In this document: one piece after another, positions 1-64,000 of the stretch | Numbering within the stretch: the stretch's first letter is position 1 | How the letters are laid out: every line of letters begins with the position of its first letter | Source: Armatimonadota bacterium | Lineage (GTDB): Bacteria > Armatimonadota > Fimbriimonadia > Fimbriimonadales > Fimbriimonadaceae | Assembly: GCA_018268255.1 (NCBI GenBank) | Contig: JAFDWX010000004.1 | Location: 62,001 to 126,000, forward strand | Reading direction: 5' to 3' | DNA length: 64,000 nucleotides | The notes under the pieces: model-generated | The model's database searches: none | What the model was told of the DNA's origin: nothing | Seen by the model: the letters and a program-made list of their open reading frames with translations, nothing else | Translations under genes and position numbers: made by a program

Positions 1-571
1 GCTTCTCTCCGGTGGGATAGAACCAGTCTTGGGGCAGATTCGTGATGATCGGGAGCAGGATGTTCCCCAACACGCTCACCGTCTTGTAGCTCTTGACGGC
101 CCACGGAATCCCCAGACCGAACAGAAAGTCGCCGTATACGACATTGGGGCAGACTTCATGGAGCGCCTCCGCCATTCCGTAACGGTCGACGGAGCTCATG
201 AGCAAAACTCGCTCTTTTGAGAAGTCGATTGTCCCTTCGCGCTGAAGCCGCAGGATCGTTTCGCGTTCCAGAGTGTTCTTAAGGCCGCTGCCGTCTACCA
301 GCGGAGTCGTTTTCACTCCGCTCACAAGGTTTTTGATTTCTTTGAATGCGTAACGCTTGCCCCCGGCCACCACGTAAATGTCGCAACCGCCGACACCAAA
401 GGCGGAGACTTTGCCATCCAGGTCTTTGAGCATGGCTTTGAATTTGGCCTTGTCCCCGTCTGTGCCGATGCGTTCGATGAGGAACTTTTGCCCCAGAAGC
501 TCTGCTTCAGACGATTTGTTCCGCTGGCTGGTGCCCAAGGACACCGAGACGATCCGCTTCACGTCGTTCAA
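1..571 (-). CDS. Quinate 5-dehydrogenase-like protein, partial (C-terminus beyond left edge)
   Basis: The reading frame is open from a TTG at 571 to the left edge, about 190 residues. The N-terminus reads VSLGTSQRNK, followed by LLGQKFLIERIGTDGD, FGVGGCDIYVVAGGKRY, VDGSGLKNTLER and a C-terminal YPTGEK. This pattern matches proteins commonly annotated as quinate 5-dehydrogenase in Deinococcus-type and Firmicutes genomes. The enzymatic role of that family is poorly supported, so the name is only a homology label. The TTG overlaps the TGA stop of ridA (TTGA), which implies translational coupling; an in-frame GTG at 562 is the alternative start. Only a few C-terminal residues appear to be missing. 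Confidence 0.6.
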   Translation of the reverse strand, partial: MNDVKRIVSVSLGTSQRNKSSEAELLGQKFLIERIGTDGDKAKFKAMLKDLDGKVSAFGVGGCDIYVVAGGKRYAFKEIKNLVSGVKTTPLVDGSGLKNTLERETILRLQREGTIDFSKERVLLMSSVDRYGMAEALHEVCPNVVYGDFLFGLGIPWAVKSYKTVSVLGNILLPIITNLPQDWFYPTGEK

Positions 572-948
572 TAGACCGCGATTCCCTCGATTTCAACGTC
601 TACGCCCCGCGGCAAACCAGCAACGGCTACCGTGGATCGTGCGGGAGGTTCGGCAGAGAACATCGAGGCATAGACCTCATTTACCGTGGCGAAGTGGTCC
701 ATCGAACTCAAGAAGATAGTCGTTTTCACGAGGTTATCCGGGGTGAGTCCGGACGCTTGAAGCAACGCTTTCATGTTGCCGACAACTTGTTCCGCTTGGC
801 TTCGCACATCTCCGGTCACCAACTCGCCGTTAGGCGTGAGCGGGATCGATCCGCTGAGAAAAACGAAGTTGCCAGCAGCTCGAATCGCTTGGCTATAGGG
901 TCCGATTGCAGCAGGTGCCGAGTCGGTAGAAATGACTTCCCTAGTCAT
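568..948 (-). CDS. ridA: RidA family reactive intermediate deaminase
   Basis: The protein has 126 residues, the normal length for RidA/YjgF. It shows the family pattern: IGPYSQAI near the N-terminus, VFLSGSIPL, the QAEQVVGNMKALL helix, VKTTIFL and the PPARSTVAV segment, whose Arg contacts the substrate carboxylate in characterised members. The family hydrolyses reactive enamine/imine intermediates released by PLP enzymes such as threonine dehydratase, in the cytosol as a trimer. It ends by overlapping the start of the quinate dehydrogenase-like gene. The 130 bp upstream carry no obvious gene. Confidence 0.93.
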   Translation of the reverse strand: MTREVISTDSAPAAIGPYSQAIRAAGNFVFLSGSIPLTPNGELVTGDVRSQAEQVVGNMKALLQASGLTPDNLVKTTIFLSSMDHFATVNEVYASMFSAEPPARSTVAVAGLPRGVDVEIEGIAVY

Positions 949-1078
949 GGCGCGAGGTTACCTCTTGCACAGATATCGTGAAAGAATGTTCTCCACGCGG
1001 GTTTCCACCAGACGCTGGGCTAGCGCGTTGTGAAGCGACCAGGAAACCCTATGACGCTCACGATTTTGAGCCCACCGG

Positions 1079-1519
1079 CTACTCGTCCAAGATCAGCGGC
1101 TTCGCGCCCTTGATATTGTTCGCCCACTCGCCAATCTGTGTGTCTCCGTGCTGACCCGCAGTTTCTCTTTCGATAATCTTCCATTTGCCGGACGACTTGC
1201 GAAGAAGGTAGTTGAATCCACTTTCCCAAACACCGCTTTCCCGGCTCTCTTTCCACTCGTTCTTGAGTTTGGTTTTGGTGAAGTCCATCGGCTTGCCGTT
1301 CGGCATCAGCGGTTCCAAGCTCAGATAAGCAAGATCGCCCCGAGCTCGAATCCGGTTGACCTTCCAGAGCACCTTGGTTCCAAGATACTTTTCAGCATCC
1401 GCTCTGGCGACATCGAGGAGAACCTTGCGCAGCTTGTTGGTCGTGGAAATGTCGGCCGGGTGTGCCTCAGCCACAGTTCCAGCTAGCGCAATCGCAAAAA
1501 CGAACCAGGACCTCTTCAT
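1079..1519 (-). CDS. Small secreted protein of unknown function
   Basis: The protein has 146 residues and begins with a good Sec signal peptide (MKRSWFVFAIALAGTVAEA, cleavage expected near AEA-HP). The mature part is charged. It ends with a GKWKIIERETAGQ strand followed by GEWANNIKGAKPLIL, a shape reminiscent of NTF2-like folds, but I cannot name a family. The ATG overlaps the stop of the upstream acetyltransferase gene (ATGA), so the two are probably cotranscribed. Confidence refers to its being a real exported protein. Confidence 0.65.
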   Translation of the reverse strand: MKRSWFVFAIALAGTVAEAHPADISTTNKLRKVLLDVARADAEKYLGTKVLWKVNRIRARGDLAYLSLEPLMPNGKPMDFTKTKLKNEWKESRESGVWESGFNYLLRKSSGKWKIIERETAGQHGDTQIGEWANNIKGAKPLILDE

Positions 1520-1950
1520 TTGAGGTGTTTTACCATCCGCCGGTGGGGGATACCGACTTCAACAAAGCGATCTCCTTCGGGTTCGTACCCAATTCGGAGA
1601 TAGAACGGAACGACAGTCTCCCGAGCGTGGAGCACCACCTCGCGTCTCTCGAGTTTCACACAGTACTCCTCCGAGGCAGCCATAACGGCTCGACCCAAGC
1701 CCGAACCTTGGCGGCTAGGATCGACGGCGACCTGACGAATCTTAGCCCAACTCCCATCTAAGGGAGCGACCATCGCCACTGCGACGACAATCCCACCATC
1801 CTCTAAGAGCACCATGGTCTGATCTGACTCACTCTGAAGTTCGTCTGGCGTGAATTCGAGCCCGAGCGGTTGACGCAGAATTTTTCTTCGCAGCTCGACT
1901 CCAGCCGACCACGATGAATCGCCAAATTGAGGAAGGACAACCTCCACCAT
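1516..1950 (-). CDS. GNAT family N-acetyltransferase
   Basis: I chose the start at the second Met (MVEVVLPQF, 1950); the frame is open to 1989, but the extra 13 residues look like leader. The acetyl-CoA binding motif A is visible as IRQVAVDPSRQGSGLGRAVM, and the C-terminal FYLRIGYEPEGDRFVEVGIPH strand-loop-strand is typical of small GNAT enzymes. It transfers acetyl from acetyl-CoA to an amine; the substrate cannot be told from sequence. The 4-bp overlap with the small secreted protein and the divergent arrangement with the DinB gene put a promoter region near 1950-2016. Confidence 0.85.
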   Translation of the reverse strand: MVEVVLPQFGDSSWSAGVELRRKILRQPLGLEFTPDELQSESDQTMVLLEDGGIVVAVAMVAPLDGSWAKIRQVAVDPSRQGSGLGRAVMAASEEYCVKLERREVVLHARETVVPFYLRIGYEPEGDRFVEVGIPHRRMVKHLK

Positions 1951-2016
1951 TGTCTGAAAGTTACCCGTGCAAAACCTTCCGGTGATCATCCAACTCTCGT
2001 GGTGTATAGTTGGCCC

Positions 2017-2478
2017 ATGCTAGACCAAGACCTACTGAAATCTGTCCGAGAGAACATCCAAATGGCGGGTGCCAACACCATCCGCGATATCCAAGCGCTC
2101 TCTGAGGAAGCACTCTCAAAGTCTCCAGGTGGAGGTGCACGCGCACCCTACGACTACGTGTATGAGTGTGTGGTAGTCAATCAGCGATTGGCCAAGCGGA
2201 TGCGGGGTGAAGATCCGGGCGACTGGCCTTTCCAAGGATGGGCGAAGGCACCCGAAGATTTCAAGTCGATCGACGCGGCAGTCCAGAAGTTCCAGGAATC
2301 GCTGAATGACCTCGTGACCTCTCTCGGCGACGACGTGAATCGTGTGGTCCCGACCAGCGAGGGTGATCGGCCGATTTGGGACCTAGGCCAATTCGCCGCG
2401 ATACACATGTTCTATCACGACGGACAGCTCAACATGGTCCAAGCCATGCACGGTGACGAACAGGTCCACTGGGATTAA
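2017..2478 (+). CDS. DinB-like four-helix protein
   Basis: The protein has 153 residues starting at MLDQDLLKSV. The frame extends upstream to 1927, but that part overlaps the divergent GNAT start and lacks DinB-like sequence. Helical pattern with HMFYHDGQLNMVQAMHGD near the C-terminus: the HxxxHxxQ spacing fits the metal-ligand helix of DinB/YfiT-type proteins. The family includes thiol-dependent transferases (bacillithiol or mycothiol) but most members are uncharacterised. The ATG follows a TATAGT box (2005-2010) by only 6 bp, so the promoter position is unclear. Confidence 0.7.
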   Translation: MLDQDLLKSVRENIQMAGANTIRDIQALSEEALSKSPGGGARAPYDYVYECVVVNQRLAKRMRGEDPGDWPFQGWAKAPEDFKSIDAAVQKFQESLNDLVTSLGDDVNRVVPTSEGDRPIWDLGQFAAIHMFYHDGQLNMVQAMHGDEQVHWD

Positions 2479-2488
2479 CGAAACGAGT

Positions 2489-2523
2489 GCAAGCTCCCAA
2501 CACCAGAAGCGCTGGGAGCTTGC
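2489..2523. terminator. Hairpin between convergent genes
   Basis: An 11-bp perfect stem (GCAAGCTCCCA at 2489-2499 with TGGGAGCTTGC at 2513-2523, 13-nt loop) lies 10 bp after the DinB stop and 8 bp before the end of the opposing secreted-protein gene. There is no clear T-run on either side. A bidirectional terminator is the likely role. Confidence 0.65.
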
Positions 2524-2530
2524 GGCAGAT

Positions 2531-5113
2531 TCAGTTGTCTCCGAACTTATCGAAGTTGTTGGACAACAGAATGTAGTCGAAGATCGTCACCGTTCCATCT
2601 CGATCCAGATCTGCATTGGCATTGAAGCCAGCGTCTCCGAACGAGGTGTCGAACGCATTACTCAGATCGACATAGTCGAAGATCGTTACCGCGTTATCTC
2701 CGTCCACGTCGCCAGCGAGGAGAGTCGATGTGCCCATCGTTCCGTTGCCGTTGGAAACATTGATGCCGTTAACGCGCTTCCACAGATACGGCTGACTCGC
2801 GATTCGCACGTCATAGGTTCCATTGGGAACGTTCATGACCGTGAACGCTGTGCCGGGGGTAACCGCAACCGTGCGACTGAACTCGACCGTGGAGGTTCCA
2901 GGCGTCAAGAATCGGAACGTCACATTGTGCACTTGAGTGCTCGTATCCGATTCAAAGTTCAAGAGGCCCGTCACGTTCACGGCTCGTGGAAGCGGCATGC
3001 GCCAGATCCCTCGGCCGTACGTCGAGACATTCAAATATCCCGTGGTCCCGTTCACAGCGATAGCCGATACTGGGCACCCGGCTGGCAGTGCCGAGCCCAA
3101 TTCCATCCAGCTTGCGCCGTTGTTTGTGCTGACAAACACTCCCACATCGGTGCCAACGATGACCATCGATGTGTCCAGAGGATTGAATTTCACTCCGGTG
3201 ATCGCCGCATTGGGCAAATTGCCCTTTGCGCTGGTCCAGGTTGTGCCCCCGTTGGTTGACCGATAGATCAAGCCGGAAGACGACTCAAAACCAACCCAAA
3301 CGTGATTCGTGTTGGTTGGATCAATTCCGATGCCACCAACGGCGCCGGAAGGCAGCCCTATACTGACCTTGGTAAACGTCGGCGTCGCAGCCAAGATGTT
3401 AGTCGACTTGCAAACCACACCGTCGTTGGATCCCGTGTACAACACGTCGGGAAATGCGGCCGTTGTTTCTATCTCAGACAACGTCGAACCATTGGTCAAA
3501 GTCGCCGTAAGCGCAGTGAAGCTTGCGCCTGCATTGGTTGACCGATTCAGAGCCGTCGACCCGACGTATGCATGGTTCCCATTGCCTTGGTTGTAGATGA
3601 CAGGGGTGTTCCAATCGGAGCTATCCGAAGGGGTGAACACATAGTTCCAAGTTGTTCCTCCGTTGGTCGAGCGGTACACGTTTCCGTACTGATACTCGGC
3701 AAGGATGTAGTTCCCATTGTCAGGTCGATATGCCACCCGGAATCCGTCGCCGCCGATCCAGATCGAAAAGTCGGTCGAGGGTCCCATTCTCAACTGGGTT
3801 GAGTTATCTTGTGCGCCAGAGCCCATGCGGTTAGGGTCGGTTGGGTGCACGCCGATCTCGTAGTACTCCATCGTTCCGCGACCCGAGTTCTTCTTCTGCC
3901 AAGTGACGGAAGAGGCTAACACGTTGCTCGTGTAATAAAGCCCAGCGTCTTCACCAATGTAGACCTGGCTTCCTGAGCCGGGGACGAACTTTGCTTGGTG
4001 GAAGTCGGGGTGGTCCGGAGTGATATTGGTCCAGCTTCCGCCACCGTTCACGGTTTTGTAAAGCTGCATTCCACAAAGAACCACCACGTTCGGATCGGTT
4101 GGTGAAACCGCGATGCCGATGCAGTACCAGCAATAGCTTGCGCCACCGCTCACGTAAGTGACTGTTGCCCACGTTGCGCCACCGTCTGTGGATTTGTAGA
4201 TGTTCTGGATGTAGCCGTTTTCGATAACGGTGTACAGAATGTTGGGGTTCGAACGAGCGACGTCGAGTTCTACGCGAGAATAACCGGAGGCGGGAAGCCC
4301 TGTTGTCAGCGTCCAAGTAGCGCCACCGTCGGAGGTCTTGTAGACGCCCTTACCAGCCACACCTGCCCAGGCGACGCTGGAATTGGTGGGATGGAAAACC
4401 ACGCCAGTGCATCGGCCCGTGACTTTTCGAGTGAACGTGGCTCCTGCATTGGTGGTGACATAGAGGCCTTGATCACTGCCGACCAGCCACACGTTGCTAT
4501 TGGTCGGTGCAATCGCTAAATCGCCGATTCGGTGCCCTGCAAAAGTACTGGCGCCGTATTGCGTCCACGTGGCTCCACCGTCCAAACTGCGAAACACGCC
4601 TACGCCACTCCACGTGTAGCCGGCGTAATACTCCTCGCCTGTCCCCATCAAAACCGTATCCGGATTCTGTGGATCGAGAACGACGGCACCGATAGTCTGT
4701 GATGAAAGCGTGTCGGTGAGGTTGGTCCAGGTCGAACCAGAATTCGTGCTCTTCCACAGCCCGCCCTTGGCGGAACCAGCGTAAACGATATTGGTTCTGG
4801 TGGGATCGATGGCCAGAGCGTTCACCCGGGCGAGCCAACCTTCGTCTGTGCTGAGCGGCCCCATGAATTCCCAATCTGGGCTGAGCGCAGCTGTTCGCCC
4901 TGGTTCCACATATCGCTCCAGTTCTTGTGCTTGAAGCCAAGCCTGCTGAGCTCCTCCTGGTGGTATCTCTCCGTTCGGCAGAGCGCGCCCGTCGCGCCAG
5001 TACTTAACGCGCAATTCGGGCTTGGCGACGCCGTTCCAGAATTCGTCTTGGAGCTGTCCAAAGCTCATCATGGCTAGCGCCATCAAAAACGTTCCTAAAA
5101 TTAGTCTCCTCAT
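2531..5113 (-). CDS. Secreted Asp-box (BNR) propeller protein with dockerin-like C-terminus
   Basis: 860 residues from the ATG at 5113, chosen because GGAG lies 6 bp upstream; an in-frame ATG at 5125 has no Shine-Dalgarno. A signal peptide (MRRLILGTFLMALAMMSFG) is followed by about ten Asp-boxes of the form S-T/D-x-G-x-T/S-W spread over residues 90-680, as in sortilin/sialidase-like beta-propellers. Next comes a beta-sandwich segment (VTGLLNFESDTS... to NVSNGNG). The C-terminus carries two calcium-loop-like repeats, GDVDGDNAVTIFDYV and ADLDRDGTVTIFDYI, each followed by LSNxFD. No sialidase catalytic residues can be assigned, so a structural or binding role at the cell surface is as likely as catalysis. 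The same tail recurs in three other proteins here. Confidence 0.88.
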   Translation of the reverse strand: MRRLILGTFLMALAMMSFGQLQDEFWNGVAKPELRVKYWRDGRALPNGEIPPGGAQQAWLQAQELERYVEPGRTAALSPDWEFMGPLSTDEGWLARVNALAIDPTRTNIVYAGSAKGGLWKSTNSGSTWTNLTDTLSSQTIGAVVLDPQNPDTVLMGTGEEYYAGYTWSGVGVFRSLDGGATWTQYGASTFAGHRIGDLAIAPTNSNVWLVGSDQGLYVTTNAGATFTRKVTGRCTGVVFHPTNSSVAWAGVAGKGVYKTSDGGATWTLTTGLPASGYSRVELDVARSNPNILYTVIENGYIQNIYKSTDGGATWATVTYVSGGASYCWYCIGIAVSPTDPNVVVLCGMQLYKTVNGGGSWTNITPDHPDFHQAKFVPGSGSQVYIGEDAGLYYTSNVLASSVTWQKKNSGRGTMEYYEIGVHPTDPNRMGSGAQDNSTQLRMGPSTDFSIWIGGDGFRVAYRPDNGNYILAEYQYGNVYRSTNGGTTWNYVFTPSDSSDWNTPVIYNQGNGNHAYVGSTALNRSTNAGASFTALTATLTNGSTLSEIETTAAFPDVLYTGSNDGVVCKSTNILAATPTFTKVSIGLPSGAVGGIGIDPTNTNHVWVGFESSSGLIYRSTNGGTTWTSAKGNLPNAAITGVKFNPLDTSMVIVGTDVGVFVSTNNGASWMELGSALPAGCPVSAIAVNGTTGYLNVSTYGRGIWRMPLPRAVNVTGLLNFESDTSTQVHNVTFRFLTPGTSTVEFSRTVAVTPGTAFTVMNVPNGTYDVRIASQPYLWKRVNGINVSNGNGTMGTSTLLAGDVDGDNAVTIFDYVDLSNAFDTSFGDAGFNANADLDRDGTVTIFDYILLSNNFDKFGDN

Positions 5114-5271
5114 TCCAAACTCCATGGGTGCTCAGGAATCTGCACCACCTACTCTTGATTGTAAGGCAACTTGTCGCTACTGGGGCACAAATGAACCCGA
5201 ATCCTTCGAAGAGCAACAATTTTCGATAGGTTCCCATCAGGAGATGCAACCCATTTGGGCTAAAGACCGTG

Positions 5272-5298
5272 TATCATAGTGATATCACATCGATATCA
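5272..5298 (+). promoter_or_regulatory. Palindromic operator-like site before the SPFH gene
   Basis: TATCA-TAG-TGATA (5272-5284) overlaps the palindrome TGATATCA (5280-5287), and a third related element CGATATCA follows at 5291-5298. The last base merges into the Shine-Dalgarno AAGGAG (5298-5303), 6 bp before the ATG. A repressor bound here would cover the ribosome-binding region. The second gene of the operon is Arc-like, so autoregulation is plausible but inferred. Confidence 0.4.
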
Positions 5299-5309
5299 AG
5301 GAGTATGGG

Positions 5310-6173
5310 ATGAATGAGAAGAAAGCGATGACGATGCCAGGAGCTATGATGTTGCTGCTGGATGTCATCCTGTGGTTTGGTGGGCTGGCCCTGGTTATCT
5401 GGGCGGCGACCCAGAAGAACGACGCACTGGTGTGGGTCGGCGTCGTGGCGCTGGTGCTGGCGGGGCTGATTTCTGGCGGGTTCTTTGTGGTTGAACCTAA
5501 TGGAAGTAAGGTTCTGATTCTCTTTGGAAGCTATAAGGGCACCTGCAAGGACGCTGGATTTCACTGGACGAACCCATTCACGATTCGCCGAAACGTGTCT
5601 CTTCGTGCGCGAACCCTAAATGGAGAGCGCCTCAAGGTTAACGACAACAGCGGAAATCCAATTGAAATCGCAGCAGTGATCGTGTGGCAAGTCACCGATA
5701 CGTACGACGCAACTTTCCGAGTCGATCAGTACGAGCAGTATGTGGCCATGCAGAGTGAAACTGCTCTGCGACACAGCGCCAGCATCTTCCCGTACGATGC
5801 CGACGACAACACGGTCTCCCTCCGACGAAACACGATCGAAGTGGCCCAGCATCTCAAGGAAGAACTCCAAGAACGCCTTGAAATCAGCGGCATCTCGATT
5901 ATCGACGCTCGCCTCTCGCACTTAGCCTATGCACCCGAAATTGCTGGTGCAATGCTTCGCCGACAGCAGGCAGCCGCTATCATCGCTGCTCGCCAGATCA
6001 TTGTAGATGGCGCGGTGGGAATGGTCGAACTCGCTCTCGAGCGGATCGAACGCGAAGGCGTCGTCAAACTTGATGAAGACCGAAAGGCAACGATGGTCAG
6101 CAACTTGATGGTCGTGTTGTGCAGCGAGCAGGCAGCCCAACCGGTACTCAACACAGGAACACTCTATACCTAA
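5310..6173 (+). CDS. SPFH/Band 7 domain membrane protein
   Basis: 287 residues. Two hydrophobic N-terminal segments (about residues 12-32 and 40-60) are followed by an SPFH core: FFVVEPNGSKVLILFGSYKGT, then GFHWTNPF and the ISGISIIDARLSHLAYAPEIAGAM segment typical of prohibitin/flotillin-like proteins. The C-terminal helix is Glu/Arg-rich. Such proteins form membrane-bound oligomeric scaffolds and are often implicated in protein quality control. A strong Shine-Dalgarno (AAGGAG) defines the start. The stop overlaps the next ATG as TAATG, and the Arc-like partner follows directly, a pairing seen in other bacteria. Confidence 0.9.
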   Translation: MNEKKAMTMPGAMMLLLDVILWFGGLALVIWAATQKNDALVWVGVVALVLAGLISGGFFVVEPNGSKVLILFGSYKGTCKDAGFHWTNPFTIRRNVSLRARTLNGERLKVNDNSGNPIEIAAVIVWQVTDTYDATFRVDQYEQYVAMQSETALRHSASIFPYDADDNTVSLRRNTIEVAQHLKEELQERLEISGISIIDARLSHLAYAPEIAGAMLRRQQAAAIIAARQIIVDGAVGMVELALERIEREGVVKLDEDRKATMVSNLMVVLCSEQAAQPVLNTGTLYT

Positions 6174-6349
6174 TGCCTGAGAGGAAGGCCTATCCGTTAC
6201 GCATATCGGCGGAGCTGTGGGAAGAGATTCAGTCTCTCGCCTCCGCCGATTTGCGTTCGGTCAATGCGCAAATCGAAATCCTGCTGCGAGAAGCGGTCAA
6301 GATGCGCAAACGGCAACAAGGCGATCCTACCAATTCTAACCGGAGTTGA
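6173..6349 (+). CDS. Small Arc/ribbon-helix-helix-type DNA-binding protein
   Basis: 58 residues starting at MPERKAYPLRIS; upstream in-frame codons lie inside the SPFH gene. The order strand (YPLRIS), helix (AELWEEIQSLASADL), turn, helix (SVNAQIEILLREAVKMRK) is that of Arc-like ribbon-helix-helix repressors, which bind DNA as dimers through the N-terminal strand. TAATG coupling to the SPFH gene shows the two are made together. It is a good candidate to bind the palindromes in front of the operon. There is no toxin gene beside it, so I do not call it an antitoxin. Confidence 0.75.
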   Translation: MPERKAYPLRISAELWEEIQSLASADLRSVNAQIEILLREAVKMRKRQQGDPTNSNRS

Positions 6350-6353
6350 AACC

Positions 6354-6683
6354 CTAATCAGAGATCCGATATCGGGCGCAGATCGCAGCGGCACCGGCGG
6401 TCGCTCCGATGATGATCACCGCGAAGGGCAAACCATCCAAGGGCATTTCAGCCAAGAGTTTGGGCAACTGAAAGGGTGTCGGCTCCGCAGTGGATTTCTC
6501 CTCGACAGGATTTTTGCGGCGCGCGGCGATGACATGGGCCCATCCGCTCGCAGGCTCAAAGATGAAATCCGTGTCGTAGACGAGTTCGTGAGGCGACAAC
6601 GACTGCACCACCATTGAATGGCTCATGGCGGCCGCTAATGCCAGAAGCAGGCTAAGTACACCTTTGCCGAGATTTACTACCAC
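6354..6683 (-). CDS. Small membrane/exported hypothetical protein
   Basis: 109 residues with an N-terminal hydrophobic segment (VLSLLLALAAAMSHS) and a C-terminal one (FAVIIIGATAGAAAICA) ending in a short basic tail, separated by a soluble stretch with a Pro/Lys-rich linker. The signal-plus-tail-anchor layout suggests an envelope protein. No family recognised. It converges on the Arc-like gene with 4 bp between stops. A competing frame on the other strand lacks any protein-like pattern. Confidence 0.5.
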   Translation of the reverse strand: MVVNLGKGVLSLLLALAAAMSHSMVVQSLSPHELVYDTDFIFEPASGWAHVIAARRKNPVEEKSTAEPTPFQLPKLLAEMPLDGLPFAVIIIGATAGAAAICARYRISD

Positions 6684-6777
6684 CTACGCGATCCCCTTGT
6701 ATCAAGTGCAGTGTACAGCAAAAAGTGGGTAATGCGGTAAGAAATCTTTGAAGTGGCGGTGGCCGATCGAAGATCAA

Positions 6778-6850
6778 TGGGCCCGGTGGGGATCGAACCC
6801 ACGACCAAGCGGTTATGAGCCGCCCGCTCTAACCACTGAGCTACAGGCCC
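6778..6850 (-). tRNA. tRNA-Ile2 (anticodon CAT, lysidine type)
   Basis: A full cloverleaf can be drawn: acceptor GGGCCTG with CGGGCCC, D-arm GCTC/GAGC, anticodon arm GGCGG-CTCATAA-CCGCT, T-arm GTGGG-TTCGATC-CCCAC, discriminator A73. The anticodon is CAT. The CTCATAA loop and the TTGGTCG variable region resemble bacterial tRNA-Ile2 rather than initiator or elongator Met, so TilS would modify C34 to lysidine to read AUA. CCA is not encoded. It stands alone on the minus strand upstream of the small membrane protein. Confidence 0.9.
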
Positions 6851-6910
6851 CCGATGCACACAAGATACCCTTTGGGGCACAATTCCATCCACCAGCGCGA
6901 ATTCAAACGG

Positions 6911-7396
6911 ATGGCTACGCTACCCCAATCTATTCAACTCCTCAGCCCGTCGGCAGCCTATCTGCCCGATGCTGGCGCATTGGTTGTGGCATGTACAAGC
7001 GCATCCCTGTCCTCAGAGTCGCTTTTCGATGACGATCTCAATGTATCTCAGGAAATAGGAATGCTCGCCTCTCAGTGCAATCCTCAGATTGCTCTTTTGC
7101 TGCTGGACTCGCCTGTTGCTGAAACCAAGGTGCCACTTTCGGTGCCTGTACAGACAATCACGACGCGAACCTTATCGGTTTGGTCGGCGGGAAACACTTC
7201 TGTGGCTGCATTCGAACTCGAGCCAGCACCCGGTTCATGGGTGATCTTCGGTCGGGGCCATAACGATGGCGATCGGGTTGTCGCGAGCGCGTTCATCCAG
7301 CCAGGCAAGCTGATGCTCTTCCCTATCGGCTGCCAACGTGGCGACTCATGGCCCGTCCCAGATGATGCAGAGATCGTAACGCCATCTTCGATATAA
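6911..7396 (+). CDS. Hypothetical protein upstream of acyl-CoA dehydrogenase
   Basis: 161 residues from MATLPQSIQLL; the frame is open from 6854, but that part runs close to the tRNA. The sequence alternates beta-type stretches (ALVVACTSA, IALLLLDSP, GSWVIFGRG, KLMLFPIG) with polar turns and has no signal peptide or transmembrane segment. I do not recognise a family. It ends 13 bp before the acyl-CoA dehydrogenase start, so cotranscription is likely. A 128-residue frame on the opposite strand is judged a shadow. Confidence 0.5.
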   Translation: MATLPQSIQLLSPSAAYLPDAGALVVACTSASLSSESLFDDDLNVSQEIGMLASQCNPQIALLLLDSPVAETKVPLSVPVQTITTRTLSVWSAGNTSVAAFELEPAPGSWVIFGRGHNDGDRVVASAFIQPGKLMLFPIGCQRGDSWPVPDDAEIVTPSSI

Positions 7397-7409
7397 TGAA
7401 CGTCTGACA

Positions 7410-9023
7410 ATGGCGTCCCTTGAATCTCAATCGATCCCGGCCACAGGCTGTTCATTTCTCCAAGGGGCACCTGCCTCCGCTTTTGCTCCGGAAGACTTTT
7501 CTTCCGACGAACGTCTGATGGTCCAAATGGCTGAGCAGTTCAGCCAGAAGGAAATCCTCCCCAATCTTGACCGCATGGATGCTCAGGAAGAAGGCCTGGT
7601 TCCGACCATCGTCCAGCATGCCGGTGCTTTGGGATTCTGCGGCCCCGATACATCCGCCGATTTCGGTGGATTAGGTCTTGGGAAAAACCTCGCGGCGCGG
7701 ATCCTGGAATATCTCAGCTTGAACGCTTCCTTCTCCGTCACGATCGGAATTACCAGCGGAATCAGCCAGGTGGGTCTTCAACTTTTCGGGAGCCGGGAGT
7801 TGCAGGAAAAATACCTCCCGCCACTATGTTCGGGAGAGCACATCGGAGCCTATTGCCTCAGCGAACCGAATAGCGGCACAGATTCCCTATCGCTTTCCAC
7901 GCGAGCCGATCAGCACGGCGGCAAGTGGGTGCTCAATGGCACCAAAATGTGGATTTCCAACGCCAAATGGGCCAACCAGTTTCTAGTAATGGCGAAGGTC
8001 GGTGGCGAGAAGATCAGCGCGTTTCTGGTCGAGCGAGACTTTCCCGGAGTCTCCATTTCGCGGGAGGAGCACAAAATGGGTCTCAAGGGGTCCAGCACCG
8101 CTCGGGTGATGTTGGAAAACGCCGAGGTTCCGCTTGAGAACATGGTCTACGAAGAAGGTCGGGGCCACATTGTCGCCTTCAATGCGCTGAATTTGGGGCG
8201 CTTCAAGCTGTCTTCGATGTCCATCGGTCCAGCTCGGCAGGCCATGACCCACGCCAGCGAATATGCGCTTGACCGCAAGCAATTCGGACAATCCATCGGT
8301 CGCTTTGGCTTGATCGAACAGAAATTCGCCAAGATGGCTGCTCTGTTCTATGCCGCCGAGTCGGCCATCTACCGAACCGGAGCGCTCATCGATTCTGCGT
8401 TTGAGTCAGGCCACGCCCAGTACCCGGACGACCGCATCAAGGGGAATATTCGGGGCGCCGAGGAATATTCTGTTGAGTGCAGCATCTGTAAGGTGTTCTC
8501 CACCGAGGCCGAAGGCCAGATCGTGGACGAATGCCTGCAAGTGTACGGCGGTTACGGCTTTACCGAAGAGTTCCCTATCGCTCGGATCTATCGAGACTGC
8601 CGCGTGAGCAGAATCTACGAGGGCACCAACGAAATCAACCGGTTCTTTATCGCAGACCGGCTCCTGCGGAGAATGCGCGCTGGCACGGTGATTTTTGGCC
8701 CAGGCGATGGCTTCATCCATGACCTTTGCGGAGAAGCGTGTGCCCTCGTTTCGAATCTGGAAAACCCTCACCAAGCGGTTCTTGGAGCGCTTGCCGACCT
8801 GGCGATCCTCACGTACGTCGAGCAATCGGCTCGACTTCGCGTATCCCGAAATCCTGCTGCGTTTGGGCAGTTGCACGCAGTGTTCTGCAATTGGGCCAAC
8901 GCGGAAGCGGCGCGGGCGTATCAGTTGATTTCTGGAAATCCCGTTTCACTTCCGGCACCGGCTGCAGTGGATTTGGGTGCTATCGCCGGTCTGGTGTACG
9001 AGAAGAGGGGCCCGGTCAACTAA
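7410..9023 (+). CDS. Acyl-CoA dehydrogenase (long form, VLCAD-like)
   Basis: 537 residues, longer than the usual 380-400 because of a C-terminal extension of about 120 residues, as in very-long-chain/ACAD9-like enzymes. It shows the signatures AYCLSEPNSGTDSLSL, WISNAKWANQFLVMAK, the central helical domain with RKQFGQSIGRFGLIEQK, and VYGGYGFTEEFPIARIYRD. The IYEGTNEINR motif carries the Glu that acts as catalytic base. It oxidises acyl-CoA to trans-2-enoyl-CoA with FAD, passing electrons to ETF. No other beta-oxidation gene is adjacent. Confidence 0.9.
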   Translation: MASLESQSIPATGCSFLQGAPASAFAPEDFSSDERLMVQMAEQFSQKEILPNLDRMDAQEEGLVPTIVQHAGALGFCGPDTSADFGGLGLGKNLAARILEYLSLNASFSVTIGITSGISQVGLQLFGSRELQEKYLPPLCSGEHIGAYCLSEPNSGTDSLSLSTRADQHGGKWVLNGTKMWISNAKWANQFLVMAKVGGEKISAFLVERDFPGVSISREEHKMGLKGSSTARVMLENAEVPLENMVYEEGRGHIVAFNALNLGRFKLSSMSIGPARQAMTHASEYALDRKQFGQSIGRFGLIEQKFAKMAALFYAAESAIYRTGALIDSAFESGHAQYPDDRIKGNIRGAEEYSVECSICKVFSTEAEGQIVDECLQVYGGYGFTEEFPIARIYRDCRVSRIYEGTNEINRFFIADRLLRRMRAGTVIFGPGDGFIHDLCGEACALVSNLENPHQAVLGALADLAILTYVEQSARLRVSRNPAAFGQLHAVFCNWANAEAARAYQLISGNPVSLPAPAAVDLGAIAGLVYEKRGPVN

Positions 9024-9036
9024 TTCGCGGTAGTCC

Positions 9037-9196
9037 TTCGTCCAGCACCCACCTCGTGCCAGAGAGACTTCAGGTGTCGGGGCATATGGAACAGGAAGCT
9101 ACTCACACTCGCTGGGCTTCCAGCCGCCCGGGCGGGATCGTGGGCGACGCGAAGCGTCGGGGTCCCACGATCGGGCAAGGCTTCGGGTGGGCGGCG
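9037..9196 (+). repeat. GC-rich structured intergenic element, copy 1
   Basis: The element lies between the convergent acyl-CoA dehydrogenase and glnA genes. It contains TTCGTCCAGCACC (9037-9049), an outer helix GCCGCCC/GGGCGGC (9123-9129 with 9189-9195), a middle helix GATCGTGGG/CCCACGATC (9136-9144 with 9164-9172) and an inner GACGC-GAA-GCGTC hairpin (9146-9158). A diverged copy at 53399-53499 keeps the helices through paired changes. It may act as a terminator, a structured RNA or a REP-like repeat. Confidence 0.7.
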
Positions 9197-9276
9197 CGCC
9201 TTCGAAAAAGCCAACACGTCAAAATCAAGATGCCACGGACAGTACATCCGTGGCATCGATTGACCGTTCAGCGGCC

Positions 9277-10686
9277 TTACGCGTCGGCGTAAAGGAAGAA
9301 CTCATACGGATGCGGGCGCAGGTCAACCGCGTCGCACTCGTTCAAGAGTTTGTACTCGATGTAGGTCTCGATCAGGTCCGGCGTAAACACGTCACCTTTG
9401 AGCAGGTAATCGTGATCGTCAGCCAAAGCGATCAGAGTTTCTCGCAACGAGCCCGGAGTCTGCGGGATGTCCGCTTTCTCCTCTGCCGGAAGCTCGTAAA
9501 GGTCCTTGTCGATCGGTGTCGGCGGCTCGATTCGGTTCTGAACCCCGTCCAGACCAGCCATCATACAGGCCGTAAATGCCAGATACGGGTTCGCGGTTGG
9601 GTCCGGAGCGCGGAACTCGACTCGCTTCGCCTTCGGCGATTTACTCACCATGGGGATGCGAATACAGGCAGACCGGTTGCGGGAGCTGTACATCAAATTG
9701 ATCGGAGCCTCGTATCCTGGCACCAATCGGCGATAGCTATTGGTTGATGGCGCGCAGAATGCGAGCAGCGATGCTGCATGCTTCAGCAACCCACCGATGT
9801 ACCACCGAGCCATGTCGCTCAGTCCAGCATATCCAGCCTCGTCATAGAATAGCGGTTCGCCATTCTTCCAGAGTGACTGGTGGACGTGCATACCGCTGCC
9901 GTTATCTCCAAAGATCGGCTTCGGCATAAACGTCGCACACAACCCATACTGGGCCGCAGTGTTCTTGATCACGTATTTGTACTTTTGGAGCGTATCCGCC
10001 ATGTACAGCAGGGTGTTGAACTTCACGTCGATTTCGCACTGGCCAGCCGCAGCAACCTCGTGGTGGTGCATCTCGGTGTCCACGCCGATCTCCATGAGCT
10101 TGAGCACCATGTCGTTGCGGACGTCTTGGAGCTTGTCGTTGGGAGAACAGGGGAAATATCCACCCTTCGGACGCATCGTATATCCAAGGGAACTCTCGGC
10201 ACCGCTGTTCCAAAATGCCTCTTCGCTATCGACTTCGAAGTATGCGCCCTTGGCTTGGTTGTCGTATCGCAGCTTGTCAAATAGGAAGAACTCCGCCTCG
10301 GGACCGAAAAATGCTGTATCAGCAATTCCGGTGGACTTCAAATAAGCTTCACCCTTCTTAGCAACATAGCGAGGATCGCGGCTGTATCGCTCTCGCGTGA
10401 TCGGGTCCTCGATATCGCAAACCACAACGGCAGTGGTGTATTCGCTGAACGGATCCAAGAACATGGTTGCCGCATCGGGCACCAGCAGCATGTCCGATTC
10501 GTTGATCGCTTGGAACCCACGAATCGAGGAGCCATCGAAGGCAAGACCTTCTTCGAATCGATCCTCGGTGAAATGGGTGGCAGGGATGGTGAAGTGGTGC
10601 CACATCCCAAATAGGTCTGTGAAGCGAATGTCGATGAATTGGACCTTGTTCTCGTTGACGAAGTGCAGAGCTTCCCTCGGTGTCAT
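9277..10686 (-). CDS. glnA: Glutamine synthetase, type I
   Basis: 469 residues from MTPREALHF at 10686, preceded by AGGAGGAG; the frame extends to 10797, but that part runs through the leader. Type I motifs are present: VQFIDIRFTDLFGMWH, FDGSSIRGFQAINESDM, FFGPEAEFFLFD, GSGMHVHQSLWKNG, NSYRRLVPGYEAP and NRSACIRIP. The DKDLYELPAEE segment holds the Tyr used for adenylylation in GSI-beta enzymes. It makes glutamine from glutamate, ammonia and ATP as a dodecamer. No glnB or glnE is in view; the upstream leader carries a terminator with a competing helix. Confidence 0.97.
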   Translation of the reverse strand: MTPREALHFVNENKVQFIDIRFTDLFGMWHHFTIPATHFTEDRFEEGLAFDGSSIRGFQAINESDMLLVPDAATMFLDPFSEYTTAVVVCDIEDPITRERYSRDPRYVAKKGEAYLKSTGIADTAFFGPEAEFFLFDKLRYDNQAKGAYFEVDSEEAFWNSGAESSLGYTMRPKGGYFPCSPNDKLQDVRNDMVLKLMEIGVDTEMHHHEVAAAGQCEIDVKFNTLLYMADTLQKYKYVIKNTAAQYGLCATFMPKPIFGDNGSGMHVHQSLWKNGEPLFYDEAGYAGLSDMARWYIGGLLKHAASLLAFCAPSTNSYRRLVPGYEAPINLMYSSRNRSACIRIPMVSKSPKAKRVEFRAPDPTANPYLAFTACMMAGLDGVQNRIEPPTPIDKDLYELPAEEKADIPQTPGSLRETLIALADDHDYLLKGDVFTPDLIETYIEYKLLNECDAVDLRPHPYEFFLYADA

Positions 10687-10746
10687 TTCTCCTCCTAATC
10701 TCGTAGTGTGCGGTTGTATTGCCTTAAGCCTAGCCAAAAACGAAAA

Positions 10747-10803
10747 AACGCCGCAGACACTGGGGCCTGGTCGGCGTCTTTGCGGCGTTACGACCACAGT
10801 GTC
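10747..10803 (-). promoter_or_regulatory. Attenuator-like leader of glnA
   Basis: Read on the minus strand: GACACTG (10803-10797), 7 nt, AACGCCGCA (10789-10781), 18 nt, CAGTGTC (10762-10756), then directly TGCGGCGTT (10755-10747) and TTTTTTCGTTTTT. The second and fourth segments form a 9-bp GC-rich terminator stem with a T-run; the first and third form a 7-bp helix that interleaves with it. A GATAAT/TAATAG box at about 10813-10820 would start transcripts just before the first segment. This layout suits a conditional terminator. Confidence 0.55.
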
Positions 10804-10926
10804 GCAACGCCTCTATTATCTCCAAGTTAAGGTCATTGCCGCTAGTGGTGGATAAAACCCCGCATTTCCCCTTGGAGATTTGCTGGTAAGAGCGGTGACT
10901 TTAGGAGATCCATCGCCCAAGGCACA

Positions 10927-10964
10927 AAATCCTCCTCCATTGCATTGCGCTTGGAGGAGGATTT
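10927..10964 (-). terminator. Terminator hairpin after the S9 peptidase gene
   Basis: A 13-bp perfect stem, AAATCCTCCTCCA (10927-10939) with TGGAGGAGGATTT (10952-10964), lies 23 bp beyond the peptidase stop. The stem ends in TTT on the minus strand; the T-run is short. Confidence 0.75.
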
Positions 10965-10987
10965 GCGGAAATAAGCGAGGGCTCGAT

Positions 10988-13165
10988 CTACTCTTGAGTA
11001 AGCGTCTCGTACAGGTACTTCGCGATGGTGACAAATACGTGCGGCCGAGACTCATCTCGGCCAATTCCGTGATCATCATGCGGATAGAGCATAACGTCGA
11101 AGTGCTTGTTGTTTTCGATCAGCTTCTGCATCAATCGAATGGTATCTGCCGCGAGTACGTTGTCATCCAAGATGCCGTGAACCAATAGGAGATGATCTTG
11201 CAGTCCCGCAGCATGGCTAATCGGTGAAGTCTTCTTATAGACCTCCTCGTTGCCTTTCACCGGACCAAGTCGCTCTCGCGTGTAGCCTTCGTTGTAGTTT
11301 TTCCAGTCCGTCACGCTGGCGACGGCAACTCCCGCATAAAACACACCCGGTTTGGTGAGCAAGTTCATACAGGTCTGGAATCCTCCGTAGCTCCAACCCC
11401 AGCAAGCAATTCGATCACCCTTCACGTAATCCAAAGCCTTGAGATAGTTCGCGGCAGCCACGTATTCGTCGGCGTCGATGACTCCGAGAGACTGATAGTA
11501 TCCGGAGTGGAACTCTCCGCCGTAGCCGTAGCTCGCCCGAGCATCTAGCTTGAGCACCGCGAACCGACACTCCGTAGCCAGAAAGTTGGCGAAATAGCCG
11601 CCCCACGACATCTTGCCAGTGTTTGCGTACATGTCGGAGATGACGGCTGGAACCTTCTCACCCGGCTTGAGATCCGGAGGAGTGATGAGCTGAGCATGGA
11701 GCGTTGCTCCATCGGGAGCCTTAAAGGTGACTTCCTTCATGGGGGCCCATCGATAGGCCTTGAACTCATCGGGCTGACTAAAGGTGAGCCGGCGCGCCTT
11801 GGGTTCGCATTCCCACAGGTCATAGGGCTGCGTTGGGGCGGAAGCCAGAGTCAACATGACCTTGCCATCTGGTGTGACCATCGGCGTGCCGGATCCATCG
11901 AATTCTCGCGGAACTGAGCAACCGTCCACAGGCGCATGCTGCGTGAGCTTGCCATTGGGCTCCACCACGGTGATTTCGGTCATGAGCGGCGAGCGTGAAT
12001 GCGTGACAAGGACGAGTCGGTCCGAATCTCGTGGTCGCATCATCGAGGTGACATCGTGATCCTGCTTGTAGACCGTTTGAATATCCTTGCCCCACGTATC
12101 CATGGAGATGATGTGGTTGAAGGTGAACTTGTTATCCTCAATGTCAGTACCGAGCAGAACTCGCTTGCTATCTCGCGTCCACTCAACGGGTCTCCAATCC
12201 GAAATGTAGAGCTTGGGAGCCTTTTCCTTATAGATATCCCGCTTTTTCGCAGTGTCCGGATCGATCAAACTCAGCGTGACATTCTTTGAGTCAGGGTCTT
12301 TCCACACCAATGCAAGAGACTTACTATCGGGTGCCCAGGCCGAACTCATGTCCCAGTGATAGCGTGGGATTTTCACGAACTTCACCAAACCGCCGGTGAC
12401 ATCCACAAACCCGAACTGGAAGTTGTAGCTCTCGGAACCGTTCCAGTCGCGCCCGATCTCGCGAGTCTGGGCTCGGTCTTTCGTGTAGTCCATCATTTCG
12501 GTCCGACTTTCCTTGGTGTTGTCGTACCAACTCACGGAGAGCTTCTTAGAGTCCGGTGAAAACTCGAATCCGCCAACTCCGGTTCCAGGCGCCGAAATAA
12601 AGGTGAGCTGCTTGACAAATCCCGTCTTTCGATCCACGGTGAACACGTTCTGGCCGCGGATGAAGCCTAGGTATTTGCCATCGAGGGAGTATTGCGCTCC
12701 CGTCACCTGCTCGTTCGTGTCAAACAGGGGTCGGATATCCTTCCCTTCAGGATCGCTGAGCCATGTTCGGCCCTTGTACTGGAAAAGAAACTCCTTGCCG
12801 TCCGGCGCCCAAGTAAACCCGCCGATGCCACCATCGTAAGTGATCTCGTCCTTCTTTTGTTCTTCAGTGCGCTTATCGTCCTGATTCAGGGGACGCGTGA
12901 ACTTTTCAGCGGCGATAATTTGCTTGATATCGCCCGACGGGAGAGACATCATCCAAACGTCGACTTTACGAGCACCGGTTTTGTTGTAGCCGAACACAAC
13001 ATGCTTGCCATCAGGCGAAAGTTGAGCTCCAGAAGGGCTTCGACCATTGAAAGTTGGATATTTGTAGAACTTTTCGAGCTTGGCCTGCATTTCCGGGGTA
13101 AACGGAGCCGCGCTGATGGCTAGCGGTGCCAGAGCCAATAGAATGAGAGCTGTTTTTCGGGCCAT
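10988..13165 (-). CDS. Secreted S9 family prolyl oligopeptidase/dipeptidyl peptidase
   Basis: 725 residues. A signal peptide (MARKTALILLALAPLAISA) is followed by a WD40/PD40-like propeller (LSPDGKHVVFGYN, WAPDGKEFLFQYK, FSPDSKKLSVSWYD, WAPDSKSLALVWKD) and a C-terminal alpha/beta-hydrolase domain. The catalytic Ser lies in GWSYGGFQT, the Asp in GILDDNV and the His in HDDHGIG. It resembles DPP IV/acylaminoacyl-type S9 enzymes, which trim peptides exported to the periplasm or surface. It stands alone between two hairpin terminators. Confidence 0.93.
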   Translation of the reverse strand: MARKTALILLALAPLAISAAPFTPEMQAKLEKFYKYPTFNGRSPSGAQLSPDGKHVVFGYNKTGARKVDVWMMSLPSGDIKQIIAAEKFTRPLNQDDKRTEEQKKDEITYDGGIGGFTWAPDGKEFLFQYKGRTWLSDPEGKDIRPLFDTNEQVTGAQYSLDGKYLGFIRGQNVFTVDRKTGFVKQLTFISAPGTGVGGFEFSPDSKKLSVSWYDNTKESRTEMMDYTKDRAQTREIGRDWNGSESYNFQFGFVDVTGGLVKFVKIPRYHWDMSSAWAPDSKSLALVWKDPDSKNVTLSLIDPDTAKKRDIYKEKAPKLYISDWRPVEWTRDSKRVLLGTDIEDNKFTFNHIISMDTWGKDIQTVYKQDHDVTSMMRPRDSDRLVLVTHSRSPLMTEITVVEPNGKLTQHAPVDGCSVPREFDGSGTPMVTPDGKVMLTLASAPTQPYDLWECEPKARRLTFSQPDEFKAYRWAPMKEVTFKAPDGATLHAQLITPPDLKPGEKVPAVISDMYANTGKMSWGGYFANFLATECRFAVLKLDARASYGYGGEFHSGYYQSLGVIDADEYVAAANYLKALDYVKGDRIACWGWSYGGFQTCMNLLTKPGVFYAGVAVASVTDWKNYNEGYTRERLGPVKGNEEVYKKTSPISHAAGLQDHLLLVHGILDDNVLAADTIRLMQKLIENNKHFDVMLYPHDDHGIGRDESRPHVFVTIAKYLYETLTQE

Positions 13166-13202
13166 TAAACCGATTTCATACCCTAATCCTTAGCAGTAAA
13201 GC

Positions 13203-13232
13203 GGGGTCGCAAGGAAACATCCCTGCGACCCC
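13203..13232 (-). terminator. Terminator hairpin after PEP-CTERM gene
   Basis: A 9-bp stem GGGGTCGCA/TGCGACCCC (13203-13211 with 13224-13232) lies about 48 bp downstream of the PEP-CTERM stop on the minus strand and upstream of the peptidase start. The following minus-strand sequence is only mildly T-rich (GCTTTACTG). Confidence 0.6.
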
Positions 13233-13279
13233 TCGGTTAACACCATTATTCCGGCAACAAATGCCGTTGGTAGCGGTGG

Positions 13280-13891
13280 TTATTTTCTTCGACGCTTTGC
13301 AGCGATCAAGCCTAATCCCAAAACCGCCAATGTTGCCGGTTCGGGCACGGGAGCCAGCTGGCCTTGACCAGCATCCAGTGGACTCGGTTGATAGTAGATT
13401 GCGGTACCAGCAGTTGCCGTAAGGCTGTAGTAATTGGTAGCTTTGGTAAGGAGCGATCCGCTGATGTTTGCGCGGAAATCGCCAGCCGAAAAGTCCGCCA
13501 CGCCACCGTTTGCCGTACCCTCGGTAACGGCTTCCCAAACAGCCAACTGCAGTGCGGCAGCGTCCTCGTTAGAAGCGACTGAGCCGAATCCACCAGCGAC
13601 AATGTTGCCTGCGAGTCCAAGGTTCGGGCTAACAGACGATGCCAGGACAGCATTGCAGTTCCAAGTTTGCCCGTTCGAAATAGCATGGTCGATATCGCCG
13701 CAGAACGTCACGAGATTCACGTTCAAAATGTTGTTGTGCATGTTGAGCTGACCCGCGAAAAATTGGCGGGCGTTGCCGTAGTACGTGGTGTCCACGTTCT
13801 GTCCCATGCCGACCCCAGTAAATGTAAGGTTAGCTGAAGCCGCTCCTGCCAGGGACGCAGCAACGATGCTTGAAATCCAAAGTTTTGTCAT
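13280..13891 (-). CDS. PEP-CTERM sorted surface protein
   Basis: 203 residues from MTKLWISSIVAAS; the ATG at 13891 sits 6 bp after GAGGAG, better than the ATG two codons upstream. A signal peptide (cut near ASA-NL) leads to a low-charge mature domain that includes EDAAALQLAVWEAV. The C-terminus is a complete PEP-CTERM tag: VPEPATLAVLGLGLIA followed by KRRRK. Such tails are recognised by exosortase, cleaved and used to anchor or release proteins; no exosortase is in this window. The internal domain resembles thioester-anchor-type surface proteins only loosely. Confidence 0.85.
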   Translation of the reverse strand: MTKLWISSIVAASLAGAASANLTFTGVGMGQNVDTTYYGNARQFFAGQLNMHNNILNVNLVTFCGDIDHAISNGQTWNCNAVLASSVSPNLGLAGNIVAGGFGSVASNEDAAALQLAVWEAVTEGTANGGVADFSAGDFRANISGSLLTKATNYYSLTATAGTAIYYQPSPLDAGQGQLAPVPEPATLAVLGLGLIAAKRRRK

Positions 13892-14064
13892 TCTCATCTC
13901 CTCTCAGGCACTCAGTTACATGCCATCAGAGTCTATTTCTGAGAAATGTCGAGAATGTGTGACTCTTTGCGGTGATTCGCGCACAGATTTAGGGCATAAA
14001 CTAGCAAAAACAATGACAAAGTTGGCAGAACAATCCCCATAGGCAGCTGAAAACAGAAACAAGA

Positions 14065-14101
14065 ATTCCCGGCCAAAATACTTGCGAACTTGACCGGGAA
14101 T
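14065..14101 (-). terminator. Terminator hairpin after dockerin-like protein gene
   Basis: An 8-bp stem ATTCCCGG/CCGGGAAT (14065-14072 with 14094-14101) begins 8 bp beyond the stop on the minus strand and is followed by a T-rich tract (TTCTTGTTTCTGTTTTC), so it should be an efficient intrinsic terminator. Confidence 0.8.
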
Positions 14102-14109
14102 CTTATGCC

Positions 14110-14904
14110 TTAATCGTCGCCTGTTTTGTCGAAGTTTTCGCTTAAGATGAGGTAGTCGAAGATCGTAATGGCTTGATCGCCATCGAGATCGGCTTCCCAC
14201 GGAGCGAATCCGTTCAGACCCACGTCTAGCCAATCCGGATCGTTGCTCGACTTATCGAAATAGTCGCTCAACACCAGATAGTCAAAGATTGTGGTGGAGT
14301 TATCGTTGTCGATGTCTCCGTTGATCGGCACCAGAGTGACTTCTACATCCCCTGCTCGGCAATCCACAATGGGCGACATCCGAAGGAACTTGCCGGTCTG
14401 GAACGAGATCTGCTTGATCCGCCAAGGCATCGGCAGCGTGAATGAATCATCGACCAATGTAATGGTCTGAGTAGTCGTGGCTTCGCCATGGCTCGGATCG
14501 CGAATCTCAAGATCCAGGGTGGACGGGATAATCGACGGATCGATTCCCAGCCAGTCCAAGTGGACCGTGTAAGTCGCGTTGCCACCCAGCGAAACCTCTC
14601 GCGAATGAGCGTAGTAGGGCTTCTCGGGATCGTAACCGATGGTAAGTTCTCTTGACCATGCTGACGCAAAGTCACTATCCGGAGGAACGTACCCAACCGT
14701 GAGTTCTCTCGAGAAGGCGTTGTCGTAATCGGGCGGCAACTGACTCACCAGAGCCACTCCGGAAACAGCCATCGAGAGTCGCACTGATGCTTTGATCGCG
14801 ATGATGGATCGGGCAGAAGTGGATGGATCCATTGTCCATCCACGAGTCAGACCGGCTGCGAGTACCGCAATCAAACTTATTCTTCGCGCAATTATTCTAT
14901 TCAT
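14110..14904 (-). CDS. Secreted protein with SRE repeats and dockerin-like C-terminus
   Basis: 264 residues from the ATG at 14904, 8 bp after AGGAG; a TTG at 14910 would leave only 2 bp. The N-terminus has a basic, hydrophobic signal (MNRIIARRISLIAVLAAG). Residues about 65-110 hold three related repeats, FSRELTVGY, WSRELTIGY and HSREVSLGG. Then comes a beta-rich domain (ATYTVHLDWLGIDPSIIPSTL...) and the C-terminal pair GDIDNDNSTTIFDYLVLSDYFD and ADLDGDQAITIFDYLILSENFD. It starts 27 bp after the stop of the Gly-rich protein, so both are likely in one transcript. Function unknown; probably a surface component. Confidence 0.8.
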   Translation of the reverse strand: MNRIIARRISLIAVLAAGLTRGWTMDPSTSARSIIAIKASVRLSMAVSGVALVSQLPPDYDNAFSRELTVGYVPPDSDFASAWSRELTIGYDPEKPYYAHSREVSLGGNATYTVHLDWLGIDPSIIPSTLDLEIRDPSHGEATTTQTITLVDDSFTLPMPWRIKQISFQTGKFLRMSPIVDCRAGDVEVTLVPINGDIDNDNSTTIFDYLVLSDYFDKSSNDPDWLDVGLNGFAPWEADLDGDQAITIFDYLILSENFDKTGDD

Positions 14905-14937
14905 CTCCAATTCTCCTGTATGGTCATTGGAAGTGAA

Positions 14938-16188
14938 CTAGTTCTTCTGGGCTCGCGCAATGAGAGCAGCGTTGCCAGAACCCACATTGATGGTGCACTC
15001 CCACACACTGAGCGCCTGATTCCCCGAGACAAAAGTGCAGTTGGTGGTGGTGTCGGCGCCGTTCTTGGGAGTCATCTTGACTTGCACTGTCCAACTTCCG
15101 TCGGTGGGGACATTCATCGCGGCAACACGGACGACCTTCGAGCCGTTACTTGAGAGCTCAACGTCGGGAGCGTAGAGATTCGAACGGGGATCAGCCGGAG
15201 CGGTTTGCCCCCCCACTGATGTGATTTGAAGTTGCGGCGTAGTGCTGTCTGGCCACAGTTGCGGGGTTTGCGCGGCGCTAGTCACGCTTGGGAGAGGCAA
15301 GATTGTTCCTGTTATGTTTCGAGTATTGGCTTCAATGCGCACGCGGCCTGCCGAACTGTAGTTACTCCCCAGAGCGTTAATAGTCCCCCCGAAGTTTATG
15401 GTGTCTGAGATGAGCCGGATTGCTCCTCCCGACCCACCAGCAGTCGCATCGTAGTAGGTAAATTGGCTCCCATTACCACCAACCAACCCAAAACTACCGT
15501 TGCAAGTAAGCGTTCCTTCGCAAGCGATAAGTAATGCTCCGCCACCGGCTCCACCTCCTGCCACTCCGTAGTTCCCTGGGGGAGCACCCACGCCTGCGCC
15601 TCCAGATCCACCGACCAAAGGAATGCACGTCTCGTTCCCATACGGAAGACCGAACGGATTCCTTGTACCAGCAGCCGAGTGCCCTGCACCGCCCCCGATT
15701 ATTCCCGTCTGATATGATCCACCACCTGGTCCAAACCCTCCCGAACCATCCACAGTATAGAATCCAGCCCCTCCGCGAAATCCTCCCGGGCCGGGTATCG
15801 ATTGCGTCGCTCCAGATCCACTGGATCCATTCAGGTTCCAACCCCCGTTGATATTCGCATTTCCCTTAATAAGGATGACAACAGGGCAACCGGATGGATG
15901 GCTAGCGAAAGCAATGCTTATATCGTCAGTAACGTTGAACGAGTTGAATTTGTACACAACAGCCCAAAGCAGTGGATCGTAAACTCCTTTACCTGGCGTT
16001 GGAGAGGGAGTGTTCCAAGGCGCAGTTACCGCCTGCGCCAGATCAAAGGTATACGTGGCCCAGCGTCCACCACTAAGCGTCAAATTTCCGTCAGAGCCAT
16101 CCGACTGCACATCAATGTTTGCCCATGCTCCGGTCACCAGCGCGCCAGCTACTGCGACGAACAAAGTCTTTGCCAAAGTTCTCATCAT
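14938..16188 (-). CDS. Secreted glycine-rich protein
   Basis: 416 residues from MMRTLAKTLFVAVAGALVTG (signal peptide, cut near GAWA-NI); the frame is open to 16236 but the extra part is not signal-like. The centre (about residues 120-270) is strongly Gly/Ser-rich with patterns GPGGFRGGAGF, GGGAGHSAAG and GVAGGGAGGGALLI, suggesting an extended beta-helix or solenoid. The C-terminal domain is beta-rich (KVVRVAAMNVPTDGSWTVQVKMTP). This layout resembles Gly-rich exported proteins of soil bacteria with predicted parallel beta-helix folds. No catalytic motif seen. It is followed at 27 bp by the dockerin-like protein. Confidence 0.8.
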   Translation of the reverse strand: MMRTLAKTLFVAVAGALVTGAWANIDVQSDGSDGNLTLSGGRWATYTFDLAQAVTAPWNTPSPTPGKGVYDPLLWAVVYKFNSFNVTDDISIAFASHPSGCPVVILIKGNANINGGWNLNGSSGSGATQSIPGPGGFRGGAGFYTVDGSGGFGPGGGSYQTGIIGGGAGHSAAGTRNPFGLPYGNETCIPLVGGSGGAGVGAPPGNYGVAGGGAGGGALLIACEGTLTCNGSFGLVGGNGSQFTYYDATAGGSGGAIRLISDTINFGGTINALGSNYSSAGRVRIEANTRNITGTILPLPSVTSAAQTPQLWPDSTTPQLQITSVGGQTAPADPRSNLYAPDVELSSNGSKVVRVAAMNVPTDGSWTVQVKMTPKNGADTTTNCTFVSGNQALSVWECTINVGSGNAALIARAQKN

Positions 16189-16336
16189 TGCGTTTTCCTT
16201 GATTTCGATTTGGGAGCTAACAATCTCAATCCACATGCCACCGCCCCTGCAGACGAATGGAAAACTGTGGAACTCGAAAGCCCTCGTAGACCGAGAAGGT
16301 AGCTGTGAACCTGTTGGGAGAACAAGTCAAGTTAAG

Positions 16337-17458
16337 CTAATTTAGCTGAGAGAGGTTTGTTGGGCTGATTTGGGCAAGTTGGTTCTTGGTAGTCGAGACC
16401 CAACGAGCATGGCCGTGCCGCTCCCAGTACCCAAGGCAATCCAGGAGTTCACGTTGCGCCACCGCAACATCTCCCTTCTTGGCGCTGACCAGCGCAATTT
16501 GTGCTCTGATCACCGTCTCCAGATCAGGCTTTTCCTGCCCATGGGCCGCAGCTTTTGCCCGAGTCAGCCACTCAGACGCTTCATCGATCCGGTTCAGTCG
16601 GTAGTTGAGGGTGCCCAAATCGTTGCAGACGATGGCCACCCCTACTGGCTGCTTGAGGTCCTGGTACCCCTTCAGGGATTTCATGAGCTCTGACCGAGCT
16701 TCCTGGAATCGACCCAAGTCTATATCCAGTGACCCAAGTGCCTGGAGCAGGGCGGTTTGGCAGTCTTTCTGCTCCAGAAAATAGCGTACTTGTAGAGACT
16801 CAAGATAACAGCTCCTGGCCTTCTGAAGGTCACCCTTTGCAGCGGCAAGATCTCCAAGCATCCGGGTTGCGGAAGCCAACTCGCCTGCAGCATGGTGTTC
16901 TTTTGCCAAAGATGCGGCTCGGACAAGTTGAGGTTCTGCCTCTGCGTAGCGAGCCTCATGAAAATTCTTGCTTCCGTTTTCCAGATCCCGGCAAAATGGA
17001 ACGTGCCAATCGACTTTGGGCTGGACAGCAGCCTTTTGTCGCACTACCAGCACGAGACTTGCGGCGAGTCCACAACCCACAAGCACGATGGTTTGCTTAA
17101 GAGACCACCTTCGGCGGGGTGCAGCAGTTGGCACTGTGCCTTTGATCTCTTCGAGTGAGTCAGCCTCTTCCCTCGCTGGTCCTGGCCCAGTTCGGGCCTC
17201 CGGGAACTCGCACAACGAATCATCCCATGGAATCTTTAGCTGGGCGAAGGCCGTTATCAGAGTTGTGCGGTCAACGGGCAGTCCCGACCAAACGCGTTCC
17301 GCAGTGGCCACGCTCAGGCCGAGAAGTTCTGCCCTCAATTCACGGGTCAGCTTTTGACCAGAAAATTCATTCGCCCAGCATTTGAGGGCGGCATTCCGCA
17401 ATGCCGCCAAACCCTCTTCCGTCAGCTGGACGGCTCTCTTTCGACTACCTCTGGCCAT
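16337..17458 (-). CDS. Membrane-anchored protein with N-terminal HTH-like and C-terminal TPR domains
   Basis: 373 residues. Residues 1-85 form a helical, HTH-like domain (LTRELRAELLGLSVATAERVWSG then TTLITAFAQLKIPWDD). A single transmembrane helix lies at about 121-140 (TIVLVGCGLAASLVLVV), and residues 160-360 hold TPR-like helices (GELASATRMLGDLAAAKGDLQKA, LGSLDIDLGRFQEARSEL, CNDLGTLNYRLNRIDEA). The HTH would be cytoplasmic and the TPRs extracytoplasmic, as in one-piece transmembrane sensors. It sits between two surface-protein genes, so regulating their expression is an appealing but unproven idea. Confidence 0.7.
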   Translation of the reverse strand: MARGSRKRAVQLTEEGLAALRNAALKCWANEFSGQKLTRELRAELLGLSVATAERVWSGLPVDRTTLITAFAQLKIPWDDSLCEFPEARTGPGPAREEADSLEEIKGTVPTAAPRRRWSLKQTIVLVGCGLAASLVLVVRQKAAVQPKVDWHVPFCRDLENGSKNFHEARYAEAEPQLVRAASLAKEHHAAGELASATRMLGDLAAAKGDLQKARSCYLESLQVRYFLEQKDCQTALLQALGSLDIDLGRFQEARSELMKSLKGYQDLKQPVGVAIVCNDLGTLNYRLNRIDEASEWLTRAKAAAHGQEKPDLETVIRAQIALVSAKKGDVAVAQRELLDCLGYWERHGHARWVSTTKNQLAQISPTNLSQLN

Positions 17459-17504
17459 GAATCCTGCGTAAAGAGGATACTCAGGTTCGGTTGAGACACA
17501 TCAC

Positions 17505-18149
17505 TTACTTGCGCTTGCGGCGGATGGCGGCGGTGACTGCCAATCCTAATACGCAAAGCGTGGCAGGTTCCGGCACGGATTCAACCTTCACATTGTCCAG
17601 GACTGGTCCCCGATAGGAATTGCCAACAAACGCATCCCGAAGCTTGAATTCCGAACTGGAACTCGTTGCCGTCACGATGATCTCGATATGGTCCCAGTTG
17701 ACAGAACGAACACTCGACTGCGTGGGCGTCACCAAACCAACGCCTGTTCCTTCCCAGGAGACTCCAACGCAGGAGTCGATCAAATTGTTCTGGCCATAGT
17801 CGTCGGCTGCCAAGTCAAACGAAATCTTGTACATCTGGCCAACGACGGTTGAAAGAGTCTGACTAACAGATTCGTTGTATCCAGACTCAAGGTTGATAAA
17901 CTGCTCGCCATCGGTGCCCACCCAACCACCAGCGCGGTTTCGGAGGATAGCCGTACCGGAATGGGCGACGATCCAATCAGCTGGGTCGTTCTGCCGCGTA
18001 TACCAATAGACTCCGTTTCCATCATCGAGGTTGGCATCAACCATCGGCAATTCAAAAGAGCCATTGGCAACCAGATTGACGGCAAAACTCGACGTTCCAC
18101 ACGCCACAGAGACAAGAATGGGCATCGCCCTTCTCAGAATGTTCAACAT
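17505..18149 (-). CDS. PEP-CTERM protein with DUF642-like domain
   Basis: 214 residues from MLNILRRAMPILVSVACG; GGAGAGG lies just upstream of the ATG at 18149, and the open frame to 18209 is probably untranslated. The mature protein starts VNLVANGSFELP, the hallmark of DUF642/galactose-binding-like domains, with GWVGTDGEQFINLESG and a jelly-roll pattern up to GPVLDNVKVE. It ends with the sorting tail VPEPATLCVLGLAVTAAIRRKRK. DUF642 domains bind polysaccharides in plants. It lies 71 bp after the stop of the CarB N-half gene. Confidence 0.85.
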   Translation of the reverse strand: MLNILRRAMPILVSVACGTSSFAVNLVANGSFELPMVDANLDDGNGVYWYTRQNDPADWIVAHSGTAILRNRAGGWVGTDGEQFINLESGYNESVSQTLSTVVGQMYKISFDLAADDYGQNNLIDSCVGVSWEGTGVGLVTPTQSSVRSVNWDHIEIIVTATSSSSEFKLRDAFVGNSYRGPVLDNVKVESVPEPATLCVLGLAVTAAIRRKRK

Positions 18150-18219
18150 ATTCCTCTCCAAGACAAATCTGCCCCAACCAGGGCAAGGATTTTTACATAA
18201 TACAACCAAAAGTTGTTAC

Positions 18220-20046
18220 TTAAGTGGGTATTTCATCCGACTCTCCGTGAACCGCGTAGTAGTACGGGGTCGCAGACTCAAATTCCCCTGCACAGGTATC
18301 CACCATCTTATAGCTCGCGTGGGCGTACTGCGTAAGGAAAGCCAGAACAGTGCTCCCCAGCGCCACGTCCAAATCTAAGGGATCCCATTTGGCCCACAGA
18401 GCTTGATTCGCTCGGTTTGCCTCGGGATGAGCAGCGAGTGCATTTTCAGCAGCTTGGAGTGACGTCGCCGCTGCCAGCGCTGGCTGCGCCGACTCAACCA
18501 AAGGCTGCACAGCCGACCAATCTTTTGCGAATTCTGGATCCACGCCGGTGAGCATTTGAATGGTTTGGCTATCGTATCCAGCGAGGTAGGCACGCTCGAG
18601 AGTCTGCCAAACCTGCTCCCGATCCCACAGGAGGTCCTTGAGTCCGATCAAAGCGCCTTCGAGTTCGATAAGACCGACCATTTTCCGCAGGAACCATGGA
18701 TCAACCCGTGAGAGTCGGTTCACGTCCATCACGCTCCATCCCCGTCGCAAGGCCTCGGCGATTGCCCACAATCGCTCGTCGGTCGGAATGCGGACGGCAG
18801 ATTTCAGCTCCGCATCATTCATGGCCGCAAATCCGGCATGACGAAGGTCCTTCTGCTTCACTTCCAATCCCCGGATAGCCTTGAGGAAGGCAGCTTCAAA
18901 GGACCGATCAATTGCCATCACTTCTCCGGTCGCTTTCATCTGAGTGAAAAGGGTCCGGTCTCCAGAAGCGAACTTGTCGAACGGCCATCGGGGAATTTTT
19001 ACGACGCAGTAGTCCAGCGCAGGCTCAAAACAGGCCTTCGTCGTTTTCGTCACCTGGTTGTCGATCTCGTCAAGGGTCATTCCCAGCGCGATTTTCGCCG
19101 AGACCCGTGCTATGGGATAACCGGTTGCCTTGCTCGCCAAAGCCGATGAACGCGAAACTCTCGGGTTTACCTCGATGACGTAATAGTCGAAGCTCTCCGG
19201 GTTTACCGCGAGCTGGACATTGCACCCACCTTCGATTCCCAACGCCCGAATGATCTTGAGCGATGCCGTCCGGAGCATGTGGTACTCGATATCGCTCAGA
19301 GTCTGGGACGGGGCGACGACGATCGAGTCCCCGGTATGAACTCCCATCGGATCGAAGTTCTCCATGTTGCAAATGGTGATGCAGTTCCCCATCCGATCTC
19401 GCATCACCTCATACTCGATCTCTTTCCAACCCAGGAGACTTCTTTCCACCATGATTTGGCTTCTCATGGAAAGTGCCAAGCCCTTGTTTCCAATCGTCCA
19501 AAGTTCCTCTTTCGAGCTTGCAATTCCGCCGCCGGTCCCGCCGAGTGTATACGCGGGTCGGACAATGCACGGGTAGGGCACCTGGTCTAAAATCGCCTGG
19601 AGATCCTCAGTGCTCTGAATGATCCAGCTTTCTGGTACAGGCTCCTTGATCTCGCGCATCAATTGGCGAAACTCCTCCCGGTCTTCGGCCTTCTGGATGG
19701 CGCTGAGCGGAGTTCCGAGCAGTCGCACGTTGTATTTCTCAAGAACGCCTCGGTTGGCGAGTTGGGTCGCGAGATTCAATCCTGTTTGGCCACCTAGAGT
19801 CGGCAGGAGCGCGTCGGGCCGCTCACGGGCGATGACTCTTTCGCAAAATTCCGGCGTAAGAGGCTCGAGGTAGACCGCATCAGCCGTCTCCGTGTCGGTC
19901 ATGATGGTGGCAGGGTTCGAGTTGATGAGGACAACCTTATAGCCTTCCTCTCGGAGGCTCTTGCACGCCTGCGTACCAGCGTAGTCGAACTCTGCCGCTT
20001 GTCCAATGACAATCGGCCCCGAGCCGATAACCAGGATTTTCTCCAT
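18220..20046 (-). CDS. carB: Carbamoyl-phosphate synthase large subunit, N-terminal half only
   Basis: 608 residues from [16 protein letters not shown]; two upstream in-frame codons are less typical of the family. The full carboxyphosphate half is present: the ATP-grasp domain with [17 protein letters not shown] and [25 protein letters not shown], then the oligomerisation domain ending [11 protein letters not shown]. Intact CarB is about 1,070 residues; this frame stops after [12 protein letters not shown], exactly where the linker to the second ATP-grasp half would begin. No second-half motif occurs anywhere in the window. Split CarB is known from Aquifex and methanogens. The partner CarA is encoded about 38 kb away. 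Confidence 0.92.
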
Positions 20047-20094
20047 TAAAGTCCTATTGTGACTTACCATCGAAAAATGTGATGGAGGGTCGCG

Positions 20095-21627
20095 CTAGCC
20101 TTTCACAATTTCCGTAAGTTCCACCTTCGCCTCTACCGATCCGGTGGCAGTCCGATCCGTAGGCACGAGTCGTACCAAGACTTCCCCCAAGGGCAGGTCA
20201 TCGAGAACTCTCAATTCATTGGCGCCTTGGATGGCGTTGGTTCGCGCGAGCACTTGTTCACCTCTGCTGAGAATCAACTCGTAATCCTCGTTTCTGGGAA
20301 ACTGAACGAAGCAGAGTAGCGCTTTACTTCTGTGGAACCTGTTCGGAACAAAACTCGACGTGGAACATTCCGTATAGCTGCTTAGGAACCAAGGATTGGA
20401 CGCGATCATGCGATAGGCTTCTGTGATTGCGGGTTGGTCCAAAAGCGAGTAGTTGTTCTTCTGCCTCCCCGGAATGGCCCATTTGGTGGCATCCATGCTG
20501 AGCCAATACACTGCTCTGACACGCGGATACCGAATCCAGAGCGCGTCGTAGAACTCCTTCATCTGCTCTTTCGCAAATTCAGTCCGGAGTTCTCCGTCTA
20601 GGCTGGAGCGATGCGAAGCCGCATACTCGCAAATGATAATCGGGTGGTCCTCGGCGTACTTCTCGTAAACGAACTCGACTCCATCGCCCGGATGCCGTGA
20701 AGAACCATCTCGCTTCACGTCGTTGTCGAAAAACGGCACCGAGTAGACATTGACACCCACGAGATCCACAGCGTCCTTGCCCGGATAATAGGTTGCGATC
20801 TTCCGCTCCGGAATCTCGAATACACACCAGAGCATCTCGACATTTTTGGCCTCTTGGTGCATGACCCTAGCCACCAAACGAAACTTCTCGATGTACCTCT
20901 TGGGATCGCCACTGTAGGGCACCCAATCTCCGTTCATTTCGCTCGCAAACCGCAGGAGAATGGGAATCTTGTGCTTAGCGCACTCTTTTGCGAAGTCCTT
21001 CAAATATTGATCGTCCTGAACCTGATCGAGACTTGTGGGTTCAAACGCGATCTGGGCACATGCTCCATTGACTTCCAAATTCCTAAACCACTCTTTAGGA
21101 AACGGCTTCCCATACTGAAGGTAGATGAAAAAGCTTGCGTGGTGGACTCCGGTTTGTTTGTTGAACGCACCTACATCTCGCCTCCGCTTCTTGTCGGCCT
21201 CCGTGTAGGTTTCCTTGATCTGAGCTTCGTTATCGATAAACGCGCCCAGCATGCAGCCGTTTTCCGGAATTCCCTGCACGTTCGGCACTTTATGGTCCAA
21301 GAGTCCCCCGGCGATGAGCATGGTTCGGTACCTTTGAGCTATCCGCAAAGTGCCAAAGCCCGCGTTCTCATCTCCTTTTTGAAAGTAGATATCCGAGCAT
21401 TTCTTGTACGATTTCCATGCAAGGTCATATTTCTTGAGTCTTAACGCTTCTTCGGCCAGCATGCGGTAGTTGGCCGCGCTGTTTTCACCAAGGGCTTTTT
21501 TCTTGAGATAGGCGAGGCGATCAACGACGAGGGGTTGCCCCCTGCGCTCCAGGATTTTCCAGCCCACGGCTCCCACCGCAATCAGCACCACGAGCGCCAA
21601 CCCGGTTCGGAGCAATCCTCGCTTCAT
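20095..21627 (-). CDS. Membrane-anchored GH26-like glycoside hydrolase
   Basis: 510 residues from MKRGLLRTGLALVVLIAVGA, an N-terminal signal anchor. Residues 50-100 are a TPR-like helical stretch (NYRMLAEEALRLKKYDLAWKSYKK). The central region fits a TIM barrel with RFASEMNGDWVPY, matching the acid/base Glu segment of GH26 mannanases/glucanases, and IIICEYAAS as the likely nucleophile strand. The C-terminal 90 residues form a beta-sandwich-like domain. Identification as GH26 rests on these two motifs; the substrate cannot be deduced. It lies between the CarB half and a dockerin-like protein. Confidence 0.68.
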   Translation of the reverse strand: MKRGLLRTGLALVVLIAVGAVGWKILERRGQPLVVDRLAYLKKKALGENSAANYRMLAEEALRLKKYDLAWKSYKKCSDIYFQKGDENAGFGTLRIAQRYRTMLIAGGLLDHKVPNVQGIPENGCMLGAFIDNEAQIKETYTEADKKRRRDVGAFNKQTGVHHASFFIYLQYGKPFPKEWFRNLEVNGACAQIAFEPTSLDQVQDDQYLKDFAKECAKHKIPILLRFASEMNGDWVPYSGDPKRYIEKFRLVARVMHQEAKNVEMLWCVFEIPERKIATYYPGKDAVDLVGVNVYSVPFFDNDVKRDGSSRHPGDGVEFVYEKYAEDHPIIICEYAASHRSSLDGELRTEFAKEQMKEFYDALWIRYPRVRAVYWLSMDATKWAIPGRQKNNYSLLDQPAITEAYRMIASNPWFLSSYTECSTSSFVPNRFHRSKALLCFVQFPRNEDYELILSRGEQVLARTNAIQGANELRVLDDLPLGEVLVRLVPTDRTATGSVEAKVELTEIVKG

Positions 21628-21646
21628 TTCGTGATCATAACAAAAA

Positions 21647-21676
21647 AGACCCTGCGGGAACACGCCCACAGGGTCT
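21647..21676 (-). terminator. Intrinsic terminator after dockerin-like protein gene
   Basis: An AGACCCTG/CAGGGTCT stem (21647-21654 with 21669-21676) is followed on the minus strand by TTTTTTG. It lies 15 bp after the stop of the upstream gene and 20 bp before the GH26-like start, separating the two transcripts. Confidence 0.88.
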
Positions 21677-21691
21677 TAAACCAGACGAATC

Positions 21692-23035
21692 TTAGTAAGC
21701 GTCGCCGGTGATGTCGAAGTTGGTCGAAAGGACCAGATAGTCGAAGATCGTGATCGATCCGTCACCATCAAGGTCAGCATCAGACACGTAGAGAGCGTCG
21801 CCCACTGAAGTATCGAATGCATCAGACAGCGTGACGTAGTCGAAGATGGTGACTGAGTCATCCTTATCGACGTCGCCGTTCAGCAGGGAGAAGTTGGCAT
21901 GGACCGTGCCGCCGCCTGCCGTGTTCACCACTCGACCAAGCCAGTGCGAGTACTTCACGCGAGCGTGATCTGCGCCCTCAAGCGGAACGGAATAGTTGCC
22001 GTTGTCATCGATTCCAGCCGTAACCGTTTTCAGGAGGTTGCTGCCGCTATCGTACATCTCGATATCGACGCTTGACGGGTAGGAGCCCGTCCAGTCGCCC
22101 AGGGCGACCTGACCGGTGAGGACCGGAGCCAAGGTTCCTTCGACCTTGACGCCGTCGATCAAGATGAACAGCGGCTGATCGCCAGGTCGTGGCGAAGCTG
22201 CCGGATCAAACATGCCGAACGTCGGATATCCATTGACGTAGGTCGCATCATCCATATCAAAAATGGGCAATGGTCCTGGATTTCCTCCGTCCGTTCGTTC
22301 CATCGAACACTTGACGTGGGTGCCCGTTCGTTCCATGACGATCTTGACCCACTGTCCGCTCGGTGCACCCACAACTGTAAACGGCGGCTTGGTGAAGTAG
22401 CCGGCCCAAGTCGCACCCGTGTTGTTCTGAGATCCGGTGAGCCATCCGCCAGCGCCAGCCGAAAGGAGCTGCTCGTCCTTGCCCTTGTAAAGGCGATAGT
22501 CGCGAGACGACGAACCTTCTCCGGTGAATTGGTAGAAGTAGCCTGAGCCTCCATCAGCCTGCATGAAGCAGCGACCACCATCGTGCTCGACGCCTGCACC
22601 ACCCAGCTGGGTCGATGTGCCGCTCAAGGTCACCTGATACCACATGTAGAACGACAGCTTATAATCGCCCTGGAGTCGACATTCTTTCGGCACGACCTGA
22701 ATGGCCTCGACCGAACGATTCTCCAGCTGGTCAGCATTGACTCGGATGTACAAAGCTTTCGTGTCCGTTTCGCCGGGAGCGGCTGGGATGGGAGTTCCAG
22801 GATCGGTACCCGTGTAGGTGAGCCCGTCCCACGGCCAAGCTACGCTGAAATCAAACGCAAACGCCGCGTGTGAGTCAAGCGGTACCAATGGAAGCGCCGA
22901 AACTGCATTTCGCTTCTTGACGATGTAGTTGCTCGACGTGTCGGTTGTAAAGTGATCCTCAAATACCACCGCCGAAAATGCACTGGCGGTTGCCCCAACC
23001 ACTGCCGCGAGAGCTGTAAGCCTCAAAATCTTCAT
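21692..23035 (-). CDS. Secreted protein with jelly-roll domain and dockerin-like C-terminus
   Basis: 447 residues. A signal peptide (MKILRLTALAAVVGATASAFS) precedes VVFEDHFTTDTSSNYIV, a typical opening of LamG/concanavalin-like domains, with beta-rich sequence to about residue 290 (GQWVKIVMERTGTHVKCSMERTDGG). A second beta-sandwich follows (LTGQVALGDWTGSYPSSVDIEMYD to RVKYSHWLGRVV). The C-terminus carries GDVDKDDSVTIFDYVTLSDAFD and ADLDGDGSITIFDYLVLSTNFD. The sandwich plus TIFDY tail is shared with the proteins at 2531 and 58528. A carbohydrate-binding surface protein is the best guess. Confidence 0.85.
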   Translation of the reverse strand: MKILRLTALAAVVGATASAFSAVVFEDHFTTDTSSNYIVKKRNAVSALPLVPLDSHAAFAFDFSVAWPWDGLTYTGTDPGTPIPAAPGETDTKALYIRVNADQLENRSVEAIQVVPKECRLQGDYKLSFYMWYQVTLSGTSTQLGGAGVEHDGGRCFMQADGGSGYFYQFTGEGSSSRDYRLYKGKDEQLLSAGAGGWLTGSQNNTGATWAGYFTKPPFTVVGAPSGQWVKIVMERTGTHVKCSMERTDGGNPGPLPIFDMDDATYVNGYPTFGMFDPAASPRPGDQPLFILIDGVKVEGTLAPVLTGQVALGDWTGSYPSSVDIEMYDSGSNLLKTVTAGIDDNGNYSVPLEGADHARVKYSHWLGRVVNTAGGGTVHANFSLLNGDVDKDDSVTIFDYVTLSDAFDTSVGDALYVSDADLDGDGSITIFDYLVLSTNFDITGDAY

Positions 23036-23198
23036 CTATTCATCCTCCAAATGTAGCGGCTCACCGTTGAGCCGAGCCGAGTTGCAAAACGGCTTCTTAC
23101 TAGACTATCTCATTCCAACCGTCCAATTAACCGCAAAAATACGGGCTTAGCTTCAATAGATACACAAATGTTTCGTGAGCCCTATTAAACCGTGTGCG

Positions 23199-23211
23199 AG
23201 AGGTAACCTCT
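23199..23211. promoter_or_regulatory. Short palindrome before the 870-residue protein start
   Basis: AGAGGTAACCTCT is a perfect 13-nt palindrome ending 10 bp before the proposed ATG. It could be an operator or, by its AGAGG, a weak ribosome-binding element. Only one copy was seen. Confidence 0.25.
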
Positions 23212-23220
23212 GCGCATCAC

Positions 23221-25833
23221 ATGGACCCTTTTGGAGAGGACCGTCACGAATTAACTGGCAGCCTGATTTCTCTTGAGTTCGGGCCAGGCGGACGAATTCA
23301 TCAGCTTTGGGCCAGTGATCCAGCGCTCCCCGACGAAGGCGAGGACTTCCAATTTGTTTTGCCTCAGTTGGCATTTGGTGAAGAGTTGACCGAGGATTTG
23401 TTCCCCGGCACCATCCTCATCAGTGCTCGAACGAACCCCGACGAACCTTGGATCACCAGCCGCAACGGTCCAAACACTCGATTTGTCGGTCTGGGGGGCT
23501 CCATGGATGAAGAGGAAGAGGAGGAGTTCCCTTTCCCGTCTTCCTCTATCGAGATTCAATACGATCTCCCATTTCTTCCTGAACTTCAGGCACGAGGACG
23601 CTTTTTTGAAGTCGCTGGGACCATTCCTCAGATTGTCTGGGAACTCGAACTCAAGAATATCAGCCGCAAAGTCATCGAGATCGGAGAACTCGGATTCCCG
23701 CTGGCACTGAACAACTTCTACGATGGCTTCGGGTGGACCGATGACCAACTGAAGCGACTCTGGACCAGCCGCGTCTACATCCACCAATTTATCGGCGGTG
23801 CAGCGAGTTGGGTGTTTGCCCAGCGAATGACCGCCGAACCTCCAGGTCTGCTCATATTCCCCGGAGAAAACACGGGGTGGGAGTTCTTTGCTCACATTCC
23901 GTCTTCGCTGAATACACCCCACCAATGGGAGGGCATTCCGGTGGTCTACATCCATAGTCGAGCGACCATCGAGCGCGAAGGATGGAGCGGATGGTGGAAC
24001 CAGCACACCACGCTCATCTTGGAGGCAGGCGATTCTAGGACATTTCAGATGCGGTTCGTGCCAACCGAGCGCGACAAACAAGACGGAGTCAGCCAAACTC
24101 TCGCGGCATGCGGAAGGCCAACTATTCGCGTACTGCCTGGCGCCGTTGCCCCGCGCGATGTTGGAATCGCTCTGGAAGTCCACGGCACGGTTCCGAGCCG
24201 GTTCTTTCTATCGAAGGACGCTCAAGTAGAGACCGACTACGACGAGGAAGGTGGGTTTTGCTTTGTCAAGCCTAACGAGTCGGGTCCGGTCCGAGTGACC
24301 TTTGAGGACAAGCAGGGGCGCCTGAGCCACGCTCACCTGATGTTCACAGAACCCATCGAGGATCTAGTTAACAAACGGGCGAACTGGATCGTCGAAAACC
24401 AGGTTTGCCGCGATAAGGATTCGGCCCTGTACAACGCGATCGTACTCGCGAACTACGGCACTGGCGAAAAGATCATCGACGCGGAGGAATACGCGGGAGC
24501 CAGCGGCATCGAGTGCTCCTTGGCGGACGCGCTCTTTCTAGCCGAAAAGAACACGATTTATCCAAATCGAAACGAGATCAAAGTTCTGGATGCCTACATC
24601 CGGGATTTCCTTATGGATGATGTCCAAAACCCGGGCGATATGTCGGTTGGATCGATGTTGGAGTTACCTCACGGCGTTGGCAGCTACGCGGGTCGGCCGC
24701 TGACCTATCCAGACGTTTTCAACCTCTACCACTCGATGTATCGGGTCGCCAGCCTCTACGGCGAGACGATTCATCGCCCCAAGGTCTATCTCAAGTGGGC
24801 GGCTGAAACAATCAACGCGATGTTCACTTTCGGGTGGAGACACTACGTCCGCACGGTGGGCGTTTTGGGCTATGCGCGAGTCTATGAGATCCTCAAGGAC
24901 CTTGAAAAGGAACGGATGCAGGATGAACTCAATCGCATCCGAGCGCACGTGGATCGAAAGGCCGATGAGATGGTCAAGCAGGAATACCCGTATGCCGGAG
25001 AGTCCGTGCTCGATACGTCCGGATTCGAGGAAGTCCACGCCGCCGCGCTTTACAGCGACAACGATGAGCATCTGGAGCGCACAATGCGCTGCTCGTTTGC
25101 AGCTCGGTCCCTTGCCCCAAGCTGGTGGTGGTATGGCAGTGACAAGCGAAGTTGGGACGGAGCCGATTCGACTCCACTCCGTGCGTTGATCGACCGGGGC
25201 GAAGCATGTCTGGCCCACACAACCATCCCCAACTCGGGCATGTTTTTCGCACAACTTGACCGGGACTATCTCGCCATTCCTGAGGCCTATATGCGTTTGG
25301 CATTCGGCGGGATGTTAGGCCCATGGTCGCTGGTTCGCAACGATGGTGCCGTAAGCATGTGCTACTGCCCGGACCTCAGCAGCCGGAATCACGGCTACAA
25401 TCCCTACACCGGTGCTAGCGGACTCGGCTATTTCCACTATCTGCGGGCGGCAGCCGCCTACGTCCTCCCTAATCGCTCTCAGGGGATTTATTCCTTTGGA
25501 TGTCATTTCGACCAGAACGAGCGGCAGTACATGGTCAAACCTTGGGATGGCGTCGGACGCCGCATCGTTCTCAGACAGATCGGTGTAGAACTGAGCACGA
25601 GCTTCGGAGTGATTCGGCAGATGCATCTCGATATCCGCAAGCGGTGGGCAGACATATGGGTCCACAACCCTTCCGACAAGAACGTAAAGTCCGAAATTCG
25701 AATCAAGGGCTTGTGGGGGACCCAGATCAATATTCAGGGTCGAACGGTCGAACAATCGGGCGGATTGGCGTCTTCTCAGGTAGACCTTCAAGCCGGTAAA
25801 ACCGTGCTTGTGAGTCTCAAGGTGGTCCGATGA
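23221..25833 (+). CDS. Large cytosolic protein of unknown family, possible carbohydrate-active (alpha/alpha) protein
   Basis: 870 residues from MDPFGEDRHELTG; a GTG at 23194 is the alternative. No signal peptide. The N-terminal third is beta-rich with an acidic patch (MDEEEEEEF) and the motif RGRFFEVAGTIPQIVWELELKNIS, like the beta-sandwich of GH95/GH94-type enzymes. Residues about 390-760 are helical (FNLYHSMYRVASLYGE, YLKWAAETINAMFTFGWRHY, SWWWYGSDKRSW), and the C-terminus is again a beta-domain. The layout suggests an (alpha/alpha)-barrel glycan-active protein, but I cannot assign catalytic residues or a named family. Its stop overlaps the next ATG. Confidence 0.8.
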   Translation: MDPFGEDRHELTGSLISLEFGPGGRIHQLWASDPALPDEGEDFQFVLPQLAFGEELTEDLFPGTILISARTNPDEPWITSRNGPNTRFVGLGGSMDEEEEEEFPFPSSSIEIQYDLPFLPELQARGRFFEVAGTIPQIVWELELKNISRKVIEIGELGFPLALNNFYDGFGWTDDQLKRLWTSRVYIHQFIGGAASWVFAQRMTAEPPGLLIFPGENTGWEFFAHIPSSLNTPHQWEGIPVVYIHSRATIEREGWSGWWNQHTTLILEAGDSRTFQMRFVPTERDKQDGVSQTLAACGRPTIRVLPGAVAPRDVGIALEVHGTVPSRFFLSKDAQVETDYDEEGGFCFVKPNESGPVRVTFEDKQGRLSHAHLMFTEPIEDLVNKRANWIVENQVCRDKDSALYNAIVLANYGTGEKIIDAEEYAGASGIECSLADALFLAEKNTIYPNRNEIKVLDAYIRDFLMDDVQNPGDMSVGSMLELPHGVGSYAGRPLTYPDVFNLYHSMYRVASLYGETIHRPKVYLKWAAETINAMFTFGWRHYVRTVGVLGYARVYEILKDLEKERMQDELNRIRAHVDRKADEMVKQEYPYAGESVLDTSGFEEVHAAALYSDNDEHLERTMRCSFAARSLAPSWWWYGSDKRSWDGADSTPLRALIDRGEACLAHTTIPNSGMFFAQLDRDYLAIPEAYMRLAFGGMLGPWSLVRNDGAVSMCYCPDLSSRNHGYNPYTGASGLGYFHYLRAAAAYVLPNRSQGIYSFGCHFDQNERQYMVKPWDGVGRRIVLRQIGVELSTSFGVIRQMHLDIRKRWADIWVHNPSDKNVKSEIRIKGLWGTQINIQGRTVEQSGGLASSQVDLQAGKTVLVSLKVVR

Positions 25834-26147
25834 ATATTCCTCAGTGGTGGCTAGTCGTTTCAGGTGTCTTCTTCGTTATGTCGATCGTGCTGTTGCTGGC
25901 ACTCATCATCGCCGTGATCTACCTGATTTACACGGTGAAAGATGTCGGCACGAAGGTCGGCGCGCTGGGTGACCGGGCGGACCAAATCATGGAAAAGGTG
26001 CAAGGGACCACCCACGTTTTGACGCACAATGCGGAGTCGATCGGCAGCCACGCGAACCAGATCGTCAAGAGCGTTGCGGGAAGAGTCGACACCGTCGCAC
26101 TTCTCTTCATCATCTTCAACGTGATCAAAAAGCTGCGAGGCAAGTGA
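25830..26147 (+). CDS. Small membrane protein with coiled tail
   Basis: 105 residues with one strong transmembrane helix (about 8-32, VVSGVFFVMSIVLLLALIIAVIYLIY), an amphipathic helix (VKDVGTKVGALGDRADQIMEKVQGTTHVLTHNAESIGSH, written here in part) and a second hydrophobic stretch (VALLFIIFNVI) before a basic end. This resembles DUF948-type proteins. ATGA overlap with the preceding gene implies coupled translation, hinting that the large protein and this membrane protein work together. Confidence 0.7.
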   Translation: MNIPQWWLVVSGVFFVMSIVLLLALIIAVIYLIYTVKDVGTKVGALGDRADQIMEKVQGTTHVLTHNAESIGSHANQIVKSVAGRVDTVALLFIIFNVIKKLRGK

Positions 26148-26435
26148 TTACTCGTCGGAGCTATCGGCTCTCTTTGAAACTTGATACTCTCGGTTTACAG
26201 CGTCAACAGCGCTTTTGGCTTGGTCCATGAAATTCAGGTCAGGCGATGGCCACTCTTTCCGATTCCATCCCTTAAAGACTATTCGAAGCAACAGGAGCGA
26301 AACGAGAAGTGAACCCTCGTACCATCGAATCGTGAATGGTTGCCGGAGGATTAGGCTCAATATCCAAGCCGGAAGCAAAACGATCAAATAGCAGAGTACT
26401 GGCGCGATGATGAAATTGGCAGTCCGATAGCTCAT
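26148..26435 (-). CDS. Small membrane protein of unknown function
   Basis: 95 residues with two hydrophobic helices (FIIAPVLCYLIVLLPAWILSLIL and GSLLVSLLLLRIVF) and a polar acidic C-terminus. Its stop abuts the stop of the opposing membrane-protein gene with no bases between. No family recognised; membrane localisation is clear. Confidence 0.65.
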   Translation of the reverse strand: MSYRTANFIIAPVLCYLIVLLPAWILSLILRQPFTIRWYEGSLLVSLLLLRIVFKGWNRKEWPSPDLNFMDQAKSAVDAVNREYQVSKRADSSDE

Positions 26436-26491
26436 ACCAACACTATTCAGTCATCCACAATTCTACAGGACCGTACCTAGAACAAGCAGAA

Positions 26492-26518
26492 GCGGAAATC
26501 ATTTACCATGATTTCCGC
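26492..26518 (-). terminator. Hairpin after the DinB-family gene
   Basis: An 11-bp stem, GCGGAAATCAT (26492-26502) with ATGATTTCCGC (26508-26518) and a 5-nt loop, lies 25 bp beyond the DinB stop on the minus strand. It probably ends that transcript. Confidence 0.7.
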
Positions 26519-26542
26519 CTCAAACGAGCTCGACTGCGATCG

Positions 26543-27016
26543 CTAGTGAAGCAATGCAGCTTCGTTGGCAAGATACATCGTCAACTGCTCAAGGTGATAC
26601 ATGTCGTGCGAGACGATCGACATCGCGTAAGTTAAGACGTCGATATCATCGCCACTCGGAGCGACTACCTTGGTGTGGAGTTCTTCGTCGGTGAGTCCAC
26701 GAAGGTAGTCCATCAGCATCTCTCGGCGAGAGTCAAACACTTCCGCTTCGTGATAGACATCTTTATCCGCATAGTGGTGCGCGTGAGATCTGGATTCGAT
26801 ATCAAGAGGGTCGATTTTATATCCCGGATTGGCGACGCCCTTTTTGCATCGCGCAAAGTGGACTTCTTCGATGTCGGCGAGGTGAGAAATCACTTCACGT
26901 GCCGAAAACCGGTTGGGCTCAAGACGTTCATCTAATCGGTCGGTGGGAAAAACCCGAAGGATGCGAGCGATGGCCTTGGGGCCGGATTCGAGGGCGTGAA
27001 AGATATATCGCTTCAT
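26543..27016 (-). CDS. DinB family protein
   Basis: 157 residues. The pattern SAREVISHLADIEEVHFARCKK and SIVSHDMYHLEQLTMYL gives the three His ligands expected for DinB-family metal binding (one in the second helix, two spaced HxxxH in the fourth). The intervening FDSRREMLMDYLRGLTDEEL is typical. Members are metal-dependent thiol transferases or uncharacterised stress proteins. It is more canonical than the DinB-like protein at 2017. Confidence 0.88.
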   Translation of the reverse strand: MKRYIFHALESGPKAIARILRVFPTDRLDERLEPNRFSAREVISHLADIEEVHFARCKKGVANPGYKIDPLDIESRSHAHHYADKDVYHEAEVFDSRREMLMDYLRGLTDEELHTKVVAPSGDDIDVLTYAMSIVSHDMYHLEQLTMYLANEAALLH

Positions 27017-27095
27017 CGCAGTTCTAGCTTACTAGGTTTCACGCTCAAAGAAAAGATTCCTGCTTGGAGGACCGCAATTCAAAGGATTGTTTTTT

Positions 27096-27524
27096 GTGGC
27101 AGGTATTGTCACCGGCATGGATGAACGAGGCTTTCAACCCGTCGCGTCCTGCCCGCTTTCAGAGGCTCGGGAAGCTGTTCCAGAAGCTACCGCCGCCCAG
27201 GCAGGATTTGTGGCAATCAACACCATCGTATGTCAGCCCCACTATGTCGAGCGATTCGAGTGTCTGTTCTGCTCAAGGGCTCGGATGATCGATAAAATGC
27301 CCGGTTTTTTGGGCATGAACGTCCTGAAGTGTCAGGACCCAGTCGAGCCGTATCTGGTGGTCAGCTTTTGGGAAACCGAACAGCATTTCCACGCTTGGGT
27401 CGGTTCCGCCGAATTTCATGAAGGCCACAAACGTGCATTTGCTGACCTGAGGGAGTACAAGGAACGGGGCGAGCAACCGCCGATGTCTTCAACGTTCAAG
27501 ACCTACTCAGTACTTAGCCGCTAG
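27096..27524 (+). CDS. Antibiotic-biosynthesis-monooxygenase (ABM/HmoA-like) protein
   Basis: 142 residues from a GTG at 27096 that follows AAAGG by 10 bp; the first ATG is at 27117. The core FVAINTIVCQPHYVERFECLF, MPGFLGMNVLKC, YLVVSFWETEQHFHAWVGSAEFHEGH follows the ABM dimeric ferredoxin-like fold, including the W-x-S-x-x-F-x-x-x-H signature seen in heme-degrading HmoA/IsdG-like proteins. A heme role would fit the cytochrome gene just downstream, but no heme ligand can be proven here. The N-terminal 40 residues are an unusual extension. Confidence 0.75.
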   Translation: MAGIVTGMDERGFQPVASCPLSEAREAVPEATAAQAGFVAINTIVCQPHYVERFECLFCSRARMIDKMPGFLGMNVLKCQDPVEPYLVVSFWETEQHFHAWVGSAEFHEGHKRAFADLREYKERGEQPPMSSTFKTYSVLSR

Positions 27525-27537
27525 GCTTGACCCAGTT

Positions 27538-27563
27538 CTGTCACCTGGCATGCTAGGTGACAG
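27538..27563 (+). terminator. Hairpin after the ABM gene
   Basis: A 9-bp perfect stem CTGTCACCT/AGGTGACAG (27538-27546 with 27555-27563, 8-nt loop) begins 14 bp after the stop. There is no T-run, so termination may be weak or Rho-assisted. Confidence 0.55.
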
Positions 27564-27644
27564 AGCGACAAACCAAGTCTTTAGAGCGTCCGGGAAGCTC
27601 CCGATCTGGCGAAAAGCAGGCTCAGATCGCGGAAAATCGCACGA

Positions 27645-27660
27645 TATGATCTGGATCATA
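27645..27660 (+). promoter_or_regulatory. FNR/CRP-family binding-site-like palindrome
   Basis: TATGATC-TG-GATCATA is a perfect 16-nt inverted repeat. Its core TGAT-N4-ATCA equals the FNR/DNR core. If TTATCC at 27681-27686 is the -10 element, the transcript starts near 27694 and the site is centred at about -41.5, the classic activator position. It is 66 bp upstream of the octaheme cytochrome ATG. Confidence 0.6.
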
Positions 27661-27725
27661 CTGCCGGTCCAAATGGCTCGTTATCCTCTTGATTTGAGGC
27701 AATGATGCCCACACGGAGGATAGAG

Positions 27726-29045
27726 ATGAAGAAACGAATGGCGAGTATTGTTGGGGTACTCGGCATCGGCGCGCTAGTTTGGGCGGTTTCTGTTGCTGCT
27801 GGTCCAAAAGATCAGCCAACCAAATCCGCCAAAGTTGTTGCAAGCAAATCTAAAGCAGCTCCTGACAGTGACTGCGTGAAATGCCACACGAACGAAACTC
27901 CAAAAATGGTTGCCGATTGGCGACTGAGCAAGCACAGCAAGAACGGAGTGGACTGTGCTTCATGTCACGGAGACGAGCACCATACAAAAGCGGATGCCGC
28001 AAAAGCCAAGATTCCAACACCGGATACCTGCGCTTCTTGCCATCCTGACCAGGTTGACCAGTTCATGGCTGGCAAGCACTCAAAAGCTTGGGCTGTCATG
28101 AAGGCGATGCCAACAATCCACTACCAGCCCATGATGCTCACCGAGGGCATGAAAGGCTGTGGCGGGTGCCACAAGATCGGCGTCAAGTCCAACGAAGACG
28201 TCAAGGCCATGATGAAGTCGGGCTCGACTCAGTTCGGTCTGGCTTCTTGCGACAGCTGCCACACTCGACACTCATTTTCTGTTAAGGAAGCGAAGCAGCC
28301 GCAGGCATGCCAAACATGCCACATGGGCTTCGACCATCCGCAGTGGGAGATGTACTCGGCGAGCAAGCACGGCGTCCGCAACGGACTCAAGCAAAGCGGC
28401 CTTTTGCCCCCCGAAACGGCTGCTCCCACATGCCAGACCTGTCACATGGACAAAGGAAGCCATGCTGTGAAAACAGCTTGGGGATTCCTGGCAGTGCGAC
28501 TTCCACTCTCCGAAGACCCGAAGTGGGCTGCCGACCAGGCGACCATATTGCAAGGACTAGGAGTATTGGATCCGGAAGGTAAACCGACAGCCCGTGTCGA
28601 TGCCGTTAAGGCAGTGGACGTGGCTCGGCTAACCCAACAGGATTGGCAATCACAGCGAGACAAAATGACCAAAATTTGCTCGCAGTGTCACTCGACAACC
28701 TTCGCCAAAGGCGAACTTGACAAAGGCGATGCAATGATCCGCGAGGCCGACGGTCTCATGGCTGAAGGAATCCGAATTGTTGCAGGACTCTATAAAGACG
28801 GAATTCTCAAGAAGCCACAAGGCTACTCAAGCGAATTTCCAGACCTGCTGGCATTCCACGATGCCTCAAGTCCGATTGAACAAACCCTATTCCAAATGTT
28901 CCTTGAACACCGCATGCGGGCATTCCAGGGAACATTCCATGCAAATCCTGACTATGCCTTGTGGTACGGCTGGAGCGCAATGCGCACCGACCTAACCGAG
29001 ATCAAGGATAAAGCCGAGGAGTTGCGGGCACGGAAGAAAAACTAA
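27726..29045 (+). CDS. Octaheme cytochrome c, hydroxylamine-oxidoreductase-like
   Basis: 439 residues from MKKRMASIVGVLG, with CGGAGGA 5 bp upstream; signal peptide cut near VAAG. Eight CXXCH sites are seen at C50, C77, C102, C145, C175, C195, C236 and C318, with extra His nearby as distal ligands (GDEHH, GKHSK, SKHG, KGSH). The heme count, spacing and the C-terminal helical domain ending HANPDYALWYGW match the HAO/epsilon-HAO family. Such periplasmic enzymes oxidise hydroxylamine or reduce nitrite/hydroxylamine; whether the HAO-type cross-linking Tyr is present (possibly in DYALWYGW) cannot be settled here. The FNR-like site upstream favours an anaerobic, reductive role. Confidence 0.85.
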   Translation: MKKRMASIVGVLGIGALVWAVSVAAGPKDQPTKSAKVVASKSKAAPDSDCVKCHTNETPKMVADWRLSKHSKNGVDCASCHGDEHHTKADAAKAKIPTPDTCASCHPDQVDQFMAGKHSKAWAVMKAMPTIHYQPMMLTEGMKGCGGCHKIGVKSNEDVKAMMKSGSTQFGLASCDSCHTRHSFSVKEAKQPQACQTCHMGFDHPQWEMYSASKHGVRNGLKQSGLLPPETAAPTCQTCHMDKGSHAVKTAWGFLAVRLPLSEDPKWAADQATILQGLGVLDPEGKPTARVDAVKAVDVARLTQQDWQSQRDKMTKICSQCHSTTFAKGELDKGDAMIREADGLMAEGIRIVAGLYKDGILKKPQGYSSEFPDLLAFHDASSPIEQTLFQMFLEHRMRAFQGTFHANPDYALWYGWSAMRTDLTEIKDKAEELRARKKN

Positions 29046-29062
29046 GCTCCTCCGAGCGCTTC

Positions 29063-29093
29063 GTGGTCCTGGGAACGCAGATCCCGGGACCAC
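29063..29093 (+). terminator. Intrinsic terminator after the cytochrome gene
   Basis: A 12-base arm GTGGTCCTGGGA (29063-29074) pairs with TCCCGGGACCAC (29082-29093) with one G-T wobble and is followed by TTCATTTTTGG. It ends 28 bp before the galT start and isolates the cytochrome gene from the next operon. Confidence 0.88.
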
Positions 29094-29120
29094 TTCATTT
29101 TTGGATGGTACAACGTCTAG

Positions 29121-30164
29121 GTGAGTTCGAAGTTTGACACTCCGCATCGCCGTAAGAATCTCCTCACAGGTGAATGGGTTCTGGTCTCCCCCCACCGCAC
29201 CAAGAGACCATGGTTGGGCCGCGTAGAAACTCCAACTCTCATTGAGCGGCCCCAATACGATCCCCAATGCTACTTGTGTCCTGGGAATGTCCGAGCAGAG
29301 GGTGCCATCAATCCCATATATACCGAGCCATACGCATTCCTCAACGACTTCCCGGCCTTGCTCAAGGACGAATCCGAAATCTCAACGGAGAGTTCCCCGT
29401 TGCTTCAGTCCAAACCTGTCCGCGGCGAATGCTGGGTCATCTGTTTTTCACCGCGCCACGATTTGACCCTTCCAGAAATGGAGGTTTCCGACATCGCTGC
29501 TGTTGTTCGCACTTGGCAACGCATGGCACAACAACTTGGCGAGCAATACACGTGGGTCCAAATCTTTGAAAATAAGGGGGACGTCATGGGTTGCAGCAAT
29601 CCTCATCCTCACGGCCAAATCTGGGCCTCAGACTCAGTCCCGAGCATTGTCGAAACGGAAAATCAGGCGCAACGCGCCTTCTCTAGCTCGACGGGCCGTA
29701 ACCTCCTTGAGTCCTATCGAGACCAGGAACTTGAGGAGAAGGAGCGTGTGGTTTGCGAAAATGAGGACTGGGCGTGGATGGTCCCCTTCTGGGCGACCTG
29801 GCCTTACGAAATCCTCCTGCTGCCCAAGTTCCACGTATCTCGAATCACCGAACTTACGGAGATTCAGGCTCAATCACTGGCTGAGATGCTCAAACTGGGA
29901 CTGACCTTGTACGACAATCTCTTCGAGACGAGTTTCCCCTACTCGATGGGCTGGCACGGTGCGCCATTTGGCGCGGCGACGACGGACCACTGGCTTCTTC
30001 ACGCTCATTTCTATCCTCCCTTGCTTCGGTCTTCCACAGTCAAGAAATTCATGGTGGGATACGAAATGCTCGCAGAAGCGCAACGGGATATCACCCCCGA
30101 ACAGGCAGCTGACCGACTGCGGAGCCTACCGAAAGACCACTACCGGACCCGAATTCAGCCATAA
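29121..30164 (+). CDS. galT: Galactose-1-phosphate uridylyltransferase
   Basis: 347 residues from GTG (VSSKFDTPHRRKNLLTGEW). The family signs are clear: RKNLLTGEWVLVSPHRTKRPW, the zinc CYLCPGN site, FENKGDVMGCSNPHPHGQIW with the HPH catalytic His, and the C-terminal GWHGAPFGAATTDHWLLHAHFYPP with the second zinc/iron ligands. It exchanges UMP between UDP-glucose and galactose-1-phosphate (Leloir pathway). No galE or galK nearby. It opens a five-gene run with gaps of 7 bp or less. Confidence 0.95.
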   Translation: MSSKFDTPHRRKNLLTGEWVLVSPHRTKRPWLGRVETPTLIERPQYDPQCYLCPGNVRAEGAINPIYTEPYAFLNDFPALLKDESEISTESSPLLQSKPVRGECWVICFSPRHDLTLPEMEVSDIAAVVRTWQRMAQQLGEQYTWVQIFENKGDVMGCSNPHPHGQIWASDSVPSIVETENQAQRAFSSSTGRNLLESYRDQELEEKERVVCENEDWAWMVPFWATWPYEILLLPKFHVSRITELTEIQAQSLAEMLKLGLTLYDNLFETSFPYSMGWHGAPFGAATTDHWLLHAHFYPPLLRSSTVKKFMVGYEMLAEAQRDITPEQAADRLRSLPKDHYRTRIQP

Positions 30165-30171
30165 TTTGCGC

Positions 30172-30621
30172 GTGGTGGACCTGAAGAGTCAGATAACAGA
30201 GTTGGCCCAACTCATGGAGGAATTCGGTCTCGAAGAGGCCAAGATATCCAGCGAGGATTGGTTGATCGAATTCTCACGCAAAGTCGAAAGTTCTCGGCCC
30301 GTGCAGGTTGCAGACGGATCGGACCAGTCCGCACCACAGCCCAGGGCACCAAGAGCGCAGAAGCCCTCGAAAGCGGCTGAACCCACCGGGACACCCATTA
30401 GTTCGCCGATGACCGGGATCTACTACAGCTCCCCGAGCCCTGATCAGCCTGCCTTTGTCAAAGAAGGCGACATGCTCCAAGCTGGACAGATTATCGGGTT
30501 GATCGAGGCCATGAAGGTTTTCAGCGAAATTCCCTCTCCCCTGGGGGGCCGCGTCCTGAAAATGGCAGTGGAAAATGGCCAGCTGGTCGAGGCAGGGGCG
30601 CCGCTCCTGTTTGTCGGATAA
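30172..30621 (+). CDS. accB: Biotin carboxyl carrier protein of acetyl-CoA carboxylase
   Basis: 149 residues from a GTG at 30172 (VVDLKSQITELAQLMEEF), typical of the AccB N-terminus; the longer open frame runs back into galT. A Pro/Ala-rich linker (residues about 45-75) joins to the biotinyl domain, with SSPMTGIYYSSPSP and the biotin-accepting Lys in IEAMKVFSEI. It carries carboxybiotin between biotin carboxylase and carboxyltransferase for malonyl-CoA synthesis. Unusually, accC is not next to it; hom follows after 6 bp. Confidence 0.93.
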   Translation: MVDLKSQITELAQLMEEFGLEEAKISSEDWLIEFSRKVESSRPVQVADGSDQSAPQPRAPRAQKPSKAAEPTGTPISSPMTGIYYSSPSPDQPAFVKEGDMLQAGQIIGLIEAMKVFSEIPSPLGGRVLKMAVENGQLVEAGAPLLFVG

Positions 30622-30627
30622 CCTCCG

Positions 30628-31908
30628 ATGAAAGTCGGAATTCTAGGTTTCGGCACGGTGGGCTCGGGCACCTACCGCATGCTCCAGGAAAATCGCGAAG
30701 CCATCGAGCGCAATGCGGGTGTGTCCATCGAAGTTGTGAAAATCGGCATTCGGGACGCCGCCAAGCCCCGGGATGTCGCGGCAGAGCTCTTCACTACTGA
30801 TCTCGACTCCATAGTCCGAGACCCCGCGGTGGAAGTCATCTTGGAACTCATCGGAGGCATAGATCCCGCGGAAAAGCTCGTCCGACAGGCACTGGCAAAT
30901 GGGAAAAATGTTGTGACAGCCAACAAGGAGCTCATGGCCAAATGCGGCTCCGATCTAGTGTCCATCGCACGTGAAAAGGGTCTCGACATGCATTATGAAG
31001 CGGCTGTCGGCGGAGGCATTCCTTTGGTGCAGCCGCTAAAGCACCAGCTTGCCGGAAACGACGTATTGCGCATGATGGGAATCCTGAACGGGACCACCAA
31101 TTTCATCCTGACCAAAATGTCTCAAGAGGGTGCCGACTTCGCCGACGTTCTGGCTGAGGCCCAAGCCCTCGGATATGCAGAAGCCGACCCGACGAACGAC
31201 GTCGACGGCTTCGACACCATGTACAAGATCTCGATTCTGGCCAGTATCGCGTTTGGCCATCAAGTGCCGGTGGATTGCGTGTACCGAGAAGGCATCCGGG
31301 AGATCTCCGCGGCCGACATGCACTTTGCCGAGATGCTCGGTTACGCGATCAAGCTCTTAGGAGTGTGCGAACTCCTTCCCGACGGCCAGCTCTTGGTTCG
31401 CGTCCATCCAACCTTGCTACCCAAGGATCATCCTCTTGCCGCCGTAAACGGCGTCTACAACGCTCTCTGGCTCCATGGCGATTTTGTGGGCGATGTGATG
31501 TTCTCTGGTCGCGGAGCAGGAGCGAATCCAACCGCGTCTGCGGTCATGGGCGACCTCATCGACATCGGGCGCAACCTCAAGATCAAAGGGCCGGGCAGCG
31601 CTATTCCCTACTCGGGGCCGAAACCCACCGCACCGATTGACTGCCTTGAATCGCGGTACTACCTCCGCGTGAAGTCGCAGGATCGTCCAATGGGTTTGGG
31701 CCAACTTGCAACGTGTTTCGGTCAATCGGACGTATCCATTGCGGCTATGGAAATGAGGCAGTTGGAGGATGGGATCGCGGAAATCGTCTTCCTCACCCAC
31801 CGTTCACAGGAGAGCAGTGTGCGCGATGCCATCGTGCAGATTGAGTCCATGGGTAAAGGCGACAGTGTGCAAACCTGCATCCGAGTCGAAGGAGATGGAA
31901 CCCTGTGA
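30628..31908 (+). CDS. hom: Homoserine dehydrogenase with C-terminal ACT domain
   Basis: 426 residues. N-terminal Rossmann motif GFGTVGSGTYRML, VTANKELMAKCG, the catalytic-domain GILNGTTNFILTKM and AEADPTNDVDGFDTMYKISILAS, then GRGAGANPTASAVMGDLID and a C-terminal ACT-like domain (YYLRVKSQDRPMGLGQLATCFGQSDVSI). It reduces aspartate semialdehyde to homoserine on the way to threonine and methionine, and the ACT domain suggests threonine feedback. It is a monofunctional enzyme without aspartokinase. Its stop overlaps the next gene (GTGA). Confidence 0.96.
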   Translation: MKVGILGFGTVGSGTYRMLQENREAIERNAGVSIEVVKIGIRDAAKPRDVAAELFTTDLDSIVRDPAVEVILELIGGIDPAEKLVRQALANGKNVVTANKELMAKCGSDLVSIAREKGLDMHYEAAVGGGIPLVQPLKHQLAGNDVLRMMGILNGTTNFILTKMSQEGADFADVLAEAQALGYAEADPTNDVDGFDTMYKISILASIAFGHQVPVDCVYREGIREISAADMHFAEMLGYAIKLLGVCELLPDGQLLVRVHPTLLPKDHPLAAVNGVYNALWLHGDFVGDVMFSGRGAGANPTASAVMGDLIDIGRNLKIKGPGSAIPYSGPKPTAPIDCLESRYYLRVKSQDRPMGLGQLATCFGQSDVSIAAMEMRQLEDGIAEIVFLTHRSQESSVRDAIVQIESMGKGDSVQTCIRVEGDGTL

Positions 31909-32657
31909 TTGAACTCAACGGCTTGAGTAAGGTTTTCCAGGATCGCAAGAAGGGACAAGTGGTGGCTGCCGATGGCGTCTCATTTACGGTCAAGGCTGGA
32001 GAGATCTTTGGGTTGCTGGGCGTGAATGGTGCTGGAAAAACCACGACCCTTCGAATGCTCTCGACGGTGATCAAACCCAGTTCGGGATCTGCAACAGTTT
32101 GCGGATACGACATTGTAAAACAGGCTGCCGATGTCAGGGCGTCCATCGGATTTCTTTCCACTTCCACCGCGCTCTATATGCGTGCGACGCCAATCGAAGT
32201 CCTTCGCTACTTCGGCTCTCTCTACGGTATGCCCTCTGCCAAACTGGATGAGCGCGTGGATTACGTAGTGGACCGGCTCAAGATCGGTGATTTTGCGGAT
32301 CGCCAGTGCGATAAGCTGAGCACCGGCCAGAAGCAGCGGGTCTCCATAGGTAGGACAATCCTTCACGATCCACCAGTGCTGTTTTTTGACGAACCCACCG
32401 CGGGCCTCGACGTGGTGACCAGTCAAACCGTGTTGGAGTTCATTGAGGAGACACGGGTAGCCGGAAAGGCCGTCGTTTTCAGCACCCACATCATGACCGA
32501 GGCCGAACGCCTTTGCGACCGCGTCTCGATTATTCACAATGGCAAAATCTGCGCGGAGAATTCAGTTCATGGACTCATCGAACAGACCGGCGCCAAGTCG
32601 TTTGAGCAAGCATTTCTGAGCTCCATCGGCTACACCCGAGAGGAGGCAATGCTTTGA
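31905..32657 (+). CDS. ABC transporter ATP-binding protein, NatA-like
   Basis: 250 residues from GTG overlapping the hom stop. Walker A GVNGAGKTTT, signature LSTGQKQRVSIGR, Walker B VLFFDEPTAGLD and switch His in FSTHIMTEAERL are all intact. The closest named type is NatA of the sodium-efflux NatAB system and the wider ABC-2 export group. It pairs with the permease that starts in its last codons (TTGA overlap). Confidence 0.92.
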   Translation: MIELNGLSKVFQDRKKGQVVAADGVSFTVKAGEIFGLLGVNGAGKTTTLRMLSTVIKPSSGSATVCGYDIVKQAADVRASIGFLSTSTALYMRATPIEVLRYFGSLYGMPSAKLDERVDYVVDRLKIGDFADRQCDKLSTGQKQRVSIGRTILHDPPVLFFDEPTAGLDVVTSQTVLEFIEETRVAGKAVVFSTHIMTEAERLCDRVSIIHNGKICAENSVHGLIEQTGAKSFEQAFLSSIGYTREEAML

Positions 32658-33841
32658 ACGCCATCAAGCTAGTCCTGTTTAAAGAAGTCCGGGAGATGCT
32701 CCGTGATCGCCGTGTTGTGATGGGTGCATTTGTCGTGCCTCTGTTGGTGATGTATCTCATCACCAACATGTTTGGGTTCATCGGCAACTCGATTTCAGAT
32801 AAGAAGAACACTGCCGTTTACGTCGTCGCTAACAAGAACTACGAGCAGTTCATTACTGCCTTAAAAGCGTTGCCCGAGACGAGTGTTACGGAAGTTCAGT
32901 CCGAAGCTGAAGGGCGCGACCTGCTATCGGAGGGCAAAGCCAAAGCCTTGGTGATTTTCCCCAGCGGCGCACTCGACCCAAACGCCAAGCAGATCTCGGT
33001 GAGGACCCTCTACACCAGCGACCAAACGATCTCCATGATCGCGCTCAGCAAGGTTCAAGCATGGGCGGAAGCAGCCAACAAAGCCGCTCTTCAACTTATT
33101 CTTAAGCAAGAGAACATCTCCGCCGAATCAGCTGAGCCGATCAAAATTGACCGTGAGGACACGGCCAAGACCAAGGGTGCTGGAGAATCCCCAATCGTTG
33201 GGATGGTCCCCTATCTGCTGATCCTGTTTGTGTTCAGCGGTGGAATGAGCATCGCTGCCGACCTCGTGGCGGGCGAAAAGGAGCGCGGCACCATGGAAAC
33301 TCTGTTGATCACGCCTGTAAGCCGAGTTCACATCGCTCTGGGCAAGTTCCTCTCCCTTCTCGGGTTCTCGTTGACTTCGACTTTGGTAAGCATTACGGCG
33401 CTGTTCTTCTTCGGTTCGACCAATGCCACCAGCAAAAAGCTTCTTTACCCCGAAGGGTATTCGCTAGGATTTGTGCCTATTGCGTCGATCCTGTTGGTAG
33501 TTTTGAGTCTCGCTACGTTCTTCGCCGCGATACAGCTTCTGACCAGCGTTTTTGCCCGGAACATGCGCGAGGCACAAACGTATTTGGCCCTGCTCAACTT
33601 CGCTGTGATCATTCCTGCGGCGTTCAGCCAACTGCTCGGACTCACGGACGTTGGCCGCGAGATGTGGGTTAGGTTCGTCCCGGTACTCAACAGTGCGGTA
33701 AGTATGAGGGAAACTCTGCTCGGCAACTTCAACCCACTGGGATCGACGTTGACCGTGATTTTCAACCTCGTGCTATCGCTCGCGTGTCTTGTTGCCGCTG
33801 TACGCTATTTCACCAGTGAAAAGGTTCTCGCAAAGAGCTAG
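32654..33841 (+). CDS. ABC-2 permease, NatB-like
   Basis: 395 residues from TTG. One N-terminal transmembrane helix (VVMGAFVVPLLVMYLIT), a large extracytoplasmic domain of about 150 residues (AVYVVANKNYEQFITALKALPE and on), then five helices including VPYLLILFVFSGGMSIAADLVAGEKERGTMETLL, the coupling-helix signature of ABC-2/NatB proteins. The substrate is unknown: sodium is the family precedent. Its stop codon shares the CTAG palindrome with the stop of the opposing fliD gene. Confidence 0.9.
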   Translation: MNAIKLVLFKEVREMLRDRRVVMGAFVVPLLVMYLITNMFGFIGNSISDKKNTAVYVVANKNYEQFITALKALPETSVTEVQSEAEGRDLLSEGKAKALVIFPSGALDPNAKQISVRTLYTSDQTISMIALSKVQAWAEAANKAALQLILKQENISAESAEPIKIDREDTAKTKGAGESPIVGMVPYLLILFVFSGGMSIAADLVAGEKERGTMETLLITPVSRVHIALGKFLSLLGFSLTSTLVSITALFFFGSTNATSKKLLYPEGYSLGFVPIASILLVVLSLATFFAAIQLLTSVFARNMREAQTYLALLNFAVIIPAAFSQLLGLTDVGREMWVRFVPVLNSAVSMRETLLGNFNPLGSTLTVIFNLVLSLACLVAAVRYFTSEKVLAKS

Positions 33842-36102
33842 CCGCTGGTCGAGGACGTTAGCATTGCCGCAAACTGCTGTGATTGCGCCTGCGAAGCCGC
33901 AATCGCCTGCTCCATCGCGAGAAACTTCGCCCGCAGGCTGGCTTCTTTAGCAGTCAGCCGAGTCTCTTCCTGGGTGATGGCTTCGTCCAGATCGTCGATC
34001 TGGTTTTGGAGCGACTTGTCCAGCGTCGTAAGCATGCCATTGGTGGCATCCGTGAATCCGTCAACGGTTCCGGATAGTATTCCGGCAATGCCTCTCACAA
34101 TGGATACCGTGCCCACCGAACCCAGGGTGCTCCCTGTGTAGAGAATCTGGAGCCCATTGGTCTGCGGGTTCAGCGTCGCATCGTCATTACCGGTCAGATA
34201 TTGTCCGCTTCCCGTTGCGGGCTCGCCATTGATGGTTCCAGCGACGTCGAGGCCATTCACCACCGTGGATTCACCCGAGTTGCCGATTCCTGAGTTGTTT
34301 GCTGCGGCAGTGAGGTCGCTCGTCACCGTAAATCGACCTGGAGTACCGTATCGAGAGCTCGTCAGCTTGAGCTTTCCGCCATCGTTGGATGCAGTGACGT
34401 AATCCTTCAAACGCGAATCGTTGTTAATCCGGTCGACAATGTTATCCATCGAGAGTCCCGACGACAAATCGAGGACGATGCCGCTCGTTCCGAAAGGTCC
34501 ACCTGCAAACGTGAGGTGTTCGTCACCCGCGGTTGTTCCAACCAGCGCGGTGTTGCCTTCCACCGTTGATTTGGTGGCCAACTGGGTGATGAGAACATCG
34601 AGCGGAGTGCCTTTGTTGCCCAGAGTCTTACTCGTGGTGGATACATAAGTCAGATCGGAGCCGATTGTTGTGCCGGTCGTTTTGAAAACGTTGGCGAAAG
34701 CAGTCGGATTCGATTTCAATTTGTCGCTCAAGATCGTGTCGTTGACTTGAAGCGTTCCGCCGGTTGCAAAGCTGAACCCCAAGGAAGCTAGGCCCTGATA
34801 TCCGCTTGCATTTCCATCCACCGTCCCGAAGATCAAGTTGGAGATTTCGGATTGGATCTGACCCGTCGTGGAGTCGCCGAACAAAAGCCCGGATTGAAAA
34901 GTCTTGGTGTCAAATTTGCTGTTATCGTCGATGAACGCCTTGAGATCGTTGTAGGCGCTAACGAGCGACGTAATTTTGCTCTTGATGGCGCCGGTATCAC
35001 GAGCCAGGGTTAATGTCGCCTCTTTCGGAGTCGAGGCATCGGCCTGAAGGAGAGTGATCGTGGCCCCCGGGACCGAATCCGACACGGTATTGGAGGCAGC
35101 ACTCAAGCTGACTCCATCCAGAGAATAGAGTGCATCCTTGGCTGCGACCAGCTCAGAGGTGCGTTTGGTGATTCCAAGGTCGGTGAGAACACTTCCTTCC
35201 GCGCCAAAGGTCGGAGTACCGGAATCTCCCGTGACCTGGAGTCGATAAACAGTACGTCCCATCTCCGTGGAACTGACAACGGACGCATTGACTCCGGTAA
35301 GACCATCGATTTTGGTCGCAAGCGAGGTCAATGTGTCCGTGGTTGGATCGATGCTCACGGTCTGCCCGTTGATCGTCACGTCTGTAGGACCAGTCGCATT
35401 GAAGCCCAGAAACGAGTTGAGCGTTGCGCTCGCGCTGGATGCCGCAAAGCTCGTTGCCCCATTGGTAACCGCGCTACGCACAGTCGTAGCTGTGAACCCG
35501 AGGCTTTGCAGGACGGTACCGGTTGTGTCCGCCAGCTTGATGTTGTTTTGGTTGCCCGTCTTTTTACTGGTGAACGTTAGGTAAGCGTTGCCTGATCCAC
35601 CGTTGATGACGGACGCCGTGACATCGCCGCCCGCGTCGTTGATCTTTTGAGAAATCGAGGTCAGAGTGTCGGTCGCAACAACGTCGATCGACTTGCCTCC
35701 GACGGAAATCGTGCCTGCCAACCCTATCGCGGACGTGGTGTCCGTTTGTGGTGTTGAAGAGAGCTTTTGGGCAGCCGCGAGCTGGTAGACCTTGAGAGAG
35801 TAGGTTCCTTCAGCAGCGGAGGCGCCTCCGAGAATGGTAGCTACGTCTGTGGTGGAACTTGAGCCGATCGTCGTCGAGTAGCTGTTGGCATTGTTCAACG
35901 CACCCAGGGCGCTCCGGAGAGCGGTCAGCTTGGTTTTGAACTCGCCGTAGGCGCTCTTCTTTTCCTCAATAGTGGACTGACGGCTTTGCAGACGCTTCTG
36001 GTTGATGCGCTCAAGGCTCATCAACTTCGTCACGATGGAATCGGTATCGATACCACTGCTCAAACCCGAAAAGTTAATTCCGGAACTGCTTCCTAAACTC
36101 AT
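33838..36102 (-). CDS. fliD: Flagellar filament cap protein
   Basis: 754 residues, much longer than the usual 450-600. The N-terminus INFSGLSSGIDTDSIVTKLMSLERINQKRL and the coiled C-terminus QIDDLDEAITQEETRLTAKEASLRAKFLAMEQAIAASQAQSQQF (in part) are diagnostic of FliD. The centre has several flagellin-hook-like repeats (SISQKINDAG..., SLATKIDGLTGV..., NIVDRINNDSRL...), accounting for the extra length in the exposed domains. It caps the growing filament and folds incoming flagellin. Upstream hairpins overlap its translation-start region. Confidence 0.93.
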   Translation of the reverse strand: MSLGSSSGINFSGLSSGIDTDSIVTKLMSLERINQKRLQSRQSTIEEKKSAYGEFKTKLTALRSALGALNNANSYSTTIGSSSTTDVATILGGASAAEGTYSLKVYQLAAAQKLSSTPQTDTTSAIGLAGTISVGGKSIDVVATDTLTSISQKINDAGGDVTASVINGGSGNAYLTFTSKKTGNQNNIKLADTTGTVLQSLGFTATTVRSAVTNGATSFAASSASATLNSFLGFNATGPTDVTINGQTVSIDPTTDTLTSLATKIDGLTGVNASVVSSTEMGRTVYRLQVTGDSGTPTFGAEGSVLTDLGITKRTSELVAAKDALYSLDGVSLSAASNTVSDSVPGATITLLQADASTPKEATLTLARDTGAIKSKITSLVSAYNDLKAFIDDNSKFDTKTFQSGLLFGDSTTGQIQSEISNLIFGTVDGNASGYQGLASLGFSFATGGTLQVNDTILSDKLKSNPTAFANVFKTTGTTIGSDLTYVSTTSKTLGNKGTPLDVLITQLATKSTVEGNTALVGTTAGDEHLTFAGGPFGTSGIVLDLSSGLSMDNIVDRINNDSRLKDYVTASNDGGKLKLTSSRYGTPGRFTVTSDLTAAANNSGIGNSGESTVVNGLDVAGTINGEPATGSGQYLTGNDDATLNPQTNGLQILYTGSTLGSVGTVSIVRGIAGILSGTVDGFTDATNGMLTTLDKSLQNQIDDLDEAITQEETRLTAKEASLRAKFLAMEQAIAASQAQSQQFAAMLTSSTSG

Positions 36103-36116
36103 CCCTGCGTTCTCCT

Positions 36117-36154
36117 CCGGCTCATCCTAAGCCGGGCCTACACCACATAGGCCC
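36117..36154 (-). promoter_or_regulatory. Overlapping hairpins just upstream of fliD
   Basis: On the minus strand GGGCCTA/TAGGCCC (36154-36148 with 36140-36134) is followed by CCGGCT/AGCCGG (36135-36130 with 36122-36117), the two sharing two bases so they compete. The second hairpin ends at the GGAGGAG ribosome-binding region of fliD, 57 bp after the HDOD stop. Termination after the HDOD gene or control of fliD translation are both possible. Confidence 0.45.
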
Positions 36155-36210
36155 TGCCAGATTGATGCCAAAACTCCACACTGTAAAGTTGTCAGTTCAC
36201 CGCAAAACAC

Positions 36211-37080
36211 CTAAAAAAGGCCAAGCATATCGGAGGCCTCTTCCAACTTCACTCCGGTTTGGCCAACAATGTGGTTCCAATCTTCTGGCCCGATTTGCAG
36301 CCATTGCTTCACCTCGGGATCCAGCATGATTGCGTCCAAATCGACTTTTCTGTTGTTGGTTAGTGCGCTGGCTAGGCGATCAGCCGCATGCACGCAATAC
36401 ACCGTCGGGATTGGATCACCGGCAAACTTCCCTTCGTGTCGGCCTACCATGAGAACCAAAGCTTCCGGCAGTTTCCATGCGCCGCAAAGCTGTTGACCGA
36501 TCTCGGCATGATTGGTCCCAAAGCCTGCGTCCTCCAGTTCGAAGAGCAGCCCCGCGTCATTGCGATACTTTGTGAAAATCGCCATGTAGGGCATCGGAAA
36601 CTGCGAGGCCAGGAAGAGTGCTCCCACGTTGGAGAGGAGTCCCCCGCTGAAAACTAAGTCTTGGTCCTTGGGGTCGACACGTTTGAACCGCGCGATGATC
36701 TGTGCACCAGCTGCGGTAGCAAATGCGTGCCGCCATAGATCGACTTGGATAGCTTTTGCGTCGGGCGTCTTGGACGGAAATAGGTTGCCGCTCGAAAGGC
36801 TCAGCACCAAGTTTCGACACTGATCGAATCCCAAAATGACAACAGCTTGGCTGATGCTGGCAACCTGTCCGGCCAAGCCAAAGTACGGCGAATTGACTAC
36901 CCGCAAGACCTTTGAGCTGATTGCCTGATCGACCGCTATGTACTGCTCGATCTGCCCAGCCGTGGCATTGGGATTCCGCGTGAGTTCGATGACTTTCGCC
37001 ACCGCCGTGGGCAAAGGAGGTAGGTCCCTCATTGCCCTGTCAATCGTCACCACTGAAGATCTTCTAACCGCTTCTCCCAT
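36211..37080 (-). CDS. HDOD domain signalling protein
   Basis: 289 residues. MRDLPPLPTAVAKVIELTRNP begins the HDOD domain; SSKVLRVVNSPYFGLAGQVASISQAVVILGFDQCRNLVLS is its conserved core, and GLLSNVGALFL with the NHAEIGQQLCGAWKLPEALV segment completes it. HDOD domains are degenerate HD-type modules without assured catalysis, used in motility and biofilm signalling. It starts 4 bp after the cheA stop, so it belongs to the cheW-cheA operon. Confidence 0.9.
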   Translation of the reverse strand: MGEAVRRSSVVTIDRAMRDLPPLPTAVAKVIELTRNPNATAGQIEQYIAVDQAISSKVLRVVNSPYFGLAGQVASISQAVVILGFDQCRNLVLSLSSGNLFPSKTPDAKAIQVDLWRHAFATAAGAQIIARFKRVDPKDQDLVFSGGLLSNVGALFLASQFPMPYMAIFTKYRNDAGLLFELEDAGFGTNHAEIGQQLCGAWKLPEALVLMVGRHEGKFAGDPIPTVYCVHAADRLASALTNNRKVDLDAIMLDPEVKQWLQIGPEDWNHIVGQTGVKLEEASDMLGLF

Positions 37081-37084
37081 ATCC

Positions 37085-39187
37085 TTATGCCACCAAACTG
37101 TTTACATCCATAATGAGGGCCACATTGCCGTCACCAAGAATGGTTGCTCCACTCACTCCCTTCACATCACCGCAGTAGCGGTTCAGCGATTTAATTACGA
37201 CTTCTTGCTCGCCAACCAGACGATCCACGACGAGCCCGACACGCTGTTCGGCCAATCCGACGATCACCACGTATATATCATCATCGGTCTGTTCCTTCTG
37301 CGAACTCCTGGTTGTGAAGACATTTCTCACACGAACCAGCGGCGTTGTCATCCCGCGAATGACGATCACCTCGTTTTGCTTGACACTCTTGATGGAAGAT
37401 TTCTCGATCAAGAGCGTCTCAATCACGCTTCCAAGCGGGATCACGTAAACCACTTCTGCCACCTTGACCAGAAGGCCTCGAATGATGGCGAGCGTGAGCG
37501 GCAAACGCAAACTAAACCGTGTGCCCTTGCCGAGATCAGTTTCGAGGTCGACGATGCCTCCAAGTTTCTGGAGGTTGGATCGGACGATGTCCATTCCGAC
37601 TCCTCGACCCGATACATCGCTGACTTCCGTTGCGGTACTAAAGCCACTCGCGAAAATAAACTGGAGAATCTCTCGCTCCGTCATTCGCTCAGCCTGGTCG
37701 GCTGTCGTCACACCTTTCTCGATGGCCTTCGCACGGATGCGAGCCGCGTCGATACCGCGTCCGTCGTCGACGATCTCGATGACGATGTGGTTTTCCTGGT
37801 GCTTCGCCGAAATCGTGACGGTGCCTTGGTCGGTCTTCCCAGCCTTTCGGCGCTCTTCTGGTGTCTCAAGTCCGTGGTCGAGGCTATTGCGGAGAATGTG
37901 AAGCAGAGGATCTGAGATCACTTCGATAACGCTTCGGTCAAGCTCAGTATCGCCGCCTTCCATCTCGAACTTAACATCTTTGCCTAGTTTCTGAGCCAAG
38001 TCGCGGACAACTCGAGGGAACCGGTTGAAAACCGTCTCGATCGGCATCATCCGAGCCTTCATGATCTGATCCTGAAGGTCGCTCGTGATTCGGGCGATAT
38101 GCCCGACAGTTTCAGCGAGAGCATCGATGTTCGGATCTTCAAACCTCGCGGAGAGATCGGCACCGATTTGGGCAATGCGCGTTCGATCAATGACCAATTC
38201 GCCTACCAGGTTCATCAATGTATCGAGGCGAGTGACATCAACCCGTACTGTCTGACCAGATTCCGCCTTGGCGGGCGTTTTTTGACCAGCATCACCCGAG
38301 ACAACCTGCTTGGGAGCCTGCGCGGCGGGCGTGGCAGTTGAGTTTGTAATCTCTGTGTTGGCCGTCGCGGCTCCTTCATCGGATCTCTCGCTCAGGTTAT
38401 CCTCACCGCCACCTGCAAACTGAACAAGTTCGAACCAATCGAGCTCCGAGACACCATTAATCTTCGATTCGAGCGAGGGAATGGTCGCCTTGGTCTGGAA
38501 AAGTAACTCAAACTCCAGTTCAAAGCTCTCTTCTTCCAAGGCCTCGCGCTCGGGAACGCAAACCAAGATTTCGCCCTCTTCAGAAAGAATGCTCGAGACC
38601 ATGAAGGCCCGAACATATTTCATGATGCAGTCTTTGGCGAGTCTGAATTTGCCGTGGTAAACGACCGCTTGTTTGGCCGCTTCATGGAGGGCCTCAAGCG
38701 ATTCGGCGGGCACCTTGGATTGAAACTCGTCTTTTGCGGGCTTGGCCGCTTTTGACTTCGCCCTTGACTTTGTCTTGGGTTCTGGTGCTGGTTCCGATCC
38801 GACAAATCCCTGAAGCGTCTTGACCAACTCAGGGCACTCGACGGAATCTCCCTGGCCCGCGCGGATCATATCGGCCATTTTCACCAGGTTGTCCAAGCAG
38901 CTTAAAAGGGCATCGGCTATTTCTGTTGTGAGCTGCAACTGGTCGTTTCTAAGCTGATCCAGCACATTTTCCATCTCGTGGGTCAGCTCGGCCATGTTGT
39001 TAAAGCCCATCGCACGGCTGCTTCCCTTAAGGGTGTGAGCCGAACGGAAAATGATCTGGAGTCGCTCCTGTGAAGGATCTGCCTCCAGCTTGAGCGTCTC
39101 CTGCTCCAAAATCTCCAATTGCTCCTCGGCCTCCTGCAAAAAGAGGTCGAGGTATTGAGACATATCCAAACTATTGTCAGTTGCCAT
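37085..39187 (-). CDS. cheA: Chemotaxis histidine kinase
   Basis: 700 residues in the standard order: P1/Hpt with phospho-acceptor H51 in FRSAHTLKGSSRAMGF, a charged linker rich in Lys (PKTKSRAKSKAAKPAKDE), a P2-like region, P3 dimerisation helices (VRVDVTRLDTLMNLVGELVID), the P4 kinase with N-box HILRNSLDHGLETPEE, G1 DDGRGIDAARI and G2 GRGVGMDIV, and the P5 CheW-like end. It phosphorylates CheY/CheB in response to receptors. Start is 30 bp after cheW; receptors, cheY, cheR and cheB are not in the window. Confidence 0.96.
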   Translation of the reverse strand: MATDNSLDMSQYLDLFLQEAEEQLEILEQETLKLEADPSQERLQIIFRSAHTLKGSSRAMGFNNMAELTHEMENVLDQLRNDQLQLTTEIADALLSCLDNLVKMADMIRAGQGDSVECPELVKTLQGFVGSEPAPEPKTKSRAKSKAAKPAKDEFQSKVPAESLEALHEAAKQAVVYHGKFRLAKDCIMKYVRAFMVSSILSEEGEILVCVPEREALEEESFELEFELLFQTKATIPSLESKINGVSELDWFELVQFAGGGEDNLSERSDEGAATANTEITNSTATPAAQAPKQVVSGDAGQKTPAKAESGQTVRVDVTRLDTLMNLVGELVIDRTRIAQIGADLSARFEDPNIDALAETVGHIARITSDLQDQIMKARMMPIETVFNRFPRVVRDLAQKLGKDVKFEMEGGDTELDRSVIEVISDPLLHILRNSLDHGLETPEERRKAGKTDQGTVTISAKHQENHIVIEIVDDGRGIDAARIRAKAIEKGVTTADQAERMTEREILQFIFASGFSTATEVSDVSGRGVGMDIVRSNLQKLGGIVDLETDLGKGTRFSLRLPLTLAIIRGLLVKVAEVVYVIPLGSVIETLLIEKSSIKSVKQNEVIVIRGMTTPLVRVRNVFTTRSSQKEQTDDDIYVVIVGLAEQRVGLVVDRLVGEQEVVIKSLNRYCGDVKGVSGATILGDGNVALIMDVNSLVA

Positions 39188-39216
39188 CGTACTTGCGTAG
39201 GTTCCTTGGGAAGTGA

Positions 39217-39660
39217 TTAGGCGGCCAGTGCTTTGTCGAGGTCGAGAAGCGTAATTAAGTTCTCATCGACACTCGCCACGCCTCGAACGAATTCCTCGCT
39301 GAGGTGGGTGACCAGCGAGGGCGCGTCTTGGATGTCCTCGGGCTTGAATGTCACAACTTCTCGAACCGAATCGACGACCAGACCAACATTGCCCTGGTCT
39401 GTATCCACCACGATAATGCGGGTGTCATCCGTCTCTTCGGTCTTTTCGATGCTCAACCGAACGTTGAGATCGATCACCGGGATAGTCTTGCCCCGCAGGT
39501 TGACCAAGCCACGGATGTGCGCATCCGACTTCGGAATCGGCGTTATTTCGCGCAAGCGGATAATTTCGTTCACTCTAAAAATATCGATCCCGTAACTCTC
39601 GTTACCCAGGACAAAAACGACGGTCTGTTCTTCGGTTCGTTCTTTGGTTTCCGTTGACAT
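39217..39660 (-). CDS. cheW: Chemotaxis coupling protein
   Basis: 147 residues, the normal CheW length. VVFVLGNESYGIDIFRVNEIIRLREITPIPKSDAHIRGLVNLRGKTIPVIDL is the classic opening of the CheW fold (quoted in part), followed by IIVVDTDQGNVGLVVDSVREVVTF. It links chemoreceptors to CheA. GGGGAAAG lies before the ATG. First gene of cheW-cheA-HDOD. Confidence 0.95.
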   Translation of the reverse strand: MSTETKERTEEQTVVFVLGNESYGIDIFRVNEIIRLREITPIPKSDAHIRGLVNLRGKTIPVIDLNVRLSIEKTEETDDTRIIVVDTDQGNVGLVVDSVREVVTFKPEDIQDAPSLVTHLSEEFVRGVASVDENLITLLDLDKALAA

Positions 39661-39872
39661 ACACTTTCCCCGAGGTCTTGTTTGAGACTTTCTTAAGGCA
39701 ATTCTCGGAGCGGGAAGGCCCTGTATGAATACTCAGGACAACAACCCTGAAGTAGGTTGCGAGGTTATCTACAAAATCACTCAAATTCGAGATCGCGATG
39801 GCTTAGCCAGGAAGAAGCAGTCGTGTGTTTTGGAGATGTCCCGTTCAAGAACTCCAAAGGTACTCTTAAGGC

Positions 39873-40481
39873 ATGAGCCCTCTTCTCATCGGAGTGGTGA
39901 TTCAGTCAGGCGCCAGACCAATAACGTTTCATGTCTATACCCGCGTGGATGTTGCCGACGGCATCCAAAGCGTTGATCGGGTCAGCAAAGAGGGATGTCT
40001 CATCGGGCAGAGCGGTCAGTTGGGGCTCCATGATGGCCACACCGAACCACTCTTCATTCGCCACGGGAAGGTGGTAAAGAATGCGCCAAAATTCGGCACA
40101 GCACCCAAACCATCCTGTCGAAAAATCGAAATTCCGAAAGATTTGATTAAGAGCTTCCCCCTTACCGATGGCGTTGGAGATGACTTCGGTGGGATTTACG
40201 AGGTTTACGGTTACCCGCTTCGAAATGGATTCGAACTCTGGCAAATCACGACTGCATTTGGCATGGAATACAGCTACCAGCTTGGAATGAAGGATTCGCT
40301 TGGGAACGTTCACCCGCTTGGAGAATTCATCTACGGATATAAGAAGTACACCATCGTCAGTGTCGAAGCACTTGAAAAAGGATGGGCTATGTTCACGTGC
40401 AGCTACAACCCGGACCACCCTAACAAGTATTTGAGGCCGGGACGTCTCGGTCAAATCGCGATCTGGGCAACCTGGAAATAG
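39873..40481 (+). CDS. Hypothetical protein
   Basis: 202 residues. The sequence is aromatic-rich in its second half (IYEVYGYPLRNGFELWQITTAFGMEYSYQLGM, IYGYKKYTIVSVEALEKGWAMFTCSYNP), with beta-type periodicity and a C-terminal WATWK. No signal peptide or membrane segment. I preferred this frame over a 192-residue frame on the opposite strand because its composition is protein-like and it is co-oriented with the following genes. Family and role unknown. Confidence 0.5.
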   Translation: MSPLLIGVVIQSGARPITFHVYTRVDVADGIQSVDRVSKEGCLIGQSGQLGLHDGHTEPLFIRHGKVVKNAPKFGTAPKPSCRKIEIPKDLIKSFPLTDGVGDDFGGIYEVYGYPLRNGFELWQITTAFGMEYSYQLGMKDSLGNVHPLGEFIYGYKKYTIVSVEALEKGWAMFTCSYNPDHPNKYLRPGRLGQIAIWATWK

Positions 40482-40728
40482 CAACTTCCGGAACTCAACT
40501 TCGCACAGAAATGGTTGAGTCCTACGATCCGGCTAGCGTACGGTTTTTGTATTCGATGTTCCAAATCGACTGGTTCGCTCGTCTGGTACTAAAGGAAGAA
40601 CCGTGCCTTTGGCGTCCGTCAGAAGCCGGAACAGGTTCAAAGGAGCTGCATGGGACCCCTGGCTACAACCTAGGATTGTTGACAGGTTAGGTTCAAATCG
40701 GCAACAATGAACTTGAGCTACCAGAAAG
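40482..40728. other. Intergenic region before the PorV/caspase-like operon
   Basis: 247 bp without a convincing gene. I looked for riboswitch-like cores (GEMM, cobalamin, SAM, TPP) and saw none. The stretch presumably holds the operon promoter, but no clear -35/-10 pair stands out. Confidence 0.4.
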
Positions 40729-41706
40729 ATGATGAAAACACTCCGCGCCTTGCTCTTGCTGGTTGTGTTCGCCGCCACTGCGGCGATGAGCCAAACCATC
40801 ACCGTTTCGAGTCCTAACTCAGGTGATGTTCTCGGCCGCACCAACTCCGTCAAATTTTTGATTGAGAACGCCTCGTTCCAAGCTCGAGTCGTCGCAACCG
40901 CAACCAAGAACGATGACGCAACTACCAAGTTTTCCAACGAAGGCTTGTTCGACCCCGATTCGGCTAGAAAGATTTCTGGAAGCCTGAACCTGAACTTTGA
41001 CGAATCGACTCCGCTGGGAACGTACACGCTCAAGGTCGATTACTACTCTCAAGGAACGCTCAGAAACTCGGTCACCATCTCGAATCTGACCGTCGACGCG
41101 CGCAACCCGAAGTTCCGGTTCTTCACGCCCGCCAATAACTCGTTTGTCGGGAGTTCGGTACCGATTCGAGCAGAAGTTGAAGAAACCAACATGAAGCTTT
41201 GGCAGGTTCGCGTCAACGACCGAGATATTCCCAACAATCAGGGCACTTCAAGTGCGATCTCGGTTCAGTGGAATACATCGAACATTGAAACAGACGGTAG
41301 CCAAACGATTTCCATCAAGGTGGAGGACCAAGCCCAGAACTCGAATACTCGAACCTTGAACGTGACTCTCGACCGCGTCAGTCCCTCCATCACCGTTGGA
41401 AGCCCAACCACGATCAACTATCGACCGCGCTCGGTGATCCCCGTGGTGATTCAGGTAGGCGATCAGTACCAAGGCTCTGTCATCAACCAAGCCGTGAGCG
41501 TGAAGCTCTACACCATGGATGGGCAGTACATTGGCCGCGCCGCACGGAGATCGGCCCAAGCCTCCGGTTCGACCCTGCTGTGGGTAGGCCGAATTCGTCT
41601 GACTAACAGTTTCCCCAACCAGTTTAAAGTTGTAGTTGAAGCTTATGATCGGGCTGGAAATAAAGCCCAGAACCAAGAAGTGACCGTCACAGTAGCTGGC
41701 GGGTAA
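40729..41706 (+). CDS. Secreted protein with Ig-like domains
   Basis: 325 residues; signal peptide MMKTLRALLLLVVFAATAAMS followed by QTITVSSPNSGDVLGRTNSVKFLIENA. The mature part is made of three beta-sandwich-like units: about 22-125, 128-215 (FRFFTPANNSFVGSSVPIRAEVEE... VKVEDQAQNSNTRTLNVTLD) and 216-325 (VSPSITVGSPTTINYRP... VVVEAYDRAGNKAQNQEVTVTV), the AYDRAGN pattern being typical of bacterial Ig-like repeats. It opens a three-gene run with the PorV-like barrel 24 bp downstream and may be an envelope partner of it. Confidence 0.8.
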   Translation: MMKTLRALLLLVVFAATAAMSQTITVSSPNSGDVLGRTNSVKFLIENASFQARVVATATKNDDATTKFSNEGLFDPDSARKISGSLNLNFDESTPLGTYTLKVDYYSQGTLRNSVTISNLTVDARNPKFRFFTPANNSFVGSSVPIRAEVEETNMKLWQVRVNDRDIPNNQGTSSAISVQWNTSNIETDGSQTISIKVEDQAQNSNTRTLNVTLDRVSPSITVGSPTTINYRPRSVIPVVIQVGDQYQGSVINQAVSVKLYTMDGQYIGRAARRSAQASGSTLLWVGRIRLTNSFPNQFKVVVEAYDRAGNKAQNQEVTVTVAGG

Positions 41707-41730
41707 AGTAGTGTGGATTTCGGAGTAATC

Positions 41731-42882
41731 ATGAGAAGCGCACGGAAGCCTTTTATCGTTGCCTCGCTATTGGCATTTGCCAGCGTGGTTTATGCTCAGA
41801 TCCCTGACATGCTGACGTCGATGGACGCGGGGACCCGCGCCATGGGAATGGGCAGCAGCATCGGCGTTGCTGGAGCAGAAACCACGTCTGCTCTCAATAA
41901 TCCCGCAGGGCTGGGCTATCTTGAGGATACGACCTTTAGCCTAGCGGTGCGAAATCTGCCTGGCTCACATTCCATCTGGCGAACTTCTTTCCGAAATCCC
42001 AACATCCAGACGGACCATCGAACAGGTGGCTACGGCCTTTCGCACATCGGCTTAGCACTCCCCCTTAAGATGGGCGGCCGCAAACTGGGAACGGTGGGCA
42101 TTTCCTATACGATCGGCGGCTACATTCACGACGAACGCGTCAGTGAAGGCAATTTGGTTGTGGACCCATCGACCAACGTAACCGGCTACAACGAAACGAT
42201 CAAAGCTCAAACCGATTACTTCACGGTAGGTCTCGGGCGGACTTCTGGCGACATGAGCTTGGCCTATGGATTGGGCGTCGTTTTTGCCACCAACTACATT
42301 TTGAATACCCAGACCTATACGCTCAACACGGCCGGCGGTTCAGCGGCCAGCCCTCCGCTTAATGTGAGTGGACAAGGCACCGGTATCGGCGTCGTCGCTG
42401 GAATCCAATATATCCCGCCGACAAACCAGAACCTCAGCATCGGCGCTAGCGTTCGAACTCCCATCAGCATGAGCAGCAACCGAGCTGTGGATCAGTACTA
42501 CGATAAGATCCCCGGCAAGGCATCGATCGGTATCGCATATCGACGCGACGGGCTTCGAGGAGACCGTGACTACATGATCTTAGGGGCCCAGGTGGACGGA
42601 TATTTCCAAAACGAGCGGCGCCAGGTCCTTGCTCGCAAGCGAGCTGTCAATATTGGAGTCGGTGCGGAATACAACTACTTGTTCCGCGATGCCCGAATCC
42701 CCATTCGACTCGGTTATGCCGTTGTACCAAGCGCTGGAAGCGGATTTAGTGATCGCAACGCGCTTACTTTTGGCTTCGGCTACCGTCCATTTAATAGCCC
42801 GATTTCGGTTGAACTGAACTTTGCAAACGCAGGTGGAGGAACGGATTCCTCGATTATGTTCAACTACCGGGTGCAAAAGTAA
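41731..42882 (+). CDS. PorV/FadL-like outer membrane beta-barrel protein
   Basis: 383 residues from MRSARKPFIVASLLAF, with CGGAG 6 bp upstream; signal peptide ends VVYA-QI. The N-terminal GTRAMGMGSSIGVAGAETTSALNNPAGLGYL is the signature shared by PorV/PorQ and FadL-like barrels; the rest alternates strands with aromatic girdles (VGISYTIGGYIHDE, LSLAYGLGVVFATNYIL, NIGVGAEYNYLFRD) and ends FNYRVQK, a barrel-type terminal strand. In Bacteroidetes PorV carries type IX substrates to the PorU attachment complex. Here it sits directly before a caspase-fold protein. Confidence 0.82.
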   Translation: MRSARKPFIVASLLAFASVVYAQIPDMLTSMDAGTRAMGMGSSIGVAGAETTSALNNPAGLGYLEDTTFSLAVRNLPGSHSIWRTSFRNPNIQTDHRTGGYGLSHIGLALPLKMGGRKLGTVGISYTIGGYIHDERVSEGNLVVDPSTNVTGYNETIKAQTDYFTVGLGRTSGDMSLAYGLGVVFATNYILNTQTYTLNTAGGSAASPPLNVSGQGTGIGVVAGIQYIPPTNQNLSIGASVRTPISMSSNRAVDQYYDKIPGKASIGIAYRRDGLRGDRDYMILGAQVDGYFQNERRQVLARKRAVNIGVGAEYNYLFRDARIPIRLGYAVVPSAGSGFSDRNALTFGFGYRPFNSPISVELNFANAGGGTDSSIMFNYRVQK

Positions 42883-42887
42883 AACAT

Positions 42888-44459
42888 ATGCGCAGTTTTA
42901 GACCCCTATTGGTGTTGATCTTGGTCTGGGCGGCAGCACTCTGCCAAGCCCAGGCTTGGTCGGAAATCTACAGCAAAGCACTGGATGCGGCGAAAGGTGA
43001 AAACTGGGGCCAAGCACGCACCATGTTCAAAGATTCGGCAAGCCGACGGGCTGAAGACTTCTCTGCTCCTACCGTTTTGAGCAGACCGGGTCAGCCGGAG
43101 AAGGTGTGGCGCGGCGGCGCAAGCTACTCTCCAAACTTTGGAGCAGCGTACGCAGGCTACAAGCTTGCCCTCAAACTCACGGACGAGATGGACCGCACTG
43201 CGCTCTTGAAAGAGGTCGCAGCCGAGTTCAACACTCTTTTGGCCAAGAATCAGCATTCACGGGCAGCCTATTTCTTCCTTGGCAACACCTACAACTTGCT
43301 AAACGACACGGCATCTAACGAAACTCTTGAGCAAAAAGAGAAGAAGATGGCGAGCAAGATGACTTGGAAGGTCGATGAGGAAATCATGACCTCTGAGGAT
43401 CAGGCCATGGTCTCAGGCGTCGCGGTTGCACCTACTACGCCTACCAAGCCAGAAGCTAAGCCCGAGGAAAAGCCGACAACCAAACCGGAAGAAAAACCTG
43501 AGCAGAAGCCGATGGAGCCAGCTGTTCCGCCGGTGACGAAGCCCGAAGAAAAGCCCGTCGAACCGACCAAGCCTGAGGAAAAGCCAGCTGAGAAGCCACA
43601 GGAACCCAAACAGCCCAAGAAGCCAGTTCGGAATCCAACGCAAGGCGACAAAGCTCCTCCAAAGCAGAACAAGCCTCCCAAGACCACTGCGCAAGATGGC
43701 AATACCGAGGTTACGGCTGGTGGCGAGGGTCAATCTGCGATCCTCGGAGATGTCACCAAGCTTCCGACGAAATTTGCTCTGATCATCGGCAATTCCGAGT
43801 CTCAAATGACCGGTATGGCACCGACCTTCGCCACAACCAATGCCGAAGCGATGCGAGATACCCTGACAAAATTCGGGGGCTATCCCGAAGAGAATGTCTC
43901 AACCGTTTTGAACGGTTCGACTGACCAGATGCTGGCCGCAGCCAAAGCTCTGGCCGAAAAAGTCGCGGAAGGACAGATCGTTCTGATTTACTTCTCGGGC
44001 GTTGGTTCGAATCTTGATGGCAAGGACTATCTGGCTGGGACGAATACCACCAATGGCACCGATGTCAGCACGATGCTCGAAAAGATGGCGCTCTATCGAG
44101 TCTTTATGGCCAAGGGTGCCAGCATCTTCGCGTTTTTTGAAGTGAATCGTCCAATAGTGTCCGGACGCTACTTTGGACAAGAAGTACCTAGCCTCGGTGC
44201 GATCGCGCAGATGCAGGCAACGGTACCCGGTGGGACCGTTGGACCCACCATTGCCAACGGAAAGGAAGTTGGCATCTTCGCAAATTCATTTGGTCTTGTC
44301 CTTGACGAATTTCGATCGAACAAGATTCCGGTCGTGGAGTTTGCTTGGCAGCTCTTCGATCGGATGAAGCGAGGAACGTCAGGATCGTCTGGTGGTGGAG
44401 CAAGTCAGGTACCAACTCTGCCAACTCTAACAATGCTCGCACCAGATTCACGTTTCTAA
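42888..44459 (+). CDS. Secreted TPR protein with degenerate caspase-like domain
   Basis: 523 residues, 5 bp after the PorV-like gene. Signal peptide (MRSFRPLLVLILVWAAALCQA); TPR-like helices at about 25-145 (AAYFFLGNTYNLL); a Pro/Lys/Glu-rich linker at 181-265 built of KPEEKP units; then a C14-type caspase fold from 295 (KFALIIGNSE, NAEAMRDTLTKFGG, VLIYFSG). The catalytic His of the usual YFSGHG is Val372 here (YFSGVGS), and the usual DACRSG is replaced by FFEVNRP at about 417-422, so both catalytic residues are gone. A non-enzymatic scaffold or recognition role is likely. Confidence 0.82.
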   Translation: MRSFRPLLVLILVWAAALCQAQAWSEIYSKALDAAKGENWGQARTMFKDSASRRAEDFSAPTVLSRPGQPEKVWRGGASYSPNFGAAYAGYKLALKLTDEMDRTALLKEVAAEFNTLLAKNQHSRAAYFFLGNTYNLLNDTASNETLEQKEKKMASKMTWKVDEEIMTSEDQAMVSGVAVAPTTPTKPEAKPEEKPTTKPEEKPEQKPMEPAVPPVTKPEEKPVEPTKPEEKPAEKPQEPKQPKKPVRNPTQGDKAPPKQNKPPKTTAQDGNTEVTAGGEGQSAILGDVTKLPTKFALIIGNSESQMTGMAPTFATTNAEAMRDTLTKFGGYPEENVSTVLNGSTDQMLAAAKALAEKVAEGQIVLIYFSGVGSNLDGKDYLAGTNTTNGTDVSTMLEKMALYRVFMAKGASIFAFFEVNRPIVSGRYFGQEVPSLGAIAQMQATVPGGTVGPTIANGKEVGIFANSFGLVLDEFRSNKIPVVEFAWQLFDRMKRGTSGSSGGGASQVPTLPTLTMLAPDSRF

Positions 44460-44510
44460 CGTCTATACCTATACGATTTTTGAGACTAGAGATCGTTAGG
44501 CAAAAGGGCA

Positions 44511-45389
44511 ATGTATCAGCAGCTGGAACTAGACCCGGCGGCGGTAGTCCTCGTTCGCCAATTGGCCGGACCGTGGGCTGACCGATATCTCACTGAAGCG
44601 CTATATCCGGCGCTTCAGGGTTCGGTTGATGCTGTTGCTCCCAATCCAGAAGCAATTCGAGACCAATTGGCGGACCCGTTCTGGTGCCTGAACGCATTTT
44701 TTGACCACTATGCATTTGCGCGGCGGGGCCGAGACCGGGCAGAGTTGTCTATCTTGGCGACCAAGGCCCTCGCTCGCATCAGCAATGCTGATACCTTTGA
44801 AACGATTTTGAAAGAGCCCGATGGCACTGCTTTGTGGGAATCTTTTGTGGAGGTTTGCGCAGAGCGCAAGCGTAAGCCATACGAGCAGCTGAACCGGGGA
44901 CTTCTGGCGGGCATGCTCGAACTGGCGCAGGAAATCTATCAGTTCGACGGTCGGGGGTCCATCGCAGAATGGCTCATCGAGGGCGTTGTCCAAAATCAGC
45001 GGATCGAACCCCATTTTCTGCGTGTGGTGGATATTCGAGGAGTTGGGCCCAAAATCTCCAGCACCTTTTTGCGCGACATGGTTCTGCTCTTCGATTTGGA
45101 GGACAAGATCGACAACGCCGACCGGCTTTATGTTCAGCCCGTTGACCGGTGGCTACGTCTCTGTGCTCAAACCATCGTCCCAGAGTTCGACGACGAAACC
45201 GCCGTTGACTGGATCATCGCTGGAAAAGTCAGCAAATACTGCCGCCGCTGCCACGTCAGCGGGATTCGTTTCAACATGGGTGCAAGTTATTTCGGGCTCC
45301 GCGAGGTTCATGAGCCCAACCGCTTCCATACCTGCGCGACTGAACTTGTAGCGGGAACCCAACCTTCTGCTAAGAAGAAGATGAGCTGA
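44511..45389 (+). CDS. Protein with helix-hairpin-helix motif and cysteine cluster
   Basis: 292 residues, no signal peptide. RVVDIRGVGPKISSTFLRDMVLLF is a good helix-hairpin-helix DNA-backbone-binding motif. The C-terminal YCRRCHVSG followed about 28 residues later by FHTC offers three Cys and a His that could bind metal. The helical middle and the HhH position recall HhH-GPD DNA glycosylases, but the catalytic Asp and the standard four-Cys iron-sulfur pattern are not evident. It converges with coaX and overlaps it by 20 bp. Confidence 0.65.
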   Translation: MYQQLELDPAAVVLVRQLAGPWADRYLTEALYPALQGSVDAVAPNPEAIRDQLADPFWCLNAFFDHYAFARRGRDRAELSILATKALARISNADTFETILKEPDGTALWESFVEVCAERKRKPYEQLNRGLLAGMLELAQEIYQFDGRGSIAEWLIEGVVQNQRIEPHFLRVVDIRGVGPKISSTFLRDMVLLFDLEDKIDNADRLYVQPVDRWLRLCAQTIVPEFDDETAVDWIIAGKVSKYCRRCHVSGIRFNMGASYFGLREVHEPNRFHTCATELVAGTQPSAKKKMS

Positions 45390-46143
45390 TTCGGGAGTAT
45401 GCTACTCGCAGACCATCCAGCGTGAGGTTGGGCTCGTACCGCTCGATTTCCACGCACAGTTCGACAAACTTGGCTCCCAAGCCTCCGGTGGCAATCACGA
45501 TCACGTTGCCCTCCAACTCGGCCTTCATCCGCGCGGCCAATCGGTCGATGGAGCCGCTGTATCCCAAAACAACGCCCGATTGAATTGCGGCCGCGGTTGT
45601 TGTGCCAATCGCCGTTTCAGGGGGCAAAAACTCCACCCGCGGCAGCATCGACGCTTTTTGGAAAAGGGCTTCAAATGCCAAATTAACGCCGGGCAATATA
45701 GCACCACCCAAGTACTCGCCTTGAGATCCGATTGCGTCGAATGTTGTTGCGGTTCCAAAGTCCACAACCAGTGCTGGGAAGCAACCGAGCTCTACGGCAC
45801 CTAAGGCGTTCGCGATTCGGTCTGGGCCGACAGCGGTAGGCGGCTGATACCGTACGTCCACGCCAACCTGGGAACCATGGCGCAGAAAGACCGCTTCTCT
45901 TCCCAGCCATTCTTTGCTGAACCGCGAGAGCACATCGTTCACGCTGGGGACGACAGAGCCCACCACAATGCCTTCTGCCTTAAATTCTAAGGCATTAAGC
46001 TTGCACAGAGCGCTCAGGTCTGCGGCAAGTTCGTCTTCGGTAGTGTTTGGATTGGTATGCAACCGGAACTGGGCCGCATACTGAGAGCCGTCCCACAGCC
46101 CGTAGACCGTATGGGTGTTGCCGACATCAATCGCCCAGAGCAT
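45370..46143 (-). CDS. coaX: Type III pantothenate kinase
   Basis: 257 residues. AIDVGNTHTVYGLW is the phosphate-binding loop of the ASKHA fold, PPTAVGPDRIANALGAVEL is the CoaX pantothenate-site signature, and LVVDFGTATTFDAI the second nucleotide motif. It phosphorylates pantothenate, the first committed step of CoA synthesis, and needs a monovalent cation. It overlaps the end of glmM by 17 bp, the last gene of grpE-glmM-coaX. Confidence 0.95.
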   Translation of the reverse strand: MLWAIDVGNTHTVYGLWDGSQYAAQFRLHTNPNTTEDELAADLSALCKLNALEFKAEGIVVGSVVPSVNDVLSRFSKEWLGREAVFLRHGSQVGVDVRYQPPTAVGPDRIANALGAVELGCFPALVVDFGTATTFDAIGSQGEYLGGAILPGVNLAFEALFQKASMLPRVEFLPPETAIGTTTAAAIQSGVVLGYSGSIDRLAARMKAELEGNVIVIATGGLGAKFVELCVEIERYEPNLTLDGLRVAYSRISSSSS

Positions 46144-47500
46144 GAGTCAAATCTACCCGGCTATAAACGGACGCTCCGTGAGCCGACTCCATCACACTCA
46201 CGATCTTGTGAGTCGCTTCGTCCCGAATTTCGGCATCGTCGGCTTCAACCATCACTCGCACGATCGGCTGGGTACCGCTGGCGCGAACGTTAACCCTCCC
46301 GCGATTTCCAAGCTGAGCTTCAACTTCGCAGATGGCATTCCTGATCGTCTCGGAACTGGCAAACGTGGCCTTATCAAGATTCACGTTGACCAGCAGTTGC
46401 GGCCAGTTTTCAAAGAGTTCGAAGTATTCGCCCGAAGTCCGTCCGCTTAACTTCAGAACCCGCAGGACCTCAAGCATCGTGATCAATCCGTCCCCAGTTG
46501 GTCCTCGCTCCGGAAAGATGATATGGCCCGATTGTTCCCCGCCGACCTTGCCTCCCGTCTCGTGCAAACGTTGGCTTACGTATTTGTCGCCAACGTTGAC
46601 GCGCTGCAGTTCGATGCCGATCTCGCGCATGTGATGCTCAAATCCGCCATTGCTCATCACCGTGCCCACCACAATCGGCGGGGTGAGATGCGACTTGTGG
46701 AATTCGCACCAGAGAGCCATGGTCCGGTCTCCGTTAATGAGTCTTCCCTTCGAGTCGCTAAATACGGCTCGATCGGCATCTCCGTCCAAGGCGATCCCGA
46801 GATCGGCTCCGTACTCAACCGTCATCGCCTGGACTACAGCCGGTTTGGTCGCTCCGCCTTCTTCGTTGATGTTCATCCCGTCCGGATTGCATCCTGCTGA
46901 GATGACCTCGGCTCCCAAGCGAGCAAGGATTTCTGGCGCGTGGGTGTAGGCTGCGCCATGGGCACAGTCGATCACGACTTTCAGCCCTTCAAGTCCTTCC
47001 GGCACGATGCTTTCCAGCATGTTCATATACCGGTCGACATCCTCGTTCACCTGAATCAAAGCGCCCACCTGCCCACCGGTCGGCCTTTCCGAGAGCTCTT
47101 CCCCCGTAAAGGCCTGAACTCGCTGCTCAAAGTCTTCGGAAACCTTCTTTCCGTCGTGGGCGATGAGTTTGACGCCGTTATCTGGCGCGGGATTATGGCT
47201 TGCGGAAATCACAGCTCCAAGCCCATAGTGGTTCGTTCGGGCTGCGAAGCTAACAAGGCCGGTCGGAACGATGCCCAAGGTGACAGCATCCACGCCGGCG
47301 GAGCAGAATCCAGCCGCCAAAGCTGCGCCCAGCATTGGACCACTGCGACGCGTATCCCGCCCTATGACAACCCGATTGGGCTCCTCGGACATGGCGATCA
47401 GCCTTCCGGCGGCCTGGCCGATCTGGAAACACAACTCGGGAGTCAACTGGCTATTGGCGATGCCACGAATACCATCCGTACCGAATTTGATTCCGCTCAC
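46127..47500 (-). CDS. glmM: Phosphoglucosamine mutase
   Basis: 457 residues from GTG (VSGIKFGTDGIRGIAN), overlapping the grpE stop as GTGA. Active-site Ser101 in ISASHNPAPDNG, metal loop ALDGDADRAVF, substrate loop GGEQSGHII and phosphate-binding RASGTQPIVRVMVE are all present. It converts glucosamine-6-phosphate to glucosamine-1-phosphate for UDP-GlcNAc and peptidoglycan. Confidence 0.96.
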   Translation of the reverse strand: MSGIKFGTDGIRGIANSQLTPELCFQIGQAAGRLIAMSEEPNRVVIGRDTRRSGPMLGAALAAGFCSAGVDAVTLGIVPTGLVSFAARTNHYGLGAVISASHNPAPDNGVKLIAHDGKKVSEDFEQRVQAFTGEELSERPTGGQVGALIQVNEDVDRYMNMLESIVPEGLEGLKVVIDCAHGAAYTHAPEILARLGAEVISAGCNPDGMNINEEGGATKPAVVQAMTVEYGADLGIALDGDADRAVFSDSKGRLINGDRTMALWCEFHKSHLTPPIVVGTVMSNGGFEHHMREIGIELQRVNVGDKYVSQRLHETGGKVGGEQSGHIIFPERGPTGDGLITMLEVLRVLKLSGRTSGEYFELFENWPQLLVNVNLDKATFASSETIRNAICEVEAQLGNRGRVNVRASGTQPIVRVMVEADDAEIRDEATHKIVSVMESAHGASVYSRVDLTHALGD

Positions 47501-48054
47501 TGTGCCACTCTGACTCGAGCGGGACGAATCACCTTTTCCGCCATCATGTAGCCCGGTTCAATTTCGACCGTGATCGTTCCAGCCGGAGCTTGTTCGCTGG
47601 CTGGATCCGTTCCCAATGCTTCGTGCACATTCGGGTCGAAGGCATGACCTACTGCCTGGATTCTCACTAAGCCGACGCTTCCAAGGGCAATTCGGAGCTG
47701 CCTTTCAACCATGGCAACGCCACCCGTGAGCGCGTCCAAATCTGCACCACTCTGGGCAGCGGCCAGGGTGCGTTCGAAGTTGTCGAGAACGGGCACCAGC
47801 TCAGTTACCAAGTTCTCGGTCGCGGTTTTCCGGAGCTGGTCCTTCTCGTCCATCGTGCGACGGCGAAAAGTCTGAAATTCAGCCAATTGGCGGAGATACA
47901 TCTGTTTGTACTCTTCGACTTCGGCCCGCAACAAATCAATGGCGTCCGGTTCAATGTCCTCGGCCAAGTCGTCCAGCTCGGCTTCTTCGGCTGGCATTCC
48001 CTCGTGCTCTTCGGGGTCGTAAAGTGCTTCGGTATCAGGTCCAGTCAAATCCAT
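47497..48054 (-). CDS. grpE: Nucleotide exchange factor GrpE
   Basis: 185 residues from MDLTGPDTEALYDPEE; the open frame to 48183 adds a basic stretch not seen in GrpE. An acidic N-terminus, a long coiled helix (DAIDLLRAEVEEYKQMYLRQLAEFQTFRRRT), the TELVPVLDNFERTL core and the C-terminal beta-domain FDPNVHEALGTDPASEQAPAGTITVEIEPGYMMAEKVIRPARVRV (in part) are diagnostic. It releases ADP from DnaK. No dnaK, dnaJ or CIRCE element adjacent, and no strong Shine-Dalgarno at this ATG. Confidence 0.93.
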   Translation of the reverse strand: MDLTGPDTEALYDPEEHEGMPAEEAELDDLAEDIEPDAIDLLRAEVEEYKQMYLRQLAEFQTFRRRTMDEKDQLRKTATENLVTELVPVLDNFERTLAAAQSGADLDALTGGVAMVERQLRIALGSVGLVRIQAVGHAFDPNVHEALGTDPASEQAPAGTITVEIEPGYMMAEKVIRPARVRVAQ

Positions 48055-48218
48055 AGCGCTTGTTGTATTGGTTGAGAAAAATGGGCTGTGAAAGGCACGG
48101 CCCGAACGGAAATGGTACCTCTTAATACTCCTACGACGGATAAAAGAGCCCCGGTTCGAAGTTCGGCACAGCTTATGCTGCACAGGATCGAGTAACGTTC
48201 CAGAACCAATCCACAGCG

Positions 48219-49238
48219 ATGCACAGTGCCCTCACACAGTTCCTGGATTCCTGCATCGAGCGGGAGATATTCCCCTCCGCTTCCCTTGCGTTCGGAGATT
48301 CCACAACCTGTCATTTCTTGAGCCGAGGACGCTATACGTACGCACAGAAAAGCCAACCTGTTGATGCGGACTCAGTGTACGACCTGGCCAGCCTGACCAA
48401 GGTGATTGCGACAACCTCGTTGACCAGAATCGCCGAGCAGAGAAACCTCCTAGACCTTGAACGGCCGGTCCGCGACTACTGGCCCGAATTTGTAAACAAG
48501 GATGAGATCACCGTTCGCCATCTCCTCACTCACTCTTCGGGCCTTACGGCCCATCGTCTGTACCAGAAAGTCGCCAAATCTCCCGAGGAAGCTTGGGAAA
48601 TGGTGGGCAGAGAACGGCTGATTTACGAACCGGACACCAAGAGCCTCTACTCGTGTGTGGGCTTCCTTTCGCTTTTTCGGGTACTCAACAACGCGTTCGC
48701 TCAACCCTTCGATCACGCGGCTCGGAGGTTTATTTTCGAACCGTTGGGAATGCATTCAACCGGCCACAATGCCGTCACGTGGCCGGGAAGGCGCTGCGTG
48801 CCCACCGAGATCGACCCTGAGACTCACTCGCCTTGGGTCGGAGTTGTTCACGATGAGAATTCCCGATTCTTCGGCGGAGTCTCGGGGAATGCGGGTCTCT
48901 TTGGCACTGCCAGAGACTTAGCGAAATTCGCTCAAGCGCTCATCTCCGAGACGCTGCCTTTCGACCTCGACTCCCGTTGGAAGACGCCCTTTGCGGATTG
49001 GACAACTCGCGCGTTTGGTTGGGATACCAAATCGCCGGAGGGGAGTATGGCGGGGAGCCGATTTGGACCCAAGAGCTTTGGTCACAGCGGATTTACAGGC
49101 ACCAGTATGTGGTTCGACCCGGACGCGGGCATCTGGGCCGTCATTCTCACCAACTGGGTTTATCCCAAGCGCGGAAACCCCAACATCGAGGGCATCCGCG
49201 CCAAGATTCACGACTTGATTTTTGCCGCTTTGCGGTGA
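48219..49238 (+). CDS. Serine beta-lactamase-like hydrolase (class C/esterase group)
   Basis: 339 residues without a signal peptide. The nucleophile motif is SLTK (Ser58, Lys61) in YDLASLTKVIATTSL; VRHLLTHSSGL and GHSGFTGTSMW are the other family marks, the latter replacing KTG. The second catalytic motif, usually YSN, reads YSC. The protein is more likely an esterase, amidase or peptidase than a true beta-lactamase. Its end overlaps the opposing lipoprotein gene by 31 bp. Confidence 0.85.
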   Translation: MHSALTQFLDSCIEREIFPSASLAFGDSTTCHFLSRGRYTYAQKSQPVDADSVYDLASLTKVIATTSLTRIAEQRNLLDLERPVRDYWPEFVNKDEITVRHLLTHSSGLTAHRLYQKVAKSPEEAWEMVGRERLIYEPDTKSLYSCVGFLSLFRVLNNAFAQPFDHAARRFIFEPLGMHSTGHNAVTWPGRRCVPTEIDPETHSPWVGVVHDENSRFFGGVSGNAGLFGTARDLAKFAQALISETLPFDLDSRWKTPFADWTTRAFGWDTKSPEGSMAGSRFGPKSFGHSGFTGTSMWFDPDAGIWAVILTNWVYPKRGNPNIEGIRAKIHDLIFAALR

Positions 49239-50395
49239 GCCGCCTGCTTTTCCTTGAGCGAAGCCTTGTCTTCGGCTGGCTTGGCAATCGCAGCCTTGGC
49301 TGGCGTTGCTTTTGCCGCCATCGCGGACGGAACGGTCACGGATTGCGCAGGCACGACTTCAAACGCAGGGCCATCAGGTTGGGACTTTATTGAGGCCAGA
49401 ACATAAGATCCCACGGCCAGCTTCGCCAAAGCGTCTTTGTTGCCCTGTACCACCGGCAGAGTCATCACATTGAGCTCTTTCCACGCGCCTGCGAGAGGTT
49501 CCAGACTGATCGAGCCGCGACCAGCATCGTAGTTTGCCAACTTCGCTCTCAGGAGACCTTCCGACCAGTCTTGAGTCGCCACGGCCACCGGCGTACGGGC
49601 TACTTTATCGTAAGCCAGCAACACTGCAAGTTCCGTGTCCTTTTTCAAAGCTTCTCCGGCGACAACCTCAGCCGGAACGGCAATCCGATGTTTGCCCAGC
49701 GAAACCCATGTCCCACCTTCAGCTGCTTCCACTTTCTCGATTTTTCCGGAGAGCACCTGGGCTTCTTGGCGGGCGAGATCCAGTGCTCCGCCAGCGGAAC
49801 CCAGCCCGATGGCAGGAGTCAGTTTCTCGCTTTCCACTTTGAGGGACAGATTCAGCACCAAGGCGTCTTGAAACTCGGCATTGGGATCGAGATTGGTGTT
49901 CAAAACGACACCCTCTCCGCCATCAGCCTCCGTGCCTGACCACTTGGATTTCATGATCTCTTGCTGACCCAATTCTTGCCAGAAAGCCTGATCACCCACG
50001 ACGACTTTGGCCCGAGCCAAGGGCTCCTTTTTCTCGATCGTCCCCAGGTACAAATACCTCGGTCCATTGGTGTCTCGAAGCGAGGCTAGGCGAAAGGCAT
50101 ATCCCGATTTGGAGGAGAACACGGCTTGGGACGACTGCGTGCCTTGGACTTCAACCGACTTGAGCGTTACCCAAAGGTCGTGCGGAAGCTGGTCGGAACC
50201 GATGCTGAGGAAAACCGGCAGCGTGCCACCCGATGCGAATGCGCTACTTCGCGTCGGCGCCAAATTACTCGGGTCACGTCCTGAATAAGTCGTATTGCTA
50301 AAAGGACTCGCAGAGTTGGTGTTCCCTCCGCAACCTGCCATCAGCGATGCCAGCACGACAAGCCCACCCCAATTCAAACGGCTCATAACCTTCAT
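49208..50395 (-). CDS. Lipoprotein of unknown function
   Basis: 395 residues (an ATG three codons in is also possible). The lipobox LMAGC places a lipidated Cys at about residue 22, followed by a Ser/Asn-rich linker. A beta-rich domain (LPVFLSIGSDQLPHDLWVTLKSVEVQG) resembles DUF4382-type domains. Later parts are further beta-strands (GKIEKVEAAEGGTWVSLG), and the C-terminus is Ala/Lys-rich (KASLKEKQAAHRKAAKIKS), which may bind acidic polymers or peptidoglycan. No enzyme motif. Confidence 0.75.
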   Translation of the reverse strand: MKVMSRLNWGGLVVLASLMAGCGGNTNSASPFSNTTYSGRDPSNLAPTRSSAFASGGTLPVFLSIGSDQLPHDLWVTLKSVEVQGTQSSQAVFSSKSGYAFRLASLRDTNGPRYLYLGTIEKKEPLARAKVVVGDQAFWQELGQQEIMKSKWSGTEADGGEGVVLNTNLDPNAEFQDALVLNLSLKVESEKLTPAIGLGSAGGALDLARQEAQVLSGKIEKVEAAEGGTWVSLGKHRIAVPAEVVAGEALKKDTELAVLLAYDKVARTPVAVATQDWSEGLLRAKLANYDAGRGSISLEPLAGAWKELNVMTLPVVQGNKDALAKLAVGSYVLASIKSQPDGPAFEVVPAQSVTVPSAMAAKATPAKAAIAKPAEDKASLKEKQAAHRKAAKIKS

Positions 50396-50452
50396 TTTCG
50401 GAACCTTCCGTCGTATCTTCCACTAGTGTAGACGCCCGAGAATCGCCGAGCA

Positions 50453-52162
50453 TCATCGGATGTTGAAATACTTCGCTTCCGGATGGTGAACGATAATCGC
50501 GCTGGTGGATTGCTCCGGCATCAACATGAATTCTGAACTGAGTTCCACTCCAATGTCCTGTGGCTGGAGGAGTTCGAACAACTTGGCCTGATCTTCGAGA
50601 TTGGGGCACGCGGGATAGCCGAACGAGTAACGCGCTCCGTGGTATTTCGCACTGAAAAGCAGCTTTTTGTCTTCAGGTTCTTGGTCGTCGATGCCCATTT
50701 CGCGACGAATCTGCTGGTGCCAATATTCTGCGAGTGCCTCCGCGGTTTCCACCCCCATTCCGTGCACCAGAAGGTAATCCTGAAAGTTGCCAGATTCAAA
50801 CAAAGAGCGCTCATGCAACGTCACCTCGTTGCCGATGGTCACCAGATGGAACGCGGCCACGTCGGGCACACCAGAGTCCACGGGTCGGAAGAAATCTGCC
50901 AGACACAAGCGACGTTGATCCCTTTGTCGCGGGAAGGTGAACCGAAGCCGCTCCGTTTTCTGGTCTTCTTGATAGATGATTAAGTCGTTGCCCTGGCTAT
51001 TGCACCAAAAGTAGCCCCACTTAACCTTGGGCTGAATCCTTCGTGCTAACTCGCGCTGCAATCGCGCAAAAATTGGCTGCACATTGCTCTCGAGCCATAC
51101 GTTGAATGCGGTGTTGTCCATCCCCTCTTCCCGCTTGAATTGCCACTGGCCACGGAAAAGCGCGATCGGGTTGATAAACTTGTAGAGTTCAAAGACATCG
51201 AAGCGGTCGAACTTGCGTGCTCCATAAAATGGAAGTTCCGGCACAGGAATGTCTGCAGCGACATCGCTCGAGACTCCATCGAAAACGAAGAGCTGTGGAT
51301 CGACGACACCGACACGGTGACTGGAAACTCGCTCCGGAATATCAGCGTCGACTGCTTCTTTGGGAGTTTGGGTTGAGTCACCCTCACCCAACTTCTCCAT
51401 GAGATCCAGGCCCTCAAAGGCGTCCTTTGCATAGTAGACATTGCCTTTGTAAATCGCGCGGAGATCCTCTTCGACGTACGATCGTGTCAACGCCGCTCCG
51501 CCGAGAATGACCGGGATTTCGTGATCGCCTCGCTCGTTCATCTCCACCAAATTGTCCCGCATGATCAGCGTGCTTTTGACCAGAAGGCCGCTCATGCCGA
51601 TTGCTTGGCAATTGTGGGTCTTGCATTGCTCCAAAATCGTGTTGATGGGCTGTTTGATTCCGATGTTCACGACTCGGTAACCGTTATTGCTGAGAATGAT
51701 ATCGACCAAGTTTTTCCCGATATCATGGACATCACCGGCAACGGTAGCCAAAAGGATCGATCCCTTTTCGGATCCCTCGACCTTCTCCATGTATGGCTCC
51801 AGAATCTTGACCGCAGACTTCATGACCTCGGCGCTTTGAAGGACGAACGGCAGTTGCATCTTCCCTGCACCGAACAACTCGCCAACGGTTTTCATTCCGT
51901 CTAGCAGGATGTTATTGATGATCTCGAGCGGAGCATAGGTCTGCCGCGCCTGGTCCAAGTGTCGATCCAAGTTCTTCTTGATCCCATCGACGATGTGTTT
52001 TTTCAGGATGTCTTCGATGCCGAGACCCTCAAATGGATCTGCGGAAGTGTCTTTGAGTTTGACATTCTCGAACCGGGCCATCAGCTCGATCAGCGGATCA
52101 TAGGTGCAAGTGCGTTCTTCTGCCATCGCGGTATTGGGGGGAAGCCTTAGTGTACTCGGCAT
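50453..52162 (-). CDS. metH: Methionine synthase MetH, C-terminal half (B12-binding and activation domains)
   Basis: 569 residues from the ATG at 52162, 5 bp after GAGG; MAEERTC at 52126 is an alternative. Residues about 20-110 form the B12 cap, ATVAGDVHDIGKNLVDIIL has the DxHxxG cobalamin ligand motif, and the last 270 residues are the reactivation domain with RYSFGYPACPNLEDQ and ELSSEFMLMPEQSTSAIIVHHPEAKYF (in part). The homocysteine and methyl-folate domains (about 650 residues in full MetH) are absent, and the frame begins cleanly, so this is a split enzyme needing a separately encoded N-half. Confidence 0.88.
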   Translation of the reverse strand: MPSTLRLPPNTAMAEERTCTYDPLIELMARFENVKLKDTSADPFEGLGIEDILKKHIVDGIKKNLDRHLDQARQTYAPLEIINNILLDGMKTVGELFGAGKMQLPFVLQSAEVMKSAVKILEPYMEKVEGSEKGSILLATVAGDVHDIGKNLVDIILSNNGYRVVNIGIKQPINTILEQCKTHNCQAIGMSGLLVKSTLIMRDNLVEMNERGDHEIPVILGGAALTRSYVEEDLRAIYKGNVYYAKDAFEGLDLMEKLGEGDSTQTPKEAVDADIPERVSSHRVGVVDPQLFVFDGVSSDVAADIPVPELPFYGARKFDRFDVFELYKFINPIALFRGQWQFKREEGMDNTAFNVWLESNVQPIFARLQRELARRIQPKVKWGYFWCNSQGNDLIIYQEDQKTERLRFTFPRQRDQRRLCLADFFRPVDSGVPDVAAFHLVTIGNEVTLHERSLFESGNFQDYLLVHGMGVETAEALAEYWHQQIRREMGIDDQEPEDKKLLFSAKYHGARYSFGYPACPNLEDQAKLFELLQPQDIGVELSSEFMLMPEQSTSAIIVHHPEAKYFNIR

Positions 52163-52195
52163 CGCCACCTCGTCTTGGTTGGGTCTCCCCCTTAA

Positions 52196-52227
52196 TCCCC
52201 CTCAACATGCTTCGCTTGTGAGGGGGA
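52196..52227. repeat. GC-rich hairpin in the metH/PEP-CTERM divergent region
   Basis: TCCCCCTCA (52196-52204) pairs with TGAGGGGGA (52219-52227) around a 14-nt loop containing GCTTCGC, preceded by a partial repeat CTCCCCCTTAA. It lies between divergent genes, so it is not an ordinary terminator; it looks like a short dispersed hairpin repeat, but only one copy was seen here. Confidence 0.45.
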
Positions 52228-52270
52228 AATCCGCTCTTTGCTTTGCTGACACTTGTCGTACACTTGAAGT

Positions 52271-53344
52271 GTGAGAGGACTTTGTTTGGCGGCTTTGTTT
52301 GTTGCTGGGTCGGCAGTTTGGGCGACACCTAAGTATGAGATTAAGGAGTACATCAGTGTCGCTGGGGCACCTGTGGAGCGCGCGTACGCCGCCTACAACG
52401 GTGAATTGAACTTTGGTGGTGGGGCAGGCACTGCTCAGAAGAGCTATTACCGCAAGAACGGTGTGATCACGGATTTGACCGCCAAATTCAATGTTAGGAA
52501 TATCTTTGGTTCAGGAATTTCCAGTAGCGGAATGGCACTCACTTACATCCCGAACGAAGCTAATCCAGATTACAAAGGAGGCTACATTCAGGGCGACACA
52601 CTCCACACGATTCCTTCCAAGGAACCCGTTTCTTGGATCATCCCCAAAGGTATCAACGACTCTGGGATAGTCGTTGGTTACACGCACCCGAACTCGACGT
52701 ACGATCACACGAACTCGTTCATCTACAACACGGTGACGGGAGATCGGCTGGACTTCAGAATCGCGACCTTTACCAAGGCCTATGGCATCAATAACTCGGG
52801 CGACATCGCCGCTTCATTCTCGTTCGAAGGCGGGCAAGATGGAAACGGCGGAGCAGATACTGCGATTCTTCACACCAAGACCAACACCTTTACGATCCTC
52901 GGCCCGGGTAGCCCACGGGAGATCAATGAAAGGGGTCAAATCGCATCGATTCGTTTTGGCAGCGGATTTTCCTGGTACCAGGAAGGTCGGGAGCCCATTA
53001 CAAAGGAATGGCTCGAATATAGCAGTGCTCAGATCACAGGCCTTGGAAACGATGGATTGATCGTCGGAAGAAACGACAACATATCCATTTTCCGTGGGTT
53101 CGTTGCGACACCTACTGAAGGAGCTATGTATCTAGATGAGATCGTGTCGAATCTTCCTGCAAACAAGTACCTCACAGACCCCATACTCGATCGAGCGAAC
53201 GGTGACATCTACGCCTCGCTTTCAAATGCAAATGGCACTGTCAGGCAGGTCGTCCGGCTACAAGCTGTACCTGAACCGATGACCCTGGTCGTAGTCGGAC
53301 TTGGGTTGGCTACCATCGTCCGACGTCGCCGAGTTCGAGCCTGA
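52271..53344 (+). CDS. PEP-CTERM protein with HAF-like repeats
   Basis: 357 residues from GTG (VRGLCLAALFVAGSAVWA signal peptide). The body has repeats of the type GINDSGIVVGYTHP, GINNSGDIAASFSF, EINERGQIASIRF and LGNDGLIVGR, which resemble the HAF extracellular repeat (IN-x-x-G-x-I-x-G). The C-terminal tag is a variant PEP-CTERM: VPEPMTLVVVGLGLATIVRRRRVRA (in part). Third PEP-CTERM protein in this window; structured repeat copy 2 begins 55 bp after its stop. Confidence 0.82.
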   Translation: MRGLCLAALFVAGSAVWATPKYEIKEYISVAGAPVERAYAAYNGELNFGGGAGTAQKSYYRKNGVITDLTAKFNVRNIFGSGISSSGMALTYIPNEANPDYKGGYIQGDTLHTIPSKEPVSWIIPKGINDSGIVVGYTHPNSTYDHTNSFIYNTVTGDRLDFRIATFTKAYGINNSGDIAASFSFEGGQDGNGGADTAILHTKTNTFTILGPGSPREINERGQIASIRFGSGFSWYQEGREPITKEWLEYSSAQITGLGNDGLIVGRNDNISIFRGFVATPTEGAMYLDEIVSNLPANKYLTDPILDRANGDIYASLSNANGTVRQVVRLQAVPEPMTLVVVGLGLATIVRRRRVRA

Positions 53345-53398
53345 TCGACCCGCAGGGCTGGCTTTTGCCACTCTGCGCAAAGCCGAGCACGCCAGGGA

Positions 53399-53499
53399 TT
53401 CGTCCAGCACCAATAGCGGGCGGCTGGAGGGCGGGATGATGGGCGGCGCGAAGCGACGGGGTCCCATCATCGGGAGTGGCCTCCGGGCCCAGCCGCCCC
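53399..53499 (+). repeat. GC-rich structured intergenic element, copy 2
   Basis: Shares TTCGTCCAGCACC (53399-53411) and the core GCGAAGCG-x-CGGGGTCCCA with copy 1 at 9037-9196. Outer helix GGGCGGCTGG/CCAGCCGCCC (53418-53427 with 53489-53498); middle helix GATGATGGG/CCCATCATC (53435-53443 with 53463-53471). It is about 54 nt shorter between the shared 5' box and the middle helix. It too lies between convergent genes. Confidence 0.7.
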
Positions 53500-53520
53500 A
53501 GGGTTTTTACAGCCCAAAAG

Positions 53521-53562
53521 CAACGAAACAGGATCCATCTTCAAATGGAACCTGCTTCGTTG
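53521..53562. terminator. Long hairpin between convergent genes
   Basis: CAACGAAACAGGATCCAT (53521-53538) pairs with ATGGAACCTGCTTCGTTG (53545-53562) with two mismatches and a 6-nt loop. It lies just downstream of the DUF4332 stop on the minus strand and after repeat copy 2 on the plus strand; likely a bidirectional terminator. Confidence 0.75.
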
Positions 53563-53575
53563 AGAACAAAAGATC

Positions 53576-53980
53576 TTAGTGCGTAACGATTCGGCCCAGA
53601 GTCTTGGCCTCTTCCACCCACTTGGCAACTTCAGTTTCCGATGGGACGCGGTTCGTCAAATTCTTTGCAGCATTGACCTCTTCCATCTTCGCGGCGAGGT
53701 TAGCAGCATTGCGCTGAGCCAATTCGGGCAGGCTGTCCACTCCAGAAGCCTCCAAAAGCTCGGCAAACTGTCCGCCAACACCATTGATTCGCATCAGGTC
53801 AGCGTGGTTCACCCACTTGAGGATCAGCGTCTCGCTGATTCCTGACTTCTCGGCCAAATCCTGGCGACCCTTCTTGCTGGCGGCAGTTTCCAACAGCTTT
53901 TCTGGTGTGGAAACGCCTTGGTCTTTGAGCTTGGCTGCGTAACTATCGCCAATTCCCTCGATATCACTAATACTTGCCAT
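53576..53980 (-). CDS. DUF4332/helix-hairpin-helix protein
   Basis: 134 residues. Two tandem HhH-type segments are visible, IEGIGDSYAAKLKDQGVSTPEKLLETAAS with GRQDLAEKSGISETLILKWVNHADLMRI, then NGVGGQFAELLEASGVDSLPELAQR, exactly the DUF4332 pattern, which resembles the HhH repeats of topoisomerase V and RecA-type proteins. Function unknown, possibly DNA binding. It follows cysK by 80 bp on the same strand. Confidence 0.85.
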   Translation of the reverse strand: MASISDIEGIGDSYAAKLKDQGVSTPEKLLETAASKKGRQDLAEKSGISETLILKWVNHADLMRINGVGGQFAELLEASGVDSLPELAQRNAANLAAKMEEVNAAKNLTNRVPSETEVAKWVEEAKTLGRIVTH

Positions 53981-54060
53981 TTTTTCTCCCGCGATCTGCC
54001 AAAGTTCATAGAACTTGACCGATCGAACGCTATTTTAGCACGGGATGTCAAAAATCCAAG

Positions 54061-54972
54061 CTAGAAAAGTCCCTCAATGGAGAGGTACCGCTCGCCCGTA
54101 TCGTAACAGAACGTCAGCACGCGGGAACCATCACGCATCTCTCCCAGGGTTTGGTTCACCGCGGAGAGTGAAGCTCCGCTAGAAATCCCTACCAATATCC
54201 CTTCTTCTCGAGCCGCTCGCCGAGCCATTTCGAAGGCTGCCTCCTCCGAAACTTGCACGACACCGTCAATTGCATCTCGGTGGAGGTTGGTCGGGATGAA
54301 TCCAGTGCCGATCCCCTGGATTTTGTGGGGGTTGGGAGATCCGCCGCTCAAAACGTTCGATTTTTCGGGCTCGACTGCAAGGACCTTCAGCCCCGGCATA
54401 TGAGGCTTGACGGTTTCTGCAAGCGCCGTAATGTGGCCGCCCGTGCCCACTCCCGTGATGATGTAATCCAGTCCGTCTGGGAAATCCGCCAGAACCTCCT
54501 GTGCCGTTGTGGCCGCATGGACAGCAATATTGGCGGGGTTTTCAAACTGTTGCGGCATCCACGCGTTAGGCGTGCTCGAAACGATCTCCTGTGCTCGCGC
54601 AATCGCTGCCTTCATGCCGCCTTCTCTCGGTGTGAGATCGAGTTCCGCACCGTAGGCAGCCAAAACCTTGCGCCGTTCCATACTCATCGATTCGGGCATG
54701 ACCAGGATCAGCCGATATCCGCGAACAGCTGCAACCATCGCCAAGCCGATCCCCGTATTGCCGCTGGTCGGTTCCACGATGACGGAATTTGGCTTCAGGA
54801 TTCCGTTTCTCTCAGCCGCCTCGATCATCGCTAAGGCGATACGGTCTTTGATGCTGCCCCCTGGATTTGCCCGCTCAAGCTTTGCGTACACCTCTACCCT
54901 CGGGTCAAAGAGTCGATTGAGTCGCACGTGGGGGGTCGAGCCGATTGTTTCAAGAATATTGCCAAATTTCAT
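54061..54972 (-). CDS. cysK: Cysteine synthase (O-acetylserine sulfhydrylase)
   Basis: 303 residues. PLP-binding Lys42 in NPGGSIKDR, the substrate loop [13 protein letters not shown], the phosphate-binding [11 protein letters not shown] and [10 protein letters not shown] near the C-terminus identify the family. It makes cysteine from O-acetylserine and sulfide. Immediately downstream of cysE (20 bp), so the two-step pathway is coded together. The C-terminal tyrosine-rich end [13 protein letters not shown] is standard. Confidence 0.95.
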
Positions 54973-54992
54973 GCTTACCAGTCCTTACGGCG

Positions 54993-55844
54993 TCAGATGT
55001 GATACTCGATCCAGTCGGTGGGATCGTGGGGAGATCTGACTTTGACCTCGCTTCGACGCGTAACGACTGAGTTAGCCGGCACGCTCTCCGTGAGCCACAC
55101 GTTTCCGCCAATGACACTGTTGCTTCCTACGACGGTTTGCCCGCCAAGGATCGTGGCATTGGAATAAATCACCACGCTGTCTTCAATGGTTGGATGCCGC
55201 TTGACGGCAGCAAGGTCCTTGCTGACGCTCATCGCCCCCAGCGTAACGCCTTGGTAGATTTTCACGTCATCGCCGATGACCGTGGTAGCTCCGATCACGA
55301 CGCCTGTCCCGTGGTCGATCACAAATCGCCGACCGATCTTTGCTCCAGGGTGGATATCGATTCCTGTGCGGTGATGCCCGAACTCAGTCAGCAGCCTTGG
55401 AAAAATCTCCACGCCTGCCTCGTGGAAAACATGCGCGATCCGATACACAGCGTTGGCGAAGAATCCTGGGTACGCGAAAATGACTTCATCCAAATTCTCA
55501 GCCGCAGGGTCGGAGTCCAGAATCGCTTGGGCATCCTCCATCAGGAGCGCGTAGACCTCGGGAAGGTTGTTCAGAAACCGTTCCGTGATATCGTCTGCCG
55601 GACAATGACATTTCTGAATGAAGTCGCCGAGCAGATCGTTCAGGAGGAGCTTCACCCGGATGAACTCTAGGTCCAGTTGATCCTTGGTTGGCGCTGGATT
55701 CGAGTTGAAATGCGGAAAGAGGAGGCCAAGAATGGCGTAGGCCACCTCGCGCGTCGCTTCCCTGGCTCCGGCGGGCAATGAGTAACTGGCTCGGGCAGTG
55801 GCGAGTTGCCCCAGGAATGCACCCGTTGGAAGGAAGTCGTTCAC
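54993..55844 (-). CDS. cysE: Serine O-acetyltransferase
   Basis: 283 residues of the long-N-terminus type (EpsC-like). An N-terminal helical domain precedes the left-handed beta-helix of hexapeptide repeats: TGIDIHPGAKIGRRFVIDHGTGVVIGATTVIGDDVKIYQGVTLGA (in part), with the catalytic His in the DHGTG region. It acetylates serine to O-acetylserine for CysK. The C-terminus ends DPTDWIEYHI, which might serve as the CysK-binding tail since it finishes in Ile. Divergent from surE. Confidence 0.94.
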   Translation of the reverse strand: MNDFLPTGAFLGQLATARASYSLPAGAREATREVAYAILGLLFPHFNSNPAPTKDQLDLEFIRVKLLLNDLLGDFIQKCHCPADDITERFLNNLPEVYALLMEDAQAILDSDPAAENLDEVIFAYPGFFANAVYRIAHVFHEAGVEIFPRLLTEFGHHRTGIDIHPGAKIGRRFVIDHGTGVVIGATTVIGDDVKIYQGVTLGAMSVSKDLAAVKRHPTIEDSVVIYSNATILGGQTVVGSNSVIGGNVWLTESVPANSVVTRRSEVKVRSPHDPTDWIEYHI

Positions 55845-55929
55845 ATGGCCATTCTACGGTGCCGATGCCCATCGTGACACCGATTGGTGGGTGTCCCGGG
55901 CGCTTCCGTGCCAAAATCGGGAAAGCCCC

Positions 55930-56703
55930 ATGAAAATCCTTCTCACCAATGACGACGGCATCCATGCGCCAGGACTCCTAGCACTTGCCGAGGCCGCCGA
56001 GCACTTGGGCGAGATCGCCGCGGTGGCTCCCGATCGTGAGCGGAGCGCCTGCGGCCATGCGATGACGATGCGTGACCCGTTGCGAGTTGCTGAAAAAGGC
56101 TGGACAGGTCCGGGACGAGGGTGGCAGGTCAATGGTCTGCCGGTCGATTGCGTCAATGTTGCGCGAAAAGTCGCGTGGCCAGAAGGAATCGATTTAGTGC
56201 TGAGCGGCATCAACAATGGACCTAATCTCGGGTTCGATGTCACCTATTCCGGGACCGTAGCGGGCGCGATGGAAGGGTGCATCAACCATATCCGCTCGAT
56301 CGCCGTGTCGATGGCGATTTTCGTCGATGGCAGCCCCTATCACTACGAGACAGGAACCCGCTGGCTTCAGGAGAATTTGGACTGGCTCGTTCGCTTGGAA
56401 CTCCCCGAGCTGGTGTTCCTCAACATCAACATCCCGGCTATCGAGTTTTCAGAAGTCCAGGGCCACCGTTTTACGCGCATGGGCAAACGCGTGTACGAAG
56501 ATCGGGTCGAATATCGCAGCGATCCTTGGGGTCGGCCTTACTATTGGCAAGGCGGTGTGGTGGTGATGAAGACCGACGAGGAAGGGTCCGACGTTCGCGC
56601 CGTGACCGAGGGGTTTGTCTCGATCACGCCGATCAGCCTCGATTGGACTCACTCCGCTGTTCTAGATAGTCTTCAGAGCAGGTCTACAGCCCACTCTCGG
56701 TGA
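55930..56703 (+). CDS. surE: 5'/3'-nucleotidase SurE
   Basis: 257 residues from MKILLTNDDGIHAPGLLAL; the frame runs back to 55798, but only this start matches the family. Metal ligands lie in TNDDG and in LSGINNGPNLGFDVTYSGTVAGAMEG, the SurE signature; APDRERSACGHAMT is the conserved Ser/Asn loop. It dephosphorylates nucleoside monophosphates in stationary-phase metabolism. Its last 20 bp overlap the opposing Rossmann-protein gene. Confidence 0.95.
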   Translation: MKILLTNDDGIHAPGLLALAEAAEHLGEIAAVAPDRERSACGHAMTMRDPLRVAEKGWTGPGRGWQVNGLPVDCVNVARKVAWPEGIDLVLSGINNGPNLGFDVTYSGTVAGAMEGCINHIRSIAVSMAIFVDGSPYHYETGTRWLQENLDWLVRLELPELVFLNINIPAIEFSEVQGHRFTRMGKRVYEDRVEYRSDPWGRPYYWQGGVVVMKTDEEGSDVRAVTEGFVSITPISLDWTHSAVLDSLQSRSTAHSR

Positions 56704-57328
56704 GCCATCGCCTGAGGGGCGAGTCCTCGTAGGTCGCTACAAGGCGGTCGAGCGGATCATCAGCTAGAATCCACCTCAGCACCTGGTGCGGAAGCCTCTC
56801 CGCAGTTGGCACTACAGGTTCCTCGGGCCAAGCCATGGTGGGCGCATTGTGCGGAATTTCGGCCTTGGACCACCGCATGACCGAGCGTGTTTCCCGATCC
56901 AAGAGGCGTTCTAGGTCCAATTCCAGCATCTCGCAGCTCTGTGTATGATCGACCTCAACGGATGTGGCCACGGAGGGCCAAACATCAAAACTCGACTCCG
57001 TGATTCGTTCCATGCCTCGGATCGGGCTCGGCTCCAGGTTGAGACATCGCGCGGCGTAGTGGTCGATGCAGTGGGAACCCCAGCCAATCCACACAAATTT
57101 GGCGTGGCCCAGAGCCTCTTCAAGATCGTCAAAGGATCGCACAACGTGCTCGGCTTGGGCAAACGAGAAAATCGCCCGGGCGAGCCTGTCGGTGAGATCG
57201 AGTCGTTCGGCGTCGGAATCGTACAGAGTGATTTCCAGCTCACGCTCAAATCGACATGAAGCCAGCGTTGCCAGAACCTGTGGGGCGCATGCCAGGTTTC
57301 CGGCTCCGAGAAAAGCGAATTGTGCCAT
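56684..57328 (-). CDS. Short Rossmann-fold protein, GH4-like N-terminus
   Basis: 214 residues. FAFLGAGNLACAPQVLATLASC and ELEITLYDSDAERLDLTDRLARAI follow the opening of family 4 glycosidases/LDH-like NAD proteins (G-x-G-x, then an acidic residue at the end of beta2 in LYD). GH4 enzymes are about 430-450 residues with a Cys/His metal site; this protein is half that length and its C-terminal part matches nothing I know. The ATG is 2 bp past the carA stop, so it is translated from the carA transcript. Confidence 0.6.
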   Translation of the reverse strand: MAQFAFLGAGNLACAPQVLATLASCRFERELEITLYDSDAERLDLTDRLARAIFSFAQAEHVVRSFDDLEEALGHAKFVWIGWGSHCIDHYAARCLNLEPSPIRGMERITESSFDVWPSVATSVEVDHTQSCEMLELDLERLLDRETRSVMRWSKAEIPHNAPTMAWPEEPVVPTAERLPHQVLRWILADDPLDRLVATYEDSPLRRWLTESGL

Positions 57329-57330
57329 GG

Positions 57331-58440
57331 CTACTGTGCCCCAAGCTGCTCCACGAACTGAACGAAATATTTGCGGCTATCCCACGGACCTGGAGCCGCT
57401 TCCGGGTGATATTGGATAGACGAAGCTCGGTATTTTTGGCTTCGAATTCCCTCCACTGTGCCGTCGTTCAGGTTCAGCTGAGTGATCTCAAGTTCGGACC
57501 CAGAGAGTGAATCCGGATCAACAGCATATCCGTGATTTTGGGAAGTAATGGTCACCGTTCCGTCCAAGAGATCCTTCACCGGATGGTTGCTCCCTCGGTG
57601 CCCGAACTTGAGCTTGTACGTGTGGCCTCCCATCGCGTGGCACAGGATTTGGTTACCCAAGCAGATTCCGAAGATGGGCTTTTGCCCCAAAAGCCCTTGG
57701 ACGGTCTCGACAACCTTACCAAGACGAGCAGGATCGCCAGGGCCAGGGCTCAATAAAACGCCATCGGGGTTCCAAGCCAATACCTCTTCCGCGGTGACGG
57801 TCGCGGGAAGCACGATCGATCGCACACCCAAGGCAGCAAATCGCTTGAGGATGCTGTACTTGAGGCCGCAGTCGATCACTGCAATTTGGTGTTTGTATTT
57901 CCCGGTGTCCTCAAAAGAACTGAGATTCTCTTTGCCTTGGTGTCCCCAGCCATAGGGAGCTCTTGTGGTCACGGAGTAAACAAAATCCGTGTCGTCGTAT
58001 CGCTGCGAGGTTTGGAGTTTGTGGAGAGCTTCCTCAGGATCGCCCGTCGTGATGATCCCCATGGTTACGCCCGCCGAGCGAATGGCTTTGGCAAGTGCTC
58101 TGGTGTCGATCCCTTGCAGCCCAACCAAGTTGCGCTCCTTCATGAGTTGATCCAGGCTTTTGGTAGCTCGCCAGTTGCTTGGAACTTCGCAGGCTTCTCG
58201 AACAATGAGCCCGGTTGGCCGAATCCTCTCCGACTCGAAATCGTCGTCGTTGATCCCGTAATTCCCTATCAAGGGATAGGTTAGGAGCACGATTTGACCG
58301 GCATAGCTCGGGTCGGTGAGAATTTCCTGGTACCCGGTCATCCCGGTATTGAATACAACTTCGCCAGTCGTCTCACCATGAGCGCCAAGCGCCCGTCCCT
58401 CAAATCGAGAACCATCACTCAGGACAAGCGTTGCTTTCAC
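57331..58440 (-). CDS. carA: Carbamoyl-phosphate synthase small (glutaminase) subunit
   Basis: 369 residues. The N-terminal CarA domain (LVLSDGSRFEGRALGAHGETTGEVVFNTGMTGYQEILTDPSYAGQ, in part) is complete. The class I amidotransferase triad is visible: Cys in IFGICLGNQ, His and Glu in SIQYHPEAAPGP. It supplies ammonia to CarB for carbamoyl phosphate. The large subunit N-half is about 37 kb away on the same strand and no carB2 half is in view. Confidence 0.96.
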   Translation of the reverse strand: MKATLVLSDGSRFEGRALGAHGETTGEVVFNTGMTGYQEILTDPSYAGQIVLLTYPLIGNYGINDDDFESERIRPTGLIVREACEVPSNWRATKSLDQLMKERNLVGLQGIDTRALAKAIRSAGVTMGIITTGDPEEALHKLQTSQRYDDTDFVYSVTTRAPYGWGHQGKENLSSFEDTGKYKHQIAVIDCGLKYSILKRFAALGVRSIVLPATVTAEEVLAWNPDGVLLSPGPGDPARLGKVVETVQGLLGQKPIFGICLGNQILCHAMGGHTYKLKFGHRGSNHPVKDLLDGTVTITSQNHGYAVDPDSLSGSELEITQLNLNDGTVEGIRSQKYRASSIQYHPEAAPGPWDSRKYFVQFVEQLGAQ

Positions 58441-58527
58441 TCTAGATCGTAAGGATACCTGGACGTTTGCCAGTGAACCAGGGCATTCAACTTGGCAATT
58501 GTGGGTTTCATCATGTACAACGTAACC

Positions 58528-60396
58528 ATGGGGAAAAGATTATTTGTATTGGCTGGGTCGATTTTTGCGGCAGGGTTCGCACTCGTGTCGTCTGGGCGGG
58601 CTGTACCCACCGGTTACCTCTTCGAGCCACACGAGGAAAACGAAGATTCCATGCCGTGGGTGCGAGCGGTGCCTCGATATTCCGTCCCACCGGTACAACA
58701 CCGCAACGGTTTCGTCCTTCACCAGGTCAACGTCTCAGCAAGTGGGCTCAATATTGTTGGAGACGCCGCGAACGAGCCATCCATGACCGTAGATCCCAAC
58801 AACCCCAACAAACTTGCGGTCGGATGGAGACAGTTCGATTCCATAACGAGCGATTTTCGGCAAGCGGGATTTGGATATTCCAGCAACGGAGGAGCTACAT
58901 GGACCTTCCCGGGCCGTATCGAACCCGGGGTGTTTAGGAGTGACCCTGTGCTCTCCACCAATAGTGCAGGCGATTTTTACTACCTGAGCCTCCAAGATAC
59001 GTTCTACTGCACCTTGTTCAAGTCCACCAATGGAGGCGGGAGTTACTCTTCCCTAGGCCCTGCAGTCGGTGGCGACAAACAGTGGTACACAGTTGTGCAC
59101 AATGCCAACGCTGGAAACGGGGTGATGCACCAAGTTTGGAGCACTGCTGGAAACAATTACAGTGGGCGACAATACAGCCGATCGACGAACGAAGGGGCAA
59201 CGTGGTCAAGTCCTATCAATATCCCCGACAAGATCATTTGGGGAACGGTCGACTTCGGTAAAAACGGTGAGCTCTACCTCGCCGGGACATCTGGTACACA
59301 GTTCGGTTTGAGCTTTGCTCGATCAGTGAATGCGAGCACGGGAGCTTCTGCGACTTGGGATTACCAGCGCATGATTTTTACATCTGCTGATCTCGCGTAT
59401 GGAGTCTCTATCAACCCGGGCGGTCTATCGGGTCAGGTGTGGATTTGTTCTGACCGATCGAACGGCCCTCGTTCTGGATATTTGTACGTGCTCTCCACGG
59501 TGGGAAGTAGCAGCGGCACCGATGTCTACTTTTCACGTAGCACCAACAACGGGAACACCTGGAGCGCTCCAGTTCGAGTGAACGATGACGCTTCGGCGAT
59601 CGCAGCCTCAAACCAGCATCACCACTGGTTCGGAACCATGGCGTGCGCGCCGAACGGGCGCCTGGATGCCATCTGGAACGACACTCGCGAAGATCCCACC
59701 AACAAAACGCGCTCTGCTGTGTACTACTCGTACTCGCTCGATGGTGGACTGACTTGGTCAGCAAACGTACCCGTCACGGATACGTTCAACCCACTGGTGG
59801 GATACCCGGTGCAGAACAAAATCGGCGATTACACCGCATTGGTAGCCGACAACGCGGGTTCTCACGCCGTGTTCAGTGCCACATTCAACGGCGAAGAGGA
59901 TTTGTATCACGTCAGGCTCCCGGCTCCAGCCGTCACCGTATCCGGCACAGTCAATCTCAGCGACTCGCTAGGCGCGCCAACCGGAAACCCGTTGGCGGTC
60001 CAAGTTCGGAACGCGAGTGGCGCCTTGGTGCAATCAACTACGGCTACTCTGGGTTCGACTGGAGGCTATTCTTTCGCCCTCGATCCGAATCTTGTCCACC
60101 AGAGTCTCACGATCACGGTGAAAGCGTCGCATTGGCTGGCCAAAGCGGTGACCAGTTCTCCCATCGACTTGGTCGGGAAATCGGGTGTGAACTACAGTCT
60201 GATCAATGGCGACGTCGATGGCGACAACAGCATCACCATTTTCGACTACTCAGCCCTATCCGCGGCCTTCGACAGTTCCGTTGGAGACGGCAACTACAAT
60301 GCTGAAGCTGATTTGGATGGCGATGGCTCCATCACGATCTTCGATTACTTGATCCTCAGCAGCAACTTTGATCTCTTCGGCTCAGACTGGAGCTAG
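58528..60396 (+). CDS. Secreted sialidase-like Asp-box protein with dockerin-like C-terminus
   Basis: 622 residues from MGKRLFVLAGSIFAAGFALVSSG (signal peptide); ATGs at 58513 and 58492 are alternatives and none has a clear Shine-Dalgarno. Five Asp-boxes (SSNGGATW, STNGGGSY, STNEGATW, STNNGNTW, SLDGGLTW) mark a six-blade sialidase-type propeller, residues about 70-470. Then a beta-sandwich (VSGTVNLSDSLGAPTGNPLAVQV... KASHWLAKAV) and the tail GDVDGDNSITIFDYSALSAAFD plus ADLDGDGSITIFDYLILSSNFD. Catalytic Arg triad and Tyr of sialidases cannot be placed, so enzymatic activity is open. Confidence 0.86.
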   Translation: MGKRLFVLAGSIFAAGFALVSSGRAVPTGYLFEPHEENEDSMPWVRAVPRYSVPPVQHRNGFVLHQVNVSASGLNIVGDAANEPSMTVDPNNPNKLAVGWRQFDSITSDFRQAGFGYSSNGGATWTFPGRIEPGVFRSDPVLSTNSAGDFYYLSLQDTFYCTLFKSTNGGGSYSSLGPAVGGDKQWYTVVHNANAGNGVMHQVWSTAGNNYSGRQYSRSTNEGATWSSPINIPDKIIWGTVDFGKNGELYLAGTSGTQFGLSFARSVNASTGASATWDYQRMIFTSADLAYGVSINPGGLSGQVWICSDRSNGPRSGYLYVLSTVGSSSGTDVYFSRSTNNGNTWSAPVRVNDDASAIAASNQHHHWFGTMACAPNGRLDAIWNDTREDPTNKTRSAVYYSYSLDGGLTWSANVPVTDTFNPLVGYPVQNKIGDYTALVADNAGSHAVFSATFNGEEDLYHVRLPAPAVTVSGTVNLSDSLGAPTGNPLAVQVRNASGALVQSTTATLGSTGGYSFALDPNLVHQSLTITVKASHWLAKAVTSSPIDLVGKSGVNYSLINGDVDGDNSITIFDYSALSAAFDSSVGDGNYNAEADLDGDGSITIFDYLILSSNFDLFGSDWS

Positions 60397-60414
60397 AGCT
60401 CGGGTGTTACCGAC

Positions 60415-60445
60415 GGCCCTTGCGGTGTTGCCAACCGCAAGGGCC
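60415..60445. terminator. Bidirectional terminator between convergent genes
   Basis: A 12-bp perfect stem GGCCCTTGCGGT/ACCGCAAGGGCC (60415-60426 with 60434-60445, 7-nt loop) lies 18 bp after the secreted protein stop and 12 bp before the end of the opposing tkt gene, followed by AATTTGCTTCT on the plus strand. Confidence 0.85.
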
Positions 60446-60457
60446 AATTTGCTTCTA

Positions 60458-62428
60458 CTACTCCAGGAGTGCTCTCGCCTGAGCAGCGACGTTCTCGGGC
60501 GTAAATCCAAACTCCTCGAACAGCCTGCTGGCCGGAGCAGACGCGCCGAAGTGATCGATGCCTACTTGAGCTTGCGAGTACTTTGCCCACCCAAAGGTTG
60601 AGGCGGCCTCGATCGAAAGGGTCGGAATGCTCTTCGGAAGCACGGATTCACGGTAGCTCGCTTCCTGGTGATCGAACAGGAACGTGGACATCATGCTCAC
60701 GATCCGCACCCGGACCCCTTCGGCTCGAAGCTTCTCAGAAGCAGCCACCGCAAGACTCACCTCGCTCCCCGTCGCCAGCAGACAAACTTGTGGATCGGCG
60801 TCCTCGTTGAGAATGTATGCGCCACGATGCGCTGGGTGGTTCTCGATATCACTGGAGGTCAAGATAGGCAGATTTTGGCGAGTGGTGACCATCAACGAGG
60901 GCGTCTCGCGCGATCGCATGGCAAGGAGCCACGCTACAGAACTTTCGTTGGCATCGCAAGGACGCATCACGTTGAGGTTCGGAATCGCTCTCAACCCCGC
61001 CAATTGCTCAATCGGCTGGTGCGTAGGACCGTCTTCGCCCAATCCAATCGAATCGTGGGAGAACAGGAAAATGGTTGGGCACTGCATCAGGGCAGCCAAG
61101 CGAATGCTGGGCTTGCAGTAGTCACTGAAAATCAGAAACGTCCCGCCGACCGCTCGACATCCTCCGTGGAGGGTGATTCCGTTCATCGCAGCGGCCATGG
61201 CGTGCTCGCGAACGCCGTAACACATCGTCCTTCCGGCCGGATTGCTCGCCTGCTGTCGGGAGTCGCAATGGATATCAGTGAATACGCTCTCGCTGAGGTC
61301 AGCCGAACCCGAAATGAGGGTTGGAGCAGCCTTCGCGACCGTTTGGAGGACAGCTTCACTCGATTTCCGCGTCGCAATGGGTGCACTAAACTCAGGCCAG
61401 GTGACACTTTCAGCAAGGAGTTCCCCTGCGATAAGCCGATCCAACAAGGCAGCCTCATCCGGATATTCGGACTTGTAGGCAGCGAAGTGAGTAGTCCAGT
61501 CGGTTTCCAGCTTGCCACCCGCTTCCGAGGCATTCATTGCTTCCCGGACATGATCCGGCACCCAAAATGACTCTAGGGGAAGGCCCAGTGCCTCTTTCGT
61601 CAGCGCCAGTTCTTCTGGACCCAGCGGCGAGCCGTGGGATTTTTGCGAGCCGGCTTTGTTCGGGCTGCCAAAACCAATGATCGTACGCGCGATGATGATC
61701 GACGGTCTCTCCTTCTCAGCTTTCGCGGCTATCAGGGCTTGGTCCACCGCCTCGGGATCCATCCCATCGATGCTTTGCACATGCCAATGCAGCGCTGTGA
61801 ACTTGTCTGCCACATTTTCGGTGTAGGCGAGGTCCGTGGATCCGTCGATCGTGATGTGATTCGAATCGTACAGCCAGATCAACTTCCCGAGCCCGAGGTG
61901 GCCAGCTAGTGAGGCGGCTTCTTGCCCGATCCCTTCCATGAGGTCGCCATCGCTGCAGATAACATAGGTGAAATGGCTGATCAACTCATGATTAGGCCGG
62001 TTAAACTTCGCAGCCAGAAAACGTTCCGCGATGGCCATCCCCACACTGGTCGCGATACCCTGCCCCAGAGGCCCGGTCGCCATCTCCACGCCAGGAGTCA
62101 TGAAATTCTCGGGGTGTCCAGGAGTCTTGCTTCCCCATTGCCGAAAGTTTTGAAGTTCGCTCAAGGGCAGGTTGTAACCCGTGAGGTGGAGCAGCGAGTA
62201 AAGCAGCATCGAGCCATGACCTGCGCTCAAGATGAACCGGTCGCGGTTGAAGAACTTCGGGTTTTTGGGTGAGTGGCGCAAGTGCCGCATCCACAGCGTG
62301 GTGGCCATGGGAGCTGCTCCCAAAGGAAGTCCGGGATGGCCGCTATTGGCCTTCTGAACTGCGTCGATTGACAAGCCACGAACAACGTTGATGCAGAGTT
62401 GGTCGAGTGAAGCGGCTGCGGTACTCAC
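60458..62428 (-). CDS. tkt: Transketolase
   Basis: 656 residues from the GTG at 62428 ([33 protein letters not shown], in part), the usual transketolase N-terminus; upstream codons to 62530 are not family-like. TPP motif [36 protein letters not shown] (in part), [32 protein letters not shown], and [27 protein letters not shown] are all present. It transfers two-carbon units in the non-oxidative pentose phosphate pathway. Confidence 0.96.
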
Positions 62429-62560
62429 ATAGATAAAAGTACCTCGCCAGCCCATGAGCTCGACCAGCGCGCACCTGAATGCAGGCCATTGACGAACGAG
62501 CGAACCGAATCTGTGGATTGGTCCGTCCATCCCATGCCTGGTACCCTTGCCTAAATCCTG

Positions 62561-64000
62561 ATGTTTGCTGCACTGCTTTCAATCGTGCTCGCCGCGCCAA
62601 CCCCATGGGCAGTTAACTCTGCCAACACATTGGTATGGGATAGTAAGCCGTACCTGCCGATCGGGCTTCGCATACCAGGCACGCTGGAAGCTATCGAACG
62701 GGCAGACAAGCTCGGAGCGAAGGACGTCATCGTTGAACTGCCAGCGAGCGGATCCGGTTGGTCGCAGTGTTTCAAGGCCCTGGAAGATCGTGAGATGCGG
62801 TACATCCTCTGCATCAACTCACTGGGGCCGATGGCGTCCGGGATTCGCGTCGAGCCCGAGAATCTGAGAGTTCCGAACATCAATTCCACACGAAGAATCG
62901 ACCTTCCCCTGCCAGGTGTGGACTACGGTTGGATGGTCCTAGCCGATCAACGGGACGGAAGCATCTTGGAGTCCAAGAGAATCTCGGCCAGTGGTGGAAC
63001 AATTGGCACTAACATTTTGAACGAGGGCGGTGGAAATCTGGTCGCGATTTTCTACCCGTATCAGAAGAATCTCCCTTACCTGGACCTTTGGGATGGCTTC
63101 GACCAACACCGCGACTCGATGATTCGCTCGCTCCGACTCTCTCCTCCCGGGCCGGGTTTGCGCGGGATCCTCAACCCCTTGGGAACAGTCGTCCAATTCC
63201 CTTCCGCTGAACCCCAGTACGTGCCCACTTCACGCATTTTCAGGCTGAGTTTCGAAAGCTATCTTCGCAAAAAATACACGACCGTCTCGGCCGCGTTGCG
63301 GGCTTGGAGCATCAGCGCTCCGGACTTCGACACGTTCTCGGTTCTCTCTCGGTTGGTACCACTTTGGACCCGAACTCGAGGCATTTCCTATCTCTGGGAT
63401 CCGGAGACAGACAAAACCTATCTCTGCGAATCCAGAAAAACCGTGGCTTGGCGCGATATCCAAGAACTCTTCGCCCAGGCTAACGCGAATCGAGTAGCCC
63501 GATGGTGCGATTCGCTCAAACGCATCCTGCATGTTCCTGTGGTGCAGGAGTGGAAAGGCTATTCCGGTCCTTACATCGGCACGCAGCCTCCTGTGGACGG
63601 GATCGGGGTTTCCATGGAAGCATCTTCGATCGACGGAATGCTAGATCAGCCTGCTCGCGCTGCGGCTCTCCTGGATGGGTGGAAGCATGGCGGATGGTTT
63701 GTTGTCAGCAGCGTCAAACCCGATGCCCAAATGTCGGATGCTCTGCTTACGGCGTCGGTTGAAGATGCTGTGAGTTTGGGTGCCCGCGGATTATACGTGC
63801 GGTCGGACAATCCCGCTGATTTCGACCGGGTGAAAACGGCAGCACAAACCCGACTCACCGCTCTATCCGGTTCCCGGGGTCGCTACTTGCCTTATCCTCT
63901 TTCGGCACGGAATCCGGCGATGGTCCAACGAGTGCTCGGCGGTGTGTGGTGGGTTCCCGGATCCGGCGAAGGTGAACGAATCGAACTCGGTGCAAAATAT
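62561..64000 (+). CDS. Secreted protein, partial (C-terminus beyond right edge)
   Basis: An open frame runs from ATG at 62561 ([16 protein letters not shown], signal-like) for 480 codons to the right edge. Sequence features are TIM-barrel-like: [32 protein letters not shown] near the start and repeated strand-helix units such as [21 protein letters not shown] and [14 protein letters not shown]. The opening with a display of what is seen then decided about a hero position ([10 protein letters not shown]) recalls beta-galactosidase/GH42-type family starts, but no catalytic Glu pair can be assigned. The protein continues past the window. Confidence 0.65.

Follow-up and report, generated by a model that had tools for sequence, protein, structure and literature searches.

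What are the two intergenic hairpins found in this window (the whole stretch of 64,000 nt analyzed here, positions 62001-126000 of contig 4 in a 3.19 Mb genome denoted G000), the stems of which differ in sequence and pair in both copies? The sequence-only reading, in which the two were originally noticed, proposed a structured RNA, a terminator family, or a REP/MITE-like repeat. When the sequence was re-read, both hairpins were found exactly where they had been placed, with the arms as given, and both lie, as claimed, between a plus-strand gene and a convergent minus-strand gene. We find that these hairpins belong to a previously undescribed, dispersed family of short folded DNA repeats. The family is real, multi-copy, constrained in structure, and restricted to a single bacterial lineage, in which it has spread in the past; among the three readings offered, the REP/MITE-like repeat fits best.

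The two copies in the window and their relatives

Both copies are on the plus strand. Copy 1 (9119..9200; E = 4.6e-8 within the window with the core covariance model R2, and matched by the covariance model R1 at 71117-71200 of contig 4) consists, from 5' to 3', of the first arm of the outer helix P1 (GCCGCCC, 9123..9129), the 5' side of a constant internal loop (GGGCGG, 9130..9135, near-invariant in alignments A1-A7), the first arm of the middle helix P2 (GATCGTGGG, 9136..9144), the apical helix P3 with a GAA loop (GACGC-GAA-GCGTC, 9146..9158), the constant 3' bulge of the apical module (GGGGT, 9159..9163), the second arm of P2 (CCCACGATC, 9164..9172), the 3' side of the constant loop (GGGCAAGGCTTCGGGT, 9173..9188), and the second arm of P1 (GGGCGGC, 9189..9195). 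In copy 2 (53418..53499; R2, E = 2.9e-9 within the window), the P1 arms are GGGCGGCTGG (53418..53427) and CCAGCCGCCC (53489..53498), the P2 arms are GATGATGGG (53435..53443) and CCCATCATC (53463..53471), the apical part is GGCGCGAAGCGAC (53445..53457), and the 3' side of the constant loop is GGGAGTGGCCTCCGGG (53472..53487). Folding energy alone would have missed the element: the z-scores on the two strands are -1.2 and -2.8 for copy 1, which is significant on one strand only, and -0.2 and -1.1 for copy 2, which is not significant.

In the sister species, the genes around copy 1 are in a different order, and the intergenic DNA is too diverged to be compared. Copy 2 is adjoined by a gene for a DUF4332 protein with helix-hairpin-helix similarity (PF14229; 53576-53980, minus strand). 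Elsewhere in the window, at 2547-2713, 14126-14319, and 21711-21877, there are six related, paired 68-nt repeats (direct family D1); these are apparent coding repeats, possibly, of dockerin-like domains.

The pattern GCGAAGCGNCGGGGTCCC, with at most two mismatches allowed, matches 26 sites genome-wide compared to none for the reversed control, and 25 of the 26 are true members of the element family. Two covariance models were used, namely, R1, built from 25 copies, and R2, built from 40 diverse copies after removal of the apical part; these detect 48-58 copies in G000. The further copies, whose absence the sequence-only reading had set as a refutation, do exist, both in this genome, with 58, and in its relatives. 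Altogether, the element is present in 16 of the 85 genomes of the bacterial family, in 8 genera, with 1 to 58 copies each; the 15 carrier species other than G000 have 1-31 copies (31, 18, 13, 12, and fewer), and congeners differ widely, from 58 copies to 1. All these counts are lower bounds, given that only the best candidates were scored and that several copies in G001 lie at contig ends (contigs C22, C63, C8, and C80), which suggests that the repeat breaks assemblies and that copy numbers are underestimated. Outside the bacterial family, none of about 200 further genomes from the phylum (291 searched) yielded a copy, with few candidates scored per genome.

Comparison with Rfam, at gathering as well as relaxed thresholds, produced chance miRNA-type matches only, and distant blastn searches of phage and plasmid collections produced no matches. 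Among 84,980 named genomes, the core pattern has six exact matches, all in GC-rich, unrelated groups, and these were judged to be due to chance, given that the P1 and P2 stems are missing from them. The combination of a tight structure with almost unconstrained stem sequences is such that ordinary repeat finders miss most copies. That the two hairpins in the window are themselves products of chance in GC-rich DNA is a reading to which the unremarkable folding energies would lend themselves, and to which we give virtually no credence: it is already refuted by the excess of pattern matches over the control, the 58 model matches, the restricted distribution, and the covariation described below, that is, by copies that are many and stems that pair.

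A constant loop between variable stems

In total, 172 copies were parsed across genomes, 99 of them non-redundant. The element is about 60-100 nt long and has the order, from 5' to 3', P1 arm, GGGGCRG, P2 with an optional apical module within, GGGNRTGGCYYCGGGC, and the other P1 arm. The constant part, common to several genera, is the asymmetric internal loop, with GGGGCRG on the 5' side and the consensus GGGNRTGGCYYCGGGC on the 3' side. The sequence-only reading had instead taken the apical core for the constant part; this module, composed of a C, helix P3, a small loop, and the GGGGT bulge, is found in most of the G000 and G001 copies and is missing from many others, including most of those in other genera. 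The 5' box TTCGTCCAGCACC, which had also been assigned to the element, is indeed present at both sites in the window but adjoins no other copy and was therefore rejected as a part of the family. The constant loop may be closed by a further helix, P1b, which is short and itself constant (GGGC with GCYY; 98.8% paired).

P1 and P2 are nearly free in sequence, with the pairing kept, and the stems pair almost perfectly along about 12 bp. There are 116 distinct inner 8-mers of P1 among the 172 copies (for example, GCCGCTTTGG through TTTTTTGTTCGG, CTGCGCATTTCAGG, TTATTCATTCGG), and no two copies within G102, or within G108, share a P1. The strands of the outer helix that appeared to be swapped between the two copies in the window are merely two among at least 116 distinct outer-stem sequences.

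The observation that stem changes preserve pairing, made originally on two copies, holds at a large scale across the family. In 73% of 77 copies, the score for pairing of P1 with its own partner is at least 8, compared to 9% when partners are swapped. In alignment A5, where P1 was anchored on the constant motifs only, all 18 pairs of P1 and P2 show two-sided changes in some copies; there are 237 doubly changed cells compared to 79.1 (sd 6.5) in shuffles, and the paired fraction drops from 89% to 27-49% when the partner is slid, with the caveat that the P2 counts are partly circular because P2 was cut with the aid of pairing. In an alignment of 99 copies less than 75% identical to one another, anchored solely on the constant motifs, the top 11 column pairs by corrected mutual information are all predicted helix pairs (0.54-0.22; permutation maximum, 0.12).

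If the functional form is a folded strand, G-T pairs are expected to exceed A-C mismatches on that strand. Counted as distinct contexts in 77 copies, G-T and A-C number 14 versus 1 in P2 (fixed columns) and 16 versus 7 in P1; under symmetric scoring of 172 copies, the respective counts are 9 versus 2 in P2 (p = 0.065) and 29 versus 16 in P1 (p = 0.07), adding up to 38 versus 18 distinct contexts on one strand. This strand bias is consistent in direction and modest in size, and it fits RNA and single-stranded DNA (ssDNA) alike.

The sequence-only reading held that covariation of this kind points to selection on structure. The covariation is real, but taken alone, it is weak proof of selection because template switching between the arms of a hairpin homogenizes inverted-repeat arms as well (PMC8604942). 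Some of the covariation may thus reflect copying between the arms while the DNA is replicated, and not selection.

Placement, spread, and orthologous sites

The copies are nearly confined to intergenic DNA. According to gene calls made with a simple codon-usage script, 45 of 54 G000 copies lie between two called genes (15 convergent, 12 sense-sense, 13 antisense-antisense, and 5 divergent); 6 more overlap a crude gene call, and 3 are without a neighbor. Convergent pairs are in excess (p = 0.002 versus the window's own spacing), and many copies are located 9-20 nt after a stop codon, in either orientation to the genes. GC-rich hairpins in such places could suggest a family of intrinsic (bidirectional) transcription terminators, but we consider this very unlikely. 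None of the copies was found to be followed by a T-tract in the sense of the gene; the stems that end in an A-tract have the tract on the wrong side; the elements occur in both orientations; and two of them are accompanied by separate terminators. In G108, the element abuts the terminator of a gene, and next to copy 1, the convergent glutamine synthetase gene has a good intrinsic terminator of its own, with a T-rich tail (9229-9257, minus strand; GATGCCACGG...CCGTGGCATC).

Across 158 copies, no base preference was found in the five bases outside P1 and, hence, no GTAG-type foot. There is no sign of target-site duplication, flank-to-flank direct repeats being not above the control; the same holds for direct repeats of the arms in the flanks, and two apparent arm repeats in G104 were dismissed because they occur at the control frequency. 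No promoter-like site was found at the copies and no recurring neighbor gene, the largest clusters of neighbors being secreted repeat/dockerin-like and pseudopilin-like proteins.

Subfamilies of the element bring their own P1 along to new places. Between G000 and G027, members of the CCCCGCCGG subfamily have an identity of about 94% (72 nt, L044 versus L057, counted by eye), and P1, P2, and a tail of 60 nt (85-90%) are common to the members in both genomes; the genomes belong to different genera, with a test protein only about 62% identical, and the copies have no neighboring genes in common. The tail, of approximately 60 nt (CTGCCCCTGAGCACGATCCGCCCCACC...), follows the hairpin in L041 and L044 of G000 and in L057, L063, and L068 of G027. 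At its end, the 3' arm is repeated (GGGCCGGCGGG), which gives the 5' arm two possible partners.

Most copies are single, and a few form inverted pairs 70-600 bp apart. The idea that such pairs are the two ends of a larger element was abandoned, given that the flank shared by L084 and its relatives is a separate repeat. This second dispersed repeat of G000, about 220-300 bp long, whose inverted ends measure about 41 nt (ACCACCCCGCCCTNCGGGCACCCCTCCGGCGGAGGGGAATT), adjoins several hairpins of the CCAGCCCC subfamily (L084:2620-2960, L054, L081, where one end is duplicated, L082, L086, and L051).

In genus g30, one copy is found in G102, G103, and G108 alike, between the same genes each time, and no element is present at the orthologous place in G104, G105, G106, and G031. 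When the orthologous copy is compared with that of G108, the 72-nt element aligns (79%) but the spacer does not, and P2 is rewritten from CCGATCCG/CGGATCGG to GGGATTTGG/CCAAATCCC with the pairing kept. In a second common copy (L176/L181), the one-sided stem changes between G102 and G103 belong to the G-T type; there is also one compensated change, from T-A to C-G (both read by eye). In L182 and L216 of G103, compared to L179 and L177 of G102, the P2 hairpin was lost by a short internal deletion, with P1 identical. Clean insertion boundaries were not found at sites L177-L179: either an identical P1 is present in G103, from which P2 was deleted, or the genes are ordered differently. The g30 genomes G102, G103, G105, and G106 also contain, at dozens of places each, a different REP-like unit with a length of about 41 nt (CCCCCTAACCCCCTCTCC...GGAGAGGGGG; found with the query 647-687 of L180:1308-2640).

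The few copies of g30, being retained at orthologous places, would also fit a functional RNA or DNA site. The element could then be a structured RNA or cis element under selection, acting in 3'-end stability, in processing, or through binding of a protein or ligand by the loop, with dispersal as a by-product. Structured RNAs typically combine covariation with a constant internal loop, P1b retains G-U/G-C alternatives, and the retention of elements with rewritten P2 stems next to diverging spacers is in line with this reading, as is the G-T excess, though ssDNA would give the same. We nevertheless consider it rather unlikely: the copies show no preferred orientation to genes, no promoter-like site, and no Rfam match; the two orthologous G103 copies have lost P2; and the range from 58 copies to 1 between congeners would be odd for a gene or a regulatory element.

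The G108 copy at the shared g30 site bears on the origin of the stems. One of its P1 arms, ATTTTTTGTT, is the same as the T-tract of the terminator of the preceding gene; the empty site in G105 has GGGATTTTTTGTTTTTTG, with a similar sequence in G106, and the complementary arm, AACAAAAAAT, is missing from the G105 site. This is the only hint that an arm can arise from the site through inverted copying, and it may be a T-rich coincidence. It speaks for an account in which the stems, as quasipalindromes, are continually homogenized, extended, or re-made by template switching, with only the loop being recognized and the pairing maintained without selection. Although the near-perfect stems and the documented homogenization of inverted-repeat arms agree with this account, we regard it as improbable because there is only one clear case, because arm repeats in the flanks do not exceed the control, and because subfamilies carry their P1 to new places; furthermore, copying alone would not yield an excess of G-T intermediates over A-C.

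Proposed mode of spread and comparison with known systems

The reading that we prefer, and consider probable, is that of a REP-like hairpin, dispersed and non-autonomous, that moved as a folded single strand and is recognized via its internal loop. The folded strand would be ssDNA exposed during replication or, else, RNA. A protein would read the constant loop and require only that the stems pair, so that the stems could drift by paired changes, some of which might have passed from one arm to the other through template switching. It counts against mobility that no element was caught moving and that no clean empty/filled pair with boundaries at P1 was found, as does the failure to find a target-site duplication, a base preference in the flanks, or a neighbor gene that recurs. 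Any service to the host, such as 3'-end protection or a barrier to transcription or replication, would be secondary and is unproven.

Classical REPs are associated with a Y1/TnpA-REP transposase, from which the putative mobilizer would differ. No member of the Y1 family (PF01797) was found in G000; among 61 genomes, this family was found in 1 of 9 carriers of the element (only G007) compared to 39 of 52 non-carriers (Fisher p = 0.0005, with phylogeny not corrected for). A RAYT/Y1 enzyme was therefore rejected as the mobilizer, being absent from G000 and from 8 of the 9 carriers examined. With considerable doubt, we suggest that the mobilizer might read the small asymmetric loop while the outer stem is written, or rewritten, from the DNA of the landing site by inverted copying, which would give each copy its private stem; if true, insertion would proceed differently from both HUH/REP and TIR/TSD transposition. 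Should the element be mobile, an enzyme that handles hairpins and is distinct from the REP transposase would be implied. The roughly 175 naturally occurring variants delimit precisely what the recognizing factor must read, namely, the loop, and what it ignores, namely, the stem sequence. The family also allows a direct test of whether covariation in hairpins is due to selection acting on the folded strand or to template switching at replication, which affects how covariation is read elsewhere.

Several known systems invite comparison. The attC sites of integrons are folded single-strand sites in which the stem sequence is poorly conserved and extrahelical features are conserved; the present element likewise joins variable stems with constant unpaired features. 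However, its copies are dispersed, whereas attC sites form cassette arrays, and the attC boxes GTTRRRY and RYYYAAC were not seen on inspection of the element consensus. Similarly to MITEs, the element is short, non-coding, multi-copy, and located near genes; unlike MITEs, it has a terminal inverted repeat private to each subfamily, no target-site duplication, and no parent transposon found in a search limited to PF01797.

In the REPINs of Pseudomonas, which are inverted REP doublets, compensatory changes are common in the paired spacer, and the ends are invariant and the inside variable (PMC3116915). The present elements resemble REPINs in being long hairpins with frequent compensatory changes; here, in contrast, it is the outer ends that vary and the inner junction that is invariant, and the copies are mostly single units. 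REPs proper are 20-50 (60) nt long, with a GTAG-type foot, and are associated with a Y1 transposase (PMC8266576). Like REPs and REPtrons (RAYT or TnpA-REP), the present elements are dispersed, extragenic, and palindromic, with tens of copies and a patchy distribution between species, and like a REP, each would be a single-strand hairpin whose internal bulge matters. Unlike REPs, they are 60-100 nt long and have free stems and a constant asymmetric internal loop, with neither a constant foot nor GTAG, and Y1 is absent from G000 and from all but one of the nine carriers examined. Because they depart from REPs in size, foot, and enzyme, and because the pattern of constant and variable parts is inverted, we call these elements REP-like rather than REPs.
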